Assembly: GCA_944325865.1 (NCBI GenBank)
Contig: CALVBS010000006.1
Coordinates: 1-64,000, forward strand
DNA: 64,000 bases
DNA from: Candidatus Gastranaerophilales bacterium
GTDB taxonomy: Bacteria; Cyanobacteriota; Vampirovibrionia; Gastranaerophilales; Gastranaerophilaceae
Direction: 5' to 3'
Part shown: one piece after another, positions 1-64,000 of the stretch
How the letters are laid out: every line of letters begins with the position of its first letter
How positions within the stretch are numbered: the first letter of the stretch is position 1
Notes under the pieces: generated by a model
What the model was told of the DNA's origin: nothing
The model's database searches: none
The model's input: the letters and a program-made list of their open reading frames with translations, nothing else
Program-made: the position numbers and the translations under genes

Positions 1-159
1 GATATTTATGACTTATTGTATCAATCTGTAATATTAAATTTACCAAATAAAAAAGTTTGTGGTATAAATTGTAATGGGAAGGAATTTCCTAAAGAGGAAG
101 ACCTGACCGATCCGAGATTAGATGTTTTTAAAAACATTAAAATCGAAGGAGCAAAATAA
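1..159 (+). CDS. yceD: YceD/DUF177 family protein, C-terminal end only
   Basis: Open frame from the window edge to a TAA at 157-159; the start lies outside. The visible 52 residues contain a C-x-x-x-C pair (VCGINC) and end in a DPRLDVFKNI stretch, the conserved DPRL tail of DUF177 proteins. It sits directly upstream of rpmF, where YceD is found in very many bacteria and plant plastids; the family is linked to 23S rRNA and ribosome accumulation. Family assignment rests mainly on the DPRL tail and the gene order. Confidence 0.75.
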   Translation, partial: DIYDLLYQSVILNLPNKKVCGINCNGKEFPKEEDLTDPRLDVFKNIKIEGAK

Positions 160-236
160 TAAGTAAGTTTCATACAACATTTACAAAAATGTAAAAGAAA
201 TATAAGTAGTAGTAAAAATAAAAAGGAAAAAGGAAA

Positions 237-608
237 ATGGCAGTACCAAAGAAAAGAACAGGACATTCCGCACAGGGACACAGAAGAAGCAACTGGAAGG
301 CAACAAAACCTGAGTTGACAAAATGCCCTAACTGCGGAGCAGCAGTATTAACACATACAGTATGTACAGCTTGCGGAACATACAAAGGTCAACCGGTAAG
401 CTTGAAAGACAGAAAAGAAGATGCAGTTGTTGAAGCAAAACCTGCAAAAAAATCTTCTAAAAAAGCTGAAGAAGTAAAGGTTGAAGAACCGAAAGCTGAA
501 GTTAAAGCTGAAGAAGTTGAGACTGTAACAGCTGAAGCTGAAGAAACTAAAGAAGTTGAAGCTGTTGAAGAAAAAACTTCCGATGCTGAAGAAAAAGAAG
601 AAAAATAG
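237..608 (+). CDS. rpmF: 50S ribosomal protein L32 with a long charged C-terminal extension
   Basis: Residues 1-60 are a normal bL32: the N-terminus MAVPKKRTGHSAQGHRRS and a Cys4 zinc ribbon (CPNC at about 31-34, CTAC at about 43-46). bL32 usually ends near residue 55-65, but this frame continues to 123 aa with a tail of Ala, Lys, Glu and Val that is strongly acidic toward the end. There is no frameshift; the tail follows from the same ATG, which has a purine-rich AAGGAAAAAGGA leader just upstream. It lies between yceD and plsX, the classical arrangement. The tail is probably disordered and solvent-exposed; its role is unknown. Confidence 0.95.
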   Translation: MAVPKKRTGHSAQGHRRSNWKATKPELTKCPNCGAAVLTHTVCTACGTYKGQPVSLKDRKEDAVVEAKPAKKSSKKAEEVKVEEPKAEVKAEEVETVTAEAEETKEVEAVEEKTSDAEEKEEK

Positions 609-619
609 TTAATTTTATA

Positions 620-653
620 TTGAATGGTTGAAAGAAACCTTTCAGCCATTCAA
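620..653 (+). terminator. Hairpin between rpmF and plsX (attenuator-like)
   Basis: A 15-bp stem with one G-U pair (620-634 with 639-653) and a 4-base loop lies 12 bases after the rpmF stop. The following ACTTTTC is only weakly U-rich, so partial termination or 3'-end stabilisation of the rpmF message is more likely than a full stop. This would let rpmF be expressed above the lipid genes. Confidence 0.5.
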
Positions 654-693
654 CTTTTCAACCGTTAAACATTAAAGACTTTGAGAGGGAAAG

Positions 694-1752
694 ATGACTA
701 GAATAGCAATAGATGCAATGGGTGGGGACCATGCTCCGCACGAAATCGTAGCAGGTGCCGTTTGGGCGGCTCAAGATTACGGTGTCGCTCTTGAACTTGT
801 AGGGAAACAGGATCGTATTGAACAGGAATTGGACAGGATTGCTCAGGAAGGGATTTATTCGGATTGCGGTTCTGGCGGCAAACAAAGACGTATCAAGATT
901 GATTTAAATAAACTTGATATCAAAATAACCCATGCCTCGGAAGTTATAGAAATGGGCGAAGCTCCGGGTCAGGCTATTCGTAAGAAAAAGAAATCATCTA
1001 TAGTGCTGGCAGTGGATGCAGTTGCAAAAGGTAGTTCTGATGCGGTTGTCGCCGCAGGTTCTACAGGTGCAGCCATGGCATCAAGTCTTTTCGGACTCGG
1101 AAGATTAAACGGAATTGACCGACCTGCTATTGCGGTTACACTTCCTACCATGAAACGTCCGATTGTCCTTATTGACGGCGGTGCTAACAGTAATTGTACC
1201 CCTGAAATGCTTTTTCAATTTGCAATTATGGGTATGACATTTTCAAAAAATGTTTTGGGAATTGAAAATCCGCGTGTAGGTGTTTTGAATATCGGGGAAG
1301 AAGCAGGTAAAGGTAATGAACTGGCTCAGGCTACATATAAACTTCTTGATGAACACCATGAAAAAATAAACTTTGTCGGTAACATTGAGGGTAAAGAAAT
1401 TTTCTTAAGTGTATGTGATGTTGTTGTATGTGACGGTTTTGTAGGAAACGTGGCATTGAAAATTACGGAAGGTACATCTTCAATGTTGTTCAGAATGATT
1501 AAGTCAGAATTTAAATCTGATCTTGCAGGTAAAATAATCGGCCTTTTGGCAAAACCGTTTATGAAAAGAATCGGCAAGAAAATCAATTACGAAGAATTCG
1601 GCGGAGCATTACTTTTAGGTGTAAAAGGCATTACGGTTATTTCCCACGGAAGAAGTAAGGCATATGCAATTAAGAATGCTGTCCGTGTTGCAAAAGAAGC
1701 CGTTGAAACAGGCGTTAATGAAAAGATTTCCAGATTTAATGAGGAACAATAA
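694..1752 (+). CDS. plsX: Phosphate acyltransferase PlsX
   Basis: 352 aa. PlsX converts acyl-ACP plus phosphate to acyl-phosphate, the donor for PlsY in phosphatidic acid synthesis, and acts at the inner face of the membrane. The N-terminus IAIDAMGGDHAP is the family signature. The AAGSTGAAMASSLF loop, DGGANSNCTPEML and the C-terminal FGGALLLGVKG are also typical. A GAGAGGGAAAG Shine-Dalgarno precedes the ATG. The fabH start is two bases past the stop, so the two genes are co-transcribed and probably translationally coupled. Confidence 0.97.
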   Translation: MTRIAIDAMGGDHAPHEIVAGAVWAAQDYGVALELVGKQDRIEQELDRIAQEGIYSDCGSGGKQRRIKIDLNKLDIKITHASEVIEMGEAPGQAIRKKKKSSIVLAVDAVAKGSSDAVVAAGSTGAAMASSLFGLGRLNGIDRPAIAVTLPTMKRPIVLIDGGANSNCTPEMLFQFAIMGMTFSKNVLGIENPRVGVLNIGEEAGKGNELAQATYKLLDEHHEKINFVGNIEGKEIFLSVCDVVVCDGFVGNVALKITEGTSSMLFRMIKSEFKSDLAGKIIGLLAKPFMKRIGKKINYEEFGGALLLGVKGITVISHGRSKAYAIKNAVRVAKEAVETGVNEKISRFNEEQ

Positions 1753-1754
1753 AT

Positions 1755-2765
1755 ATGACGAATAAAACAATACCGCTTAGAATTGCGGGTGTAGGATACA
1801 GTTTACCCGAAACCGTCATTACAAATGACGATTTGACAAAATTATACGAAACTTCCGACGAGTGGATTTATACGAGAACCGGTATAAAAGAACGCCGTGT
1901 GGTTTCCGGAGAACAGAATGCTATTGATTTGGGATTTGAGGCTGCTCAGAAAGCTATTGAAAGAGCAAAAATTAATCCTGATGAAATTGAGCTTATTATT
2001 GCTGCTTCTTCTGCTCCTCCTGATTTGTATCCTGCAATAGCATGTCATATTCATCAAAGATTGGGTATTAAAGAACAGATTCCTGCTTTTGATATTACTG
2101 CTGCTTGCTCAGGTTTAATTTATGCTTTGAGTATTGCAAAAGCTTATATCGGTTCTGGAATGTATAAAAAAATTCTTCTTGTCGCTACTGATAACAACTC
2201 AAGACTTGTTGACTGGACAGACAGAGGAACTTCAATTCTTTTCGGAGACGGTGCAGGTGCAATGGTTGTGACCGAGGCCGAAGACGGTATTGATGATATT
2301 ATTGCTATTGATATTAAGGCTGATGGTAATTACGGAAACTTAATAGAACTTTCTTTTGACGGAAAAAATTGCCCGCTTGTTGAACAGTATGAGGAAAAAC
2401 CTAAAGGTATAAGAATGAATGGCAGAGGTGTTTATACATTTGTAGCAAAAATTCTGCCTCACTATGTTGAAAGTCTTATTACAAATGCCGGTTTAAAAGC
2501 AGAAGACATTGATTATTTAATACCTCATCAGGCAAATATCAGAATTATTCAGGCTGTTCAGGAACGTCTGGGATACAGCGATGAGAAAGTTGTTACAAAT
2601 ATCAAGTATTACGGTAACACATCTGCTGCATCAATTCCTATTGCCTTAGCGGAAAGTGTTGAAAAAGGAAATCTAAAACTCGGAACGACAGCTGTTCTTT
2701 GCGGATTCGGTGCCGGAATGACATGGGGCGGTGCGATTGTCCGACTAAGAGAGGGTATTTGCTAA
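1755..2765 (+). CDS. fabH: 3-oxoacyl-ACP synthase III (KAS III)
   Basis: 336 aa. Initiates type II fatty acid synthesis by condensing acetyl-CoA (or another short acyl-CoA) with malonyl-ACP. The catalytic triad is visible: Cys118 in AACSGLIY, His258 in PHQAN and Asn288 in YYGNTSAAS. The GFGAGMTWGG motif near the C-terminus is typical. It follows plsX by two bases. Its stop codon overlaps the ATG of the next small ORF (TAATG), which implies coupled translation. Confidence 0.97.
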   Translation: MTNKTIPLRIAGVGYSLPETVITNDDLTKLYETSDEWIYTRTGIKERRVVSGEQNAIDLGFEAAQKAIERAKINPDEIELIIAASSAPPDLYPAIACHIHQRLGIKEQIPAFDITAACSGLIYALSIAKAYIGSGMYKKILLVATDNNSRLVDWTDRGTSILFGDGAGAMVVTEAEDGIDDIIAIDIKADGNYGNLIELSFDGKNCPLVEQYEEKPKGIRMNGRGVYTFVAKILPHYVESLITNAGLKAEDIDYLIPHQANIRIIQAVQERLGYSDEKVVTNIKYYGNTSAASIPIALAESVEKGNLKLGTTAVLCGFGAGMTWGGAIVRLREGIC

Positions 2766-3001
2766 TGGGTTTACGGCTTGGTGAAATTCGAGGATTTGAT
2801 ATTTTAGCTGCTAAATCTTCAGGGTTTTCAAATACAATTAATTTTGCAAATCCTAAATTTGTTGAAAATATTCCTAAACGGGAAACTATACTTTCGTGTA
2901 AGCCTTTTAAACCTGAATGTGAGTTTTGTAAAGAGAAAATCGGATTATTAAATGACGATGTGTTTATAAAATCTGATAACAGTCAAAAACTTTTAAAATA
3001 G
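2765..3001 (+). CDS. Small uncharacterised protein coupled to fabH
   Basis: 78 aa, start chosen at the ATG overlapping the fabH stop (TAATG at 2763-2767); the same frame stays open further upstream inside fabH. No signal peptide or membrane span. It contains a CKPFKPECEFC stretch with three cysteines (two as C-x-x-C), a possible metal or redox site. A strong terminator follows immediately. I do not recognise the family; the tight coupling inside a lipid operon argues for a real gene. Confidence 0.6.
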   Translation: MGLRLGEIRGFDILAAKSSGFSNTINFANPKFVENIPKRETILSCKPFKPECEFCKEKIGLLNDDVFIKSDNSQKLLK

Positions 3002-3014
3002 AAATTTATAAATT

Positions 3015-3049
3015 AAAAAGAGGAAAGGGTTTATGATTTTCCTCTTTTT
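3015..3049 (+). terminator. Intrinsic terminator after the plsX-fabH unit
   Basis: Perfect 12-bp inverted repeat, 3015-3026 with 3038-3049, whose 3' arm ends in CTTTTT. It closes the transcript before a new promoter for fabD. Confidence 0.85.
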
Positions 3050-3066
3050 GTTTGGATTCTAAACGG

Positions 3067-3094
3067 TTTACTTTTGGCGTGTTTGTAGTATAAT
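3067..3094 (+). promoter_or_regulatory. Promoter for fabD
   Basis: TTTACT (3067-3072), 16-base spacer, perfect TATAAT (3089-3094). It lies just after the terminator at 3015-3049 and about 30 bases upstream of the fabD start, so the second half of the fab cluster has its own transcription start. Confidence 0.7.
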
Positions 3095-3125
3095 CAACTC
3101 ATAAGTACAAGAGAGGGATATGTTT

Positions 3126-4082
3126 ATGACAAAAAAAGTTGCATTTATTTTTCCGGGACAGGGTTCTCAATCCGTCGGAATGGGTAAAGATTTATATGAA
3201 AGCAATGCAGGGGCAAAAAATGTTTTTGATACTGCTGACAGAGTATTAGGTAAAAATATTACTACAATGTGTTTTGATGGTCCGGAAGACGCATTGAAAC
3301 AAACCGTTAATACTCAGCCGTCGATAGTTAGTATGTCTATTGCTGCACTTGAAGCGTTGAAGTCAGAATGTGATATTACTCCTGCTTATGTTGCAGGACA
3401 CAGCCTCGGAGAATATTGTGCAATGTATGCTGCAGGTGTCATGTCTTTGGAAACAGCTTTAAAAGCTATTCAAAAAAGAGCTGATTTGATGGGTGAAACA
3501 AAAGGCGGTGCTATGGCTGCTGTTTTGAATGCATCTGATGAAGCTTTAAAAGAATCATTGAAAGAAGCTTCCGAAGTAGGATATGTTGATGTGGCAAATT
3601 ACAACTCTCCTGCTCAGGTTGTTATAACGGGGGATGAAAATGCTGTCGCAAAAGCAGGTGAATTGTTAATGGCAAAGGGTGCCAGACGAGTTGTTCCACT
3701 CGCTGTTTCCGGAGCTTTTCATTCGAAATTTATGGAAAATGCAGGACATGAGTTTGAAAAATTTGCAGCAGGTTTGGAACTTAACAATGCAAAAGTTCCT
3801 GTAATTACAAATGTCGATGCCTTGCCAACAACTATGGCAGAAGATTTCAGAAAGAAAATGCCGCAGCAGATTTATTCATCGGTTCACTGGACTCAAACAA
3901 TTCAAAAGATGGCAGATGACGGTGTGGAAATTTTTGTTGAAATAGGTCCGGGTAAAGTTCTTGCAGGTTTAAATAAAAAAATAGTTCCTGAAGCTAAAGT
4001 TTATAATATTTTTGACAGGGCTACTCTTGATTCAACCTTAGAAGCTTTAAAAGAAGAATTAAGCTGTACGGCTGCAAGGTAG
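3126..4082 (+). CDS. fabD: Malonyl-CoA:ACP transacylase
   Basis: 318 aa from 3126. The ATG at 3120 is only two bases from the AGAGGG Shine-Dalgarno (3112-3117), whereas 3126 has the usual 8-base spacing. FabD moves malonyl from CoA to ACP. The N-terminal FPGQGSQ motif and the nucleophile Ser93 in GHSLGEY are present; the catalytic His is in SGAFHSKFM near residue 200. First gene after the internal promoter. Confidence 0.96.
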   Translation: MTKKVAFIFPGQGSQSVGMGKDLYESNAGAKNVFDTADRVLGKNITTMCFDGPEDALKQTVNTQPSIVSMSIAALEALKSECDITPAYVAGHSLGEYCAMYAAGVMSLETALKAIQKRADLMGETKGGAMAAVLNASDEALKESLKEASEVGYVDVANYNSPAQVVITGDENAVAKAGELLMAKGARRVVPLAVSGAFHSKFMENAGHEFEKFAAGLELNNAKVPVITNVDALPTTMAEDFRKKMPQQIYSSVHWTQTIQKMADDGVEIFVEIGPGKVLAGLNKKIVPEAKVYNIFDRATLDSTLEALKEELSCTAAR

Positions 4083-4104
4083 TTGTACAGTTAAGGAGGA
4101 TTTT

Positions 4105-4512
4105 ATGAGATATAAATTAATTGCAGTCATTGCAGCAGTTATAATATCAGGGTTATGCGTAAACGCACAGGATACCCAGAAGGCTCCTGCAATGAGCGAT
4201 GGGTTGGAACATTATTACCAGAGTATGAGAACATGTACGCCGACTGTCTATAAATATGATTCTCTTATGATGGGAATTGTTAACACCAATCAGGTTATAG
4301 GACAAGAAGACGGCAAGTGTGTCATTAAAGAGGAAATTAATCCTCAGATGGTAATGGTTTGCAAACTCCCTATGCGTATTACACAAAAATATGCAAATGA
4401 ACATTTGAAAATGCTTAAAGAAAATATAGTATCTGATTTTGTTCAGAAAAATAGTTTTATAGATGGAATAAAAAAAGATGCTAGGTACTGTCAGGTTCAG
4501 GCAAAGCAATAA
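4105..4512 (+). CDS. Small secreted protein of unknown function in the fab cluster
   Basis: 135 aa with a Shine-Dalgarno AAGGAGG and a clear Sec signal peptide (MRYK followed by a hydrophobic run, likely cut after VNA near residue 21). The mature part contains four cysteines and no motif I recognise. It lies 22 bases after fabD and 16 bases before fabG, so it is co-transcribed with fatty-acid genes although it is exported. The link with lipid synthesis is positional only. Confidence 0.8.
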   Translation: MRYKLIAVIAAVIISGLCVNAQDTQKAPAMSDGLEHYYQSMRTCTPTVYKYDSLMMGIVNTNQVIGQEDGKCVIKEEINPQMVMVCKLPMRITQKYANEHLKMLKENIVSDFVQKNSFIDGIKKDARYCQVQAKQ

Positions 4513-4528
4513 AAAAGGAGAAAAATAA

Positions 4529-5254
4529 ATGTCAGAAAAATTAGCATTAATAACAGGTGCCTCACGCGGTATAGGAAAAGCTTGTGCGATTGAGCTTGCT
4601 AAAGCAGGTTACGATATTGCCGTAAACTATGCAGGGAATGTTGATGCGGCAAATAAAACAGTTGAAGAACTCAAAGCTTTGGGTGTAGATGCTGCAGCTT
4701 TTAAGTTTGATGTTTCTAATAAAGAGGAATCCGCAAAGGGCGTGGAAGAAGTGCTTGCAAAATTTGGAAGAATTGATGTTCTGGTAAATAATGCGGGCAT
4801 TACAAGAGATGGTTTGTTTATGAGAATGAGTGCAGAAAACTGGGATGCAGTTATTAATACAAATCTATCAAGTGCATTTTATGTTTCACAACCTGTTGTT
4901 AAGGTTATGATGAAACAAAGAAGCGGTTCGATTGTTAATATGTCAAGTGTTGTCGGCGTTTCAGGCAATGCAGGCCAGGCAAATTATTCGGCTGCAAAAG
5001 CAGGTCTTATCGGTTTAACAAAAACTCTTGCAAAAGAACTGGGTTCCCGCGGAATCAGAGTAAATGCCGTGGCTCCGGGATTTATTAATACTGATATGAC
5101 AAAAGATTTGGATACATCAAAATTTACCGATTTTATACCGCTTAAACGTCTCGGTGAACCTGAAGATATTGCTAAAACTGTTAAATTTTTGGCTGTTGAT
5201 GCAGACTATATTACAGGTCAGGTTATTGAAGTTGATGGAGGTCTGATTATCTAA
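4529..5254 (+). CDS. fabG: 3-oxoacyl-ACP reductase (NADPH, SDR family)
   Basis: 241 aa. First reduction of each elongation cycle. Classic SDR features: cofactor loop TGASRGIG (9-16), NNAG (87-90), catalytic Ser140, Tyr153 and Lys157 in the SS...YSAAKAG block, and a C-terminal GQVIEVDGGL. AAAAAGGAGAAAAA precedes the ATG. Downstream of fabD and the secreted ORF in the same run of genes. Confidence 0.96.
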   Translation: MSEKLALITGASRGIGKACAIELAKAGYDIAVNYAGNVDAANKTVEELKALGVDAAAFKFDVSNKEESAKGVEEVLAKFGRIDVLVNNAGITRDGLFMRMSAENWDAVINTNLSSAFYVSQPVVKVMMKQRSGSIVNMSSVVGVSGNAGQANYSAAKAGLIGLTKTLAKELGSRGIRVNAVAPGFINTDMTKDLDTSKFTDFIPLKRLGEPEDIAKTVKFLAVDADYITGQVIEVDGGLII

Positions 5255-5317
5255 AAGTTTGTTGGATTTTAACTAAGTAACGAATTTTAACAAAATAGTC
5301 GTTTATTTGTAAATTCC

Positions 5318-5346
5318 TTGCAAAAAAAATATGTAGCAGATATAAT
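5318..5346 (+). promoter_or_regulatory. Promoter for acpP
   Basis: TTGCAA (5318-5323), 17-base spacer, perfect TATAAT (5341-5346), 47 bases upstream of the acpP ATG. It is one of the best sigma-70-type matches in the window, which fits the high demand for acyl carrier protein. Confidence 0.8.
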
Positions 5347-5393
5347 ATTATAGAAAATATAGTAATACAATTATTAATATGAGGTAAAGAAGA

Positions 5394-5627
5394 ATGAGTA
5401 GTACATTAGAAAAAGTTAAAAAAGTTGTAGTTGACCAGTTAAGTGTTGATGAATCTTTAGTTACTCCAGAAGCAAGCTTCACAGCTGACTTGGGTGCTGA
5501 TTCATTAGATACTGTTGAATTGGTTATGGCTTTTGAAGAAGAATTCGGCTGCGAAATCCCTGATGAAGAAGCTGAAAAAATTCAGACAGTTCAAGATGCT
5601 GTAAACTACATCGATTCACACTCATAG
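5394..5627 (+). CDS. acpP: Acyl carrier protein
   Basis: 77 aa, acidic. Ser37 in [11 protein letters not shown] is the 4'-phosphopantetheine attachment site, and the [13 protein letters not shown] helix is standard. Carries growing acyl chains for FabH, FabG and FabF and donates them to PlsX. It has its own promoter and is followed by a hairpin before fabF, so its message is probably more abundant than that of its neighbours. Confidence 0.97.
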
Positions 5628-5689
5628 TTGATTGTAATATAAAACATTCAACCGGAGTTAATCTAAACTTTGAAGAATGATATTTAAAA

Positions 5690-5725
5690 ACGAGGGTGAA
5701 AATTGAATATTATTTTCTCCCTCGT
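5690..5725 (+). terminator. Hairpin between acpP and fabF
   Basis: Stem ACGAGGG (5690-5696) with CCCTCGT (5719-5725), extended inward by GAAAA/TTTTC after one mismatch. The downstream ATATTTATCA is not a real U-tract, so partial attenuation or mRNA 3'-end stabilisation is likely, leaving some read-through into fabF. Confidence 0.5.
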
Positions 5726-5757
5726 ATATTTATCACAGAGAGTAAAAAGGTAAAGAG

Positions 5758-7008
5758 ATGACTAAAAGAAGAGTAGTAATTACAGGGATGGGTGCCGTTT
5801 CACCTTTTGGAGTAGGTGTTGAAAAGTTTTGGCACAACCTTGTTGAGGGAAACAGCGGAATCAGTACTTCCGAATCGATTGATATTTCTAAGCATGTAGT
5901 TAAAATTTCCGGCGAAGTTAAAGATTTTAATCCGGAAGAATATTTGGATCCTAAAGAAGCAAAGAAGATGGACAGATTTATTCAGTTTGCACTTGTTGCT
6001 GCTGATGAAGCCGTTAAAGATGCAAAACTGGAAGAGGTTAAAGATGTTGATCCTTACAAAATAGGCGTTATTGTCAGTGCTGCCGCCGGCGGTTTCAGAA
6101 CTTTTGAAGATAACCATGTTCGTATTCTTGAAAAAGGACCTAATAAATGTTCTCCGTTTACAATTCCTATGATGATTGTAAACATGGCATCAGGTCGTAT
6201 TTCAATGAGATATGGTTTTAAAGGTATCAATAAAGTTGTGGTTTCTGCCTGTGCAACAGGTACTCATTCTATAGGTGATGCTTTCCGTTCAATTCAATAC
6301 GGCGATGCCGATATTATGGTTACAGGAGGCTGTGAGGCAACTATTTGTGATGTTGGTATAGGTGCATTCTCCAGTGCCAGAACACTTTCAAAGCGTAACG
6401 ATGAGCCTAAAAAAGCATCACGTCCTTGGGATGTGGACAGAGACGGATTTGTTATGAGTGAAGGTGCCGGTGTTATTGTTCTTGAGGAATATGAACATGC
6501 TAAAAAACGCGGTGCAAAAATTTATGCGGAAATTGTAGGATATGGGCAGACCGGTGATGCTTATGATGTTGTAGCTCCGGATCCGGAAGGTAATGGTGCT
6601 AAACATTCCATGCAATTCGCACTTCAAGATGCAGGTATGAAACCGGAAGATATTGACTATATCAATGCACACGGAACAAGTACGGGTCTTGGTGATATTG
6701 CAGAATCTTATGCTATTGCAGGTGTATTTGGAGATAAAAAAACAAATCCGAAATTAATGGTAAGTTCTACAAAAAGCATGCATGGACATTTGCTTGGTGC
6801 AACCGGTGCGGTTGAATGTATTGCTTGTGCAAAAGCTATTAGCGAAAGCATTGTACCGCCTACAATTAATCTTGATAATCAGGATGAAAAAGTTGCTGAC
6901 CTTGATTATGTACCGCATAAGGCAAGAAAGGCTGAAATTAAAAGTGCATTGTCAAACTCCTTTGGATTTGGCGGTCAGAATGCAACTATTATTCTGAAAA
7001 AAGTGTAG
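5758..7008 (+). CDS. fabF: 3-oxoacyl-ACP synthase II (KAS II)
   Basis: 416 aa. Elongating condensing enzyme of type II fatty acid synthesis. The Cys-His-His triad is visible: Cys165 in SACATGTH, His305 in NAHGTST and His344 in HGHLLGATGA. The GFGGQNATIIL C-terminus is standard. Preceded by a purine-rich leader (GAGAGTAAAAAGG) and followed by a perfect terminator that ends the cluster. Confidence 0.97.
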   Translation: MTKRRVVITGMGAVSPFGVGVEKFWHNLVEGNSGISTSESIDISKHVVKISGEVKDFNPEEYLDPKEAKKMDRFIQFALVAADEAVKDAKLEEVKDVDPYKIGVIVSAAAGGFRTFEDNHVRILEKGPNKCSPFTIPMMIVNMASGRISMRYGFKGINKVVVSACATGTHSIGDAFRSIQYGDADIMVTGGCEATICDVGIGAFSSARTLSKRNDEPKKASRPWDVDRDGFVMSEGAGVIVLEEYEHAKKRGAKIYAEIVGYGQTGDAYDVVAPDPEGNGAKHSMQFALQDAGMKPEDIDYINAHGTSTGLGDIAESYAIAGVFGDKKTNPKLMVSSTKSMHGHLLGATGAVECIACAKAISESIVPPTINLDNQDEKVADLDYVPHKARKAEIKSALSNSFGFGGQNATIILKKV

Positions 7009-7030
7009 TGTTGTTTTAACTTATTCTAAT

Positions 7031-7060
7031 AAAAAACCGTTAATCGATTAACGGTTTTTT
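7031..7060 (+). terminator. Terminator of the fab cluster
   Basis: Perfect 30-base palindrome (AAAAAACCGTTAATC followed by its exact complement) whose 3' arm ends in six T. It would also work for minus-strand transcripts, but no converging gene is nearby. Confidence 0.9.
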
Positions 7061-7258
7061 ATTTATAATATATAAAATTTTTAATAAATCTTTATAATTT
7101 GATAAGTATTAAAATATGTAAAGCTGATTTTTAAAATAGTTAAAATTCAGTTATAATGTCTTCCATGGTATTATATAATATGTAGGTGGATTGTCTTTTT
7201 TATTAAATTTTTTTCAAAAATATCCGATAATGAATACGTAAGGTCATAATAATGTAAT

Positions 7259-7708
7259 TTGGCCTTGTGTGTATTAACGCCAATCGAAATAAAGCCGTTA
7301 TATGGTGTTCCAGTAGATGATACACCAACTCCTACGGGTGTGGATTCTCCAACAATGCCGACAACACCAACTGAACCGTCTGAGCCTGCTGATGAAATGG
7401 TTTGCCGTGATGCAAGCGGAAGAACCCAAAATATCAGCGGTAAATTTACTACTGAAGGTGAAGACAGTAAAAAACCTGATAAATTTGTGATTACCGATAA
7501 TTCGTCAGGAGAAGACCATGTTTATACATACGAAAAAATCGGTGAGGACGAAAACGGAAAAGCTATTTACACATGTGTTTCCATGAACGGTATTGCCCTT
7601 GAGGATAATCAATATACCCTGGAGTGGCTTGAAGACGGTTCTCCTGAACTTGTTCAATATGATAATCAGGATAATTTCGGACGTGGTTTAAGAGCCAAAA
7701 AAGAATAG
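7259..7708 (+). CDS. Uncharacterised protein with a doubtful TTG start
   Basis: 149 aa if TTG at 7259 is used. Stops close all three frames just upstream (in-frame TAA at 7250) and no good Shine-Dalgarno is present, so the start is unsure. The N-terminus ALCVLTPIEIKPLYGVPV looks like the end of a signal peptide, suggesting that the 5' part has been lost or frameshifted. A Pro/Thr-rich linker follows (about 22-42), then a hydrophilic, acidic domain with two cysteines. A good terminator follows at 7723. I do not recognise the family. Confidence 0.5.
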   Translation: MALCVLTPIEIKPLYGVPVDDTPTPTGVDSPTMPTTPTEPSEPADEMVCRDASGRTQNISGKFTTEGEDSKKPDKFVITDNSSGEDHVYTYEKIGEDENGKAIYTCVSMNGIALEDNQYTLEWLEDGSPELVQYDNQDNFGRGLRAKKE

Positions 7709-7722
7709 TATAAGTAATATTT

Positions 7723-7755
7723 AAGGAGATAAGATTTATATCTTGTCTCCTTTTT
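7723..7755 (+). terminator. Terminator between the 7259 ORF and the radical SAM gene
   Basis: 13-bp stem (7723-7735 with 7740-7752, one T-G pair), 4-base loop, then TTT. The 5' arm contains AAGGAGAT, nearly the same as the Shine-Dalgarno of the next gene (AAGGAGA at about 7766). Confidence 0.75.
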
Positions 7756-7780
7756 AAGCAATAAGAAGGAGATAAAGAAA

Positions 7781-8929
7781 ATGGTATATGCACCTGAAGT
7801 TGTAGTTTGGGAAACTACGTATAAATGTAATGCGAAATGTATTCATTGCGGGTCTGACTGTGCTTCGCAGGAAAAGCCTTATCAGCTTTCAACGGCGGAA
7901 TGTCTTGATATTATTCAGGATTTGGAATATCTAGGGGCAAAATTGGTCGTTTTTTCCGGAGGAGAACCTTTATTGAGAAAAGATATAGGGGCTCTGGCAG
8001 CAGCATTAAAGCGTGCTAATATAGATGTTGCATTTATTTCCAATGCCCTTGCAGTTAATGAAGAAACTGTAAAAATTATCAAAGCTGTCAGACCAAAGGT
8101 ATTTGGAATAAGTATAGACGGCGGAAAAGAGTATATGCATGATTACATCAGAGGTCACAAGGGGACTTTTGCAAATGTTGTTAAAGCTATTGGTCTTTTG
8201 CAGGAAAACGGTATTGAGGTTTCCGTTGTCACGACTGTTCACAAATTGAATTTCCCGCATCTGCCTTTAATCAGAGATTTTTTAATTAATATGGGTGTAA
8301 AACTCTGGCAGATTCAGTATGCGGATTTTATCGGCAGAATGCCGAGAGAGGCAATGCTTACAGAAGGACAATTCTTTGAGCTTTCAAAATTTATTCTTAA
8401 TTTACAGGAAAATTACAAAGATAAGTTTAATGTTGTAACCGGTGCTGATGTAATGGGCTATATGAGTGATTATGCAACACGTCTGCAGGGTTCCTGGTAT
8501 GGATGTCCTGCAGGGATAAAAGCTCTTGGTCTCGGCAGTGACGGAGCTGTGAGGGGGTGCCTGTCACTTCAAAGAGATGAATATATAGAAGGATACACAA
8601 CGGAACGTTCTTTACGTGAAATCTGGCAGGATAGAGATGCATTTGCATATAACAGACATTTTGACTGTTCAATGCTGACCGGATACTGTAAAGATTGTGT
8701 TTATGCTTCAGTCTGCAAGGGTGGCTGTGTTCGTTCTGCAACGCCGGAATGCGGACAAAGATGCAATCCTTACTGTTTGTATAAAATTGAAAAAGATGGG
8801 TTCACATCAGACGAGCAGGCAAGAATTGAATTTTCAAAAGAAGAGATTGCGGAATTGTATAACCCTATACATCCGCTTCCTCAGGAATTTTGGGAAGATG
8901 ATTTTTGTTCAAATATTCTGGAATTTTGA
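7781..8929 (+). CDS. Radical SAM protein with SPASM-type C-terminal iron-sulphur domain
   Basis: 382 aa. The SAM-binding 4Fe-4S cluster motif C-x3-C-x2-C is at Cys16, Cys20 and Cys23 (CNAKCIHC), followed by the GGEP motif (SGGEPLLRKD). The last third is rich in cysteines (GCPAG, GCLSL, then CKDCVYASVCKGGC and CGQRCNPYC), the pattern of a SPASM domain with auxiliary clusters. Such enzymes often modify peptides (RiPP or quinone cofactor maturation) or act as sulfatase maturases. No convincing precursor peptide is seen. AAGGAGA precedes the ATG. The substrate is unknown. Confidence 0.85.
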   Translation: MVYAPEVVVWETTYKCNAKCIHCGSDCASQEKPYQLSTAECLDIIQDLEYLGAKLVVFSGGEPLLRKDIGALAAALKRANIDVAFISNALAVNEETVKIIKAVRPKVFGISIDGGKEYMHDYIRGHKGTFANVVKAIGLLQENGIEVSVVTTVHKLNFPHLPLIRDFLINMGVKLWQIQYADFIGRMPREAMLTEGQFFELSKFILNLQENYKDKFNVVTGADVMGYMSDYATRLQGSWYGCPAGIKALGLGSDGAVRGCLSLQRDEYIEGYTTERSLREIWQDRDAFAYNRHFDCSMLTGYCKDCVYASVCKGGCVRSATPECGQRCNPYCLYKIEKDGFTSDEQARIEFSKEEIAELYNPIHPLPQEFWEDDFCSNILEF

Positions 8930-9070
8930 AGATAACTTTTGTCAGTGCGGGAATTTATTTTATAATTTCCGTGCTGAAATTGTGGCTTAATATAGTATAA
9001 AAATAAGTGCTTCATTTTTTGATTTCTTTTTATGATATAATTATTTTGAAAAAATGGAGTTAAGTTTCTT

Positions 9071-11305
9071 ATGATGAGCCAGAATAAAAAATTATCGATA
9101 GCATTCTACTGGCATATGCATCAACCTGTTTATCAACTGTCGCCTGAAGGTGATTATTTAATGCCGTGGACAAGACTTCACGCCGTTAAAGATTATCTTG
9201 ATATGATAACAATGCTTGATGATTTCAAAACAATTAAACTAAATGTAAATCTGGTGCCTGTTTTGTTGGATGCGTTTATTGATTACGGTGAGAAAGGTAT
9301 GCATGATTTACATTCAAGGCTTACTGTCACACCTGTTGAAAACTTAACTGCTGATGACAAAGAATTTATTTTGAACAATTTTTTTGATGCAAACTATCAA
9401 ACAATGATTCTTCCGTATGATGAGTATAACCGTTTATATCAAAAACGTCAAAATCTTGCGGAAGTCGATATTGATGCATTTACCGATGAAGAATATTCGG
9501 ATTTAATGGCATTGTTTAACCTTGTATGGTTCGATCCGGTTTATAAAAATGATTATGTTGAATTGAGAAAATTGTTTAAGAAGAAAAAGGGCTATACGCT
9601 TGAAGACAGATACAGAATAATTGAAATTCAGCGTGATATTATAAGAAAAATTATTCCGGCTTACAGAAAATATGTACGGGATGGTAAAGTTGAAGTTACA
9701 ACAAGTCCTTATTATCATCCGATTGTGCCTATACTTCTTGATATAAAAGGTATAAAAATTGAAGATAGAACCGGACTGCCTAACGACTTGAAAATGTCAC
9801 TTGATGCAAAAATGCAGATAGAAATGGCACAAAAAAGAATTGAGGAATTAATTGGTATAAGCCCTAGAGGAATCTGGCCTTCCGAGCATTGTGTCAGCGG
9901 AAAAGAATTGGATTTGTTTAAAGAAATGGGGTTTGAATGGACAATTTCCGATGAGGGAATTCTTGCCAATTCTATTAATTTTGAATTTGTCAGAGATTTT
10001 AAAGGTTATGCAGAAGAACCTTATCATCTTGTAAAATCTTACGAATACAAAAATGGTCTGAAAATGATTTTTAGAGATTCAATTATCTCAAATTTAATCG
10101 GGTTTGAATATCCGAATTTTGACTCTGAATTTGCTGCTAATGACTTATATGACAGAATTAAAGTTTTGCAGAGCAAACTATTGTCATCTCCGGATGAAAA
10201 TCATATTCTGACTATTGCAATGGACGGTGAAAATTGCTGGGAGAATTATCCGCAGGATGGAATTATTTTTCTGAAAACATTATATTCTTTGATTGAAAAA
10301 GATGAATCTCTTGAAACTGTTTTGATTAGTGATTATCTTGAAAAAGAAAAATATCATAAGCCGCTGCCGAAGATTGCCGCAGGTTCATGGATAAATCGAA
10401 ATTTTAAATTATGGATTGATGAACCTATCAAAAATCTGGCCTGGAGTTACCTTAAACAGGTGAGAGATGATTTTTCGGCTTACGTGAAAAAAAATCCGTA
10501 CAACCCGAATATTGAACTTGCACGACGTGAATTATTTATATGCGAAGGAAGTGATTGGTTCTGGTGGTATGGGGAACCGAATGATTCCGGCAAGGATAAT
10601 ATTTTTGACTATATATTCAGGGAACATCTGAAAAATATATATATATATCTGGGTCTTGAAGCTCCTTCACATTTGGATATTCCGTTATTATCCGCAATTA
10701 CAAAACCGTCAAGATATCCAAAATGTGAGATTAAACCTGAACTTGACGGGCAGGATAAAAAAGGAGATGATTCATGGCTTAATGCCGGTTGTATAGATAT
10801 TCCTGACGGTCCGGTGCTTAAAGAAAGCAAATTTTTTAACCGTATATGTTTTGGATATGACAAAGATAATTTGTATTTGCGGTTTTATGTAAATAATTAT
10901 CTGAGAGATAATCCCGAATTTTTTAAACGTACTTATCAGATGTATATTTATTTGAGAAATTCAAATAAAAAACATTCACTTTCGCCAATCCGATTGATAA
11001 ATAAAACGGAGAATATTCTGCCTGTAATTAAAGAAAAGTTTCATAATGAAATTCAACTGTCAATCACCGGCGGGAGGCTGCAGTTTGTCAGGTTTATTAA
11101 AGCTCAGCCTCATAATTTATGGGTTATACAAAATTCAAAGGATATTTTTGCAGTATATGACAAAGTTATGGATTTGAAGATTCCTTTTAAATCTATGGAG
11201 ATTGATTTCGGAGAAACTCTGGAATTCCTTTTTGTAACAGGTAAAATGGGGATAAGTGACGTATTTATCCCGAATGAAATGCTTTTATCCGTCAGACGTG
11301 ATTAA
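9071..11305 (+). CDS. GH57 family alpha-glucan-acting enzyme
   Basis: 744 aa. The N-terminus FYWHMHQPVYQ carries the GH57 first conserved region (HMHQP at 15-19). The likely nucleophile is Glu272 in GIWPSEHCVSG and the acid/base is Asp385 in TIAMDGENCWENYPQDG. The length fits the amylase/4-alpha-glucanotransferase-type GH57 proteins with a C-terminal beta-rich domain, rather than the ~530-aa branching enzymes. Expected to act on starch or glycogen, with the GH77 enzyme encoded at 39258-41261. No signal peptide, so cytoplasmic. GGAG lies about 11 bases before the start; ATG codons at 9071 and 9074 are both possible. Confidence 0.88.
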   Translation: MMSQNKKLSIAFYWHMHQPVYQLSPEGDYLMPWTRLHAVKDYLDMITMLDDFKTIKLNVNLVPVLLDAFIDYGEKGMHDLHSRLTVTPVENLTADDKEFILNNFFDANYQTMILPYDEYNRLYQKRQNLAEVDIDAFTDEEYSDLMALFNLVWFDPVYKNDYVELRKLFKKKKGYTLEDRYRIIEIQRDIIRKIIPAYRKYVRDGKVEVTTSPYYHPIVPILLDIKGIKIEDRTGLPNDLKMSLDAKMQIEMAQKRIEELIGISPRGIWPSEHCVSGKELDLFKEMGFEWTISDEGILANSINFEFVRDFKGYAEEPYHLVKSYEYKNGLKMIFRDSIISNLIGFEYPNFDSEFAANDLYDRIKVLQSKLLSSPDENHILTIAMDGENCWENYPQDGIIFLKTLYSLIEKDESLETVLISDYLEKEKYHKPLPKIAAGSWINRNFKLWIDEPIKNLAWSYLKQVRDDFSAYVKKNPYNPNIELARRELFICEGSDWFWWYGEPNDSGKDNIFDYIFREHLKNIYIYLGLEAPSHLDIPLLSAITKPSRYPKCEIKPELDGQDKKGDDSWLNAGCIDIPDGPVLKESKFFNRICFGYDKDNLYLRFYVNNYLRDNPEFFKRTYQMYIYLRNSNKKHSLSPIRLINKTENILPVIKEKFHNEIQLSITGGRLQFVRFIKAQPHNLWVIQNSKDIFAVYDKVMDLKIPFKSMEIDFGETLEFLFVTGKMGISDVFIPNEMLLSVRRD

Positions 11306-11394
11306 AAAATGTAACATATTGTAAATATTGGATAAAATATGTTAAAGTTTTTTATATTACGACCGTTACATGGAATAAGAAAAGGAAAGAATTA

Positions 11395-11580
11395 ATGGTT
11401 GATTTTAACAGTAATATTTCTCAAGAACCAAAAGGGCTCCCGCAGCTTGATAAAGACTACTGGCAGTCTCAAAAAAAAGTTGAAAAAAATGAGCCGAATT
11501 TGTTTGATAATTTAATAAAAACTAATTTTGATGTTGAGAATTTAAAAGATATTTCAGTCTTTTCATCAAAAGAAAAATAG
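11395..11580 (+). CDS. Small hydrophilic protein, unknown
   Basis: 61 aa, start ATG preceded by AAAAGGAAAGAATTA, a fair Shine-Dalgarno. Charged, with no membrane span. A strong terminator follows at 11607, which supports a genuine independent short transcript. No family recognised. Confidence 0.6.
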   Translation: MVDFNSNISQEPKGLPQLDKDYWQSQKKVEKNEPNLFDNLIKTNFDVENLKDISVFSSKEK

Positions 11581-11606
11581 ATTTTAATGATTCCTTGAAT
11601 AAAAAT

Positions 11607-11637
11607 AAAGACCTCCCGTGTGAAGAGGTCTTTTTTT
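11607..11637 (+). terminator. Terminator after the 61-aa ORF
   Basis: Stem AAAGACCTC (11607-11615) with GAGGTCTTT (11625-11633), followed by more T. Convergent with the TM2 gene ending at 11683. Confidence 0.85.
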
Positions 11638-11682
11638 ATTTTTAATTTGCCGGAATGTCCGACAACTGATTTGTTGTATTTG

Positions 11683-11991
11683 TTATGATTTCATTGCTGT
11701 TGCATAAGATATAATAAGAAGAATGGCAAATACAATCAGAACTGCATAGCCGAGATTCTTATTGTAATCCTCAAGCGGTTGTCCCGAACTGTCTTTGTAT
11801 CTGTCAAATGTGATTGCGATTAAATCAATTATTGACCATATACCGCATCCGCCTAATGTGAGAGTTTGCAAAATTCCCAGTCCTATATAACCCGTGTAAT
11901 ATCTGTGTACACCGAGCCATCCTAATAAAAAGCATAACAAAAGTGTAATTGAAAAACTTCTTTGTTTTGTTGGTTGAATTTCATTAGACAT
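11683..11991 (-). CDS. TM2 domain membrane protein (copy 1 of 3)
   Basis: 102 aa. After MSNEIQPTKQRSFS come two hydrophobic helices with the TM2 signature (FLLGWLGVHRYYTGY, then GGCGIWSIIDLI), and a third hydrophobic helix near the C-terminus. TM2 proteins are small membrane proteins of poorly known function. It is the last of three tandem paralogues. AGAAGGAAGTAG lies upstream of the ATG. Confidence 0.85.
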   Translation of the reverse strand: MSNEIQPTKQRSFSITLLLCFLLGWLGVHRYYTGYIGLGILQTLTLGGCGIWSIIDLIAITFDRYKDSSGQPLEDYNKNLGYAVLIVFAILLIISYATAMKS

Positions 11992-12079
11992 AATCTACTT
12001 CCTTCTATTTTTTATAAAACTCTTTACTAATATTAACAGTCTTATTTCCTGTTGTCATCGTCTTTTTGTTTTAATTTAA

Positions 12080-12394
12080 TTAATCAAACAATCCCCAGGT
12101 TATAAGATTTATGAATACAATTAACAGAATTAACAATGCAAATACCGCATAAGATAAATATTTGTTGTATCCTTTTAAGTCCTGTCCCTTACTGTCGCGG
12201 AATTTGTTTAAGATTAGAGATAACAGGTCGATTAAATACCATATTCCGAAACCGCCGGCTGTGATTAACTGCAATATACCTATTAATGTGTAGCCTGTAT
12301 AAAATCTATGGACACCTAAACCGCCGAATAAAAAACATAATAAAAGTGTAATTGAAAAACTGCGTTGTTTTCCGGGTTGAATTTCATTTGACAT
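12080..12394 (-). CDS. TM2 domain membrane protein (copy 2 of 3)
   Basis: 104 aa from the ATG at 12394, chosen because AAAAGGAAGTAACT lies just upstream and because the protein then begins MSNEIQPGKQRSFS like copy 1. The frame is open to 12442. Contains FLFGGLGVHRFYTGY and GGFGIWYLIDLL. The N-terminus, TM2 core and flanking non-coding DNA resemble those of copy 1, so the copies arose by tandem duplication. Confidence 0.85.
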   Translation of the reverse strand: MSNEIQPGKQRSFSITLLLCFLFGGLGVHRFYTGYTLIGILQLITAGGFGIWYLIDLLSLILNKFRDSKGQDLKGYNKYLSYAVFALLILLIVFINLITWGLFD

Positions 12395-12490
12395 AATAGT
12401 TACTTCCTTTTGTTTTTCTATAATCCATTGACATATTATCAATGTGGCAGCTTCTTGTCATCATCTTTCTGTTTTAGTTTATATAAATAT

Positions 12491-12532
12491 AAAAGGAGCA
12501 GACTTTTTATGGAAAAATCTGGCTCCTTTTTT
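12491..12532 (-). terminator. Terminator after TM2 copy 3
   Basis: Long inverted repeat: AAAAGGAGC...GCTCCTTTT arms, extended by CAGA/TCTG and the A and T runs with one bulge. Read on the minus strand it ends in a T-rich run. It separates TM2 copy 3 from copy 2. Confidence 0.8.
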
Positions 12533-12545
12533 AATACTCTGTTTA

Positions 12546-12845
12546 TTATGTAGCACTGGTAACAGCTACAAGTATTATGATTAATGCAAGAACACCAAGT
12601 ATGGCATAACCTAAATTTTTGTTATAACCTTCGAGTTCTTGTCCGTTGCTGTCTTTGTATTTACCAAATACTATAGACAGAAGGTCGATTAAATACCATA
12701 TACCGCAGCCGCCTGCAGTAAGAAGTTGTAATACACCAAGACCAATATAGCCTGTATAGAATCTGTGCACTCCGAGTCCGCCTAACAAGAAACACAGAAA
12801 AAGCGTAACAGGATAACTATGTTTTGAATTTTGTAAATGTGACAT
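12546..12845 (-). CDS. TM2 domain membrane protein (copy 3 of 3)
   Basis: 99 aa. Core FLLGGLGVHRFYTGY and GGCGIWYLIDLL as in the other two copies, but with a different N-terminus (MSHLQNSKHSYPVT). AGGAGGAAGT is an excellent Shine-Dalgarno. A 10-base G/C homopolymer lies 40 bases upstream of the start (12885-12894). First TM2 copy after the DUF2752 gene in the transcription direction. Confidence 0.85.
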   Translation of the reverse strand: MSHLQNSKHSYPVTLFLCFLLGGLGVHRFYTGYIGLGVLQLLTAGGCGIWYLIDLLSIVFGKYKDSNGQELEGYNKNLGYAILGVLALIIILVAVTSAT

Positions 12846-12884
12846 TTTACTTCCTCCTATTTAAATACCTGTTTAAGCTTAACA

Positions 12885-12894
12885 GGGGGGGGGG
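12885..12894. repeat. 10-base poly-G tract (poly-C on the coding strand)
   Basis: Ten G in a row on the plus strand in very AT-rich DNA, between the DUF2752 stop (12905) and the TM2 start (12845). An imperfect palindrome, CCTGTT...AACAGG (12868-12886), abuts it. The tract could vary in length by slippage and change the 5' region of TM2 copy 3. Confidence 0.9.
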
Positions 12895-12904
12895 TGTCAT
12901 CCTC

Positions 12905-13216
12905 TCAATGATTGATTTTTGAGCAGTTTTTAATGATAAGCCCAATCCATAAAAAGAACATGAGCGGTGCAACAATTACAATTTTCGGGTTGAAGTTATA
13001 CGCGTCCGTAAATCTGCCTTCAAATAATGCATTGAAGGCTCTTGTAATTCCGCATCCCGGACAGTTGTGGTGTGTGATAATTTTCCATATACAAACCACT
13101 CTTCCACCGTTATGCATAAGAAGTTTTACTGCAATATAGAAAAATACCGGCAAAAGAAGTATAAATATAAATTTTACTAACTGTTTATTTACCTGTAGAA
13201 CCAAAGCCTCCGGCAC
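12905..13216 (-). CDS. DUF2752 membrane protein
   Basis: 103 aa, with hydrophobic helices near residues 15-33 and 77-95 and the family motif [10 protein letters not shown] in between. DUF2752 proteins are small membrane proteins of unknown function that are often encoded beside TM2 genes, as here. The ATG at 13216 overlaps the end of dut by 32 bases. No clean Shine-Dalgarno decides the start. Confidence 0.8.
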
Positions 13217-13622
13217 CTCTCAGGGTTTCTGTTAATTCTGTGACCACTTCAATTTCGGCCTGTTCAACTTTTGCTATAATCATTTGTGCAATTCTTTCAT
13301 CAGGCTGGATTGTGTATGTTTCGTTTGAAAGATTAACAACGGGAATACAGACTTCACCTCTGTAGTCTTCATCAATAGTTCCGACACAATTTATCAGAGT
13401 TATTCCATGTTTTATCGAAAGGCCGGAACGAGGTCTTATCTGTGCTTCGTAGCCATGTTCAAGTTCTATTTTTAGTCCGGTTGGAATCAATGCTCTTTCC
13501 AGAGGTTTCAGGGTAACCGGTTCTGTTATTGCAGCACATAAATCCATTCCTGCAGCACCTTCGGTTTTGTATTCGGGTACAAATTTGTTATGTTCAAGAC
13601 GTTCTATTTTTAAAATTGTCAT
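13185..13622 (-). CDS. dut: dUTP diphosphatase
   Basis: 145 aa, trimeric dUTPase family. It hydrolyses dUTP to dUMP, keeping uracil out of DNA and feeding dTMP synthesis. All five motifs are visible: [32 protein letters not shown] and the C-terminal [21 protein letters not shown] precedes the ATG. Its start overlaps the stop of the upstream GH3 gene by four bases, so the two are coupled. Confidence 0.96.
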
Positions 13623-14590
13623 AATATCCCTCTTTCTCTTTTCAGGTTGATAATTTTTTCGTAAGATTGTTCGATATTTTCTTTTAATTCTATATCTGTT
13701 ACGGCTTTTCGGGCAAGTTGTTCAATCATGGAAATCGTTTTAGAATTTGAATTTCTGTAAATAAACATATTCAACCCTGCTCTTATTCCTTTTTCGCAAG
13801 CCTCTAATGTATTGAATTTCGACACTCCTTTCATAACCATATCATCAGAGATTATAATTCCGTTATAATTGAGTGTATTTCTTAAGTATGAAATGGCATT
13901 TTTGCTCAATGATGTAGGGAGAATTTCTTTATCAAAGCAGGTACAGTGAAGATGTGCAATCATCATCATTTCTATTTTTTCTTTTGCAGCTGCTGCAAAA
14001 GGTTTGATATGTGTTTTTTCCATTTCTTCAAGTGAGAGGTTAATTTCCGGCAGTGTCAAATGGCTGTCGGTATTGGCATCTCCATGGCCCGGGAAATGTT
14101 TTACACAAGGTATAATCCCATTTTTGCGATATGTCTCGCTTACAATATTTTCTGCTTTGATAACATCATCCGCATTATTTGAAAATGCTCTTTCTCCAAT
14201 TATTGGATTTTTCGGATTTGTATTAACATCAATGCATGGTGCAAAATTCAGGTTAATACCGTATGATTTGAGTTCTTTTGCTATCTCTTCGGTTTGTTGT
14301 TGCAAAAAGTCGAATCCCTTTTCAAATGCAAATTTTGCCGAGAGATATTTTTTCCCGCCGTGAATGTTTTCTGTTCGTTCTACTCTGCCGCCTTCCTGAT
14401 CGATTGAGAGAAACGGCGGAATCATTGCTGACATATTTATTTTTTTACAAAGGTTTTTCAGACCGGCTGATGATTTAATATCGTTTGTAAAAAATATTAT
14501 TCCGCCAAGACCGTCACTGAGGGCTTTTTTATATCCCCCTCCGTCCAGTCCCAGAATAAACATTTGATAGAGTTTTTCTTTTAGTGTCAT
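13619..14590 (-). CDS. nagZ: GH3 beta-N-acetylhexosaminidase (NagZ-like)
   Basis: 323 aa. Contains the GH3 signatures [14 protein letters not shown] and, near residue 245, [11 protein letters not shown] with the catalytic Asp. The KH-x-PGHG loop with its His is diagnostic of the NagZ subgroup, which removes GlcNAc from muropeptides in peptidoglycan recycling. There is no signal peptide, so it acts in the cytoplasm. Terminal overlap of four bases with dut. The function is confident at family level; the exact substrate is inferred. Confidence 0.85.
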
Positions 14591-14597
14591 TGTTGCC

Positions 14598-15182
14598 TTA
14601 TAAAATTAAGTCTTTCATAGAATATAATTCAGTCAAATCTCCTTTATCAAGGATTTTTTCTATATTATCAATGACTTTTTGTGCATCTTTGTCCGATAAT
14701 TTTTTTATACAATCAGGAAGAACAATGTCATCGGTTTTTGCAAGAGCAGTAAAGCCTTTATTGGATTTTAAAAATTCTTTATATGCATTAAGGATATCGA
14801 ATTTGTAATCGTCGATTTTGATATCTTTTCCTGCATAGTATTTCGTATCTTTAATAAATTGTTTTGTGTATTCTGTTGTGAAGATAACCTCGTAGAGCGT
14901 TTCTTCTTCATTATACTCGGCACCGCAGCAGAAATTGTTAAGAATAGGTTTATCTTTAATTGTGCTTACCGCATCAGCCCAGAGCATACAGCCAAGATAA
15001 AATGCAATGTAATCATCAAGAAGTTTTTCAATTTTCTGGCAATGCATTTTAAAGAAATTCTTTTTTTGACCAAAATTTTTATATCTGTTTATATTCCCGT
15101 AGATGTAATTAATATTCGGCACTATTGCCGATATATATGCCGTAAATCCGGGGTCAAATTGTACTCCGTTTTCAAATTCCAT
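14598..15182 (-). CDS. Uncharacterised protein
   Basis: 194 aa, mixed hydrophilic sequence with Tyr-rich segments and a CC pair near residue 85; no signal peptide and no motif I recognise. GGAGAGAACCT lies upstream of the ATG. It is seven bases upstream of the GH3 gene and 11 bases downstream of the secreted hydrolase-like gene, so the run 16348 to 12905 looks like one operon. Confidence 0.75.
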   Translation of the reverse strand: MEFENGVQFDPGFTAYISAIVPNINYIYGNINRYKNFGQKKNFFKMHCQKIEKLLDDYIAFYLGCMLWADAVSTIKDKPILNNFCCGAEYNEEETLYEVIFTTEYTKQFIKDTKYYAGKDIKIDDYKFDILNAYKEFLKSNKGFTALAKTDDIVLPDCIKKLSDKDAQKVIDNIEKILDKGDLTELYSMKDLIL

Positions 15183-15193
15183 AGGTTCTCTCC

Positions 15194-16348
15194 TTATATG
15201 TCTGATTGTTCTTTATCTTCGTTTTCGGTGTTATAAAAATATTTTAGCCCTTCAACATAAGATTTCGCTACAGCTTTTGCAAAAGTTTTTCTGGCAGACC
15301 AGTAGGAAGTGTGTGCCAGAAGGAATATTCTCTTGCTCCAGACTCCTGAATTGTCATAGACAAATCCTTTCGGATTTTTTATATCAATATGTGCAAGTTT
15401 TCCTATTTCTTCAGCAGAAAGATTTCTTGTTGTAGGGTAACCCATCGGATCTTCCTTAAAATTCACGGTCAGCATGAATAAATCTTTTTCCAGAATATAT
15501 TTGAGCATATATCTGTTGTAATAGGTAAGTTCATAGTCAGGATCCGCCAGATCCGAATAGAAAAGTACCAGCGGGCTTGCAAAATTTACCACACCTTTTA
15601 CTGCACCTTCCGGCATGCAGACTTTATCTGTAGAAGCATCGATGTTTAAATATTTTTCTTTAAATGAGTTTTTGTCAAAGACAATCTTACCTGCACTGGA
15701 AACTACACCGATTCCTGCATCAGCAAGTGCTGATATGCAGGTGTTTTTCATAGGATTTGCCTTTATAAAATCTTTAATTTCTTCAGGAGCATTTGAGGCC
15801 TGTGACATCTCAAGAAAATTAATATACGGAAGTTTGTTAAACATATATTCGTATGTTATAAAACTACCTGCCGAATATCCGAACAGTACAACCTGATTCC
15901 CGTGAGCGTATTCATCTTTTATTTGTTGATTAAGCTCTTCTATAACTGATAACATATGGTGCTGTTTTTGAACCCAGATTGCATCATGTAAAAAGCTTGC
16001 AATAATTGAACGTACTTTATATGCAATAGTTGGACTTAACGCTTTTGAAAGGTCTAATTGTTTTTCGACAAATTCCAAATCCGTACGGCTTTTATCTCCC
16101 CAGAAGAATATTACGGGATTTTCGTTAATTAAAACTTCACCATTTTTCAGAAATGTTTCTGTTGTGTATTTTTCAAAATTTTCTTTCATTACCGGATGAA
16201 GTTTTGCGACACCTTTTTCAAACCAGGTTTTCATTTTTTCGTCATTATTGTTTGAACCGTTGATGTAAACGAAACTTATATTTTCCTGTGCAAAACAGTA
16301 ATTACAGGTTAAAAGCCCCAGTAAAATTAATAAAATAACCTTTTTCAT
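15194..16348 (-). CDS. Secreted alpha/beta-hydrolase-like protein
   Basis: 384 aa with an N-terminal signal peptide (cut after CFA near residue 20). A GYSAGS nucleophile elbow near residue 158 (VVLFGYSAGSFITYEY) is the G-x-S-x-G motif of alpha/beta hydrolases. A candidate acid/His pair lies further on but cannot be fixed by eye. Probably a periplasmic or outer-surface esterase or lipase. No Shine-Dalgarno is visible; a TAAAAT box at 16355-16360 ends six bases before the ATG, the distance for a leaderless transcript. Confidence 0.7.
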   Translation of the reverse strand: MKKVILLILLGLLTCNYCFAQENISFVYINGSNNNDEKMKTWFEKGVAKLHPVMKENFEKYTTETFLKNGEVLINENPVIFFWGDKSRTDLEFVEKQLDLSKALSPTIAYKVRSIIASFLHDAIWVQKQHHMLSVIEELNQQIKDEYAHGNQVVLFGYSAGSFITYEYMFNKLPYINFLEMSQASNAPEEIKDFIKANPMKNTCISALADAGIGVVSSAGKIVFDKNSFKEKYLNIDASTDKVCMPEGAVKGVVNFASPLVLFYSDLADPDYELTYYNRYMLKYILEKDLFMLTVNFKEDPMGYPTTRNLSAEEIGKLAHIDIKNPKGFVYDNSGVWSKRIFLLAHTSYWSARKTFAKAVAKSYVEGLKYFYNTENEDKEQSDI

Positions 16349-16407
16349 ACTATAATTTTATCATAAAAGAGCAAAAAATAATATTCAGATGTTTTAGAGC
16401 ACTATAT

Positions 16408-18357
16408 ATGAAAGTTCAATCAGTAAATTTTTATAATATCCCGCATTTACATTATGTGAATAATTTTGAACAAAGCAGGTTTTCGATTTTATCTCCGGTA
16501 TTGTCTTCGGATATGTTTGTTCCGGCTTTTACCGGAATAAATCCTTTAGAGCCTGAAAATATAGAGGGGATTCATTGTGCAAGATGCGGCAAAGTTACAA
16601 TGAGCGACAAAAGGTATAATAAACTTCTAAGTGATATAAAAAATGCCGAAACCGGCAGTGAGCTTTGTAAAATACTTGATAAAAATAAGAATTTTGTAAA
16701 AAAGGGATATGAATTTATTCCGGAAAATATAAGGTTGAAAACTTCTCCAAATACTTCTGCAGATAGTGCAATAGCATTTATTTATAATGATATTACAAAT
16801 ATTTATGCAGAAAAATTGGATGATGGCATTGATATAATGAAAGATGCATTAAAAACACCCGGGTTATCCGAAAACGATAAAACAACAATAAAAGATTGTG
16901 TTGAGCGTATTATAAAAGCCGGCCCGAGTTACAAGGACTATTCCAAACATCACAAGATTGTAATCGAAGATTTTAGAAAAATGGATTATAAAGACAGAAA
17001 ACTTTTGTTTCAAAAAGCGTTTATGCCTGCACAGAGAGTATATAGTTTCAGAAAAGCAATGTCTGACGGCGGGATGGGTAGCATTAACAATGATGAATTA
17101 AGAGAATTATTTGCCCGTACTGTATTTGAAAATTCCGTGGCAAAAGCTGTTCAGGTAAATAAAAATTGCGATGCGGAAATGCCTGCAAATAAAGTTGTTG
17201 TGTGTCAGGAATGTAAAGACAAGTGTAGTCATTCAAAATATTATTTTTCCAAAGCTGATAATTATCCGATAGTAAAGAAAAATTTGCTTACATATTTAAG
17301 GGATTTGAATTTTGCAAATAAAAACGGACAAATTAGTATTCCTTATGATTATGTGTTTAATGTTGCCAGATATGTCGGATTTAAGGAACCGGCTCTTATT
17401 TTATCCCCTACGGATGTCGGAATTTTAAAATATCAGCAGCAGCATGCAACTCTTCCGTTTGAAAAATTGCGGGATATTCCTTGTCCGTCCTGCGGTGTTA
17501 GAATGCTTACTTATGACGATTACGGCAAACTGGAAAAAACAATAGCAAATACAAATAAACTTACCGAACTGGTACGTCTTATACGACAAAATAAATCACA
17601 TGTTGCCCCTAACCTTTTTCATGTGGCAAGAGAGTATTGTGATTTTGTGAAGGCTAATCCGAGATTGTCGGATAAAATGGTCAAAAGACATATGTTTGAA
17701 TACGTTACGTTGCTTAATCATAAAGATATGAAAGATATTCTTCAAAAAATTACGGAAACTATTGAAACTAATAACATCTCAGGGACGGAAAAATCAGAAC
17801 TTCTCAGGCTATATGATAAGATTTTGGGACTTTGTGATTTTTCAAAACCTGTTGAAATTATTGAAAACAGAGACTTGGAAAAAATTGTTGAAGAATCGGA
17901 TATTATTGAGCCGTTAGATGTATATCGATTGAAATATTTTATTCTGGCAAAAGCAGAATCCATTAAAACAAAACAATATTTGGCTTTTCCATCAAAGAGA
18001 ATGCAGAGTGAAAATAAAATTTGGAGTGAAGGTTTTGTAAAACGTTTGTTTAAACTTTCCATGTTTTCTACAGATCATATGGAATCCCGTTACCATGGAG
18101 GTTCTGATGAAAGCCATAATCTTATAGGATTATGTAAAAAATGTAACCAGTCCAAGCAAAATCTTAATTTTTATGATTGGTACAAATACTTTGTAAAAAC
18201 AGATGTTTATATAAAAGGGTACCTTAAAAAGATAAATGAGTTTTCCGAGAACAGTTCTGTTGTCGGATATGATGATTATCCCGCAGAAGTTGCCGAAAAT
18301 CTCTATTTCTTAACAAATAAAGAGATAGATTTGCGTAAGCAATACCCTAAAAAATAA
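16408..18357 (+). CDS. HNH-type protein with duplicated zinc ribbons
   Basis: 649 aa. The N-terminus MKVQSVNFYN...AFTG belongs to the recurrent signature described in the findings. Two similar units follow: C-x2-CG at about 57 (CARCGKVTM...YNKL) and at about 360 (CPSCGVRML...YGKL), each followed by an EL...L..NK..V pattern. This suggests an internal duplication. Between them lies CQECKDKCSH. The C-terminal DHMESRYHGG...HNLIGLCKKCNQSKQN (about 560-590) matches an HNH endonuclease core (D-H, H-N, C-x2-C). Probably a zinc-binding nuclease; target and location are unknown. Confidence 0.7.
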   Translation: MKVQSVNFYNIPHLHYVNNFEQSRFSILSPVLSSDMFVPAFTGINPLEPENIEGIHCARCGKVTMSDKRYNKLLSDIKNAETGSELCKILDKNKNFVKKGYEFIPENIRLKTSPNTSADSAIAFIYNDITNIYAEKLDDGIDIMKDALKTPGLSENDKTTIKDCVERIIKAGPSYKDYSKHHKIVIEDFRKMDYKDRKLLFQKAFMPAQRVYSFRKAMSDGGMGSINNDELRELFARTVFENSVAKAVQVNKNCDAEMPANKVVVCQECKDKCSHSKYYFSKADNYPIVKKNLLTYLRDLNFANKNGQISIPYDYVFNVARYVGFKEPALILSPTDVGILKYQQQHATLPFEKLRDIPCPSCGVRMLTYDDYGKLEKTIANTNKLTELVRLIRQNKSHVAPNLFHVAREYCDFVKANPRLSDKMVKRHMFEYVTLLNHKDMKDILQKITETIETNNISGTEKSELLRLYDKILGLCDFSKPVEIIENRDLEKIVEESDIIEPLDVYRLKYFILAKAESIKTKQYLAFPSKRMQSENKIWSEGFVKRLFKLSMFSTDHMESRYHGGSDESHNLIGLCKKCNQSKQNLNFYDWYKYFVKTDVYIKGYLKKINEFSENSSVVGYDDYPAEVAENLYFLTNKEIDLRKQYPKK

Positions 18358-18365
18358 ATTTTTGT

Positions 18366-18371
18366 TATAAT
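18366..18371 (+). promoter_or_regulatory. -10 box at leaderless distance from pgeF
   Basis: Perfect TATAAT whose expected start of transcription (about 18378) lies three bases before the pgeF ATG. No Shine-Dalgarno can fit. No convincing -35 was seen. Confidence 0.5.
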
Positions 18372-18380
18372 ATAAACTGT

Positions 18381-19112
18381 ATGTTTTATTTTGATTTAAT
18401 TGACGGCAAAAAGGTTATGAAAAGTGATTTGATTAATGTAAATCATTTTTTTACAACCAGAGAAACGATTATAAAGACTAAAGAAGAAGATTATTTTCAA
18501 AAAGTAAAAGAAAATAAATCTCTTGTTTGTAAATACCTCAAAATATCTGAAAAAGATTTAATTTCTCCGAATCAGACACATACTAATAACGTAGAGTTCT
18601 GCTCTGAAGGGAAATTTTTATATCCGGATACGGACGGCTTAGTTCTTACAAATACAAAACAGGCTGTTTTCCTTAATTTTGCGGATTGTACGCCCATTAT
18701 TTTTTATGATGAAAAGCTAAATATCGGAGCGGTTTCGCATGCGGGCTGGCGGGGAACTGCCGGAAGAATCGCGGTAAAAACTGTTGCAAGAATGAAAGAA
18801 GCCGGTTCTGATATTAAAAACATAAAGGCTGTTATAGGTCCGGCGATTTCTATGTGCTGTTATAATGTCGGGAATGAAGTTTTAGAGCAGCTTAAAACTT
18901 CTGTTCGTGATTTTTCGGGATTATCGGAAGTCCGCACGGGTGAAACGTTTGTTGATCTAAAATCTATTAATGCCCGTCAACTTTTTGAAACAGGTGTAAA
19001 AAATATTGATATTTGTCCTTATTGTACATCTTGTGATAATGATTTGTTTTTCTCTTACAGAAAAGAGAATGCAACAACTAACCGTCACAGTGCAGTTTTA
19101 TACTTAGGATAA
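18381..19112 (+). CDS. pgeF: YfiH/PgeF family purine nucleoside phosphorylase / polyphenol oxidase-like protein
   Basis: 243 aa. Family hallmarks are the zinc-binding His and Cys residues in NQTHTNNVEF, FADCTPIIFYD and SHAGWRGTAGR, plus a C-terminal Cys pair (CPYCTSCDND) and SYR-x-E. The family (DUF152/LACC1) is known for purine nucleoside phosphorylase/deaminase activity and for editing UDP-MurNAc peptides in E. coli. Start at 18381: only a few bases follow a TATAAT box, so translation is probably leaderless. Confidence 0.9.
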   Translation: MFYFDLIDGKKVMKSDLINVNHFFTTRETIIKTKEEDYFQKVKENKSLVCKYLKISEKDLISPNQTHTNNVEFCSEGKFLYPDTDGLVLTNTKQAVFLNFADCTPIIFYDEKLNIGAVSHAGWRGTAGRIAVKTVARMKEAGSDIKNIKAVIGPAISMCCYNVGNEVLEQLKTSVRDFSGLSEVRTGETFVDLKSINARQLFETGVKNIDICPYCTSCDNDLFFSYRKENATTNRHSAVLYLG

Positions 19113-19181
19113 TTTAATATACCAAAATATTTATCTGACTAGCCAATAGAAAAATCTGTTAATCCGGTGCAAAGTTTCCGT

Positions 19182-19901
19182 ATGAAAAGATTAGTTATTT
19201 TAAGCTGTATAATTTTAACTTTGGCAGGATTGTCGGCTGCAGCAGAAGATTGCGGCTGTCCGGATGATGCTATTGCTTATGAGCATATGTTTTGTGAAAA
19301 ATGTTCAACATGTGATAAAGTTATTATAAAAAATTTGGAAAACATAATCTGTAAAGGCAATGCTTTTAAAATAGTTTTTGACTGCAAGTTCTGGTCAGAA
19401 TGTGCAAAAGCCGGTGACAAAGTAAATTTTAGTGTTCCGGAAGCTATCTATACCAGAGAAGGAACTTTACTAATTCCTGCCTGTTCCAAGGTTGTGGCTA
19501 CTGTTATCCGTATAGAAAAACAGCGAATCCCGAATAAGAATGCCAGAGTCTATCTGAATTTTGAATGTCTGATACTGCCAGACGGTACTGCAATAACAAT
19601 GAATGCAAAACCTTGTACAAAAGACTCGTCTTTGAAAGAAGGCCCATGGCATACTGCAGGTAAGCTCTTATCATGGACTCTGGGGCTTGGGATTGTCGGA
19701 GCAGGAGCCGGTACCGGTTTTGCTTTTATCCCGAATCCGGCAAAACTCGGTGTTGGTTACGCAATAGGTATTCCTGTAGGTACAAGCGTCGGCCTTATTA
19801 CAGGTTTGATTACTCCGGGACTTAAGTACCATGCAAAAGCCGGTGAAGCTGTCATGATTATACTTTGTGATGATTTGTGCATTAAAAAACAATGTGAATA
19901 A
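19182..19901 (+). CDS. Secreted protein with a glycine-zipper-like tail
   Basis: 239 aa from the ATG at 19182, which gives a clean signal peptide (MKRLVILSC..., cut near SAAA at about 22). A TTG five codons upstream is also open. The mature N-terminus is cysteine-rich (DCGCP, CEKCSTC). A middle region resembles a small beta-domain, and a Gly/Ala-rich hydrophobic stretch (about 165-215) could insert in a membrane. No enzyme motif. Probably envelope-associated; family unknown. Confidence 0.7.
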   Translation: MKRLVILSCIILTLAGLSAAAEDCGCPDDAIAYEHMFCEKCSTCDKVIIKNLENIICKGNAFKIVFDCKFWSECAKAGDKVNFSVPEAIYTREGTLLIPACSKVVATVIRIEKQRIPNKNARVYLNFECLILPDGTAITMNAKPCTKDSSLKEGPWHTAGKLLSWTLGLGIVGAGAGTGFAFIPNPAKLGVGYAIGIPVGTSVGLITGLITPGLKYHAKAGEAVMIILCDDLCIKKQCE

Positions 19902-20025
19902 TATTGTTTTATATATGCTTTTTAAGTATTTTATGCTATACAATATAAGTATTTGCTATTTTTAAAAAATAGTAAATAATAATAATATAAGAAAAAATAT
20001 TTTGGCTAATGAAAAGGATTTATAT

Positions 20026-20889
20026 ATGAAAAAACAGGTTTCTAATCAAATATTTGATGAGGAGCGTTCTTTATACAATATAAAGAATACGGAAGTTGTA
20101 AACTGCAGATTTGAAGGTCCGGCGGACGGTGAATCCGTCTTAAAGGAAGGCCGGAATTATATAGTGAAGGATTGTTCTTTTTCTTTACGCTACCCTATGT
20201 GGCATGCAAAAAGGTTTGAGCTTTTAAATTCAGAAATGGATGACAAAACCAGAGCCCCGCTATGGTATTCCAACAATGGTAAAATAGAAAATTGCAGAAT
20301 CAATGGTATTAAATGCCTCAGAGAATGCAAAAATATTAAGATAAACTGTTGTCATATCGTTTCTCCGGAGTTTGGCTGGAGATGTAAAAATGTGAATATT
20401 AATGATTCGACTATTGATTCAATGTATTTTCTTTTTGAAACTAAAAATGTTGAAATTAGCAGACTCAAAATGAGTGGAAAGTATTCTTTTCAATATATGA
20501 AAAATCTCCGTATTACAAACTCCGAACTGGATACAAAAGATGCATTCTGGCACAGCAAAAATATTCTGGTGGAAAATTCAGTTGTTAAAGGAGAATACCT
20601 CGGCTGGTTTTCCGAAAATCTTACTCTTGTAAACTGTAAAATTATCGGAACACAGCCGCTGTGTTATTGTAAGAATCTTAAACTTATTAATTGTGAAATG
20701 GAAGATACAGACTTATCTTTTGAATATTCTGATGTTGATGCTGATATCAAGGGACATATAATTTCAGTGAAAAATCCAAAATCAGGAGTAATTACGGCTG
20801 ACAGTGTCGGTGAAATTATCAGGGAAGAAGCAATAATGCCATGTCACGGTGAAGTATTTATAAGACAGAAAAATCGTATTTGTGCATAG
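20026..20889 (+). CDS. DUF3737 protein (right-handed beta-helix)
   Basis: 287 aa from the ATG at 20026, with AAAAGGA about nine bases upstream; a TTG at 20002 is less likely. The sequence follows the DUF3737 pattern: GESVLKEGRN, YPMWHAKRFE, WRCKNVNINDS, DAFWHSKNILVENS, GEYLGWFSENLTLVNCKI, QPLCYCKNLKLINC and a final SVKNPKSG. The regular spacing of short hydrophobic-polar turns indicates a pectate-lyase-like beta-solenoid. Function is unknown in all species; no signal peptide, so probably cytoplasmic. Confidence 0.88.
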   Translation: MKKQVSNQIFDEERSLYNIKNTEVVNCRFEGPADGESVLKEGRNYIVKDCSFSLRYPMWHAKRFELLNSEMDDKTRAPLWYSNNGKIENCRINGIKCLRECKNIKINCCHIVSPEFGWRCKNVNINDSTIDSMYFLFETKNVEISRLKMSGKYSFQYMKNLRITNSELDTKDAFWHSKNILVENSVVKGEYLGWFSENLTLVNCKIIGTQPLCYCKNLKLINCEMEDTDLSFEYSDVDADIKGHIISVKNPKSGVITADSVGEIIREEAIMPCHGEVFIRQKNRICA

Positions 20890-20936
20890 TATTTTAATTT
20901 ATAGCAAAAAAAATTTTGTTTATGTTTTAAAATATT

Positions 20937-21512
20937 ATGCCAAAAATTACAAGTCTTAAAACATATCTAAAATCACCATCAAAATGTTTTATTCCGAAAT
21001 GCAAAGCAAGATGCTGTATTAATGCACCATTACCGGAGGATTTTCTTCCGAAGCATAAGGATAAAGTGCAAAGACATATTTTTAGTGCCGTTAATATGGG
21101 GCAAAATGACCCGCGTGATACTTACAATTCCGTAATCTACAGCACCCGTCCTATAACTTTTATCGGTTTTGATGAGACTGGTAAATCCTTATACGGTATT
21201 AGCAAAGAAACAATGGAAAGATATCAGCTTAAGAGTATGGAGGATATTGAAAGACTGTTAATGTCATTTGAGGAACAAAAGATATATAATTACTGTCCGT
21301 TTATAACTGACTATGCACGCTGCAGTGTCTATAAAGAACGTCCGCCTATATGCAGAGAATTCGGTACTATGCCCGGAGTGCAGAATGTTTGTCCGGACAA
21401 AGCTTCAAGGATTGAAATTTTAAAATTTAATATAAAAAGTTTTCTTGATATAAAAGGATTTTTTAGGGATGTAAAACAAATACTAAATGCAAAATTCGGG
21501 AAAAACACATAG
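20937..21512 (+). CDS. YkgJ-type zinc/iron-chelating protein
   Basis: 191 aa. Contains CFIPKCKARCC near residue 16 and C-x7-C-x8-C spacing later (CPFITDYARCSVYKERPPIC), the C-x2-4-C-x3-CC and PPICREF pattern of the UPF0153/YkgJ family. These are small metal-binding proteins of uncertain role. Weak ribosome binding site; a TTTTAAAAT run ends three bases before the ATG, so the message may be leaderless or nearly so. Confidence 0.8.
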   Translation: MPKITSLKTYLKSPSKCFIPKCKARCCINAPLPEDFLPKHKDKVQRHIFSAVNMGQNDPRDTYNSVIYSTRPITFIGFDETGKSLYGISKETMERYQLKSMEDIERLLMSFEEQKIYNYCPFITDYARCSVYKERPPICREFGTMPGVQNVCPDKASRIEILKFNIKSFLDIKGFFRDVKQILNAKFGKNT

Positions 21513-21529
21513 CATTTATATATTTAAAT

Positions 21530-21739
21530 CTATTTTTCTTCAATAACCAGTTTGTATCCTAAGTAATCCAAAATTTGTTGAACTTCTTCAAATTTAATCG
21601 TTTTGTTGATGATTTTTGCAGACATATTACTCGGGCCGCTGGAAATAATTCCTGCTTCTCTCAAGGCATGAACGGTTTTGTTCATTGATGTGCCTTTTCT
21701 TGCTATTAAACTTCTGAGTTCAACTCTTATATCAAGCAT
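21530..21739 (-). CDS. Small putative HTH-like protein (paralogue A)
   Basis: 69 aa, ends QQILDYLGYKLVIEEK. This C-terminus and the preceding basic segment are shared almost exactly with the next ORF, so the pair is a tandem duplication. The helix-rich, basic sequence without cysteines resembles short Cro/CI-like DNA-binding proteins, but I cannot assign a family. No clear Shine-Dalgarno. Confidence 0.6.
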   Translation of the reverse strand: MLDIRVELRSLIARKGTSMNKTVHALREAGIISSGPSNMSAKIINKTIKFEEVQQILDYLGYKLVIEEK

Positions 21740-21757
21740 AATAAACTAAATTATAAC

Positions 21758-21967
21758 CTATTTCTTTTCAATAATTAATTTGTATCCTAAATAGTCTAAA
21801 ATCTGTTGAACTTCATCAAACCTAATATTACCTTGTCTGCATTTGGCCGCAAAATTATTTTGCATAGGTACTCTGACACCTCTGGCACGTAATGTGTTTA
21901 AAATCTTTGTAATTGAAATGCCATGGTCATATGCTAACATTTTTATCTCTTTGTGGATGTTCAACAT
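21758..21967 (-). CDS. Small putative HTH-like protein (paralogue B)
   Basis: 69 aa from the ATG at 21967, the start that aligns with paralogue A (MLNIHKEIKML versus MLDIRVELRSL). The frame is open to 22003. Ends QQILDYLGYKLIIEKK. A good promoter for the opposite strand begins 29 bases upstream (21996), so the two divergent units share a regulatory region. Confidence 0.6.
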   Translation of the reverse strand: MLNIHKEIKMLAYDHGISITKILNTLRARGVRVPMQNNFAAKCRQGNIRFDEVQQILDYLGYKLIIEKK

Positions 21968-21995
21968 AATTAAAACATATAATATTTCAAGATAC

Positions 21996-22024
21996 TTGAC
22001 CAATATTTATGTTGTATATATTAT
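21996..22024 (+). promoter_or_regulatory. Promoter of a candidate small RNA
   Basis: TTGACC (21996-22001), 17-base spacer, TATTAT (22019-22024). It points away from the small paralogues into a 147-base stretch that has no convincing coding sequence and ends in a strong terminator. Confidence 0.65.
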
Positions 22025-22030
22025 ATTTAT

Positions 22031-22177
22031 GTAACAACATAAATATATATGTAAAATGTTAAGAAACTCGTATATGTTTATTCCAACGCAAAGTCGAAAC
22101 AATTTAAGGCTTTGGAATTAATCGGCCGATATTTAAAAAGTCAGCTTGTGTGCATACTTGCAAGCTGTTTTTTTTTT
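22031..22177 (+). ncRNA. Candidate small RNA
   Basis: The region between a good promoter (expected start about 22031) and a strong terminator (22142-22177) is about 147 bases. The longest ATG frame I see has 15 codons and no Shine-Dalgarno. Local palindromes (ATCGGCCGAT near 22120, and CCAAC...CAAAG facing CTTTGG) suggest folding. It does not match SRP RNA, 6S RNA or RNase P RNA by eye. Identity unknown. Confidence 0.45.
22142..22177 (+). terminator. Terminator of the candidate small RNA
   Basis: CAGCTTG (22142-22148) pairs with CAAGCTG (22161-22167), followed by ten T in a row. Confidence 0.85.
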
Positions 22178-22268
22178 GAGGTTGCTTTTAAAGCAATATT
22201 GGAAATTTACAGGTTACACGCTGTAAATATGGTTCTTATCGTTCAGTCATAATAAGATATTTACTGAT

Positions 22269-22727
22269 TTAATCCTTTTTAATTTTAAAGTATGTTAATT
22301 GTATAGTAGGTATAAGGGCAGCCAATAAAATAATAAAAAGCGGTTTATAATTCCGGACAGCAAACATTGCACCAATATCTATAATAATAAGAGACAGTAA
22401 CAAAAGCCAGCTCATTCGTCGGGCCTGATTTTTCAGAAAAGTTTTACGCGGGAGTTTTTTATTTACAATTTCACTGTTTGCAAATATTCTTTCAATATCT
22501 TTTCTGTAACCTTTGATATTAAAGAAAAAACATTTTTTGAAGGCTTTAGCACATTCATCAATTTGCTCCCGAGTTGCGACGTATCCTTTTTGGGTATTAT
22601 CAGGATAAAAGATTAATTTATTGTCTTCATCAATGAAATATTTTGACCGTACAGCATTCTCAAAGAATATAAAAGCCCAGGCCATAAATAATACATATAT
22701 GAATATATTCCAAAAAAGTTTCAGCAT
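22269..22727 (-). CDS. Membrane protein of unknown function
   Basis: 152 aa. One N-terminal helix (3-24) and a pair near the C-terminus (about 103-122 and 127-145). The soluble part has DEDNKLIFYPDNTQKGYVATREQI, which matches the 56460 protein (DNKRVFYPNFFSNGYFITSEEQ), so the two are related. No Shine-Dalgarno. TTGATA and TATAAA boxes with a 16-base spacer put the transcription start about one base before the ATG, so it is probably leaderless. Confidence 0.7.
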   Translation of the reverse strand: MLKLFWNIFIYVLFMAWAFIFFENAVRSKYFIDEDNKLIFYPDNTQKGYVATREQIDECAKAFKKCFFFNIKGYRKDIERIFANSEIVNKKLPRKTFLKNQARRMSWLLLLSLIIIDIGAMFAVRNYKPLFIILLAALIPTIQLTYFKIKKD

Positions 22728-22810
22728 TTTTATTTTTATATATTTTACATTAATACTATCAAATTATACAAATTTTGTTAATTAAATAAATCATTCGAAA
22801 AATATAGAAT

Positions 22811-24067
22811 TTATGTTTCGGTAAGTAATTTTTTATTTTCAAGTTCTGCAAATTTTGCTGCCATTGTCGGGTTGTTTTTTGTTAAACGTTTGATACTTAA
22901 ATCTTCGGCTTTATTGTTTGCAAGCCGCAGGTTGTTTTCGGATGAAAGTAATGCCTCTTTTGTTTTTTGGAGATGGTCAATAGTTTTGTCAATTTCTTCT
23001 ATTGCGGTTTTGAATTTTTTGCTCGCAAGCTCGTAATTTCTTGCAAACTTTTCTTTGAAATCATTCATATTTTCTTCAAAATTGGAAATATCAATATTCT
23101 GATTTCTTATAACGGCTAGTTCCTGCTTATATTGAAGAGAGTTTAGTGCAGCATTTCTCAACAGTGTAATTATCGGAATAAAAAATTGCGGACGTATCAC
23201 GTACATTTTTGGATAGCGGTGCGACATATCAACAATTCCCGAATTGTAATATTCGCTTTCAGGTTCAAGAAGTGATACCAGAACCGCATATTCACAATTC
23301 TTTTCTCTGCGGTCTTTGTCAAGTTCTTTGAGAAAATCTTCATTTTTTTTCTTTGTGGAAGTGGTGTCCGCTTCGTTTTTCATTTCAAACATTATGGAAA
23401 TAAATTCCACTCCGTCGGTGTCGGATTCTCTAAAAATATAATCTCCTTTGCTGCCGGTTTTGGCATCGTTATCTTTTTCAAAATATGCATTTTGAAATCC
23501 TGTAGGGCGAATTCTGTTAAATTCTATTTCACAGTGCTGTTCAAGGCTCTCTCCAATCATTTTTGTTGAAAGTCTGGCTTTAAAATCTTTGTAATGAGCG
23601 ATTTCTTCATCCTTAAACCGGAGCTTTGCTTCATATTGTTCTTTCAGGGATTGTTCTTTGAGTAAATTTTCAGTTTCGTTTGTCTTAAGCTGACCTGTAA
23701 GTTCGGTGATTTGTTTCTCTTTTTCAGCTAATTCTTTTTCTTTTTCGATTGCAAATTTATTTATTTCTAAGGCTTTATCTTTTTCAAAATTATCAATTTG
23801 AGACTGAAGTTTTAGAATTTCCATCTCTTTATTGTTTTTGATGTTGGTAATTTCTTTTTCTTTTTCAAGTAAGAGTTCTTTAAGTTTACTTTCAGTTTCT
23901 GTTTTGGCCAGTTTTACCGCAGTCTCTTTTTCGTTTTCAAATTGGGATTCTCTTGAGGCGATTTCTTTTTCAAATTCTTTATCGCGAACCTGTTTGACGA
24001 TTGCTGCATAGCCGGATTCGTCAACTTGAAAAACTTCACCGCACTTAGGGCATTTTATTTCCTGCAT
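22811..24067 (-). CDS. DUF2130 protein (coiled coil plus nuclease-like domain)
   Basis: 418 aa. Starts with a zinc-ribbon-like [13 protein letters not shown], then a long coiled coil (about 25-155) rich in Glu and Lys. A conserved globular region follows, with MFEMKNEAD and [20 protein letters not shown], typical of DUF2130. The E-M-K within a hydrophobic strand resembles a restriction-endonuclease-like active site. Function is not established. AGGAGTAAGATT precedes the ATG. It stands alone on the minus strand. Confidence 0.85.
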
Positions 24068-24205
24068 AATCTTACTCCTATTTGGTATAATTATATCATC
24101 AAGATAGTAAATATTGACATATACAAATATATTTAAACCGCACAGTTATAAGATTTTGCAATAAAAATATTTATAAACTGACCTGTAAATGTAAATTCTA
24201 CGCAA

Positions 24206-24751
24206 CTATCCAAGATAATTAACGTGTGACATCTCGGCATCCTTAAATCCTGTTAGTTCTCTAAGAGCCTTATATTCAGTAAGAACATTTTTATGTCCGA
24301 TTTCACTGGCTGAAATAGGGGAAAATATTTCATCAACATTTTCTGGCTTAAAGCCGTTTTTATAAAGAAGCTTACCAACCTTGTAATAAGCATTGTTTAA
24401 TATATTTTCAGCCTTTTTGCAATTTTCATCTAACTTTTGTACAAATTGCAAATGTTTAGCAAGAATTTTTGCAATGACATCATCCGGTTGAGATAATAAT
24501 TCTTCCGTTCCTTTTGGGGTTAAAGTAGCAGTTCTTGGTGTTAAATCATCTATATAATCAAAGTTTCTATTTCTTCTACTCATCCTATTAACATATATTT
24601 CTAATACCTTGTTGTCATCGTAAACACTACTTTCATAGTTTATACCTTTGGTTTCTTCTTTAAACATTTTTGCAATATTTTTCCAACGAGCTTTATTGGT
24701 GGTCATTTCACTAATATCTAATCTACCTTTAAAATTTACACTGCAATCCAT
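24206..24751 (-). CDS. Uncharacterised protein with the short N-terminal FKG signature
   Basis: 181 aa beginning MDCSVNFKGRLD. The S-V-N...F-x-G opening resembles that of the 16408, 34658 and 39258 proteins. The rest is helical and charged, without signal peptide or known motif. AGAAAGGATT lies upstream of the ATG. Confidence 0.7.
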   Translation of the reverse strand: MDCSVNFKGRLDISEMTTNKARWKNIAKMFKEETKGINYESSVYDDNKVLEIYVNRMSRRNRNFDYIDDLTPRTATLTPKGTEELLSQPDDVIAKILAKHLQFVQKLDENCKKAENILNNAYYKVGKLLYKNGFKPENVDEIFSPISASEIGHKNVLTEYKALRELTGFKDAEMSHVNYLG

Positions 24752-24846
24752 GTTTTTAATCCTTTCTTGATTTATTAGTTATATTAGTTAAAGACCTGTA
24801 ATAAATAAATTTGCTAGTTTAATATCTTTTAAATATTAAGTAAGGT

Positions 24847-25203
24847 TTGCATACCTGTCTAACAATAAAATTGAACATAAATTGGATTCAGAGTTATAAC
24901 AAATATATCTGGCACTCTGAAAATAGCGATGATACATGTGATGTATGCAAATCTTTAGATGGCAAAGAATTTGATTTTTATGAAGAAGTTCCCGAACGTC
25001 CTCACCCGAATTGCAAATGTACTGTTGAAATTGTGGAAGATACAAGTTCAAACGGAGATTTTGAAAGAGCAAAAGAAGAAAATTCTAATACTAATAGAAT
25101 CTCATCTGAAAATCAGAATCCTCAAACTTCGACACCTCAGCCAACATCTAAAGCACCACAACAAAGTAATAATAAAATTTTTCATAATTATCCTATAGGT
25201 TGA
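24847..25203 (+). CDS. Phage Mu gpF/minor head-protein C-terminal domain fragment
   Basis: Up to 118 aa. Residues about 20-65 contain YIWHSENSDDTCDVC, LDGKEF and PHPNCKCTVEIVE, the conserved C-terminal pattern of phage Mu gpF/SPP1 gp7-like head proteins (two Cys pairs and PHPNC-x-C). The normal large N-terminal part is missing and a Pro/Gln/Ser-rich tail follows. Only TTG starts are available (24847, 24871) and no good Shine-Dalgarno is present. Most likely a prophage remnant or a domesticated fragment. Confidence 0.55.
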   Translation: MHTCLTIKLNINWIQSYNKYIWHSENSDDTCDVCKSLDGKEFDFYEEVPERPHPNCKCTVEIVEDTSSNGDFERAKEENSNTNRISSENQNPQTSTPQPTSKAPQQSNNKIFHNYPIG

Positions 25204-25445
25204 TTTACATTAATAACTTTTACAGTATAATATTCGTTTACAAGTTATACTCATCTCAGGATGGTAAAAGTCGAGCTTTTGTCCAAACTTACTAAAAACA
25301 GCTCTGTATCTATATTTCTGAAAGGACTCTTTTTATTTGCCCAAAGAGAATTTTGGTGCAAGCGTGATAAAATTCTTTAAAAATCGAAAGGAGTAAATTC
25401 TCTTAAATCTGCGAAGGTCCGCACTGTGCGGAGAATTTGGCATTA
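25204..25445. other. Non-coding stretch downstream of the phage fragment
   Basis: No supported gene. Two hairpins are visible: GGAxxGTAAAAG/CTTTTGTCC around 25260-25285, and TCCGCACTGTGCGGA (25418-25432). The second is enclosed by AAATTCTC (25395-25402) and GAGAATTT (25431-25438). A minus-strand frame here also runs across the tmRNA and is not convincing. Confidence 0.5.
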
Positions 25446-25469
25446 TAAAAGAGGCTATCACAAGCCTCT
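25446..25469 (-). terminator. Terminator of ssrA
   Basis: AGAGGCT and AGCCTCT arms with a 6-base loop, followed on the minus strand by TTTATAA, 10 bases after the tmRNA CCA end. Confidence 0.85.
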
Positions 25470-25478
25470 GAAGTTTAA

Positions 25479-25883
25479 TGGTGGAGACGAGGGGAGTCGA
25501 ACCCCTGTCCAAAATGGATCTAAACAAGCATCTACGGGTGTAGATATTAATTCTCTCGGACTATTCAGGGAATATCAGAACCTTTTAAATAATCCAGAGT
25601 GTTTTTTCCGGAAACACTAACCTTTAACGGTTATCTTGATACGCCTACCGTCATCAACGTACTGCCGCTTGCATAATGGACCCATATCACCGGCAAGCTG
25701 GGTAATATGAGTAGCTAATCGTTATAGACTATGCAGCTACTGCGTATGCAGGTGCGAAGTTGCCTACAACTACGTTATCTAATTTTTTAGCATTTAATTT
25801 GTTTTGCTCGTTGATAACCGAGAACAGCTCTCGGACTCGCAGCCTGTTTCAACCAAACATCCTGTCTAATCCAAAACGTCCCC
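25479..25883 (-). ncRNA. ssrA: tmRNA (transfer-messenger RNA)
   Basis: 405 bases. The 5' end GGGGACGTTTTGGATT and the 3' end GGGGTTCGACTCCCCTCGTC-TCCACCA form the tRNA-like domain; CCA is encoded. The resume codon is probably GCT at 25791-25789, and the tag reads AKKLDNVVVGNFAPAYAVAA, ending in TAG at 25731-25729. The hydrophobic -AVAA end is the proteolysis signal. The tmRNA rescues stalled ribosomes and tags the unfinished protein. One-piece form, not permuted. A CTCTCGG...CCGAGAG region and further pseudoknot-like helices follow the tag. Confidence 0.97.
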
Positions 25884-26113
25884 ATATATTTATTTGTTAA
25901 TGTTCAGTAACCGCATTATGTACGGTGTCTAATCCGTCACTATTTGATTGTTTATTAGATATAATGTATTTTTTATGAAACCGTGACGCCATTTTCTATA
26001 ATTCGAGCTATCAGCTCTCATTAAGAAAAGAAGGCAAACGTCTCATATATTCTCTTTTTAATGTGCCGTTCTTTTATTATAACCCGATTTTTAACAATTT
26101 CAAGCGGTAAAAT
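25884..26113. other. Region upstream of ssrA
   Basis: Carries the ssrA promoter region on the minus strand (not precisely located). A GAGAGCTGATAGCTC-type hairpin lies near 26010. A 31-codon minus-strand frame starting ATGGCGTCACGG has no Shine-Dalgarno and I do not call it. GTCTAATCC occurs both here (about 25927) and at the 5' end of the tmRNA. Confidence 0.4.
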
Positions 26114-27148
26114 TTATTCCTGTTCAAATATTATTTTGAAATTTATATCCCCGTCAAGTTGCGGAAATATTGGTTTATTTTTCCATAATTTCATATTCAT
26201 TTCCGCCGGAAGTGATGTAATATTAAACTCCAGTTCGGTCTGTCGCGGAGAAATATTATTACAGCCGCCTTTGTAACCGCAGCTTGAGCCCAGATGAATG
26301 AAATCTTTGAATTTATAAACTTCTTCTGCTGCATTGTGTTCGTTGAGCATTGTAATATTATTTAAATTCGTTATTTTCACATATTCATACCCGAAATCTC
26401 TTGCATTCAAACCGCTTAAAATCATTGGATAACGGATATTTTTCTTACCGAAATAATTTATTCTGTTTTGATAGACAAACGGTGACATAATATATTTTGC
26501 GGTAATAGTGTTATCCGACGGGTCATATGTAAGCGATTTCGGGATACTTCTTGTAAATTCTCCGTCGCAGTATTCTTTAAATCTCTCATCATAATTCATA
26601 CTAAACGGAAAATATGCCTGAACTAATAAATCAGGAGTGTTTATAAATCTGCTTAATGCAGAATCCCCGCGGGTATTATCTTCATTTGGCATATTACATA
26701 CTAACGCTTTAAGCCCCCACCAATTTTTGCCGTCCACTATTCTGCCGAAAACTTCTTCATTTGGTTCATAGGAATCAGAATAAAACATGGAAGTTTTTAC
26801 ATATTTTTTTCTAAGTTCATACATTTCGGCTTTTGTTTTTCCATTATAGCATTCAAGCGGTTTAATCCCGAGAGTCATGATTTCGGTTGTACCGGTTTTT
26901 ATATCATTAAATCTATCCTTTTCAGGTTTATGAGCAAATTTACGTTCTTGCACCTGCTCAGTAAAAGCTGCGGTTGGTGTCCGGTCAGCTTTGAGTTTTG
27001 CTTTTTCCGAGAATTCATTAATGACATTATTAATAAGTGTCAGAAGTGCAAGTATGAGAAGAACAAGCACAATAAGCATTGCATACGGAAGCTTTCCGTT
27101 TGATGACTCTTGTTCAGCTTCATTTAATTCTGATGTTTCTTCTTCCAT
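26114..27148 (-). CDS. Single-pass membrane protein in operon with the helicase
   Basis: 344 aa. An acidic N-terminus (MEEETSELNEAEQ...) is followed by one strong transmembrane helix (about 21-42), then a large soluble domain with a CGYKGGC motif near residue 300. No motif I recognise. AGAGGTTAAT precedes the ATG, nine bases after the helicase stop, so the two are co-transcribed. The membrane anchor with a large domain on one side suggests a sensor or effector, but this is inference. Confidence 0.75.
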   Translation of the reverse strand: MEEETSELNEAEQESSNGKLPYAMLIVLVLLILALLTLINNVINEFSEKAKLKADRTPTAAFTEQVQERKFAHKPEKDRFNDIKTGTTEIMTLGIKPLECYNGKTKAEMYELRKKYVKTSMFYSDSYEPNEEVFGRIVDGKNWWGLKALVCNMPNEDNTRGDSALSRFINTPDLLVQAYFPFSMNYDERFKEYCDGEFTRSIPKSLTYDPSDNTITAKYIMSPFVYQNRINYFGKKNIRYPMILSGLNARDFGYEYVKITNLNNITMLNEHNAAEEVYKFKDFIHLGSSCGYKGGCNNISPRQTELEFNITSLPAEMNMKLWKNKPIFPQLDGDINFKIIFEQE

Positions 27149-27157
27149 ATTAACCTC

Positions 27158-30100
27158 TTAATTTATTAATAATCTGTCAAGGCAAGCTTGTGAAGAGTAC
27201 TGCCATTCTCTGAAGGTGACACGTTTTACATCAAATCCGCAGCGTTCAATTATTGCCTGTTTTTTCATATTGGAAAGAGTTGGTTTAATGCTGTCTTCAA
27301 CCCCGTCAACTTCTATCACCAATTTCCCGTCAACAAGTAAATCTGCACTCAATCCTGCAATTTCCACTCCGGCTTTTACTTCGTGTCCGAGATTCCTTAT
27401 TTCTCCGGCGATTATTTTTTCAAGGTTATTTTTGTATATATTTTCGTCTATGCGGCAATTTTTGAGTGCTTCCAGTTTATTCTGGTATTCTTCAACATAT
27501 GCTGTATAGTGTCTGAATAATCCGTCAGGAAGTTCTTTTACGTCTTTTGATATAAAATTAATCATTTTGTATCTTGCTCTTGTGACCGCAACGTTAAAAA
27601 GGTTAGGTTTTTGTAAAAATACAAGGCTTTGCGGGAAGCTGTTATTAGCATAAGCCCATGACATAAGTATTATGTCACGTTCATCGCCCTGAAACGTATG
27701 GGCGGTACCGACTTCTATCTGGTGTTTGCGTATCATATGTTCGGATAGAACTTTTGATATTGAAGTTTTCAGCTGCTCCACCTGAGCCCTGAACGGTGAA
27801 ATTACACCGATAGATACCGGATTGTCAGGATTTTTGCGTTCATCTTCAACAATCATATCATACAGATATTTAACCAGAGTTTCAATTTCAGGAAGGTTTC
27901 TGGTTGCGTCAAAGTCAACTTTGCCGTCAGGAACCTGAACTATTTCGATAACTTTATCCGTTCCGGTGTCTTTTTTCATAATCCGCATACGTCCGCCGTA
28001 AAATTCACGGTTTGAAAATTCTATAATCGGCGGAAGGCTTCTGAAATGTTCATCAAGCATAACAGAATTCATTGAATAATAGTCTGCCAGATCAAACATG
28101 GAATTTGTTCTGAAACGCCACATAAGCTGATATTTGTCAGGAATTCCGTATTGAGAAAGGAATGATTGTTCTTTTGCTTTTTCTAAGAATGACAGGTGCG
28201 GGAGCTGCTTGTCATCACCTACGATAACGGCTTTTTTAGCACGGTAAAGGATTGGAAAACAGCTTGCAATATCGCATTGGGATGCTTCATCAATAATTGC
28301 AACGTCAAACATTCCCGGTTTCATCGGAAGTGAACCTGATACGGCATAAGTTGTGACACACCAGCAAGGGAAAGCTTCCAGAAGCGGTTTAAAATCTTCT
28401 GTTTCAAGGATTCTGCTCTGGAGGTTCTGGCGTTTTTCAACAAGTGATTTTGCATGAACGATTAATCGCTGACGTTTTATCTGGTCGCGGAGAAGTCCTT
28501 TGAGCGATTCTCTTCTGCGATTTTTGAGAATATTTACGGCAAGCGGTTTTTGTTTCTTTTTCATCTGCTTGATTTGTTCTGTTAAAACGTGCAGATTGCC
28601 TGTTTTTTGTATATCTGATTCAATTTTGCGTAATCTGTAAACCAGTTCTGCGGTTTCAAGTTCTGTTTTCAGGCGGTTTAGAGTTTCATAGTTTGCATCA
28701 AAATTCTTCAGTTTCAGCATTTTTTTTAGCTGGCTTACACCGCCGAAGTTTGCGATATTTGCAAAAAATCCCGTTTTTTCCATGTTGTGTTCAAGCGTTT
28801 TTATAATTGCCGCAATCGCATCTATCTCAATTTTTTTGAGCGGAGTTTTTATAAATACCATTTCGCCTGCTGAGCTTTCCTGAATTTGAACTTCTTTTGA
28901 AAGTCCTCTCCATTCGTTTTCAAGTTTTATAATCTGTTCGCATTTGTTTTCGGAATCTTTCAGAATATTGATATGGTTTTTCATATCATCAACGCCTGCA
29001 AAGAGGCTGTCTTCAAATTCGCTGTCCAGATCGACTTTACCAGAGAGCAAGTCCTGAAGCTGGTAGCTTAATTGCTTCTGGTAATTCATTCTGCCTGCAC
29101 GTAGTGCAAGATACGGTGCCCCGAGTTCGTTTAATCTTTCTGCAACAACGTCAACGGCTTTATCCATGCGGGAGGCTACGAGAACTGTTTTTCCGTTTGC
29201 AATCAGATGGGCAACGAGGTTTACTATAGTTTGAGATTTACCTGTTCCCGGAGGGCCTTGAACAGCTATGAATTTGTTATTGTCAATATTTTTGATAACT
29301 TTTTCCTGTGAATCACTTAATGACAACGGGGTTATCGGGTAGAAGTCTTTAATTTCTTTCATGTCCTTAATCGGAACGGCTTTTTCTTTTGAGAGATTAT
29401 ATTCTTCGTTAATTATGTTCAGTGCGGTTTCTCTATAAATCCCGCTCGGCTGTTCGGCGATTTGAGTTAATTCGTGCAGAACACCTGCCGTGATTGACGG
29501 ACGTTTGGTAAGGATAATGGCAGCTTGTTTAGTGAGTGAAATTTTTTCTAATTTTTTTATCTGTTTTTGTTTTGCTTCTTCTTCCGCAATAATTTCTTCT
29601 ACATTTTCTGCGTTAATCTTTTCGTTATAAAAATCTTTTGCAGTATCTGCCGTGACGTTATCTTCGTCAACTTCATTTTTAGAATCAAGAGTTACGTCAA
29701 TTTCCGGAATCAAAGATTTCAATGTTGTAAGAAAGATGTTTAAGCCCTCATCAGTCAGAGGAAGTTTCGGTACGACTTCAAGCAGCCCTTCAAGCAGCTG
29801 CTCAACTTCATCATCATCGTCGCTTTTTTTCATCAGTGCGGTTAAGGCTCCGGTATTTACGGAAAGCATTTCGTCCTGCGGAATGCAGTTGATGTTTACA
29901 CCGTTTCGCTCAAGACGGCATGGCATATATAAAAGCGGAGTTAAAAATTCGTTTTGCTTTTTGGTTTTTGAGCTTTTACCTACAATAAAAAGATAGCCGT
30001 AAATTAAATACTTATCTTTCTGACTCATTTCAGACTGAACCATTAATTCAGTGAGTTTACTGTCACTGCCGTCCAGTCTTAAAAATTCATCCCATCTGGT

Positions 30101-30277
30101 GAAAAGTTCTTCTTCGCCTTTAATGAAAATCCATTTGTTATCTTTATCTCCTTTAAGGTTTCTGAAGGTTGAACTTTTAACTTCTTCACGGACACAGTCG
30201 TGAAGATACTGGCTTAATTTTTTTATAAAACTGTTGTTGAATGCTGAATTTATTGCTTTTGTTGCTTCCTGTAACAT
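27158..30277 (-). CDS. Large SF1 (UPF1/DNA2-like) helicase with C-terminal nuclease-like domain
   Basis: 1039 aa. Helicase motifs in order: GPPGTGKSQT (341-350), DVAIIDEASQCD (Walker B), GDDKQLPH, HTFQGDERDIILMSWA and NVAVTRARY, the AAA_11/AAA_12 arrangement. A long coiled insert lies between Walker A and B. The last ~95 residues (EIRNLGHEV...SADLLVDGKLVIEVDGVED) resemble the DUF559/Vsr-like restriction-endonuclease fold. Helicase-nuclease fusions of this kind occur in DNA repair and in phage defence systems. GGAACTCTCC overlaps the start on the opposite strand; no operon partner lies upstream. Confidence 0.9.
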   Translation of the reverse strand: MLQEATKAINSAFNNSFIKKLSQYLHDCVREEVKSSTFRNLKGDKDNKWIFIKGEEELFTRWDEFLRLDGSDSKLTELMVQSEMSQKDKYLIYGYLFIVGKSSKTKKQNEFLTPLLYMPCRLERNGVNINCIPQDEMLSVNTGALTALMKKSDDDDEVEQLLEGLLEVVPKLPLTDEGLNIFLTTLKSLIPEIDVTLDSKNEVDEDNVTADTAKDFYNEKINAENVEEIIAEEEAKQKQIKKLEKISLTKQAAIILTKRPSITAGVLHELTQIAEQPSGIYRETALNIINEEYNLSKEKAVPIKDMKEIKDFYPITPLSLSDSQEKVIKNIDNNKFIAVQGPPGTGKSQTIVNLVAHLIANGKTVLVASRMDKAVDVVAERLNELGAPYLALRAGRMNYQKQLSYQLQDLLSGKVDLDSEFEDSLFAGVDDMKNHINILKDSENKCEQIIKLENEWRGLSKEVQIQESSAGEMVFIKTPLKKIEIDAIAAIIKTLEHNMEKTGFFANIANFGGVSQLKKMLKLKNFDANYETLNRLKTELETAELVYRLRKIESDIQKTGNLHVLTEQIKQMKKKQKPLAVNILKNRRRESLKGLLRDQIKRQRLIVHAKSLVEKRQNLQSRILETEDFKPLLEAFPCWCVTTYAVSGSLPMKPGMFDVAIIDEASQCDIASCFPILYRAKKAVIVGDDKQLPHLSFLEKAKEQSFLSQYGIPDKYQLMWRFRTNSMFDLADYYSMNSVMLDEHFRSLPPIIEFSNREFYGGRMRIMKKDTGTDKVIEIVQVPDGKVDFDATRNLPEIETLVKYLYDMIVEDERKNPDNPVSIGVISPFRAQVEQLKTSISKVLSEHMIRKHQIEVGTAHTFQGDERDIILMSWAYANNSFPQSLVFLQKPNLFNVAVTRARYKMINFISKDVKELPDGLFRHYTAYVEEYQNKLEALKNCRIDENIYKNNLEKIIAGEIRNLGHEVKAGVEIAGLSADLLVDGKLVIEVDGVEDSIKPTLSNMKKQAIIERCGFDVKRVTFREWQYSSQACLDRLLIN

Positions 30278-30405
30278 GGAACTCTCCCGTTTTTATGATG
30301 AATTTTAAAATAAGCGGTAATAATAAGAATTGCAAAAATATTTAAATAATTTGCCTGACTTCTTACCCTCCTGCCTTCCAATCTTTCTATTATTACATTT
30401 TATGC

Positions 30406-30411
30406 TAAAAT
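30406..30411 (+). promoter_or_regulatory. -10 box at leaderless distance from cca
   Basis: TAAAAT, with expected transcription start about 30418, one base before the cca ATG. No Shine-Dalgarno precedes the gene. The -35 is weak (TTTCTA, 16-base spacer). Confidence 0.45.
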
Positions 30412-30418
30412 AAGCAAT

Positions 30419-31522
30419 ATGGAAATCATCAATATAAAGGATACTTCAAATAAACTTTACTATGTCGGCGGAGTTGTGAGAGATGAACTTCTTGGTATAG
30501 AAAGTTTTGATATTGATATGACCTATGAAGGTAATGCGATTGAATTTGTTCAACAAAAACTGCAAGGGATTGAGGATTTTGAAATTGTACAGGTAAATGA
30601 GCCGTTCGGAACTGTCAGGGTTAAAGTGAGCGGGCGTGAAATTGATATTGCATCAACCAGAGAAGAAGTTTACGAAAAAAAAGGGCATCTTCCGTCGGTT
30701 ACAAGAATCGGATGTTCTTTAAAAGAAGATTCAATGCGTCGTGATTTTACTGTTAATGCACTTTATAAATCGGCTGTATCCGGAGAGATTATTGATTTGA
30801 CCGGCGGGCTTGATGATTTGAAAAATAAAACAATAAGAGTTCTGCACGACGAAAGTTTTATTGATGATCCGACAAGAATTCTAAGAGGTTTGAAATTTTC
30901 AATACGTTTTGGTTTTGACCTTGATGAGCATACAAAAAAACTTCAGGAAAATTATCTTAAAAATATAAATTATGATATGTGTTACAAGCGGGTTAAGAAA
31001 GAACTGATTGAAACATTTAATCTCAATTCACAAGCCGCTTTTGAAAAATTTATCAAACAAAATATATACAAACTTGTGACGGAAAAAGATGTAATACTTC
31101 CTAAAGAAGATATTGAAGAACTGATAAAAGAATATCCCGTTGAAAATGTTTGGCTTGTCTATGCCGGTTGTATCGGTGATTTGTCAAGGCTTCCGCTTAC
31201 AAAAATAGAGCAGAAGATTCTTGATGATTTCAATGCAATCGGTGAATTAAAAAATGATTTTGAAATTTATAAGGCTTTTGAAAAAGTTTCAACAGAAACA
31301 ATTTTGCTTTATTTAATTTTGAAAAATAAATTTGCAGCAAAAAGGTATCTTGAAACTTTAAGCAAAATTAAAATTGAAATCACAGGTGAAGATTTATTGA
31401 AACTCGGGCTTAAACCGTCGAGGAAGTTCTCGGAAATTTTTGATTATGTTTTGGTAAAAAAACTTGAAAATCCGGAACTTTCTAAAGAGGACGAAATAAA
31501 TATTGTCAGAGGAATAATATAG
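30419..31522 (+). CDS. cca: CCA-adding tRNA nucleotidyltransferase family protein
   Basis: 367 aa. Class II nucleotidyltransferase pattern: YYVGGVVRDELLG at residue 11-23, FDIDMTYEG with the metal-binding D-x-D, SMRRDFTVNAL and DDPTRILRGLKF. The enzyme adds or repairs the 3' CCA of tRNAs. This matters here because the tRNA-Arg gene at 41419 lacks an encoded CCA. A poly(A) polymerase role cannot be excluded by sequence alone. The next gene follows after four bases. Confidence 0.9.
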   Translation: MEIINIKDTSNKLYYVGGVVRDELLGIESFDIDMTYEGNAIEFVQQKLQGIEDFEIVQVNEPFGTVRVKVSGREIDIASTREEVYEKKGHLPSVTRIGCSLKEDSMRRDFTVNALYKSAVSGEIIDLTGGLDDLKNKTIRVLHDESFIDDPTRILRGLKFSIRFGFDLDEHTKKLQENYLKNINYDMCYKRVKKELIETFNLNSQAAFEKFIKQNIYKLVTEKDVILPKEDIEELIKEYPVENVWLVYAGCIGDLSRLPLTKIEQKILDDFNAIGELKNDFEIYKAFEKVSTETILLYLILKNKFAAKRYLETLSKIKIEITGEDLLKLGLKPSRKFSEIFDYVLVKKLENPELSKEDEINIVRGII

Positions 31523-31526
31523 ATAT

Positions 31527-32588
31527 ATGAAAATTCTTTTTATTACAGACTTATATCCGGTAAAAGACGGTGAAAAAACGACTCCCCAAACACTTTTAAA
31601 TTTTGTGGAAGAGTGGAAACTTTCAGGAAATGAAGTAGATGTAATAAAGCCGAACTTCATTTTAAATTCCCTAATCCGTAAGAAACCTTTTTACAAACAG
31701 GGAAATTATGATGGAGTTTTAAATTTAAATTTTTGGACTCCTTTTTGGGGAACGATTAAGCCTCCTAAAAAGCATTACGATATTGTAATAGCTCATATGC
31801 CGTCGGGAATTTTGTATGCGGATAAGCTTAATTTACCATTTGTTGCAGGTATTCACAGTTCTGATTTGACAATTTTAACTTCTCCGCTTTATAGATTTCA
31901 TTTTAAAAAAAGAATGGAAAAAGCTCTGCAAAATGCAAAAGCTATTGCCTGCCGTTCTTTTGTTTTAAAGGATAAGTTTTTAAAACTTTATCCGCAGTTT
32001 GAAAACAAAACTTTTGCTGCACCGTCAGGAATTGATGATAATATTATTACAGGCACATTTAATATTCTTAGAAAAGAAGTTCCATTGAAGGTTTTGACCT
32101 GTGCAAACTACAAAAAACGCAAAAATATTGAAAAAGTTCTGGAGGCAGTGTACGGACTTAAAGATTTTGAACTTACTGTAATCGGGGCCGGCACTGATTT
32201 GTCGAAGCTCCGGAAACTAAATCCGGATGCTGTTTTTAGGGGCTGGCAGCCGCATGAAAAAATTCTTGAACAGATGCGTCAGAGTGATATTTTTATTCTT
32301 CCGAGTACAGGCGAAACCTTTGGTATGGTTTATCTTGAAGCCATGGCCTCCGGTTGTATCACTGTCTGCACGAAGGATGACGGCATTGACGGTATAATCC
32401 AAAATAATATAAACGGTTTTACAACTTTTCCGATTTCAGGTGAGATAAGAAATTTACTTCAAAATATAAAAAATATGGATGATGACAGCCTGAAAGCATT
32501 ATTATACAATAATTTTGAAACAATTAAACAATACACAAAAACATCCTGTGCAGAGAATTATTTGAAACAAATCTTTAAAATAATGTAA
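31527..32588 (+). CDS. GT4-type glycosyltransferase
   Basis: 353 aa. N-terminal MKILFITDLYPVKDGEKTTPQ and a C-terminal SDIFILPSTGETFGMVYLEAMASG with E-x7-E, the donor-binding pattern of GT-B family 4. Expected to use a nucleotide sugar on a lipid or glycan acceptor. No membrane span; probably peripheral. Starts four bases after cca with GAGGAATAAT as Shine-Dalgarno; the pairing with cca seems only positional. Confidence 0.9.
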   Translation: MKILFITDLYPVKDGEKTTPQTLLNFVEEWKLSGNEVDVIKPNFILNSLIRKKPFYKQGNYDGVLNLNFWTPFWGTIKPPKKHYDIVIAHMPSGILYADKLNLPFVAGIHSSDLTILTSPLYRFHFKKRMEKALQNAKAIACRSFVLKDKFLKLYPQFENKTFAAPSGIDDNIITGTFNILRKEVPLKVLTCANYKKRKNIEKVLEAVYGLKDFELTVIGAGTDLSKLRKLNPDAVFRGWQPHEKILEQMRQSDIFILPSTGETFGMVYLEAMASGCITVCTKDDGIDGIIQNNINGFTTFPISGEIRNLLQNIKNMDDDSLKALLYNNFETIKQYTKTSCAENYLKQIFKIM

Positions 32589-32700
32589 AGATTTGACAAA
32601 GATTTTACACTTGTAGTGCATGTTTCTGATAGTATTAATTAGTTGGTTAATTTACCCTTTGGATAAAAAGCCAAATGATTACTCGAAAGGAAGAGAATTA

Positions 32701-34305
32701 ATGAAAAAATTTTTAACCGTACTTTTTACACTTTTATTTTCAGTACAACAAGCAAATGCTTTCAGTATCGATGCGTTTATGGATAAAAATATCGCTCCGA
32801 TTTCAGATAAAATCGCAGATATTATATTTTTTCCGATACACGTATTCGGGGCTGATGTACCGATAATTATTTTCTGGATATTGTTTGCGGGGATATTTTT
32901 TACATTCTACCTTCGAGGAATTGCTATCTGGGGTTTCTGGCATGCTTGCGAAAATGTTTTTAGACCGAAGAAAAATTCATCTTCCGATTCCGGAGAGGTA
33001 TCAGCATTTCAGGCACTGATGACAGCATTGTCCGGAACTATCGGACTCGGAAGTATTGCAGGTGTTGCGATTGCCATTTCAATGGGTGGTCCTGGTGCTG
33101 CTTTCTGGATTATCGTTGGTGCCATCCTCGGTATGTCTTTAAAGTTTGTTGAGGCTTCACTTGCGGTTAAATACAGAAGATTTAACCTTGACGGTTCAAT
33201 ATCCGGCGGTCCTATGCATTATATGGCTCACGGTTTGACAAGAAAAAAACTCAGATGGCTCGGTCAGCCTTTATCTGTTATGTTTGCAATACTCTGTATT
33301 TGCGGCGGTATTACGGGCGGTAATATGATTCAGATAAATCAGGCTGCAAATCAGTTTGTTAATGTTTGCGGCGGAGAAAACGGCTTTATGCATAATTTCC
33401 ACTGGGTTATCGGACTCGGTATGGCTATTGTTGTCGGTTTAATTGTTATAGGCGGTATTAAAAATATCGTTAAAGTTACTGAAAAAATAGTTCCGTTAAA
33501 AATATTTATATATTTGTTTGCTGCTGCGGCAGTTATTATTTGTAATATTAAACTGGTTCCGCATGCTGCATGGGTTATTGTGAAAGAAGCATTTAAGCCG
33601 GAATCAATATATGGCGGGATGTTTGTTGCTATGATTATGGGGTTACGCCGTTCGGTTCAATCAAATGAGGCCGGTACAGGTTCAGCTCCTATTGTTTACG
33701 CTACCGTAAAAACGGATGAACCGCTTTCTCAGGGTTTTGTTGCATTACTTGACCCGTTCTTGACCGGTTTTATGTGTACAATGACTGCTTTTGCCATTGT
33801 TATTACCGGTACTTACAAAACTCACGCAGGCCATACTTCCGGTATTGAAATGACTTCTGACGCGATTTCTTCAGTAATGCCGTTTTTCCCTACGCTGCTT
33901 GCCGGTATTGTTTTGTTATATGCATTATCAACAATTATAAGCTGGGCTTATTACGGTCAAAAATCCTGGAACTTCCTTTTCGGAGAAGGTAAGAAAAGAA
34001 GCCTTGCATTTCAGTTGTTGTATTGTTCATTTATCGTAATTGGTTCGGTTTTGAATGTTACATCAGTTATTAATATTACTGATGCAATGATGATTGCAAT
34101 GTCTGTTCCGAATATTATAGCAATGTATATATTAGCACCTGAAGTTAAAAAAGATTTGAAGGCTTATTGCCAGAAATATAAACTCGGAAAATTAGTCAAT
34201 CGAGATTGGCTGGCACAGGCAGAACCGAAACCTGTACCGGTTCCGGTTGCAGTGACTGTAAGTGAAGAAGAAATCGGAGATGAATCATGTCAGACCAGCA
34301 AATAA
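32701..34305 (+). CDS. Sodium:amino-acid symporter (AGCS family)
   Basis: 534 aa from the ATG at 32701, chosen for the AAAGGAAGAG upstream and for the following signal-like segment (MKKFLTVLFTLLFSVQQANA); the frame is open to 32620. Contains the family signatures SGTIGLGSIAGVAIAISMGGPGA (split: SGTIGLGSIAG, then SMGGPGA) and SNEAGTGSAPIVYA. About ten membrane helices; sodium-driven uptake of alanine or glycine. The N-terminal signal-like segment is an addition to the AGCS core. A TTGACA/TTTACA region near 32593-32609 may hold a promoter. Confidence 0.92.
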   Translation: MKKFLTVLFTLLFSVQQANAFSIDAFMDKNIAPISDKIADIIFFPIHVFGADVPIIIFWILFAGIFFTFYLRGIAIWGFWHACENVFRPKKNSSSDSGEVSAFQALMTALSGTIGLGSIAGVAIAISMGGPGAAFWIIVGAILGMSLKFVEASLAVKYRRFNLDGSISGGPMHYMAHGLTRKKLRWLGQPLSVMFAILCICGGITGGNMIQINQAANQFVNVCGGENGFMHNFHWVIGLGMAIVVGLIVIGGIKNIVKVTEKIVPLKIFIYLFAAAAVIICNIKLVPHAAWVIVKEAFKPESIYGGMFVAMIMGLRRSVQSNEAGTGSAPIVYATVKTDEPLSQGFVALLDPFLTGFMCTMTAFAIVITGTYKTHAGHTSGIEMTSDAISSVMPFFPTLLAGIVLLYALSTIISWAYYGQKSWNFLFGEGKKRSLAFQLLYCSFIVIGSVLNVTSVINITDAMMIAMSVPNIIAMYILAPEVKKDLKAYCQKYKLGKLVNRDWLAQAEPKPVPVPVAVTVSEEEIGDESCQTSK

Positions 34306-34565
34306 TTGTTACCGTTTCGGGTGTTGATAAGGTAGGGATTGTTGCAAAAGTTACAACCGTACTTGCCGAATATGAGGTAAATATAGAGGATATTAAACAA
34401 ACACTTATGCAGGGACATTTTGTAATGTTTCTTCTGGGAAATATTGAAAAATCAAAATATTCATTTTCGGAAATCAAAGATGCTCTGGTTAATGAAGGTA
34501 ATAAACTCGGCATGGAAGTCTGGGTTCAGAGAAAAGAAATCTTTGATAATATGCATAATATATAA
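34287..34565 (+). CDS. ACT domain protein (UPF0237 type)
   Basis: 92 aa. The N-terminus IIVTVSGVDKVGIVAKVTTVLAEY is the ACT-domain ligand pattern and the whole length fits the UPF0237 family (GcvR-like). These proteins bind amino acids and act as regulators. Its ATG lies inside the transporter gene (19-base overlap), with GGAGATGAATC as Shine-Dalgarno, so it is translationally coupled. It may sense the amino acid that the AGCS protein imports; this is inference. Confidence 0.88.
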   Translation: MSDQQIIVTVSGVDKVGIVAKVTTVLAEYEVNIEDIKQTLMQGHFVMFLLGNIEKSKYSFSEIKDALVNEGNKLGMEVWVQRKEIFDNMHNI

Positions 34566-34587
34566 AACATAATCACATATCGAATCT

Positions 34588-34629
34588 AAAAAAGAAAATA
34601 CCATCATTTAAAACGGCATTTTCTTTTTT
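34588..34629 (+). terminator. Terminator after the ACT gene
   Basis: 11-bp A/T-rich stem with a GG/CC tip and one mismatch, ending in CTTTTTT. Because the 5' arm begins with A residues it can also end the converging 34658 gene on the minus strand. Confidence 0.75.
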
Positions 34630-34657
34630 ATCACTTATTAAGTTTTGACGTGAGAGA

Positions 34658-35023
34658 TTATTTAATATCTTTAGTTTTGACCTCAAATTCATAGCGATTA
34701 ATTCTCAGAAATTTTTCAAGAACTTTTCTGAATTGATCTTTAACTGTCAAAACGGCATAATCACCGGGTTTCATACCGTCCTTGACTGCATAAAGAGCAT
34801 ATTGCTTGTCTTTGGTCGGAACTTTTTCAAACACTACATTAATATCATCGGAACCATACTTTGCATATTCACCGACTTTTGACATAAATCGGTTAATTTT
34901 AGCTTCGCACTGTGAATAAGAATTGTTCTTCGTATAATATGTCTTTGCAGCATTTATAAAATTAGGAGAAACTTTTGCTTGAAAATTAGTCGTCGTATCA
35001 TTTTTGATTGAATTTATCTGCAT
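34658..35023 (-). CDS. Small protein with the MQINS N-terminal signature
   Basis: 121 aa beginning MQINSIKNDTTTNFQAK, close to the opening of the malQ product (MQVNSINIFN...). The rest is a basic alpha/beta protein with no known motif. GAAAGGAAAAATGTAC precedes the ATG. Not secreted by the Sec route as far as can be seen. Confidence 0.75.
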   Translation of the reverse strand: MQINSIKNDTTTNFQAKVSPNFINAAKTYYTKNNSYSQCEAKINRFMSKVGEYAKYGSDDINVVFEKVPTKDKQYALYAVKDGMKPGDYAVLTVKDQFRKVLEKFLRINRYEFEVKTKDIK

Positions 35024-35051
35024 ATGTACATTTTTCCTTTCGTAAGAATTT

Positions 35052-35085
35052 AAAAACCTGTAAAGAAAAATTTTTACAGGTTTTT
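35052..35085 (-). terminator. Terminator of alaS
   Basis: Perfect 13-bp stem (35052-35064 with 35073-35085) containing CCTGTAAA/TTTACAGG and flanked by A and T runs. On the minus strand it follows the alaS stop by about 80 bases. Confidence 0.8.
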
Positions 35086-35163
35086 ACAAATATTTACATT
35101 AATTATTAATTTTATGGCTTTAAAAATATAGATTAAATATAACTGTTTAACACATATCTTTAA

Positions 35164-37788
35164 TTAAACTTTTACTGATTGTAATTCGGCTTCAACTTTA
35201 GCCAGAATTTCATCCAGTTTAGAGGCATCTTTAATTCCGCCTTGAGCAAAATTAGGTCTTCCGCCGCCGTTTGCTCCGGTAAAGCGGGCAATTTCGCCGA
35301 CGATTTTACCGGCATTAACACCTTTTTTCACAAAACTGTCGGAAACTTTTACTGCAACTGTTTTGGCTGACGCAAGAACAATGATGCTTTCACCGAGTTT
35401 TTGTGAGACAAATTCAATGCCGGTTTTCAGAGCATTGCCGTCAATATCTTCAATTTTTGTGATAAAGAGTTTGCCGCCTTCAATGTCTTGAGCTTTTGAT
35501 AGGAATGTTGCAAACTTCGCTCTGGCATTTTCTTCTTTTACGTGTGTAAGTTCTTTTTGGAGTTCTTTATTTTCTTCCTGAAGTTTTTCCACACGCTCAA
35601 CTACGCCGTCAAAGTGTGTTTTGAACATAAGAGAAAGTTTATCCATTTCTTTAACTTTTGCGTTCATATATTCAAATGCGGCTTTTGAAACAACAAGTTC
35701 AATACGTCTTGTTCCTGCAGCGATTGCTCCTTCTGTTACAATTTTTACAAGTCTGAGATCCCGTGTGTTTCTTGCGTGAGTGCCGGCACAAAATTCTTTT
35801 GAAATGCAGGTTTCGTTTCCTATAGAAACAACCCTTACTATATCATCGTATTTTTCGCCGAATAATGCAGTTGCACCGGTGAGTTTTGCCTGTTCAATAT
35901 CCATAATGTCTGTGTGAACATTCAGGCCTTTTGCAACCCAGTTGTTCATAATTTCTTCAACTTTGAAAATTTCTTCCGGTGTCATTGCTCTGGAGAATGT
36001 GAAGTCAAAACGCATTCTGTCCTGTTCAACCTGAGAACCTGCCTGATGAACTTCTTCACCGAGAACTTTTCTCAAAGCAGACTGTAAAAGGTGAGCCGAT
36101 GTGTGGTGTAATCTGATTTCTTCACGACGCGGAATATCTATTTGTGCATGTACTTCAACATCTTTTAATTCGTCTCCGTTGATAATTTTGCAGCGGTGAA
36201 CAAATAATTTATTAACCTTAAATGTTGTGAGAACTTCCAGCTTAACTTCCTGACCGTTTGTTTTTTTATCTTCAATTATTCCGCTGTCTCCGGTCTGGCC
36301 TCCGCATTCTGCGTAGAACGGAGTTTTATTCAAAACAACATCGATGTATCCGTCGCCCTCGATTGTTGCAAGGATTTTTGCATCGCATTCGTTTTCTTCG
36401 TATCCTACAAATTCGGTTGAACCCACTTCGTCTTCAAGCTTTGCATATTTCATATCGCCTGTAACACTAATTTTGGCAGTTGCCGCTTTAGCACGGTCTT
36501 TTTGTTCCTGCATTGCAGTTTTGTAGCCGTCTTCATCGACATTCAAGCCGTTTTCTGCGGCGATTTCTTTTGTAAGTTCCAGCGGGAATCCGTAAGTATC
36601 GTATAATTTGAATGCACTTTCTCCGTCGATATCTTTTTTATTTGCAATAAATTCATCAAGAAGTTTGTAGCCTCTGTCAAGAGTTTTTGCAAATCTTTCT
36701 TCTTCTTTCTTGATTGTATCAATAATTTTTTGCCTGTTTTTAACTAAATCAGGGTAAGCTTCCCCGTAATTTTCTATTACTACATCAACAAGCTTGTATA
36801 AGAATGGTAAATCCATACCGAGAATTTTGCCGTGGCGTAGTGCACGACGTAAAATCATTCTTAAAACATAACTTCTGCCTTCATTACCCGGGATTACACC
36901 GTCTGAAATCAAAAATGTAACGCATCTTGCATGGTCGGTGATAATTCTCAATGAAATATCTGTTTTTTCAGATTTTTTATAAGGAACTCCGCTCATCTCA
37001 GAAACTTTGTCCAGAATAGGTTTTAAAAGGTCTGTTTCAAAGGTGGAAGCAACGCCCTGACATACCATTGTAATACGTTCAAGACCCATACCTGTATCAA
37101 CATTTTTACTGTCAAGCGGTGACTGGTTGCCTTCTTCATCCTGATAGAGTTCTGTGAAAACTAAGTTCCAAATCTCAACCCATCTGTCACATTCGCAGGT
37201 ATCTATTCCGCAGCCGCGAGGATCATCACATTTGTATTGTTCGCCGAGGTCATAGTGAATTTCCGAGCAAGGACCGCAAGAGCCTGATGCCCCGGGAGGT
37301 CCCCAGAAATTATCTTTTTTGCCTTTTCTTTTAATTCTTTCGGCAGGAACTCCAACATTTCTCCAGATTTCGTAAGCTTCGTCATCTGTTTCAAAAATAG
37401 TTATCCACAGGCGGTTTTTGTCGAGCTTCAAAACTTCTGTAACAAATTCCCACGCCCAAGGGATGATTTCTTTTTTATAATAATCTCCAAATGAGAAGTT
37501 ACCTAACATTTCAAAGAAGGTATGGTGACGCGGTGTTCTTCCGACATTCTCAATATCTGAATCTTTTCCGCCGGCTCTTGCACATTTCTGACATGATGTT
37601 GCTCGTGCAGGGTCGTAAGGACATTTTTGAATTCCTAAAAATATTGGCAAAAACTGTAACATCCCTGCTGTTGTCAATAAGACGGTAGGATTGTCAGGCA
37701 CAAGGCTTGAGCTTTCAACTACAGTGTGCTGATGTTTATTTTTAAAATAATCTAAATACAACTTTCTTATTTCATTTCCGGTTAGCAT
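35164..37788 (-). CDS. alaS: Alanyl-tRNA synthetase
   Basis: 874 aa, normal length. Class II catalytic core at the N-terminus (FFKNKHQHTVVESSSLVPDNPT is replaced here by the start YLDYFKNKHQH; motif 2 region RTPRHHTFFEMLGNFSFGDY). Editing domain with HTSAHLLQSAL and CAGTHARNT zinc ligands, then a coiled coil (about 725-760) and a C-terminal Gly-rich region (GGGRPNFAQGG). Charges tRNA-Ala and hydrolyses mischarged Ser and Gly. The ATG is preceded by GAGGAATGAGAAATT. Confidence 0.97.
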   Translation of the reverse strand: MLTGNEIRKLYLDYFKNKHQHTVVESSSLVPDNPTVLLTTAGMLQFLPIFLGIQKCPYDPARATSCQKCARAGGKDSDIENVGRTPRHHTFFEMLGNFSFGDYYKKEIIPWAWEFVTEVLKLDKNRLWITIFETDDEAYEIWRNVGVPAERIKRKGKKDNFWGPPGASGSCGPCSEIHYDLGEQYKCDDPRGCGIDTCECDRWVEIWNLVFTELYQDEEGNQSPLDSKNVDTGMGLERITMVCQGVASTFETDLLKPILDKVSEMSGVPYKKSEKTDISLRIITDHARCVTFLISDGVIPGNEGRSYVLRMILRRALRHGKILGMDLPFLYKLVDVVIENYGEAYPDLVKNRQKIIDTIKKEEERFAKTLDRGYKLLDEFIANKKDIDGESAFKLYDTYGFPLELTKEIAAENGLNVDEDGYKTAMQEQKDRAKAATAKISVTGDMKYAKLEDEVGSTEFVGYEENECDAKILATIEGDGYIDVVLNKTPFYAECGGQTGDSGIIEDKKTNGQEVKLEVLTTFKVNKLFVHRCKIINGDELKDVEVHAQIDIPRREEIRLHHTSAHLLQSALRKVLGEEVHQAGSQVEQDRMRFDFTFSRAMTPEEIFKVEEIMNNWVAKGLNVHTDIMDIEQAKLTGATALFGEKYDDIVRVVSIGNETCISKEFCAGTHARNTRDLRLVKIVTEGAIAAGTRRIELVVSKAAFEYMNAKVKEMDKLSLMFKTHFDGVVERVEKLQEENKELQKELTHVKEENARAKFATFLSKAQDIEGGKLFITKIEDIDGNALKTGIEFVSQKLGESIIVLASAKTVAVKVSDSFVKKGVNAGKIVGEIARFTGANGGGRPNFAQGGIKDASKLDEILAKVEAELQSVKV

Positions 37789-37862
37789 AATTTCTCATTC
37801 CTCTTTTATTTAACATATCTGATTAAATAATATATTAAACAAAGATGTTATGCAAAATATAT

Positions 37863-38600
37863 TTATTTCGGCAGCTTGTTAAAATATTCATTGTCGCTTA
37901 GAGCTCTGGCAGTACAGCCAAGTCCGTTTTGAGTATCATCGGAACTTGCAGAACAATATTCATCTTCCGGGAAAGCTGAACCTTCAACACCCATGGGAAG
38001 TACTTTGCCTGTTTTCTGGTTTATTTCAAACATAAAAAAGTCATGTCCAAACCTGTTCGGTCTTTTTTTCCAGCCGTTTACGTCAATACAAATAAAAAAT
38101 TTCCCTGCTGTATCTTGCTCTGAATTACTTATATCAAAAAAGATAAAACTGCCGTCTATAACAGACATAATACCGTCATTACAGTATCCTGCTCCGGAAT
38201 TTTGTCCGTTATAAGTTGTATAATTTTCTGATATAAACTTACTCCCGTTCATACTGGAGAAGTTACTCAGCGGAAAAACTGACAATGGACAATTTTTCTG
38301 GCCGTCAATACATATAGAAGATTGTTTGTATTGTTGTTGCATATTATTTATAAAACTCTTGAAATCGCTTGTTGTTGTTAAACCTATAATAATTTCGGCT
38401 CCGCCGTAATCTTCCAGAAATATTCTCTGTACAGCTTGCCCTAACGTAGAATATGATTTTTTTAATGCTGTTTCCAGTTCTTTATTTTTAGTGGTGTTTA
38501 TAACTGACGGCAGAGTCATTGCCGCTACAACTCCTATTATGCCAAGGGTTATTAAAACTTCAGCCAGTGTAAATGCTTTTTGTTTACTTATTAACTTCAT
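37863..38600 (-). CDS. Prepilin-type (class III signal) protein
   Basis: 245 aa from the ATG at 38600 (GAGAGGTTTTTA upstream). The leader MKLISKQKA precedes the prepilin peptidase site (A-FTLAEV with Glu5), then the hydrophobic helix LITLGIIGVVAAMTLPSVI. The globular part has cysteine pairs and a carboxy region expected of a type IV pilin or pseudopilin. It would be processed by PilD and assembled in a pilus-like fibre. The conserved helix is nearly identical to the one in the 55508 gene. Confidence 0.85.
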   Translation of the reverse strand: MKLISKQKAFTLAEVLITLGIIGVVAAMTLPSVINTTKNKELETALKKSYSTLGQAVQRIFLEDYGGAEIIIGLTTTSDFKSFINNMQQQYKQSSICIDGQKNCPLSVFPLSNFSSMNGSKFISENYTTYNGQNSGAGYCNDGIMSVIDGSFIFFDISNSEQDTAGKFFICIDVNGWKKRPNRFGHDFFMFEINQKTGKVLPMGVEGSAFPEDEYCSASSDDTQNGLGCTARALSDNEYFNKLPK

Positions 38601-38735
38601 TAAAAACCTCTCTTTGTACAAATAAATTTAATGTTAATTATATTACACGTTTAAACTGTTAAAGTCAAGGTCTTTTGTTATTTAAAATTGTGTTAAATTT
38701 AATAAAATTTTTTTAAAATAATCTTGGAGTGACGA

Positions 38736-39062
38736 ATGAACTTAAAAGAAATTTTAGGCAAAAATATAAAGCAATATAGGATTTTAAGAGGATTTTCGCA
38801 AGAAGAATTTGCTGAAAAAATTGATATTTCGCAACAGACTTTAAGCAGAATTGAATGCGGAAAAAATTTTTTGACGGCTGAGACATTAGAAAAAATATTA
38901 AGCGTTTTAGGCGTAAAAATAAATGAATTATTTATATATGAAGAAGAGTATTCTTCGGATAATGTTCTGGAGGATATTGAAAAATATCTTCAATTCTTAA
39001 AATCAAATCCGAAAAAACTTGCCTGTGTTCACAAAATGATTAAAGAAATTACTTTTTTATAG
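38736..39062 (+). CDS. Cro/CI-type HTH regulator
   Basis: 108 aa. N-terminal helix-turn-helix of the XRE family (IKQYRILRGFSQEEFAEK...SQQTLSRIECGKN), then a short tail with no metal or sensor motif. ATG preceded by TTGGAGTGACGA. Likely a dimeric repressor; its operator is not visible. It has a relative at 41849-42166. Confidence 0.85.
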   Translation: MNLKEILGKNIKQYRILRGFSQEEFAEKIDISQQTLSRIECGKNFLTAETLEKILSVLGVKINELFIYEEEYSSDNVLEDIEKYLQFLKSNPKKLACVHKMIKEITFL

Positions 39063-39257
39063 TTACGGTTAAGTTATTTTATATTTTTTTATGTGTTTTA
39101 TTTGAGCAGCCTCGCATATTCTATATTTAAAGTTCGCCATTCTTCCCGATTATTATATGGTCTAAATCGGGCTTGCTGTAATCTTTGCTGAATTTATTAT
39201 GCCGGAAATTGTGATGTTATTGCACAAAAGTTAAGACATTTTATAATTAACAAATAA

Positions 39258-41261
39258 TTAGTTTTCAGAAGAGTCATAAAGTTTGTTCATCATGTCAATA
39301 TAATTGTCTGCAAGGTCTTTGTAACCCGGGTTTATTCCGCTTTTGTCAGTTCTTTCAAGAAACCCTTTCGGAAATACTCTGCTCCAATAAGGCAAAAGTG
39401 CTTCTGCCGTTGTTTTCATAAGATATTTATCTTTCATTCCGTTGGAATATCCTGGAATATTCGGTCTGAAATAAATTCCGAGAGCATCGGGCAGTGTTGT
39501 CTGAACCTGTTTTACATTATCTCTTGTATAGTGCCATTTCATTAGTTCTTTCATTACTAAATCACGATCTTTTAGTTCTTCTTCTGTCAGTTTTAGTTCA
39601 TGCTTGCAGAATTCTCTGAAGAGTGCCGGCGAATTTTCACCGTTGATATCCTGTGGTTCATTGTCCAGAAGAAGGTCAACATAATCTCGTAACGGTGGTA
39701 AATCATGATTGCCTGTCAGGATTGCTATATTTTTTTCGTTCTTTATATTCTGCGGCGAGGATATGTTGTTTTTGTCCTGCGGAGCGGTTATGTGTTCGCC
39801 GATTCCCATAGCAACAGGAATTCTCTGGCTTATAAAATCTGTTCCGAATTTCTCTTTGAATTCTTTATAAGCTTCTGTTTCGGCAAGCGGTCCGAAGTCT
39901 TCTAAAATATAACAGTCTTCCGGATTTTTACCGGACTCTTTCGCTATTCGCATAAAAAGTTCAAACATATTTTCACCGAGTGAATTAGTTTTTTCATCAA
40001 TTCTTACAATCCAATCAGGGTCGAAGAAATCTATCCCCATACCACCTTTTTCTTCCGGTGCAAATATGTTGTCTCCACGTAAAAATCTTCCGTCGGCTGT
40101 TTTGTAAGCTGTCGGAATTTCTGCTCTGTTAATATAGCCTACAAAATGATCAAGCCGTAAATCACCTTCATTTAACATCTTTTTCAGAGAGGCTTCCTGA
40201 TAATCCCAGAACGCTTCTGAATCATAATTATACAAAGCATGACCCCAGACCTGAGTCCTAGGATATGCAGCTTCAGGCGGGCAGCCGCTTACTTTTGTGG
40301 GATTAAAATTCTTATCAAGCAGAAACATGTCTTTGTTAGCCCAGACATCAACCCCGTTTCTGCTTACACCTATGGCAAGATCAAGAATTAAAGTTATCCC
40401 TTTTTGCCTGAGTTCATTGTTAAATTCGTTGAACTGTTTGTCATATAAAAATTGTTCAAATTTAAAAAGGTCAATGTCTTTCATCACTTCGGAGATTTGC
40501 TTATCGGAAAGCTTTCCGTCTAAAATTTCCATAAGGGCAGTTTCAATAGGTTTATTTTCTTTTTTTGCGGTTTCAGGAAGTGTCTGCAAATCTTTTGGCC
40601 AATTTTTCCAGTTATCGCCGTAAAGTTTTGAGATTCCGTCATATGCCGCATATGTATCCAGCCATAAACTTTTGTTTTCTCTTACAAATTTATTGTATTC
40701 AATTTTTAATGGATGTGTCGAATCCAGTTTTTCAAATCTGTTAAAAGCTTTTTCAAATCTCGGTAATTTTTGAGTTTTTAGCATATCTAATGTGAACACC
40801 GGCGATGTCACGTCATCCGGCAGCTCTGAAGGTTTTAAAAGGTTTCCGTATTTGTTTTTTGTTAATTCGTTTAAATTCACAAGATAGATATTTTTACTGA
40901 ACCGGCCTGATGCATTATAAGGACATAAATCATCGCCAAGTGCAAATAATGGATTCATAATCCAGTGAGTCTGACGTGATTTTTGCAGGAAATCTATAAA
41001 TTTATCAGTTTCCGGATCAAGAAACTGTCCGCAATACGAACGGGTGGCAGGAAGATTTGATATGTGGAACATCATTCCACGCTGCTTAACTTTTCCTTTC
41101 CCGTCAACTCCGGTGAATGAAATTGCATTATAAATATTGTTTTTTTGAAAACTGTCAAAAGATAATTTCGGAATATTTGTATTATGCTGTCCGTTTTTAG
41201 GTGCATTGACATTTTTGACAGCAGAGATAGCATTAAAAATATTAATAGAATTAACCTGCAT
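39258..41261 (-). CDS. malQ: 4-alpha-glucanotransferase (GH77) with a lineage-type N-terminal extension
   Basis: 667 aa from the ATG at 41261; the GGAG inside an upstream in-frame ATGGAGAATTTT acts as its Shine-Dalgarno. The N-terminal ~65 residues (MQVNSINIFN...AISFTGVDG) are not part of GH77 and carry the recurrent signature. GH77 catalytic residues: LDHFVGYINRAE with the nucleophile Asp, EDFGP with the acid Glu, and TGNHDLPP with the third Asp. It disproportionates maltodextrins. Likely partner of the GH57 enzyme at 9071. Confidence 0.92.
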   Translation of the reverse strand: MQVNSINIFNAISAVKNVNAPKNGQHNTNIPKLSFDSFQKNNIYNAISFTGVDGKGKVKQRGMMFHISNLPATRSYCGQFLDPETDKFIDFLQKSRQTHWIMNPLFALGDDLCPYNASGRFSKNIYLVNLNELTKNKYGNLLKPSELPDDVTSPVFTLDMLKTQKLPRFEKAFNRFEKLDSTHPLKIEYNKFVRENKSLWLDTYAAYDGISKLYGDNWKNWPKDLQTLPETAKKENKPIETALMEILDGKLSDKQISEVMKDIDLFKFEQFLYDKQFNEFNNELRQKGITLILDLAIGVSRNGVDVWANKDMFLLDKNFNPTKVSGCPPEAAYPRTQVWGHALYNYDSEAFWDYQEASLKKMLNEGDLRLDHFVGYINRAEIPTAYKTADGRFLRGDNIFAPEEKGGMGIDFFDPDWIVRIDEKTNSLGENMFELFMRIAKESGKNPEDCYILEDFGPLAETEAYKEFKEKFGTDFISQRIPVAMGIGEHITAPQDKNNISSPQNIKNEKNIAILTGNHDLPPLRDYVDLLLDNEPQDINGENSPALFREFCKHELKLTEEELKDRDLVMKELMKWHYTRDNVKQVQTTLPDALGIYFRPNIPGYSNGMKDKYLMKTTAEALLPYWSRVFPKGFLERTDKSGINPGYKDLADNYIDMMNKLYDSSEN

Positions 41262-41324
41262 AAAATTCTCCATAAAGACAAATTAATTATAATATAAATA
41301 GAAAAAATTAATAAAAAAAGAATC

Positions 41325-41352
41325 TTGCAAAGAAAAATTTTTATGTTACTAT
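41325..41352 (+). promoter_or_regulatory. Promoter of tRNA-Arg
   Basis: TTGCAA (41325-41330), 16-base spacer, TACTAT (41347-41352). The leader of about 60 bases can fold: GAGGG (near 41371) faces CCCTC (near 41405), with an inner CAGATA/TGTCTG helix. Confidence 0.65.
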
Positions 41353-41418
41353 GAATTACGGAGGGAATATACAGATACCCCAAGAATCCAAATGTCTGTC
41401 TAGACCCTCTGGATCCTA

Positions 41419-41492
<74 letters not shown>

Positions 41493-41496
41493 AATA

Positions 41497-41527
41497 AAAA
41501 GGACGGGTTAATCCCGTTCTTTTTTTA
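41497..41527 (+). terminator. Terminator of tRNA-Arg
   Basis: AAGGACGGG pairs with CCCGTTCTT (one G-U), loop TTAAT, followed by a run of seven T. Starts a few bases after the tRNA. Confidence 0.85.
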
Positions 41528-41684
41528 TTTAGTAGGATAGCGATGAGAATGCCTTTGGCGTTCGAGCGAATTTCCGTACGGACGACACGAGTGCAGGCGA
41601 GTCAGTCCGGATAGCGAACAGATTGAGCAGGCAGGAGCTTAGCTCCGTATGCGAAATTCTGTTCGCGTGGAGGAAATCCAAAAC
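41528..41684 (+). other. GC-rich, highly structured insert between two tRNA 3' ends
   Basis: 157 bases, clearly richer in G and C than its surroundings and with no supported ORF. Folding potential: GCGAACAG facing CTGTTCGC, an inner GGAGC-TTA-GCTCC hairpin, CGGAC facing GTCCG, and the palindrome TCCGTACGGA. It is bounded by the two 16-base copies of the tRNA-Arg 3' end. It may be a small integrative or repeat element, or a duplicated tRNA-trailer segment; I cannot name a known family. Confidence 0.55.
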
Positions 41685-41700
41685 AATCGCATCCAGGGTA
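41685..41700 (+). repeat. Direct repeat, copy 2 (isolated tRNA-Arg 3' end)
   Basis: Exact 16-base copy of 41477-41492, starting 208 bases downstream and not attached to a tRNA body. It could mark an attachment-site duplication (attL/attR-like) or a slipped duplication. Confidence 0.9.
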
Positions 41701-41712
41701 TTTGTACAATAT

Positions 41713-41735
41713 AAGCGGGTTTTAATCCGCTTTTT
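41713..41735 (+). terminator. Second terminator, after the repeat copy
   Basis: AAGCGG (41713-41718) with CCGCTT (41727-41732), followed by T. The order tRNA 3' end - terminator thus occurs twice, with different stem sequences. Confidence 0.7.
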
Positions 41736-41848
41736 AAAATGAATAATTAGCTATTTACATATCCCGTTATAGAATAATTCTCCGATTGAATCTGGAGCGA
41801 TATTATAAGCATCGTGTATAAAATACGCTGTAAAGTTTCTGCTTAGTT

Positions 41849-42166
41849 CTAACGTAAAGATTTAACCATTCTATATACAGCGGTTAAATCTTCCGGAGTA
41901 AGATACTCAATGTTTGTTTTGATATAATCTGCCATATTTTGTTGATTCATATCCAAATGTTGAAAGTCGAAAAGAGCTTGTAAATCAATATTTAAAGCTG
42001 TTGCAATTTCTAATAAAGCCTTAGACGGAAATGTATCACCGCATTCAATATGACTTAAACTTCTCTGGTCTATATTGGCCAATTCTGCAAGCTTTTGTTG
42101 GGAGATTCCCTGTGCATTTCTTAGTTCTTTAATTCGTTTACCTAAAAGTTTTTTAATATCATTCAT
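41849..42166 (-). CDS. Cro/CI-type HTH regulator
   Basis: 105 aa. XRE helix-turn-helix at residues 8-60 (IKELRNAQGISQQKLAEL...DQRSLSHIECGD), then a short tail (NIEYLTPEDLTAVYRMVKSL). Same build as the 38736 regulator but clearly diverged. It faces away from the secreted-protein pair at 42318 and could control it. AAGGAAAGATT precedes the ATG. Confidence 0.85.
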   Translation of the reverse strand: MNDIKKLLGKRIKELRNAQGISQQKLAELANIDQRSLSHIECGDTFPSKALLEIATALNIDLQALFDFQHLDMNQQNMADYIKTNIEYLTPEDLTAVYRMVKSLR

Positions 42167-42317
42167 AATCTTTCCTTAAGAATAGCGTTTTTTGTACATT
42201 AAATGAAAGAATTAAAACGGTAAACTATTGACATATAACCAAAATATATTGTAAATTACAATGTATAAAGTCAAAAACATAATTATTTAGAAAATTTATC
42301 TTGTAGGAAAGGTAACT

Positions 42318-42755
42318 ATGAAAAAGATTATATTATTTTGTCTTTTGATTTTACAGACAGCATCACCTGCTTTTTCTGAAATGATTACGCTTCAATGCGA
42401 TATAAAAGAAACAGTTACCCATATGACCACTGGTCAAAAAGATAGTTCAACATGGTCTTGGCATTTTGTAATAGATACAACAAATAAAAAAGTATATTAC
42501 ATCAATGGAGGTATTCATCAGTTATTCAACTCCGTTGATGTTTCTGACCAAATAATAAAAATGAATATATCCAATTTATCAAAAACTATAGTTACCGGCG
42601 GTGAAGCATATATAAATCGATACACTGGAGTTATCTATGGACAATACAAAGAAAAATTAATCAGGAAAAAGAAAACGTATCCGGATTTACCTTATAACTA
42701 CGTAACCTTTTTTGAAGGTTCATGCCAACCTTATGTAATACAAAAGAAATTTTAG
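42318..42755 (+). CDS. Small secreted protein, unknown
   Basis: 145 aa with a signal peptide (MKKIILFCLLILQ..., cut after AFS near residue 20). The mature part is beta-rich with two cysteines near its ends (LQCDI and GSCQP) that could form a disulfide. AGGAAAGGTAACT is a good Shine-Dalgarno. It lies 15 bases before the next secreted gene. Family not recognised. Confidence 0.75.
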   Translation: MKKIILFCLLILQTASPAFSEMITLQCDIKETVTHMTTGQKDSSTWSWHFVIDTTNKKVYYINGGIHQLFNSVDVSDQIIKMNISNLSKTIVTGGEAYINRYTGVIYGQYKEKLIRKKKTYPDLPYNYVTFFEGSCQPYVIQKKF

Positions 42756-42770
42756 AGAGGTAATGTTCAA

Positions 42771-43787
42771 ATGCATATTACCCAAAAAATATTCATAGTT
42801 TTGTGTTTCATATTTTGCGGAACAACAGTATATTCGCAGAGTAAATTTAAATCTACTAAACCTCCTATTCCTCCGCCGGTTAAAATTAAAAATTTAAATA
42901 CGGACTATATACCAACCAAAAGTAAAAAAGTTCAAATAGTATGCCCTCCCACCGAAATCAAAAAAACGTCATATTTAAATATCAGCTACAAAAGTATAAA
43001 ACCTCTTAATATTAATTATTATCAATTGTCAGAGACCCCTGGTGTTTCTGAGGCAATGAAAGAGATACAAGCATTAGACAATGATATTGAAGAATATCTA
43101 TTAAGTGATAAATACTCTCTAGCCCAAAAAGAAAGTTTATACGAATTATATTTAAAAAATTTGTATTATTATGCTAGCCGCATACAAACATTTAATATTT
43201 TAGAAAGTAATGATTATATTATTGATTTTGCTAATCTTCACAAATCCAAATCTATAAGAAGAGTTAATTTTGGTGAAGGATTTGTAGGGCCAGAAATTGA
43301 TGCCGAATTTCAGTACAATTTATCGCAGTCTTTAAATATAAATTGGCAACAATATTGGCGAATAAGACGTCAAGAGCAAAAGTTTTTGGACGATAGTGCA
43401 AGTATTTATATTGATGGTTCAAGAATTGTAAAATTAAATGTGCTTGCAGAATGGTTAGTTTTATGGAGTAAGTTTCAAAACAAAAATACAAACCCAGATT
43501 TAGCATACGATATACACAAGAGGATAAATAATTATATAGACGCTTTTCTCTCACCCAATGTATATGATTATGAAAACTGGGGAAATTATATAATTAAAGA
43601 TTATACAGATAATCCTAAACCAATAAGACCAATAACACCAAAAGGTAAAATAGAAATTGAAAATTTATTAAAAAATTTAGATAAAGACACTTATGCTTAT
43701 AAAATTATAAAAAATGCATATGAAACATTAAAATGTAATAATTTTATAACTTCAGAAAAATATTATAATTCATACCGATTAAAATAA
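42771..43787 (+). CDS. Secreted protein, unknown
   Basis: 338 aa. Signal peptide (MHITQKIFIVLCFIFCG..., cut after VYS near residue 22), a short proline-rich segment (PPIPPPVK), then a helical, Tyr- and Asn-rich region. No known motif. GAGAGGTAATG lies upstream. Forms an operon with the preceding secreted protein. The AT content of the gene is high even for this window, which suggests accessory or recently acquired DNA. Confidence 0.75.
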   Translation: MHITQKIFIVLCFIFCGTTVYSQSKFKSTKPPIPPPVKIKNLNTDYIPTKSKKVQIVCPPTEIKKTSYLNISYKSIKPLNINYYQLSETPGVSEAMKEIQALDNDIEEYLLSDKYSLAQKESLYELYLKNLYYYASRIQTFNILESNDYIIDFANLHKSKSIRRVNFGEGFVGPEIDAEFQYNLSQSLNINWQQYWRIRRQEQKFLDDSASIYIDGSRIVKLNVLAEWLVLWSKFQNKNTNPDLAYDIHKRINNYIDAFLSPNVYDYENWGNYIIKDYTDNPKPIRPITPKGKIEIENLLKNLDKDTYAYKIIKNAYETLKCNNFITSEKYYNSYRLK

Positions 43788-43858
43788 GAGTTAAGCTTTT
43801 TAAGCAATATTTTTGATTTGTAAATCGGCACATATAACACTACTAGGACAATAATCTA

Positions 43859-44401
43859 TTAATCCGGATCGCTGGAATAATAGATTATTGTATTTGTTTT
43901 TTTATTTACTGCAATACCGTATTCACAAGACGGATGACAATTATAATGCGTCGATTTGTTCCCGATTACATACAATTTAAAATCTGTTATATCAAGAAGA
44001 TTTTCTTTTGGGCTGTAACCATCTATATTAAATATATAGCTTCTTGAACCTCTACTATCATATTGTTCTTTTCTTGAAAACGGACCTTCAATTTTTATAT
44101 AATTATATTTTTTTATTTCATTAGAGATATAGGATTTATCAGCATTAAACCTTAAATATACTATATCTCCGCCGAATACCGGACTTGAGTTTATAAAATA
44201 ATATACATTGGTAGCTTCAGATGGAATTACTTTAGGGAAATGCATTATCTTAGAAGGATCCCCTACTGAGTTTAAACTTTCCTCATATGTTTTCGGTTGG
44301 GAAGTCTTTTGTTCTGATGTAGAAATTAAATAATATATAATAAATATTATAAATATTAATAATATACCGGAAATTATTAACAAAAATTTTAAATATTTCA
44401 T
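43859..44401 (-). CDS. Membrane-anchored protein, unknown
   Basis: 180 aa with an N-terminal transmembrane segment (about 5-28) and a periplasmic domain containing a CHPSCEYG motif. No family recognised. No strong Shine-Dalgarno. Convergent with the secreted-protein pair. Confidence 0.7.
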   Translation of the reverse strand: MKYLKFLLIISGILLIFIIFIIYYLISTSEQKTSQPKTYEESLNSVGDPSKIMHFPKVIPSEATNVYYFINSSPVFGGDIVYLRFNADKSYISNEIKKYNYIKIEGPFSRKEQYDSRGSRSYIFNIDGYSPKENLLDITDFKLYVIGNKSTHYNCHPSCEYGIAVNKKTNTIIYYSSDPD

Positions 44402-44678
44402 ATCTGGTATTTTACCACAATTTTTCCTGAATCAGGTAAACATTAAATTGATTTTCCAACAAACTTTGCTTTTGGCATTACTTTTTGTATGGATAAAATT
44501 TAGTCTTGTATTTGGTAAATTAGTACCCACAATGGCTACAATTCTACTTACTCCATACTCTAAAATATTTAATGTAACTATTAAAATTTTCTCTTGCTCT
44601 TTTTTAGTTTAGAAATGTAAAAGGCAGTGAATTATGTAAAAATTTTACAAAAATTGGTTTTAAAGGTAGAATAATAAA
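44402..44678. other. Intergenic region without a supported gene
   Basis: 277 bases of AT-rich DNA between divergent genes. I see only -10-like A/T boxes and no convincing hairpin or ORF; it presumably holds the promoters of both neighbours. Confidence 0.4.
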
Positions 44679-45203
44679 ATGAAAAATAAGATTTTAATCT
44701 TGGCTTTAATAATTCTCACAGGACTTTTGTGTTTTAGTCTTTTTATTGTGTTTGAGCGGAATAAACAGCTTGAGTTTTTAAAAATTCAGCTGGAGGAACA
44801 AGAAAAAATGGTTTCTGATTTAAAAAAAGAAAAACAAGATTTAACTTCTGAAACCAACATTCATCCTATTGAAAAAGCTGTCCAGGAATGTATGAAACAG
44901 GAAAATTACACAACAGCAGGAATGTCGAAATGTGTGGATGATTCTGTAAATGACTGGAATGGAGAAATTGACAAATATTTCTCTCTTTTAAAAGAAGTAC
45001 TCCCGAATGACAAATACAATTTGCTGCAAGTTTCTCAGGAAAAATGGGAAAATTACAAAGAAGCACAGTGGGATTTTTTAGAGGCGGCTCTCTCTGAAAA
45101 AGACGGAACAATGTACATAAATATTTTAAGTGCTGACAAAGCTGATGTTGTGGAAAAACGTGCAAAAGATTTATCTGGATTTTATTTTGAATTAACTGAT
45201 TAG
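44679..45203 (+). CDS. LprI/DUF1311-like membrane-anchored protein
   Basis: 174 aa. Transmembrane helix at 5-23, a coiled coil (about 30-58), then a domain with the DUF1311 spacing of C...C...W...Y..L...L...L...Q..W..Y (QECMKQ, SKCVDDSVNDWN, QVSQEKWENYKEAQ). Some family members act as lysozyme inhibitors (LprI). AAAGGTAGAATAAT lies upstream of the ATG. Assignment by pattern only. Confidence 0.65.
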   Translation: MKNKILILALIILTGLLCFSLFIVFERNKQLEFLKIQLEEQEKMVSDLKKEKQDLTSETNIHPIEKAVQECMKQENYTTAGMSKCVDDSVNDWNGEIDKYFSLLKEVLPNDKYNLLQVSQEKWENYKEAQWDFLEAALSEKDGTMYINILSADKADVVEKRAKDLSGFYFELTD

Positions 45204-45205
45204 TC

Positions 45206-46096
45206 CTAATGGCAGGATTGTGGTTTCTTTCTGGATACAATCAGCAAGACTCCGGTAAGAATAAATATAATTCCTACAATAATTCTTGTTGTGAGCTGTT
45301 CATGGAATATTACGACTCCGAAGAATATCGCGGTTAGTGGTTCCAAAGCCCCTAATATTGCCGTAGTAGTTGAGCCGATAAGTTTTATTGCTACAGTAAT
45401 AGTTTCCAGTGATATTATCGTAGGAATAATAGATAATGCTATAGCACAGCACCATAAAAGCGGTTTATCAATAATTTGCAGCTCGGTGCAGAATTTAAGG
45501 TTAAATACATAAACCAACAGCCCGAAAAGCATTACGTAAAAACTTAGTTTGGCACGGTTAACATGTCTAATCGCTTTAATATTTTTGACTCCGACAATAT
45601 ATAATGCATACAGCAATGCTGACGAAAATACCAGTAAGACTCCTTTAATATTCAGGCCGGCTTCAGGTTTGCCATGATAAAGCAGGACTATCCCGATTGA
45701 GGTTAGAAGAATTGAAAAAATAATTGTTTTGGTGAGTTTTTCTTTGAAAAAAATTGTCATAATAATTGTTACAAGAACCGGGTATATAAAAAGGATTGTA
45801 CAGGCAATCCCGGCTTCGATGTAGTTAAAAGCATCAAAAAGGGTTAACGAAGATAGTGAAAAGAATATTCCGAGAAAAAACAGAGGGATAAATTCTTCTT
45901 TTGTAATATGCAGTGATATTTTTTTATGGAATTTCAACCATAATCCGTAAATTATTACCGCAAACGCATATCTGTAAAACAAAACCGAATTGACGCCGAT
46001 TCCTCCTGCATACAACGGCAGGGCAAATAAGGGGTTTGTTCCGTAGCTTATGGCGGCTATAGCTCCGTTCAGCACGCCTTGCATGTATCTTTTCAC
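45206..46096 (-). CDS. EamA/DMT-type transporter
   Basis: 296 aa, ten hydrophobic helices in two EamA repeats (the first about 5-130, the second about 145-285). A GTG start at 46096 is supported by GAGGAGAAATTT. Signature-like ends: AGIACTILFIYPVLVTIIM and TTAILGALEPLTAIFFGV. Drug/metabolite exporter superfamily; substrate unknown. Ends three bases from the converging LprI-like gene. Confidence 0.9.
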   Translation of the reverse strand: MKRYMQGVLNGAIAAISYGTNPLFALPLYAGGIGVNSVLFYRYAFAVIIYGLWLKFHKKISLHITKEEFIPLFFLGIFFSLSSLTLFDAFNYIEAGIACTILFIYPVLVTIIMTIFFKEKLTKTIIFSILLTSIGIVLLYHGKPEAGLNIKGVLLVFSSALLYALYIVGVKNIKAIRHVNRAKLSFYVMLFGLLVYVFNLKFCTELQIIDKPLLWCCAIALSIIPTIISLETITVAIKLIGSTTTAILGALEPLTAIFFGVVIFHEQLTTRIIVGIIFILTGVLLIVSRKKPQSCH

Positions 46097-46192
46097 AAAT
46101 TTCTCCTCTTGAATAAGATCATATATTAATAAAATCTAAAAATCAATTTAAAACTTAAACGTATAAAATTCAGATTTTGCGGATTAAAAATA

Positions 46193-46273
46193 ATGGAAAT
46201 TACCGCATATTATCCGAATACAAAAGTTTATAAACTCTTCGGTTTTATACCTGTGTTTAGAATATCAAAATAA
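46193..46273 (+). CDS. 26-codon ORF resembling a glycosyltransferase C-terminus
   Basis: MEITAYYPNTKVYKLFGFIPVFRISK. The KVYKLFGFIPxxxI end is similar to the tails of several polysaccharide glycosyltransferases. No good Shine-Dalgarno. More likely a relic or chance frame than a gene, but the match is close enough to record. Confidence 0.25.
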   Translation: MEITAYYPNTKVYKLFGFIPVFRISK

Positions 46274-46280
46274 ACGGTAA

Positions 46281-47279
46281 TTAAAATTCTCCGTCACATG
46301 GCGTGTTGCAATGAATACAGATGCCGTTGTTAAGATTATATTCTACCAGCTGATATCCGTTTCTTACAATCACCGGTTTTTTGCAGTTTTTACAATAAGT
46401 GCTTGACGTTTCCTGATTGGTAAGATTCCCTGTGTAAACATATTTTAATCCTGCATTGACTGCGGTATTGTAGGCTCTTAAAAGTGTTGAAAATGAAGTA
46501 GCTTTTCTGTTTTCAAATTTATATCTCGGAAAAAATGCACTCAAATGCAGCGGTGTACAATCCCCTAGATTATTGAGAATCCACCTGCATTCATTTGTAA
46601 TTTCTTCATCGGAATCATTTTCGCCTTCAATAAGCATTGTGGTGAGTTCAAGCAGACAGCAGGTTTCATTTTTAACGTACTTTATTGTATCAAGTACCGG
46701 CTGAAGTTTTGCAAGGCAATTCTTTTTGTAAAACTTTTCGCTAAAACCTTTTAAGTCAATATTTGCGGCATCCATATAATTGAAAAACTCTTTTGCCGGT
46801 TCACGATTAATAAATCCCGAGGTTACGGCAATAGTTTTTATCCCTTCTTTTCTGCAAAGTTTTGCCGTATCAACTGCATATTCAAAAAAGATTACAGGGT
46901 CATTATAAGTGAAAGCTACACTTTTACAGTTATGTTTTTTTGCAAGTGCAACAATTTCTTCAGGTGATGTTTTGTTAAGGAATTGAACATCAATTCTTGT
47001 TTTTGTTGTCTGCCAGTTTTGACAGAATTGACAACCCATGTTGCAGCCGACAGTACCAAAAGACAGTACGGAGCTTTGAGGATAGAAGTGGTATAGAGGC
47101 TTTTTTTCAATAGGGTCAATAGCCAGGCCGGTATTATATCCGTAAGAAGTTAAGATAATTTGCCCGCCAATATTTTTTCTGACATAGCAAAACCCTTCCT
47201 GTCCTTCATTTAAAATACAATTTCGCGGACAAATGAGACATTGGGTTCTGCTCTTATCAAATTTTTTCTGATACTTCAT
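46281..47279 (-). CDS. amrS: AmmeMemoRadiSam-system radical SAM enzyme
   Basis: 332 aa. N-terminal CLICPRNCILNEGQEGFC cluster, then the radical SAM motif C-x3-C-x2-C (CNMGCQFCQNW), an IDPIEKKPLYHF segment and AFTYNDPVIFFEY, all typical of AmrS. C-terminal Cys pairs (CKNCKKP and CIHCNTPCDG). In other genomes AmrS accompanies AmrA (AMMECR1) and AmrB (Memo), which are not in this window. Five bases after clpB in the transcription direction. Confidence 0.88.
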   Translation of the reverse strand: MKYQKKFDKSRTQCLICPRNCILNEGQEGFCYVRKNIGGQIILTSYGYNTGLAIDPIEKKPLYHFYPQSSVLSFGTVGCNMGCQFCQNWQTTKTRIDVQFLNKTSPEEIVALAKKHNCKSVAFTYNDPVIFFEYAVDTAKLCRKEGIKTIAVTSGFINREPAKEFFNYMDAANIDLKGFSEKFYKKNCLAKLQPVLDTIKYVKNETCCLLELTTMLIEGENDSDEEITNECRWILNNLGDCTPLHLSAFFPRYKFENRKATSFSTLLRAYNTAVNAGLKYVYTGNLTNQETSSTYCKNCKKPVIVRNGYQLVEYNLNNGICIHCNTPCDGEF

Positions 47280-47284
47280 AGTAT

Positions 47285-49957
47285 TTATTCCAGTGTGGAT
47301 TTTTTGTTAAAAACAAGTTCATCATTTACACAATCGATGATTATGATATCGCCGTGCCGGTATTCATTTGCAAGAATCCTCATAGAAAGCGGTATTTCTA
47401 CTGCATTGCGGATTACTCTTCTCAGAGGTCTTGCACCGTATAATGGTTCATATCCTTCGTTTGCAAGATAAACCTTAGCGTTTTCCGTGATTTCAAGTTT
47501 ATAACCCTGTTCATTTACACGTTTTTTCAATGAGGCCGTCTGTATTTCAACAATTTTTGCAAGTTCTGCAAGTGAAAGTGGTGTAAATGTTATTATTTCA
47601 TCAATTCTGTTAATAAATTCCGGCTTGAATTTTGAACGCAGAATTTTATCGACTTCCTCTTTTTTTTCTGTTTCTGATTTGGTTGTATCAAGCAAAATCT
47701 CACTTCCGAGGTTGCTTGTCATAATGATAACTGTATTTTTAAAATCAATAAGTTTGCCCTGACCATCTGTCAATCTGCCGTCATCAAACATTTGGAGCAT
47801 AATATTAAAAATATCAGGATGTGCCTTTTCGATTTCATCAAAGAGAACAACGGAATAAGGTTTTCTTCTTACAGCTTCAGTGAGCTGCCCGCCTTCTTCG
47901 TATCCGATGTATCCTGCCGTAGTTCCGGTTAAACGGGAGATTGCGGATTTTTCCATAAATTCACTCATATCAATTCTGATAAGTGCATCCTCATCATTAA
48001 ATAAAAATTCCGCAAGGGTTTTTCCGAGTTCGGTTTTACCAACACCGGTAGGCCCCAAAAACAAAAATGAACCTATCGGACGTCTGTTGTCTCTAAGACC
48101 TGAACGTGAGAGACGGATTGCATTTGCAATTCTTTTAACAGCCTCATTTTGTCCGATAAGACGTTTGTGCAGATAATCCTCCATATGAATAAGTTTCTGT
48201 GACTCATCTTCAACCAGTCTTGTTGTCGGGATTCCTGTCCATTTTGCAACAATCGCGGAAATATCATCCGCATCAAGATATTCTTTTATCAAGCGTTTTT
48301 TAGTTTTATCGGATTGAAGAATTTTTAAGCGTTTTTCAAGTTCAAGCATCTGCTTGTACTTTTTTTCAAGTTCGGTTGTTAATTCTCCTTTTTTCTGAGC
48401 AAGCTCTATTTGAGCTTTTAGGGTTTCTATGTGTTTTTTTACAGTAGAAGTTTTTGTGATGAGTTGTTTTTCTTCATTCCACTGATTTTTTAATTTTGTA
48501 ATTTTTACTTCAAGGGAATCAATTTTTTTTGTGACTTTTGCAATTTTATTTTCATTTTCTTTATTTCGTTCTTCTTCCAGAGCTTTTCTTTCTATTTCAA
48601 GCTGAAGTTTTTCTCTGGTGTATATATCAATTTCTTCAGGCATTGTGTCAATATTTATTCTCAGAGAGGAGGCCGCTTCATCAATCAGGTCGATTGCTTT
48701 ATCCGGCAGGTATCTGTCAGCAATATATCTGTCTGAGAGTTTTACGGCTTGAACAAGGGCTTCATCAAGAATTTTTATTTCGTGATAGACTTCATATTTA
48801 TTCTTTAGTCCTCTTAAGATACTTATTGCTGTTTCAATGGATGGTTCTTCCACTATAACAGGCTGGAATCTTCTTTCCAGAGCTTTATCTTTTTCAATGT
48901 ATTTTCTGTATTCATCAAGAGTTGTTGCTCCGAGTACTCTTATATTACCTCTGGCAAGCATAGGTTTTAAAAGGTTTCCTGCATCGACAGAACCTTCACT
49001 TCCGCCCATTCCCATGATTGTATGGATTTCATCTATAAAAAGCATTAAATCATCAGATTTTTCTTCTATCTTTTTAAGAACACCTTTCAGTCTTTCTTCA
49101 AATTCACCTCTGTAAGAGGCTCCGGCAAGCAGAGCTCCTAAATCAAGAGATAGAATTTTATCGTTTTTAAGACTCTCAGGGACGTCACCTTTTATAATTC
49201 TCTGTGCAAGGCCTTCAATTACTGCAGTTTTTCCGACTCCGGGTTCTCCGACAATAACAGGGTTGTTTTTAGAACGTCTGTTTAATATTTGTATAACACG
49301 TCTTATTTCATCGTCTCTTCCTATAACCGGATCAAGTTTATTTTTTGCAGCGATTGCCGTTAGATCCTGAGTGTATTTTTCAAGCGGGTTTTCTTCTTTA
49401 TCTTCTTTCCCTTTGGATGAAGATTTTTTTGCATGTGAATCCACGTTGTCTTCGGAAGATGACTTCTTATTCGATGTTTCCGAAACAATTTCACCGTTTT
49501 TGATTTCAACGGTGGTCATATTTTCAACTATATCTTTCAGACCGAAATAAAGTTCACGTGGTTTAACACTGTACTGCTTGAAAATATATTCCATGTTACC
49601 CGTCGGATTTTTAAACAGGGCAAGCAATATATGTTCAATACTGACAACCTTTTCTCCGAAAGAAAGGGCTTCTTTCTCAGCATATTCCAGTAAGTTTATT
49701 GTGGCTTGCGAAAGCGGGGGATCCTGACTTCTTTGAGGCGGTTTCCCTCCTGTCTGACGCGGAATACTGTTGTTGTAATCACGAATTAACCTCGGGTTAT
49801 CGAGGCCTACTTTTGAGAGCATTATTTTGGGAAGATCATTTTCATCTAAAAACAGTGCAAGCATAATATGATCAGGGTTCACTGCCGAATAATCCCTTGC
49901 ATAAACGATTGTTTTTGCCGAATGAATAATATATTGAACGTGTTCGGTTAATTCCAT
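47285..49957 (-). CDS. clpB: ClpB-type disaggregase
   Basis: 890 aa. Clp N-domain (two repeats, about 1-145), a Ser/Lys/Glu-rich linker (about 160-195), NBD1 with GEPGVGKTA, the long coiled middle domain (about 405-530) and NBD2 with GPTGVGKTE. The LGF loop needed to dock ClpP is absent after MTSNLGS, so this is the ClpB chaperone rather than ClpC or ClpA. It resolves aggregates with DnaK; grpE and dnaJ lie at 57479-59235. GGGGAGAGAGC precedes the ATG. Confidence 0.92.
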   Translation of the reverse strand: MELTEHVQYIIHSAKTIVYARDYSAVNPDHIMLALFLDENDLPKIMLSKVGLDNPRLIRDYNNSIPRQTGGKPPQRSQDPPLSQATINLLEYAEKEALSFGEKVVSIEHILLALFKNPTGNMEYIFKQYSVKPRELYFGLKDIVENMTTVEIKNGEIVSETSNKKSSSEDNVDSHAKKSSSKGKEDKEENPLEKYTQDLTAIAAKNKLDPVIGRDDEIRRVIQILNRRSKNNPVIVGEPGVGKTAVIEGLAQRIIKGDVPESLKNDKILSLDLGALLAGASYRGEFEERLKGVLKKIEEKSDDLMLFIDEIHTIMGMGGSEGSVDAGNLLKPMLARGNIRVLGATTLDEYRKYIEKDKALERRFQPVIVEEPSIETAISILRGLKNKYEVYHEIKILDEALVQAVKLSDRYIADRYLPDKAIDLIDEAASSLRINIDTMPEEIDIYTREKLQLEIERKALEEERNKENENKIAKVTKKIDSLEVKITKLKNQWNEEKQLITKTSTVKKHIETLKAQIELAQKKGELTTELEKKYKQMLELEKRLKILQSDKTKKRLIKEYLDADDISAIVAKWTGIPTTRLVEDESQKLIHMEDYLHKRLIGQNEAVKRIANAIRLSRSGLRDNRRPIGSFLFLGPTGVGKTELGKTLAEFLFNDEDALIRIDMSEFMEKSAISRLTGTTAGYIGYEEGGQLTEAVRRKPYSVVLFDEIEKAHPDIFNIMLQMFDDGRLTDGQGKLIDFKNTVIIMTSNLGSEILLDTTKSETEKKEEVDKILRSKFKPEFINRIDEIITFTPLSLAELAKIVEIQTASLKKRVNEQGYKLEITENAKVYLANEGYEPLYGARPLRRVIRNAVEIPLSMRILANEYRHGDIIIIDCVNDELVFNKKSTLE

Positions 49958-50075
49958 GCTCTCTCCCCTATTTCCCCATTCAATATTATCAAAGTTCTGC
50001 TATCGGGTAATCATATAAATACCTGATTTACGTATAAAAATCAGATGCGGCAAATAAATTTATTTTTACAAAAAT

Positions 50076-50107
50076 AAAAAGCCGTAAGAATATTCTTACG
50101 GCTTTTT
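50076..50107 (-). terminator. Terminator of hup
   Basis: Perfect palindrome of 32 bases (AAAAAGCCGTAAGAAT and its complement) followed on the minus strand by TTTTT. It separates hup from clpB. Confidence 0.9.
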
Positions 50108-50125
50108 AAATCTGTTTTTCAAAAA

Positions 50126-50398
50126 CTATTTTACAAGTTCTTTGAATTTTTTACCAGCAGAGAATGCCGGAACTGTTTTAGCAGCAATTTTCAATACAGC
50201 ACCTGTCTGAGGGTTACGGCCTGTTCTTGCAGCTCTTTTGCGAGCTTCAAATGTACCGAAACCTACTAAAGTTACTTTTTTACCTTTAGCAACAGTTTTT
50301 TCAATAGTTTCCAATACAGCTGCAACTACATCAGCAGTAGCTTTTTGAGAAACTTTTGCTTTTTTTGATACTTCTTTTACTAATTCTTCTTTGTTCAT
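50126..50398 (-). CDS. hup: HU-family DNA-binding protein
   Basis: 90 aa from the ATG at 50398, which has an excellent AAAAGGAGGTTCGCA upstream; the frame is open to 50449 without a better start. Sequence pattern of HU: MNKEELVKEVSKKA, VTLVGFGTFEARKRAARTG-RNPQTG, then FSAGKKFKELV. Bends and compacts DNA as a dimer. Promoter at 50473-50500. Confidence 0.96.
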   Translation of the reverse strand: MNKEELVKEVSKKAKVSQKATADVVAAVLETIEKTVAKGKKVTLVGFGTFEARKRAARTGRNPQTGAVLKIAAKTVPAFSAGKKFKELVK

Positions 50399-50472
50399 TG
50401 CGAACCTCCTTTTTTCCTTACAAGCAACGCCAGAAACCATTTTCCGCATGCTCTCTTCTCTTCGACAAGATT

Positions 50473-50500
50473 ATTATAACACTTTATTCGTTTTTGACAA
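50473..50500 (-). promoter_or_regulatory. Promoter of hup
   Basis: On the minus strand TTGTCA (50500-50495), 16-base spacer, perfect TATAAT (50478-50473), about 75 bases upstream of the hup ATG. Confidence 0.75.
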
Positions 50501-50602
50501 GAGGGTTTTAGCGATTTTTTTTAACTTTTTTTAAGATATATAAGGATTAGAGTTAAATTGATGTTTACAAAACCTTATATAGTGCACTTTTTAAGAAAAT
50601 AA

Positions 50603-51484
50603 TTAATTGATAGATGATTCATCGGCCCGTGCAAATTTGACATTTTTATAAAAATACTGGAGGATTTGGTAAGCGTTATAACCTTTCTTTGCGAGGTTAT
50701 TTGCACCATGTTGCGACATCCCTATACCGTGTCCGTTCTTTTTTACATTATCATCAAATGACGGAACCGCCCTGATATATGGTAAATCTCCGCCCCAGGC
50801 TTGTTTTGCTGTAACAGTATGTCCGCCTGCGGATGCTGAATAAAATGCAGATACAACTTTATAGTTGTATGTGAGTACAAGTCCGCTTGTTTCATCAACG
50901 GCATTATTCGTTTTGGCTGTTTCTGCCGTTGCTCCGCCGTATGCCTGATCTTCAGGTGTATCTTTCAAGTCAAAACCCAGACTTGCACGTTTACCGAGAT
51001 TTGCAAGGGCATAGCTTCTTGCTGCGATTGCCTGAGCTTTTAAGGCTTCCTGTTCCCAGCTTGAAGGCATTTCAGACGGCACAACGCCTTTAAGATAATC
51101 TTCAAGTGATACGTCATTTATTACTGTTAATTTTTTGTTTTTGTTTTGAATTACCAGAAAGCCGCGGTACCATTTATTTTTTGCACTGATGAAGCCTCCT
51201 TCCGGCGGTTTTATAACAACATAGTCCGAATATATTTGATAAAATTTCCCGTCAAGTTTGATTGCCATTGTATTCTTGTACGGAACGATTTCGTAACCTT
51301 TCATTCCGTCAATTTTTACAACTGTTTTATTTGTGTTTGCATCAATAATGGATGTATTTCCGGATGAACCGATTCCGACCCAGTCCGCATTAACCTGAAG
51401 CCCAATCTTTATAGCATAACAGGGCGAATTCAAACTAAGAATTCCAATCAGCACAAATAAATATAACAGTAATCTCTTCTTCAT
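50603..51484 (-). CDS. SpoIID/LytB-domain protein
   Basis: 293 aa from the ATG at 51484 (signal peptide MKKRLLLYLFVLIG..., cut near CYA). The SpoIID core is LEDYLKGVVPSEMPSSW, EALKAQAIAARSYALA and, later, YSASAGGHT and HGIGMSQHGAN. SpoIID-type proteins are lytic transglycosylases that act on denuded peptidoglycan; in a non-sporulating organism they are thought to act in division or envelope remodelling. No strong Shine-Dalgarno. Confidence 0.85.
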   Translation of the reverse strand: MKKRLLLYLFVLIGILSLNSPCYAIKIGLQVNADWVGIGSSGNTSIIDANTNKTVVKIDGMKGYEIVPYKNTMAIKLDGKFYQIYSDYVVIKPPEGGFISAKNKWYRGFLVIQNKNKKLTVINDVSLEDYLKGVVPSEMPSSWEQEALKAQAIAARSYALANLGKRASLGFDLKDTPEDQAYGGATAETAKTNNAVDETSGLVLTYNYKVVSAFYSASAGGHTVTAKQAWGGDLPYIRAVPSFDDNVKKNGHGIGMSQHGANNLAKKGYNAYQILQYFYKNVKFARADESSIN

Positions 51485-51521
51485 CACTTTTTTATTATAA
51501 CATATTTTCACAAAAATACTA

Positions 51522-52229
51522 TTAAGCCTTTTGGTCGATTTTTTCGCCTGTTTTTATTTTTTCGTCTTTTTCGGAAATTTTATTTTCTTGTTCAGGTTCA
51601 CTTTTGATACCTAATCCTGCTTTTACTTTATCTTTGTATCCTTCTGCTATTTTTTGACCTATACTGTAAGACGCTATTGAGGCACTTACAAACGCAATAC
51701 CTTTAAGGATTGCTGCTAATTTCCCTGCATTACCCGGTTTCAGTATATATTGAGAAATTGAGTTAAGACCTTTTTTGTTTTTCATCGAATTTGCGATTGC
51801 GGTCATATTTTTTTCATTAAATATTTTATTCTGATGAAGTTTCATCAATCCTTCACCGGCAAACATACCTGCCAGTGCTCCGGCTTCAGATATGCCTGTT
51901 CCAACCTTATCCTTTGAGGTCGCAACTTTAACACCGCTTGAAATACATATAAGAGGGTTTACATTTTTTGTTGCCCATTTTACTGCTTTTCCGGTATAAT
52001 CAACAACTTTTTTACCTGTCGGAGGAAGATTACTAAAAACACTTGAAGCATTATGTGCGGTTTTTGCTACTGTATCATTATATTGTGCTGCTGCCTGTGC
52101 CATCTTTGCTCCCTGGGCAAAAGCAACAGAACTTCTTGCGGTTTCACCGTTTTCAACTTTTTTTATATTTCTCCAGCAGAATATTCCGCTTGGTACACAT
52201 ACTTCTAATAATGGAGCTGTTATTGACAT
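51522..52229 (-). CDS. Uncharacterised protein with hydrophobic glycine-rich segments
   Basis: 235 aa. N-terminus MSITAPLLEVCVPSGIFCW, then a helical alanine-rich body with two hydrophobic stretches (about 92-125 and 173-190) and a charged tail (KISEKDEKIKTGEKI). It could associate with membranes. AGAAGGTATATTGTGTT lies upstream of the start. No family recognised. Confidence 0.65.
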   Translation of the reverse strand: MSITAPLLEVCVPSGIFCWRNIKKVENGETARSSVAFAQGAKMAQAAAQYNDTVAKTAHNASSVFSNLPPTGKKVVDYTGKAVKWATKNVNPLICISSGVKVATSKDKVGTGISEAGALAGMFAGEGLMKLHQNKIFNEKNMTAIANSMKNKKGLNSISQYILKPGNAGKLAAILKGIAFVSASIASYSIGQKIAEGYKDKVKAGLGIKSEPEQENKISEKDEKIKTGEKIDQKA

Positions 52230-52330
52230 AACACAATATACCTTCTAACACTGCCTTACTATTTATATAAAGTATTTTTGTATTTATAAATTGCTTATAA
52301 AATATTATTTGTTACATTTTTAACATGTAT

Positions 52331-52364
52331 TTAAAAATAAAAGCCGAACTTATTTGTCCGGCTT
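52331..52364 (-). terminator. Terminator of the 45-aa gene
   Basis: AAGCCG arms with a further CCGAAC/GTCCGG pairing and one mismatch (52341-52349 with 52356-52364). On the minus strand it is followed by a T-rich run. Confidence 0.75.
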
Positions 52365-52436
52365 AATTCAGAATAAAATGTTATGCAAATAGATGCATTG
52401 TCACTAAAATACTTTTTCATACCCTAAACAAAACAG

Positions 52437-52574
52437 CTAAGCTTCTTCAATCGCTGCTTCTGTTTCTTCAATTTTTACAAGAATATCCTCAATTTGTTCT
52501 TTTATATATTTCATAAACAGGCCTATTTCTTCTTTAAAACTATAGACTCCGGGCCAAGCAATGTATCCGTACAT
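52437..52574 (-). CDS. Small 45-aa protein
   Basis: ATG at 52574 preceded by AAGGAGTGAAGATTATT, a very good Shine-Dalgarno at proper spacing, and a terminator about 75 bases after its stop (52331-52364). It begins MYGYIAWPGVYSFKEEIG and ends in a Glu/Ile-rich helix (EDILVKIEETEAAIEEA). No homologue is recognised. The signals on both sides suggest a real, independently transcribed microprotein in a stretch that otherwise lacks genes (52230-52721). Confidence 0.6.
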   Translation of the reverse strand: MYGYIAWPGVYSFKEEIGLFMKYIKEQIEDILVKIEETEAAIEEA

Positions 52575-52721
52575 AATAATCTTCACTCCTTATCTTAATG
52601 TCTAACCTTAACAAATTAATGTTCGGTTTTTTGAAGTGAAAACTTTAAGGTTTTTTATATGGATTTTACATAAATTTACAAAATATAGGAATTCTTAAAC
52701 TAGAAACAAAAACATAAAGTT

Positions 52722-53579
52722 TTATTTCTTCTTTTGGGAGAGAACATTTGTTGTTACGTTGTCAATAACCTGTTGTAAATCATCTTTTGTTATTTTGTTA
52801 TCTCCGTTGAAATCAAGAGCTCTATTTGAGGCATAATATTTAGCTGTTTTTCTATCAGTTGCAGAGGTTAAGTAAGGCAGGTTTACACGTGAAGGTACAT
52901 AAAATAATCCGTATAATTCGCCGCCTGTAAGATTTTTGGTTTTATTTTTTATGTAAAAATCTTTCATTGCAAGAATATAATTTTTTACATAAGGCATTTG
53001 CTCTTCACGGCTTAATTGTGCAAATTGATTTATTGTTATTTTGGGATTAATTCCACTATTTTCCTTGTGATTATTTTTTGCATAATCTACACTCAATTTC
53101 AATGATTTACTATTCATTTGTCCCAGACCGACAAAATTACCTCTCTTTGCTTTTGGATTGAATTTTGATTCAATATACAACAGAGAAGTTAAATCTTCAG
53201 GCGAGCATTTTACTTTTTGAGATGTTTCAACTATTCCTGAGACAAATTTGTCTGAGACATTTGAATCTACAACGTTAATCATTGATTTAATATTGGCAAA
53301 AGTTGCATCTTGTTCTGTTTCATTCAATAACGGTTTAATATTTTTTACGGATATTATATGCCCTGTGAGTTCATTGGCATTTTTTACCAGAGAAGGTGCA
53401 TTTAGTGGCAGTGTTAGTGATTCCGCAAGCAGTATAACCCCGGGAATCGCTTTTTTTAACTGTGTCTCAGGATGCTGCGGAATACAAGCTGTTTTTACTT
53501 TTGCTGAAGCTTGCTTTATTTTTACTATTTTTCTTGCAACGCTGAATGAATTGTGATGGCTTATTGGGGAAATGAACAT
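52722..53579 (-). CDS. Transglycosylase-like (SLT-type) protein with an EF-hand
   Basis: 285 aa from the ATG at 53579, chosen because AGAAGGTGATAAAG gives a Shine-Dalgarno at six bases; the GTG at 53588 overlaps it. A lysozyme-like segment, LLYIESKFNPKAKRGNFVGLGQ (catalytic Glu candidate in IES; split here for length), is followed by a late DFNGDNKITKDDL loop that fits an EF-hand calcium site. No classical signal peptide. Likely acts on peptidoglycan; alternatives cannot be excluded. Confidence 0.6.
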   Translation of the reverse strand: MFISPISHHNSFSVARKIVKIKQASAKVKTACIPQHPETQLKKAIPGVILLAESLTLPLNAPSLVKNANELTGHIISVKNIKPLLNETEQDATFANIKSMINVVDSNVSDKFVSGIVETSQKVKCSPEDLTSLLYIESKFNPKAKRGNFVGLGQMNSKSLKLSVDYAKNNHKENSGINPKITINQFAQLSREEQMPYVKNYILAMKDFYIKNKTKNLTGGELYGLFYVPSRVNLPYLTSATDRKTAKYYASNRALDFNGDNKITKDDLQQVIDNVTTNVLSQKKK

Positions 53580-53662
53580 CTTTATCACCTTCTTTTTGGG
53601 GTAAAATTTTTATTAGCATAAGAATTTTGTATCAAACAAATTTGTTTTTCAAGTCCTATAAT

Positions 53663-53695
53663 AAAAAACTCCAAACATTTTGTTTGGAGTTTTTT
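53663..53695 (-). terminator. Terminator after the 112-aa gene
   Basis: ACTCCAAACA arms with flanking A and T runs (53663-53676 with 53682-53695). It closes the murA transcript on the minus strand. Confidence 0.85.
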
Positions 53696-54032
53696 AATTA
53701 TTTCCATTCGGACTCTCGTATTCAATTCCCAGTTCTTTAAGTGTTCTTATAAAATTCTGGGCACATATTCTCTGAGCCTCAGGCGGTACTATTCTTAAAA
53801 TTTCAACTGTTTTTGAGATTACAGGATCTTTATCATACCAACGGTTATTTGCATTTACCGGTTTTGCCATTGCATAGAATTTATCGACAGTTTCTTTTGA
53901 AACTTTTTCTTCAATTTTTTTCAGGAAAATTTCGGCCTGAGCATGAAGTTCGGTCTGGTAGTTTCTCAAAAGTTCAATAACTTCCAGCAATAAAGGATCA
54001 TGATCGTACCAGCGTTTATAAGTATGACTCAT
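53694..54032 (-). CDS. Protein with two RWYDxDP repeats, coupled to murA
   Basis: 112 aa. Two copies of a motif of about 17 residues: RWYDHDPLLLEVIELLR at residue 7 and RWYDKDPVISKTVEILR at residue 64. The rest is helical. Its ATG lies inside the end of murA (17-base overlap), so translation is coupled. No known family. The repeat-and-coupling pattern suggests a small accessory protein for cell-wall synthesis, but this is inference. Confidence 0.7.
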   Translation of the reverse strand: MSHTYKRWYDHDPLLLEVIELLRNYQTELHAQAEIFLKKIEEKVSKETVDKFYAMAKPVNANNRWYDKDPVISKTVEILRIVPPEAQRICAQNFIRTLKELGIEYESPNGNN

Positions 54033-55335
54033 TTCTTATAACCTCCGCGGGGTTAATTGGAGCGATGTCATCTCTTCTCTCAATTTTCCCTCCTAACAAT
54101 CTTAGCTTAGTTTCAAAATTTTCGTATCCTCTATCTATATGATGTAAGTTTTCAATTACGGAATTGCCTTCAGCCATAAGTGCTGCAACCACAAGGGAAG
54201 CTCCTGCTCTCAAATCACTTGCAGCAAGGGTCGCACCGGTCAGCTTTTTTACCCCTTTTATGATGGCATGATTTCTGTCCTGATGAATGTCGGCACCCAT
54301 TCTTCTAAGTTCAGGCACCTGCATAAATCTGTTTTCGTAAAGGCTTTCCGTAATAATTCCCACGCCGTTTGCGGTTGACAGAAGAGTCATGGCCATAGAC
54401 TGTAAGTCTGTCGGGAACCCAGGATATGGTTGCGTTATAAAGTTTATGGAATTAAGACGGTTCTTACAGCTTACTTCTAACGAATTAGGCTCTATAAGTT
54501 TAATATTTGCTCCCATCTTAAGAAGTTTATCCGTAAAGAATGTCAAATGGGCTGGAAAGACATTTTTTATAATAGCTTTACCGCGTGTAGCTATAACGGC
54601 AGTCATAAATGTTCCTGCCTCAATTCTGTCAGGAATTGTAGTATATTCAATCGGATGCAAATCTTCCTGTTTAACTCCGTTGATTATAATTTCAGAAGTT
54701 CCGGCACCTATAATATCGGCACCGATTGAGTTTAAAAAGTTTGCCAGATCAACAATTTCCGGTTCCTGAGCAGCGTTTTGAATCCTTGTGGAGCCTTCTG
54801 CCATCACTGATGCCAGCATTAAGTTTTCTGTAGCTCCGACTGAGGGAATATCAAGATAAATATCGGTTCCGACAAGTTTTGAGGCTTTTGCATGAACATA
54901 TCCGTTTTCGATTTTTATTTTAGCTCCGAGAGCTTCAAGTCCTCTTATGTGAAAATCAACTCGTCTTTCACCGATTGCACATCCTCCCGGAAGGGCAACG
55001 ATTGCTTCTTTACATCTTGTAACTAGTGCACCTAAAACAATAAATGATGCTCTCATTTTGCTAACCAGTTCATATTTTGCAGTAATGCTTGACAGGTTTG
55101 TTGCATCTATGGTGACTGATTTTTCTTCTTTGTTATAATGAGTTTTTGCACCAAGCTGTGCAATTACATTTAGCATAATTTCAACGTCGGTTAAAGCAGG
55201 GACGTTGTATATTTTAGTTTCTCCTTTTGGTAACAGGGCTGCGGCCATTAATTTTAAAACCGAATTTTTTGCACCGCCGATTGAAACTTCTCCTTTAAGC
55301 GGGGTTCCGCCTTTTATATAATATTTTTGTGTCAA
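54016..55335 (-). CDS. murA: UDP-N-acetylglucosamine 1-carboxyvinyltransferase
   Basis: 439 aa. First committed step of peptidoglycan synthesis: phosphoenolpyruvate plus UDP-GlcNAc. The active-site loop ALPGGCAIGERRVD carries the Cys that binds fosfomycin. The GGAKNSVLKLMAA opening is typical. The start is TTG at 55335, with CCGGAGAGAAAA at correct spacing. Followed by the 112-aa gene that overlaps its end. Confidence 0.95.
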   Translation of the reverse strand: MTQKYYIKGGTPLKGEVSIGGAKNSVLKLMAAALLPKGETKIYNVPALTDVEIMLNVIAQLGAKTHYNKEEKSVTIDATNLSSITAKYELVSKMRASFIVLGALVTRCKEAIVALPGGCAIGERRVDFHIRGLEALGAKIKIENGYVHAKASKLVGTDIYLDIPSVGATENLMLASVMAEGSTRIQNAAQEPEIVDLANFLNSIGADIIGAGTSEIIINGVKQEDLHPIEYTTIPDRIEAGTFMTAVIATRGKAIIKNVFPAHLTFFTDKLLKMGANIKLIEPNSLEVSCKNRLNSINFITQPYPGFPTDLQSMAMTLLSTANGVGIITESLYENRFMQVPELRRMGADIHQDRNHAIIKGVKKLTGATLAASDLRAGASLVVAALMAEGNSVIENLHHIDRGYENFETKLRLLGGKIERRDDIAPINPAEVIRNESYL

Positions 55336-55507
55336 TTTTCTCTCCGGAAAAATTAATTATAATCTTCAAGTCTAACAATACTATAATAATACAACCAGAT
55401 TAAAGCGATGTAAATAAGTTAAAATATGTAAAGAATAATTTTTCGAATTGATTTTAGTGTATAATTAATTTTGCAGCACTAATGTATGAAAAGAAAGGAG
55501 AGAAAAG

Positions 55508-56312
55508 ATGCAAAAGTTAAGTATAGCAATGATTTCGGGGGGGGGGGCAGTCTAAATCAAAGCAAATAGAAGGGTTTACATTAGATTTAAAGGATTCTGC
55601 AAATAAAAGGAATATAAGTAAAGAAGGATTTACTTTAGCGGAAGTATTAATAACACTTGGTATAATCGGGGTAGTCGCAGCACTGACATTACCGTCATTG
55701 ATACAAAAGAATAACAATAAAGTAGTAGAGACGCGATTGAAGAAATTTTATTCAACGATGAATCAAGCGATAATGATGGCAGAGGTTGACTATGGAGATA
55801 AGAAGATCTGGTATGAAGATGTAGCCGGAGCAGAAATAGATAAAGACGGCAATCCTGTACCAGGTAGTTCGCAAGCGGAGAAATGGTTTAATAAATATCT
55901 CGCCCCTTATTTGAAAATAGTAAAGACCGAAACTCTTTCCGACGGTTCCTATATGGTTTATTTTTCTGACGGAAGTGCAATTCGCCCTTGGAGCGCATCT
56001 ACCCGTGATTGGTCTTTTTATCCGGGAAATCCTCAAAAATGTATTGAAAAGTATGGTATACGTGTACATGCTGCAAATGGGAAATGTTCATTTACATTTA
56101 TTTTTAATCCGGCCAATGACTCTGAACCATGGAAGTATCATTATAATAAAGGTATTGAGCCATATAAATTTGGCTGGGACGGAAATAATCAAAAATTGTA
56201 TCAGGGTTCTGCATTTGCATGCGGAGGTAACGAACCACATTACTGCACTGCTATAATCCAAATGAATAACTGGACAATTCCCGAAGATTACCCGTATAAA
56301 GTAAGCTATTAA
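55508..56312 (+). CDS. Prepilin-type gene interrupted by an 11-G tract (out of frame as written)
   Basis: ATG at 55508 with AAAGGAGAG upstream encodes MQKLSIAMIS, then enters a run of 11 G and reaches TAA after GGGAV. If the run had 10 G (or 7 or 13), the frame would continue through QSKSKQIEGFTLDL to EGFTLAEVLITLGIIGVVAA and on to 56312, giving 267 aa. The rest is a normal prepilin-like globular domain with cysteine pairs and an extended Trp/Tyr-rich region. So the gene is either switched off by tract length or the run is miscounted in the assembly. Internal starts (TTG at 55698) would lack the prepilin leader. Confidence 0.7.
55537..55547 (+). repeat. 11-base poly-G tract within the prepilin gene
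   Basis: 11 consecutive G inside a coding start region of very AT-rich DNA, 27 bases after the ATG. Lengths of 10 (or 7, 13) keep the prepilin frame; 11 and 12 do not. This is the layout of a slipped-strand phase-variation tract. Confidence 0.9.
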
Positions 56313-56345
56313 ATCTTTTTATTAGAATATTATTTTGCTGTTCGG

Positions 56346-56405
56346 CATATCTGAACAACTACTTAACATTCCGGGATGAGTATTCTTTAGGGTTGTTCAG
56401 ATATG
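56346..56405 (+). repeat. 14-bp inverted repeat downstream of the prepilin gene
   Basis: CATATCTGAACAAC (56346-56359) and its exact complement GTTGTTCAGATATG (56392-56405), separated by 32 bases. No T-run follows, so it is not a standard terminator; it may be a bimolecular protein site, an mRNA stabiliser or a relic of a mobile element. Confidence 0.8.
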
Positions 56406-56459
56406 TGTTTACGGCATTTTTAATCAGCGTTTAGCCGGTACAAAGCCGCGGCATTGGAT

Positions 56460-57338
56460 TTAATTATTTTTGTCATTTATGCTGAATTCCGGAAGAAAAT
56501 TTTCTTCAATTATTTGTCGATGTTCTTTTTCGTCGATTCCGTCGTCGTATAATTTTACGTTAAAGTCTTTAAATTCATGAATAAATTTTTTTAATCCGGC
56601 AGTTATCTCTTCGTAACCGGCAGATTCATTTCCTGCAAGATAATTTATCAGAAGCGGCAGGTAGCGTTTTATATTTTCAATAACCATTCTGCTGTTTGTG
56701 GAAGGTGAAAATTTTTCATATTCAAGTTTTTCCAATTCGTTTTGTGAAAATACCGTTAAAGCATCTTTTTCAAGTTTATAGGTAAAATCATCAATTTTTT
56801 GAAGTAATAAAATCGGGAATTTCCCAACAACAATAAATATTGCGATTCCAATCAAAACAGCCAGCCACAAATAAACTTTTAAAAGACCCATGCAATATGT
56901 CAAAAATAGATACAAAATCAGATACAGAAAGGAAATATAAAGGATTATCCAGCCTGTGACAGAACACAAAAAACGGATGCTTTCGCCATTATTAACCCAG
57001 AATTTTTCCTCAATTTTCGGATTCTTGCCGAATATTATTTTTTCTGTAATTAAATTATATATTAGTCCTAACAGTATAATTCCGATAAAAATCCATAAAA
57101 CTAACTGACCGCTTAGAAGATGAGCTTTTGTCAGAATTTTAAATATTTTGAATTTTGCAAGAATAATAAATATTGCAAAACAAATGATATAAAACATGTT
57201 TCCGTACTTGCGGTACTTAATCATCTGTTCTTCGGAGGTTATAAAATATCCGTTTGAAAAAAAGTTCGGGTAAAATACTCTTTTATTATCTTTTGTGTAT
57301 TTTATAAAAATCAACTGCCATAGGTATCTGTGTGTCAA
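56460..57338 (-). CDS. Multi-pass membrane protein, unknown
   Basis: 292 aa. The start is TTG at 57338, backed by AAAAAGGAGTAAAAGA at the right spacing. An N-terminal soluble segment with DNKRVFYPNFFSNGYFITSEEQ matches the 22269 protein. Several hydrophobic helices follow (about 48-61, 74-94, 122-145 and 155-180), then a soluble C-terminal domain. No enzyme motif. The two paralogues share only the short soluble motif. Confidence 0.7.
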   Translation of the reverse strand: MTHRYLWQLIFIKYTKDNKRVFYPNFFSNGYFITSEEQMIKYRKYGNMFYIICFAIFIILAKFKIFKILTKAHLLSGQLVLWIFIGIILLGLIYNLITEKIIFGKNPKIEEKFWVNNGESIRFLCSVTGWIILYISFLYLILYLFLTYCMGLLKVYLWLAVLIGIAIFIVVGKFPILLLQKIDDFTYKLEKDALTVFSQNELEKLEYEKFSPSTNSRMVIENIKRYLPLLINYLAGNESAGYEEITAGLKKFIHEFKDFNVKLYDDGIDEKEHRQIIEENFLPEFSINDKNN

Positions 57339-57428
57339 TCTTTTACTCCTTTTTAAAAAATCATAACAAATTTTTTTTGTAAAAAGAAAAATTATTAAAA
57401 AATAATAAATTTTCCTTGTTAAATATCT

Positions 57429-57457
57429 TTGATAACTTATAATAATTAATATATATT
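57429..57457 (+). promoter_or_regulatory. Promoter of the grpE-dnaJ operon
   Basis: TTGATA (57429-57434), 17-base spacer, TATATT (57452-57457), about 21 bases upstream of the grpE ATG. No CIRCE (HrcA) inverted repeat is visible. Confidence 0.6.
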
Positions 57458-57478
57458 ATATTTGTAAGAGGTAGAGAT

Positions 57479-58066
57479 ATGTCACACAAACACAGTAATA
57501 ATCCGTTCAAAAAACATGATTTTGACGACATAAAAACAGATGAACAGGTAAAAGAAGAAGATAAAGAAGTTAAGGCAGAAGAACCTGCTGCCGAAGAACA
57601 GGTTTCAGACAATTCTGAACTTGAAAAATTAAAAGATGACTTTGATAAATTGAATAACCAGTATTTACGTCTTGCTGCGGATTTTGATAACTACCGTAAA
57701 AGACAGGAACAGGAAAGAGAAGCCCTTTTAAAATTCGGAACTGAAAACGCTTTGAAAAAACTTATTGAAGTTATTGACAATTTTGAACGCGGAGCAAAAG
57801 CTCTTGAAAGTGTGGAAGACTGTCAGAAAGTTAAAGACAGTTTTAATCTTGTTCATAAACAGACTGCTGATGTTCTTGCAAAACTCGGTCTTGAAGAAAT
57901 TAAAGCAGAAGGAGAAGAATTTGATCCTAATTTTCATGAGGCAGTAATGCAGACCCCTACATCAGAACATCCTGAAAATACGGTTATTTCCGTTATGCAA
58001 AAGGGCTACAAGGTAGGAGACAAGGTGCTTAGACCTGCACTTGTAAATGTGGCTTCCGCGGGATAA
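57479..58066 (+). CDS. grpE: Nucleotide exchange factor GrpE
   Basis: 195 aa. A charged N-terminal tail, a long coiled coil (about 45-90) and the C-terminal beta-domain with DPNFHEAVMQTPTSEH and GYKVGDKVLRPALVNVA. It drives ADP release from DnaK. AGAGGTAGAGAT is the Shine-Dalgarno. dnaJ follows after 38 bases. dnaK is not between them. Confidence 0.95.
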   Translation: MSHKHSNNPFKKHDFDDIKTDEQVKEEDKEVKAEEPAAEEQVSDNSELEKLKDDFDKLNNQYLRLAADFDNYRKRQEQEREALLKFGTENALKKLIEVIDNFERGAKALESVEDCQKVKDSFNLVHKQTADVLAKLGLEEIKAEGEEFDPNFHEAVMQTPTSEHPENTVISVMQKGYKVGDKVLRPALVNVASAG

Positions 58067-58104
58067 AATATTGTTGTTAAGAAAAACCAGAAGAATACGG
58101 GATT

Positions 58105-59235
58105 ATGACTACAGATTATTATGAAATACTAGGCATTGATAAAAACGCATCAAAAGACGATATAAAATCAGCTTTCAGAAAGAAAGCAAGAACACTTCAC
58201 CCCGATGTTAATAAGGCTCCCGATGCAGAAGAAAAATTTAAAGAACTCGGTAAAGCTTATGAAACCCTTATGGATGATAATAAGCGTGCAACTTATGACC
58301 GATACGGCGAAGACGGGTTGAAGAATGCAGGTTTTAATACAGGCGGTCCGTTTGATGGCGGATTCGGTGATTTGAACGATATATTTAACAGCTTTTTCGG
58401 AGGATTCGGAGGCGGCTTTGGTTTCGGCGGAAGACCTGATCCTAACGCTCCGCAGACAGGTGATGATTTACGTGTTGATGTGGAAGTTACTTTTGAAGAG
58501 GCTGTTTTCGGTGTTTCTAAAGAAGTCAAGTTTGATCATCTTGAACAATGCTCTGAATGCGGCGGGACAGGTGCTGAAAAGGGTTCAAAACCAATAACCT
58601 GTCCGACATGTCATGGTACCGGACAGGTTCAGACGGTTGCAAGAACTCCGCTCGGTGCATTTACACAAATAAGCACATGTCCTGACTGTCACGGAACAGG
58701 ACAAAAGATTTCTAACCCTTGTAAAGCTTGCAAAGGCTACGGAAAAATCGAAAAAGAAAAGAAAATTGAAGTTAAAATTCCGGCAGGTGTAGATAATCAC
58801 TCTAAAATCAGAGTTTCGGGAGAAGGCGATGCCGGCAAAAATGGCGGCCGTGCCGGCGATTTATTTATCGTTTTGCATGTAAAACCTTCGGAATATTTTA
58901 CACGTGACGGCATTGACATCTATACTACACTTCAGATTTCTCCGGCTCAGGCTGCTCTGGGGGATGAAGTTATCGTAAAAACTCTTGACGGAGAACAAAA
59001 AGTTCAAATCAGAGCAGGTATTCAAAACGGTAATACGATAAAAATTAAGGGGGCAGGTGTTCCTATAATTTCAAGACCGTCTCAAAGAGGGGATCACATA
59101 ATTGTTGTTACTGTAAAAATTCCGACTAAACTGTCTGATGAAGAACGTAATTTATACCGTAAACTGTATGAATTAAATACAGGCAAAAAAATGCAGGATT
59201 CTTTGATGGCTAAAGTAAAAGGAGTATTCCAGTAA
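58105..59235 (+). CDS. dnaJ: Chaperone DnaJ (class I)
   Basis: 376 aa. J-domain with the HPD motif (LHPDVNK near residue 32), a Gly/Phe-rich linker (about 72-112) and four C-x2-C-x-G-x-G zinc repeats ([32 protein letters not shown]). The C-terminal substrate-binding domains follow. Stimulates DnaK ATPase. The stop overlaps the start of the next gene (TAATG). Confidence 0.96.
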
Positions 59236-60674
59236 TGCGTAAATTAATAATTGCACTGTCTGTTGCAGCAGCATTATCATCAAGTGCTTATGCAACCCAG
59301 CTTCCTCAGGATTTGAAAGACTTTATTAATAAAAGTTTTCCGAAAACTGACTTTCGCTTTGACGGTGTAGTTATTTTACCTGATAATACGGTTTATCTCC
59401 CGCTTATTCCTGCAAAATTTGATAAAGCAGATGCATTGACTGTTAAAGCAACGATACCTGCGGGTAAAACTTTTGTACAAAAACCGGATGCTGTTATTTT
59501 TAGTAATGATTTTGTTTTATTGAAAGTTATAACTGATGCAAAAGGTAACAAAACTCTTGTGAAACTTGATAACCCGCCTACAGAAATGAGAACAGGGCTT
59601 TTACCGCAGGATATGCTTGTTCCCAGAAATCTTTCAGTACCTGATAATTTAAAAAATATTATAGGAAATCTTGAAATTTCTACGGCAAAAGATCCCGGAC
59701 TTGTTGTTCCTGTTGTTCAGCCAAAGACCGTTCAAGGGAATAATATTGCATCATTAAAGCTTATTCCTGAATTAAAGGGAAAAACTCTTTATGTTTCAAC
59801 CAGTTTTTCAAAAAATATTCAGGTAGTTAATCCTGAAAAAAAAGTTCCGGAATATGCTCTTATGCAGCAGAATATCCCTATTATGATAAAGGGATGGAAT
59901 AATACATTTTTGCTGGTAACGTCTTACGGGAAAAAATCTATAGATGTAATTTCTCTTGCGGATGATCAGGTTATCAAACAAATTGAGTTTAAAGCACAGC
60001 CTGATGAGATGATTATTGATGAGAAAAATCATCTTGCTTATGTTTCAACTCCGTCAGATGCAAGTATTTATGTTGTTAATTTAGATACCATGACATTGAA
60101 AAAACAAATTAAATTGAACGGTATGTGTGAAAAGATTATTTTGAGCGATGACGGTTCAAAAATTTTTTATAACGATAAACAGACAAATACTATCTGGGTT
60201 ATAGAGACAAATAATAATTATTTATTGAAAGAAATCGGCAAATTCCCGAATGTTTCCAAAATTGCCTACCTGAATGATAAAATCTATATAACAAGCAGAA
60301 CTGAAAACAGACTGGCTATTGTGGATTATGAAACAATGAACCTTATTTCGGAAAATACAGTCAGCCCGAAACCTGTTGATATGCTTACATATAATAACGA
60401 TTTATTTATACTCGGTGCAAGTGAGAACACTATCGAGGTTGTTGATACATCTGTTGACAAACTAACTCATACTATTGTTTTACCTGATGCTGGTTTTGCA
60501 ACCAAACTAAACAGAATTGACGGAACAAATCTTGCACTTGTTACTGATGCAAAGGCAGGCAAATATTTTGTGCTTAATCTTGATACAAAGGCGATAATAT
60601 CTTCTAATCCTGTTGCAACACCGGTAACCTCTATGGTTGTATTGAATAAAGTGAAGAAGATTGGCGGGAAATGA
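59235..60674 (+). CDS. Secreted YVTN-type beta-propeller protein
   Basis: 479 aa with a signal peptide ([20 protein letters not shown]). A domain of about 180 residues is followed by repeats of about 45 residues (LYVSTSFSKNIQVVN, AYVSTPSDASIYVVNLDTM, LFILGASENTIEVVDTS), the YVTN/YncE-like propeller pattern. Its ATG overlaps the dnaJ stop. A periplasmic binding or scaffold role is likely; coupling to dnaJ is unexplained. Confidence 0.75.
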   Translation: MRKLIIALSVAAALSSSAYATQLPQDLKDFINKSFPKTDFRFDGVVILPDNTVYLPLIPAKFDKADALTVKATIPAGKTFVQKPDAVIFSNDFVLLKVITDAKGNKTLVKLDNPPTEMRTGLLPQDMLVPRNLSVPDNLKNIIGNLEISTAKDPGLVVPVVQPKTVQGNNIASLKLIPELKGKTLYVSTSFSKNIQVVNPEKKVPEYALMQQNIPIMIKGWNNTFLLVTSYGKKSIDVISLADDQVIKQIEFKAQPDEMIIDEKNHLAYVSTPSDASIYVVNLDTMTLKKQIKLNGMCEKIILSDDGSKIFYNDKQTNTIWVIETNNNYLLKEIGKFPNVSKIAYLNDKIYITSRTENRLAIVDYETMNLISENTVSPKPVDMLTYNNDLFILGASENTIEVVDTSVDKLTHTIVLPDAGFATKLNRIDGTNLALVTDAKAGKYFVLNLDTKAIISSNPVATPVTSMVVLNKVKKIGGK

Positions 60675-61240
60675 TTACCGATTTTAGCGAAGAAACAAGA
60701 GAACTTTTAATTGAACTTGAAAAAACGCAAAGAGATTTTTGGAATATCTCACGTCCGACAGCATTATTTTTATACAATATTATAAAAAATGAAAAATTTA
60801 CTCACGGACTGGAGGTCGGAACATCCAACGGATATTCGGGAATATGGCTTTCTACTGCATTGAAAGCTAATGGCGGGCATCTTGATACTATTGAGTTTTA
60901 CGAAAAAAGATACTCCATTGCAAGAGCAAACTTTGAAAAATGCGGCACTTCGGATATTGTAACCATCCGCCCCGGTGAGGCATGTGATGTTTTGAGAGAG
61001 CTGTCCGAAGATTTTAAAATTGATTTTGCCTTTGTTGATGCGAATAAAAGGGAATCCGTTGAATATTTTAAATTGATACATCCGCATTTAAAGGTCGGTG
61101 GAATCTATACATGTGACAATGTCCTTTCTCATAAGGAGAAGGTACAAACTTATATAGATGCAATTAATTCTCATCCTGATTATATTCATACTGTTCTTGA
61201 TTTACCTGCTGGGTTGTCATTCGCAAGAAAAATCAGATAG
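60671..61240 (+). CDS. O-methyltransferase-like SAM-dependent enzyme
   Basis: 189 aa. The SAM-binding glycine motif LEVGTSNGYSGIWL and IDFAFVDANKRESVEYF match the COG4122/caffeoyl-CoA O-methyltransferase-like family. It overlaps the preceding gene by four bases. The acceptor is not predictable from sequence. Confidence 0.85.
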   Translation: MITDFSEETRELLIELEKTQRDFWNISRPTALFLYNIIKNEKFTHGLEVGTSNGYSGIWLSTALKANGGHLDTIEFYEKRYSIARANFEKCGTSDIVTIRPGEACDVLRELSEDFKIDFAFVDANKRESVEYFKLIHPHLKVGGIYTCDNVLSHKEKVQTYIDAINSHPDYIHTVLDLPAGLSFARKIR

Positions 61241-61245
61241 CAGTA

Positions 61246-62448
61246 TTATTTGAAAATCTTCATTGCTCTATCTAAAATTCCCAGACAGTATGAAATTGTT
61301 ATTCCGTAATTTGTTATAGGAATTCCTTTATTATTTGCAAGCAATATTCTGGAGAGTATCTCACGGCGGTTTGTCATACATGCTCCACAGTGAATTATAA
61401 GACTGTATTTGTCAATATCCGGTAAATCATGACCTGCGTAGTTCTCAATAATCAAATTTTTGCCTGTTTTTTTCAAAAGCCAGTTTGGAATTTTGACTCT
61501 GCCTATATCATCTTCTATTGCATGATGGGTACAGCTTTCCAGAATCAAAACTTTGTCACCGTCTTTAAGGTTTTCTATTGCTTTTACTCCGTTTTCAAAA
61601 GCTTCTAAATCTCCTTTCAATCTTGCAAAAAGAATTGAAAAAGATGTGAGTTTTATATTATCAGGAACAATTTCCGCAACCTCTTTGAAGGCCTGGGAAT
61701 CAGTAACAACAAGTGCCGGCGGTTCTTTAAGGTTTTCAATCGCCTGTTTGAGTTCCGAAACCTTCACAACATAACTCAGACAATCACTGTCCAGCAAATC
61801 TCTTATTGCCTGAACCTGCGGAAGAATAATTCTGCCTTTAGGTGCTTCTTTATCAATAGGGATTACGAGTATAACCGTACTTTTAGGCGGTACCAGATCT
61901 CCTATGATTTTTGGTGAATTTACATAATCATCAGGGAGCATTTTCACAAGTTTCGCTTTGAATTTAAAAACGATGTCCTTATCAGTTTTTGCCGAGGTTT
62001 TTAAAATGGATGTTCCGTCTTTGACATTTTCAACTATTTTTTTGTATTTGTCGTCAGGAATTTCCTGAATATCAGATTTGTTAACGACAACCATATAAGG
62101 GATTTGAAGCTCTTCAAATTTTTTTATAAGGTTCATCTCGTAATCGTCAATTCCGTTATAGTCACAGATTATAACAGCGACATCGGTACGGTTTATTACT
62201 TTCATAGTTTTTTCAATACGTTCTCCGGCAAGTTCTGTTGAGTCATTTATGCCGGCAGTGTCAAGGAATACAACCGGTCCGACAGGTAAAAGTTCCATTG
62301 ACTTTTCAACAACATCCGTGGTTGTGCCAGCTATATCAGAAACAATAGAAACATCCTGATTTGTAATCCTGTTTAAAAATGCGGATTTACCGGCATTTGT
62401 TTTCCCGAAAATTCCTATATGCAGACGCATTGATTTTAAAGCTTTCAT
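61246..62448 (-). CDS. hydF: [FeFe]-hydrogenase maturation GTPase
   Basis: 400 aa. N-terminal Ras-like GTPase with GKTNAGKS (15-22), D-x2-G (DTAG) and NKSD. The C-terminal cluster-binding pattern is CTHH...IHCGACMTNRRE, the C-x-H...H-C-x2-C motif that marks HydF. It scaffolds the diiron subcluster of the H-cluster made by HydE and HydG. Those genes and the hydrogenase itself are outside the window. Points to an anaerobic, hydrogen-evolving lifestyle. Confidence 0.95.
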   Translation of the reverse strand: MKALKSMRLHIGIFGKTNAGKSAFLNRITNQDVSIVSDIAGTTTDVVEKSMELLPVGPVVFLDTAGINDSTELAGERIEKTMKVINRTDVAVIICDYNGIDDYEMNLIKKFEELQIPYMVVVNKSDIQEIPDDKYKKIVENVKDGTSILKTSAKTDKDIVFKFKAKLVKMLPDDYVNSPKIIGDLVPPKSTVILVIPIDKEAPKGRIILPQVQAIRDLLDSDCLSYVVKVSELKQAIENLKEPPALVVTDSQAFKEVAEIVPDNIKLTSFSILFARLKGDLEAFENGVKAIENLKDGDKVLILESCTHHAIEDDIGRVKIPNWLLKKTGKNLIIENYAGHDLPDIDKYSLIIHCGACMTNRREILSRILLANNKGIPITNYGITISYCLGILDRAMKIFK

Positions 62449-62474
62449 TCATTCTCCCCTTATAAATGTAAAAA

Positions 62475-62501
62475 CGGCATCCCTTTTGAAAGAGGATGCC
62501 G
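62475..62501 (-). terminator. Terminator of rpsO
   Basis: CGGCATCC (62475-62482) with GGATGCCG (62494-62501). On the minus strand it is followed by TTTTTACA, about 20 bases after the rpsO stop. Confidence 0.8.
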
Positions 62502-62520
62502 AATTTTTAGAATTTGAAAA

Positions 62521-62787
62521 TTAGCCTCTGATACCGAGCTTTTTGATTAATTCTCTGTAACCGTCAAGGTTTCTGTCCTTGAGGTAAGAAAGTAATCTTT
62601 TTCTTCTTCCGACCATCATCAAAAGACCTCTTTTTGTAGCGAAATCTTTTTGATTAGATTTTAAGTGTTCCGTTAATTCAGAGATTTTTTGGCTTAATAA
62701 AGCAATTTGAACTTCTACGGAACCGGTATCTTTTTCGTTAGCACCATATTCTTTAATGATGTCCTGTTTGTTTTTTAAGTTTGGCAT
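62521..62787 (-). CDS. rpsO: 30S ribosomal protein S15
   Basis: 88 aa from the ATG at 62787, with AAAGGAAATTAAA upstream; the upstream in-frame start at 62829 is not supported. Family pattern: [26 protein letters not shown] and [13 protein letters not shown]. Binds 16S rRNA helix 22 and often represses its own translation; no leader pseudoknot could be confirmed by eye. Confidence 0.96.
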
Positions 62788-62912
62788 TTTAATTTCCTTT
62801 ATATTGTGAGTGACTATTGGCGTAAGCACTCTACACAGCTCATAATAATATATAAAAGAAAAAAATCAACAGTTCTGTTAAAAAGCCTTTACATAGTCTG
62901 TCAAAAAACGGA

Positions 62913-63437
62913 TTAACCTCTCAAATTCAATCCGGCCCCGTACATCAACCCGTGGCGTTGTTCGTTGACGGCGTTTCTGCGGGCATCAAGTGCAAGCATT
63001 ACTGCTGAGTCGGCTGCTTTGGTATTTTTTATTAAATCTGTTGTATATTTTGATTCGTTTCTGAATTCTTTATCTTTTGTACTGCTTATTTGAGTATCTT
63101 CACCATTGTCGGCTACATAGTTTTTAACGAGTGTATCATATTTTGCTTTTGCAGTATCCTGTTGAGATTTTAAGTCCTGATAAATGGCTTCTGCTTCATT
63201 GTATCTGCCAAGAGCTTCGGCATAATCGGCTTTGCCTTTATAATAGAGGTTCCATGCTGAATCTGTATTAAGATTAATATTATGGCTTTTGCAGAATTGT
63301 TCCGCAAAGTCATATGACATAATGCTTAAACTTGAAAGTCCGCCAAAGCCTGTTTCTTTTTGAAAGTTAGCTTTACCTTCGCTGTCAAGTGAATTATAGT
63401 AATTTTTTACTGCATCTATTGCATTAATGTCCGGCAT
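62913..63437 (-). CDS. Uncharacterised coiled-coil protein
   Basis: 174 aa. Mostly helical, with a coiled region (about 70-110), a GFGGLSSLSIMSYDFAEQF segment and a C-terminal RHGLMYGAGLNLRG tail. AAAAAGAGGGATTATC precedes the ATG. No signal peptide and no known domain. It is divergent from the GT2 gene. Confidence 0.7.
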   Translation of the reverse strand: MPDINAIDAVKNYYNSLDSEGKANFQKETGFGGLSSLSIMSYDFAEQFCKSHNINLNTDSAWNLYYKGKADYAEALGRYNEAEAIYQDLKSQQDTAKAKYDTLVKNYVADNGEDTQISSTKDKEFRNESKYTTDLIKNTKAADSAVMLALDARRNAVNEQRHGLMYGAGLNLRG

Positions 63438-63540
63438 GATAATCCCTCTTTTTCCTATTATTATTTATATAAAGTATTTTTTTTGCGGGAAATTGCTTAA
63501 ATTTTAGAGTTTATTAAGAAATATTACAACATTTAGTGTA

Positions 63541-63569
63541 TTGTTTATAATAATATAAGTTTTTATAAT
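63541..63569 (+). promoter_or_regulatory. Promoter of a leaderless GT2 gene
   Basis: TTGTTT (63541-63546), 17-base spacer, perfect TATAAT (63564-63569). Seven bases beyond the -10 box is 63576, the A of the ATG. Confidence 0.7.
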
Positions 63570-63575
63570 TTAGCT

Positions 63576-64000
63576 ATGTTTATTTCCCTGATTGTTACAA
63601 GTTATAATTATGAAAAATATATAAAGGAAACGATTGAATCTGTTAAGAACCAAACATTTTATGATTGGGAGCTGATAGTAGTTGACGATGCCTCAGAAGA
63701 TATGTCTGTTGAGATTATTACAAAATCAACGGATTCGGATAATCGTGTCAGAACTGTTGTGAATGATATGAATATGGGGCTTGAAGCAACATTGGAAAAA
63801 GCTTTAAAGTATGCAAGCGGTAAATGGATTGCTATCTTGGAAAGTGATGATACTCTGACTCCTGATTATTTAGCCGAAAAATTTAAGATTATTTTGAAAT
63901 ATCCTGATGCCGCCGTTATTTTTAACGATGTTGAGCTTATCGGTAATGCAGGAAAAATGAAAGGTGTTGTTGAGGAAAACAGAAGATTTTTACGCAGTAA
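63576..64000 (+). CDS. GT2 family glycosyltransferase, cut by the window end
   Basis: 141 codons and two further bases are visible, open at the right edge. N-terminus FISLIVTSYNYEKYIKETI, then ELIVVDDASED and ILESDDTLTPDY, the GT-A fold and its D-x-D-like motif of family 2. Likely transfers a sugar to a surface glycan. No Shine-Dalgarno (TTTAGCT precedes the ATG); leaderless start inferred from the promoter position. Confidence 0.88.
   Translation, partial: MFISLIVTSYNYEKYIKETIESVKNQTFYDWELIVVDDASEDMSVEIITKSTDSDNRVRTVVNDMNMGLEATLEKALKYASGKWIAILESDDTLTPDYLAEKFKIILKYPDAAVIFNDVELIGNAGKMKGVVEENRRFLRS

What the first reader, a model, noticed from the sequence alone, without database searches (positions are those of the whole stretch)
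12885..12894. Second long poly-G tract in an intergenic region
Ten G lie between the DUF2752 and TM2 genes. In DNA this AT-rich, two runs of 10 and 11 G within 64 kb are far from chance expectation. This one is not coding but sits 40 bases before the TM2 start, next to an imperfect palindrome, so length changes could alter a 5' untranslated region or promoter spacing.
Basis: seen in the sequence. Interest (0 to 1): 0.6.

Follow-up and report, generated by a model that had tools for sequence, protein, structure and literature searches.

The report
Slippage-prone G/C tract before TM2 gene
A run of ten G:C pairs sits where the spacer of a small membrane-protein gene's promoter should be, and it is one of 18 such runs in this gut bacterium's genome, so it probably lets the cell randomly turn that gene up or down by copying slips; the mechanism type is known, but I found no report of it in this bacterial group.

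Summary
The tract is real: G10 at 12885-12894. The genome (2.03 Mb, Candidatus Scatousia, Gastranaerophilales) holds 18 runs of at least 8 G/C, all 10-12 long, none 8-9; under 0.1 would be expected. The other 17 lie inside coding sequence with G on the sense strand, 13 of them in the leader of type IV pilin-like genes. This tract is the exception: noncoding, C on the TM2-3 sense strand. It cannot alter the TM2 protein. It lies between a -35-like ATGACA and an extended -10-like TGTTAAGCT. Both neighbouring TM2 paralogues carry ATGACA-17-TAATAT in their leaders. In four relatives the 21 bases upstream of the tract are almost unchanged, while the C-rich part varies or is deleted. In other genera of the family, C or G tracts lie between near-consensus -35 and -10 boxes ahead of adhesin, pilin and sugar-enzyme genes. 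Best reading: transcriptional phase variation by promoter-spacer length, as in Neisseria opc/porA; assembled C10 gives a 13-bp spacer, predicted weak or off. Weak points: the boxes alone are only mildly non-random (p about 0.03-0.06), spacing in relatives is inconsistent, and length polymorphism within the species could not be tested.

The parts
12885..12894 (.). Homopolymer G10 (+ strand) / C10 (TM2 sense strand)
12895..12900 (-). -35-like ATGACA (5/6 to TTGACA), directly abutting the tract; same hexamer in leaders of TM2-1 and TM2-2
12876..12884 (-). Extended -10-like TGT.TAAGCT (TAAACT in G001, TAAGAT in G004, TGA.TAGTAT in G002)
12903..12908 (-). Alternative -35-like TTGAGA (21 bp from the -10-like box at C10)
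   Evidence: sequence; TTAAGA in G002
12895..12915 (-). 21-base block TCAATCATTGAGAGGATGACA, invariant but for one base in five genomes of the genus, single copy per genome; contains palindrome TCAATCATTGA (12905-12915), possibly an operator
12868..12886 (.). Imperfect palindrome CCTGTTTAAGCTTAACAGG overlapping the -10-like box and tract edge; not conserved in G002, different in G004
12853..12858 (-). Shine-Dalgarno AGGAGG of TM2-3
12546..12845 (-). TM2-3, 99-aa TM2-domain protein (PF05154)
12905..13216 (-). DUF2752 gene (PF10825); its 3' end overlaps the conserved block
12433..12461 (-). TM2-2 leader: ATGACA - 17 bp - TAATAT, with TG one base before the second box
12030..12058 (-). TM2-1 leader: ATGACA - 17 bp - TAATAT, with TG one base before the second box
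12495..12526 (-). Imperfect terminator-like hairpin with T tail after TM2-3, separating it from TM2-2 (seen by eye; the scanner did not list it)
   Evidence: not
55537..55547 (+). The window's other tract, G11, about 30 bases inside a type IV pilin-like gene (out of frame at this length)

Best explanation
The tract is a slippage-prone switch in the promoter of TM2-3. It fills the spacer between a -35-like box (ATGACA, 12900-12895) and an extended -10-like box (TGT.TAAGCT, 12884-12876). Gain or loss of G:C pairs during replication changes the spacer and so how well RNA polymerase engages, giving cells with TM2-3 transcribed more or less. At the assembled C10 the spacer is 13 bp, predicted weak or off; 16-18 bp would need C13-C15. 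The gene may still be read through from dut-DUF2752 upstream, so the switch may tune rather than silence it. Shown here: the tract, its non-random genome-wide set, conserved flanks with a variable tract, and the same layout at other loci in the family. Inferred: that it slips in living cells, that the boxes are a promoter, and that transcription changes.
For: One of 18 tracts of 10-12 in the genome where under 0.1 are expected, the rest in coding DNA mostly at surface-type genes. TM2-1 and TM2-2 leaders have ATGACA-17-TAATAT with TG. In G001, G004, G002 the flanks ATGACA and TGWTARNNT persist while the C-rich middle is CCCTCACCCCCCTCCC, GCCCCCCC and CCCGCGCCCCCCCCCC. The upstream 21 bases are kept in G002 although that TM2 protein is only 47% identical and its upstream gene differs. 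No tract length can extend or frameshift TM2 because a stop lies in frame 5 codons before its ATG. Independent loci in other genera: TTGACA-TTTTC10T-TATAAT before a 479-aa secreted repeat protein (G245), TTGACA-GC12ATGTGC-TATTAT and TTGACA-GCCCCTC9TGTGG-TATATT (G039), TTGACC-C7TGTTAGTTGA-TATAAT with a 17-bp spacer before a pilin-like gene (G108), TTGACA-AG10AATGC-TATAAT (G203). Precedent: porA, fetA, opc (PMC2791445).
Against: The two boxes at this tract score 10 of 14; random window positions reach that in 3% of trials per strand. TAAGCT matches only 3 of 6. The present spacer (13) is outside the working range, and relatives give 19, 11 and 19, so no single optimum is kept; with TTGAGA as -35 the G000 and G004 numbers become 21 and 19. 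In C-strand pattern searches over the family, promoter-like matches were no more frequent than matches of the reversed control pattern. G009 has lost the whole leader. G001 has an interrupted tract that would hardly slip. Nothing shows length variation within the species.
Confidence: 0.5

Rival explanations
1. The tract lies in the transcribed leader between DUF2752 and TM2 and acts after transcription: as part of a short upstream reading frame (ATGACA + proline codons, 17 codons at C10, ending right before the TM2 start) or by pairing of C with the Shine-Dalgarno sequence. Tract length would then change coupling or access of ribosomes.
For: ATGACA opens a frame MTPPPLLSLNRYLNRRK that stops 1 base before the TM2 ATG at C10 and elsewhere at C9 and C11; G001 has CCUCC that can pair with GGAGG, and G004 folds to a strong hairpin around the Shine-Dalgarno (z -3.1). 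In G009 the same ATG is the TM2 start itself.
Against: The Shine-Dalgarno of the short frame would abut its ATG with no spacing; frame and stop are not conserved between relatives; G000 and G001 fold no better than shuffles (z 0.37 and -0.88); no Rfam match.
Confidence: 0.2
2. The tract may slip but has no effect on anything that matters: a neutral by-product of a genome with permissive slippage, in a spacer between co-transcribed genes.
For: Relatives have shortened, interrupted or lost it; TM2-3 could be read from the upstream operon; it is the only noncoding tract in the genome.
Against: There are no runs of 8-9 and no other noncoding long tracts, so neutral growth of tracts is not common here; the 21-base flank is strongly conserved; C-richness is kept in four lineages.
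Confidence: 0.25
3. Assembly or sequencing artefact.
For: Metagenome assemblies can mis-state homopolymer length.
Against: Eighteen tracts of consistent length at orderly positions, orthologous C-rich stretches in other genomes of the genus, and near absence in other families of the order. The exact length may still be off by one.
Confidence: 0.03

Closest known systems
Neisseria meningitidis opc, porA and fetA promoters (homopolymer between -35 and -10; PMC2791445)
   Same: Homopolymer G/C tract in the promoter spacer; orientation C on the sense strand as in opc (poly-cytidine, Sarkari 1994 as cited in PMC5084427)
   Different: Distant phylum; target is a small TM2 membrane protein of unknown function; -35 and -10 assignment here is by sequence only
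Neisseria pilC and Campylobacter coding poly-G contingency loci (own knowledge)
   Same: The genome's other 17 tracts lie in coding sequence, most near the 5' end, where one base switches the frame
   Different: Here 13 of them are in the leader of the pilin-like proteins themselves
Bifidobacterium breve sortase-pilus slippage switch (PMC9187656)
   Same: Gut commensal, ON/OFF replication-slippage switch controlling pili
   Different: Sortase pili, not type IV pilin-like proteins; unrelated lineage

Membership tests
Simple-sequence contingency locus (homopolymeric) | Homopolymer of a length that slips (about 8 or more G/C), beyond chance | tested here: met
   G10; 18 tracts of 10-12 in the genome, under 0.1 expected
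Simple-sequence contingency locus (homopolymeric) | Length varies between relatives at the same place with flanks kept | tested here: met
   C10, interrupted 16, C7, interrupted 16, and a deletion in five genomes, but between species, not strains
Simple-sequence contingency locus (homopolymeric) | Length varies within a population | not testable with these tools
   no reads; one genome per species
Promoter-spacer switch (opc/porA type) | Tract lies between -35 and -10 boxes | tested here: inconclusive
   ATGACA and TGT.TAAGCT flank it; score 10/14, 3% of random sites as good; supported by paralogue and relative leaders
Promoter-spacer switch (opc/porA type) | Spacer near 17 bp at a reachable tract length | tested here: met
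   13 bp at C10, 16-18 at C13-C15 (sequence); tract lengths 12-14 occur at other loci in this genome and family
Promoter-spacer switch (opc/porA type) | Transcript level depends on tract length | not testable with these tools
   needs experiment
Coding frameshift contingency gene | Tract inside the reading frame it switches | tested here: not met
   stop codon between tract and TM2 ATG in the TM2 frame; no tract length joins them

The most novel reading that the evidence does not exclude
Non-photosynthetic gut cyanobacteria of this family run a genome-wide G/C-tract contingency system: slippage sites in the leaders of large type IV pilin-like repertoires and in a few surface-glycan and adhesin genes, plus promoter-spacer tracts such as this one, so that each cell shows its own random combination of surface proteins, with TM2-3 as one member of that set.
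Probability: 0.5. Interest if true: 0.75.

Novelty: new member of a known kind. Interest (0 to 1): 0.58.

Why it matters
Phase variation by homopolymer slippage is known mainly from pathogens. Here an uncultured commensal cyanobacterial lineage shows the hallmark (tracts in a narrow length band, at gene starts, at surface genes) across many genera, with both coding and promoter versions. A small TM2 protein as a target would be a first clue to what these proteins do here. No paper in the open library joins Gastranaerophilales with phase variation, and the one that joins Melainabacteria with it is a flagellin survey; subscription papers were not searched.

Tried and rejected
Mobile or repeated element next to the tract: rejected, the 21-base block occurs once in each of the genomes that have it. 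Origin from the dispersed GGGGGGnnGGGGGG repeat: rejected, different context. Conserved RNA structure or known RNA family: not found. G-strand promoter hits in G113 and G015 (TTGACCCG...): set aside as coding, they spell Leu-Thr-Arg in pilin-like leaders (seen directly for G015, inferred for G113); most of the excess over control comes from such hits. Insertion with target duplication in G004 against G009 (two ATGACA copies): considered; deletion between the repeats in G009 is simpler because four relatives keep the leader. The scan of genome contigs gave only Candidatus Scatousia excrementipullorum, which names the genus. The wider 3-mismatch search for the 21-base block in the family gave only chance-like hits outside the genus.

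Full report
Observation. The window reads ten G at 12885-12894. In 64 kb at 35% G+C there is no G or C run of 6-9, then G10 and G11. A third-order Markov chain expects about 0.0013 G and 0.0005 C runs of ten or more per window. Scaled to the 2.03-Mb genome this is about 0.06; the genome has 18 runs of at least 8 G/C, and all are 10, 11 or 12 long. The match counts leave no room for a run of 8 or 9. The runs of 6-7 that were looked at belong mostly to a dispersed palindromic repeat. So the tract belongs to a separate population of long tracts.

Where the tracts lie. Around most of the other 17 tracts the same picture returns: a Shine-Dalgarno sequence, ATG, some ten codons, then the G tract on the sense strand. 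In 13 cases the frame behind the tract runs into the type IV prepilin motif (AFTLAEVLITLGIIGIVAA...) and, in the two tested, matches PF20318/DUF6613, one also PF07963 N_methyl. The others are a DUF4422 gene, an AlgX/DHHW-like gene, a giant adhesin-like gene (by its sequence, not tested) and a putative glycosyltransferase (by its sequence, not tested) with the tract near its C-terminus. At the assembled lengths 4 of 16 switchable genes are in frame. Relatives in the same genus and family have G10 or longer in nearly all genomes sampled, other families of the order rarely. In G021, a different genus, most of 29 tracts sit in pilin-like leaders. The closest named relative is Candidatus Scatousia excrementipullorum, so the window is from Candidatus Scatousia; placement of that genus in Gastranaerophilales is my own knowledge.

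The exception. The tract at 12885 is noncoding, between DUF2752 and TM2-3, both on the - strand, and shows C on their sense strand. TM2-3 has an in-frame stop 5 codons before its ATG, so no tract length can extend or shift the protein. Whatever it does, it does through the leader or promoter.

Comparison. DUF2752-TM2 loci of the genus were collected with both proteins. G001 (92-94% identical proteins), G004 and G002 keep a C-rich stretch at the same place: 16 bases with interruptions, GC7, and CCCGCGC10. Upstream of it 21 bases are identical but for one, although in G002 the block stands between two TM2 genes and the TM2 protein is only 47% identical. G009 lacks everything between two ATGACA copies and starts TM2 at the first. 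The block is single-copy in each genome. A conserved flank next to a changing tract is what a contingency locus looks like.

Promoter reading. The scan found ATGACA-17 bp-TAATAT, with TG one base before the second box, in the leaders of both TM2-1 (12058-12030) and TM2-2 (12461-12433); the number of such sites in the region was not above shuffles (15 against 13.3), so the point is their position and shared hexamers, not their count. In TM2-3 the tract begins directly after ATGACA and ends before TGT.TAAGCT; in relatives the second box is TGT.TAAACT, TGT.TAAGAT, TGA.TAGTAT. The tract thus takes the place of the spacer. Spacers are 13 (C10), 19, 11 and 19. Scored against the window, flanks this good arise at 3% of sites per strand; it is the best of the 18 tracts but not overwhelming. 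Pattern searches in up to 383 family genomes gave clearer cases: TTGACATTTTC10TTATAAT (G245), two in G039, one in G108 with a 17-bp spacer before a pilin-like gene, G207 before a protein with Chlam_PMP repeats, G203 and G324 with G tracts before a putative sugar enzyme and radical-SAM enzymes. Raw counts did not beat the reversed control for C tracts, and for G tracts the excess is mostly pilin-leader coding sequence, so the support rests on individual cases with near-consensus boxes and an ORF 20-90 bases downstream.

Mechanism. Most likely copying slips change the spacer and so the activity of the TM2-3 promoter, as in meningococcal opc, porA and fetA, where the homopolymer lies between -10 and -35 (PMC2791445). 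Predicted state at C10: weak or off. Shown: tract, setting, conservation pattern, family examples. Inferred: slippage in cells, box identity, effect on transcription. The upstream frame and Shine-Dalgarno pairing are possible but not conserved.

Verdict. Observation confirmed; interpretation partly supported; a new member of a known kind in a lineage where I found no report of it. The genome-wide pilin-leader tracts are the larger discovery.

Noticed in passing
G000 loci L031-L036, L040-L043, L045, L046 (position 5001 in each) and window 55537-55547: Thirteen type IV pilin-like genes carry G10-G12 about 30 bases after the ATG, upstream of the prepilin cleavage motif; only 2 are in frame at the assembled length.
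   Followed up: partly
L031-L046 and L095-L123: Off-frame tracts are mostly one base too long (10 of 16 in G000, p 0.016 for one chosen class; about 20 of 26 in G021), not spread evenly over the two wrong frames. Could be a narrow length equilibrium, RNA slippage, frameshifting or assembly bias.
   Followed up: no
L095-L123 (G021): About 26 pilin-like genes with near-identical N-terminal domain but very variable leaders between the G tract and the cleavage site; some leaders read like translated REP-type repeats (e.g. NVMLNLFQHLSR...RNKFGMT).
   Followed up: no
L194-L201 (G000 C1, C2, C3, C4): Dispersed palindromic repeat CCCCCTTTtgTAAAGGGGGGnnGGGGGGATTTT with adjacent CCGTCACTTCGTGACACCTCCCTTA units; accounts for most of the G6-G7 runs inspected.
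   Followed up: partly
L171, L192 (G324), L038 (G000), L170 (G203): Different enzymes (radical SAM, DUF4422, a putative sugar enzyme) share a C-terminal tail like FSIRNxxxxKxxxILGFKxKFKRK (only partly in L170), perhaps a membrane or complex anchor.
   Followed up: no
L073 (G009 C5): TM2 leader missing between two ATGACA copies, so that TM2 starts 5 bases after the DUF2752 stop; the search flagged one TAG inside the open frame.
   Followed up: partly
window 11683-12845: Three tandem TM2 genes downstream of nagZ-like, dut and DUF2752 genes, each with its own promoter-like leader.
   Followed up: partly
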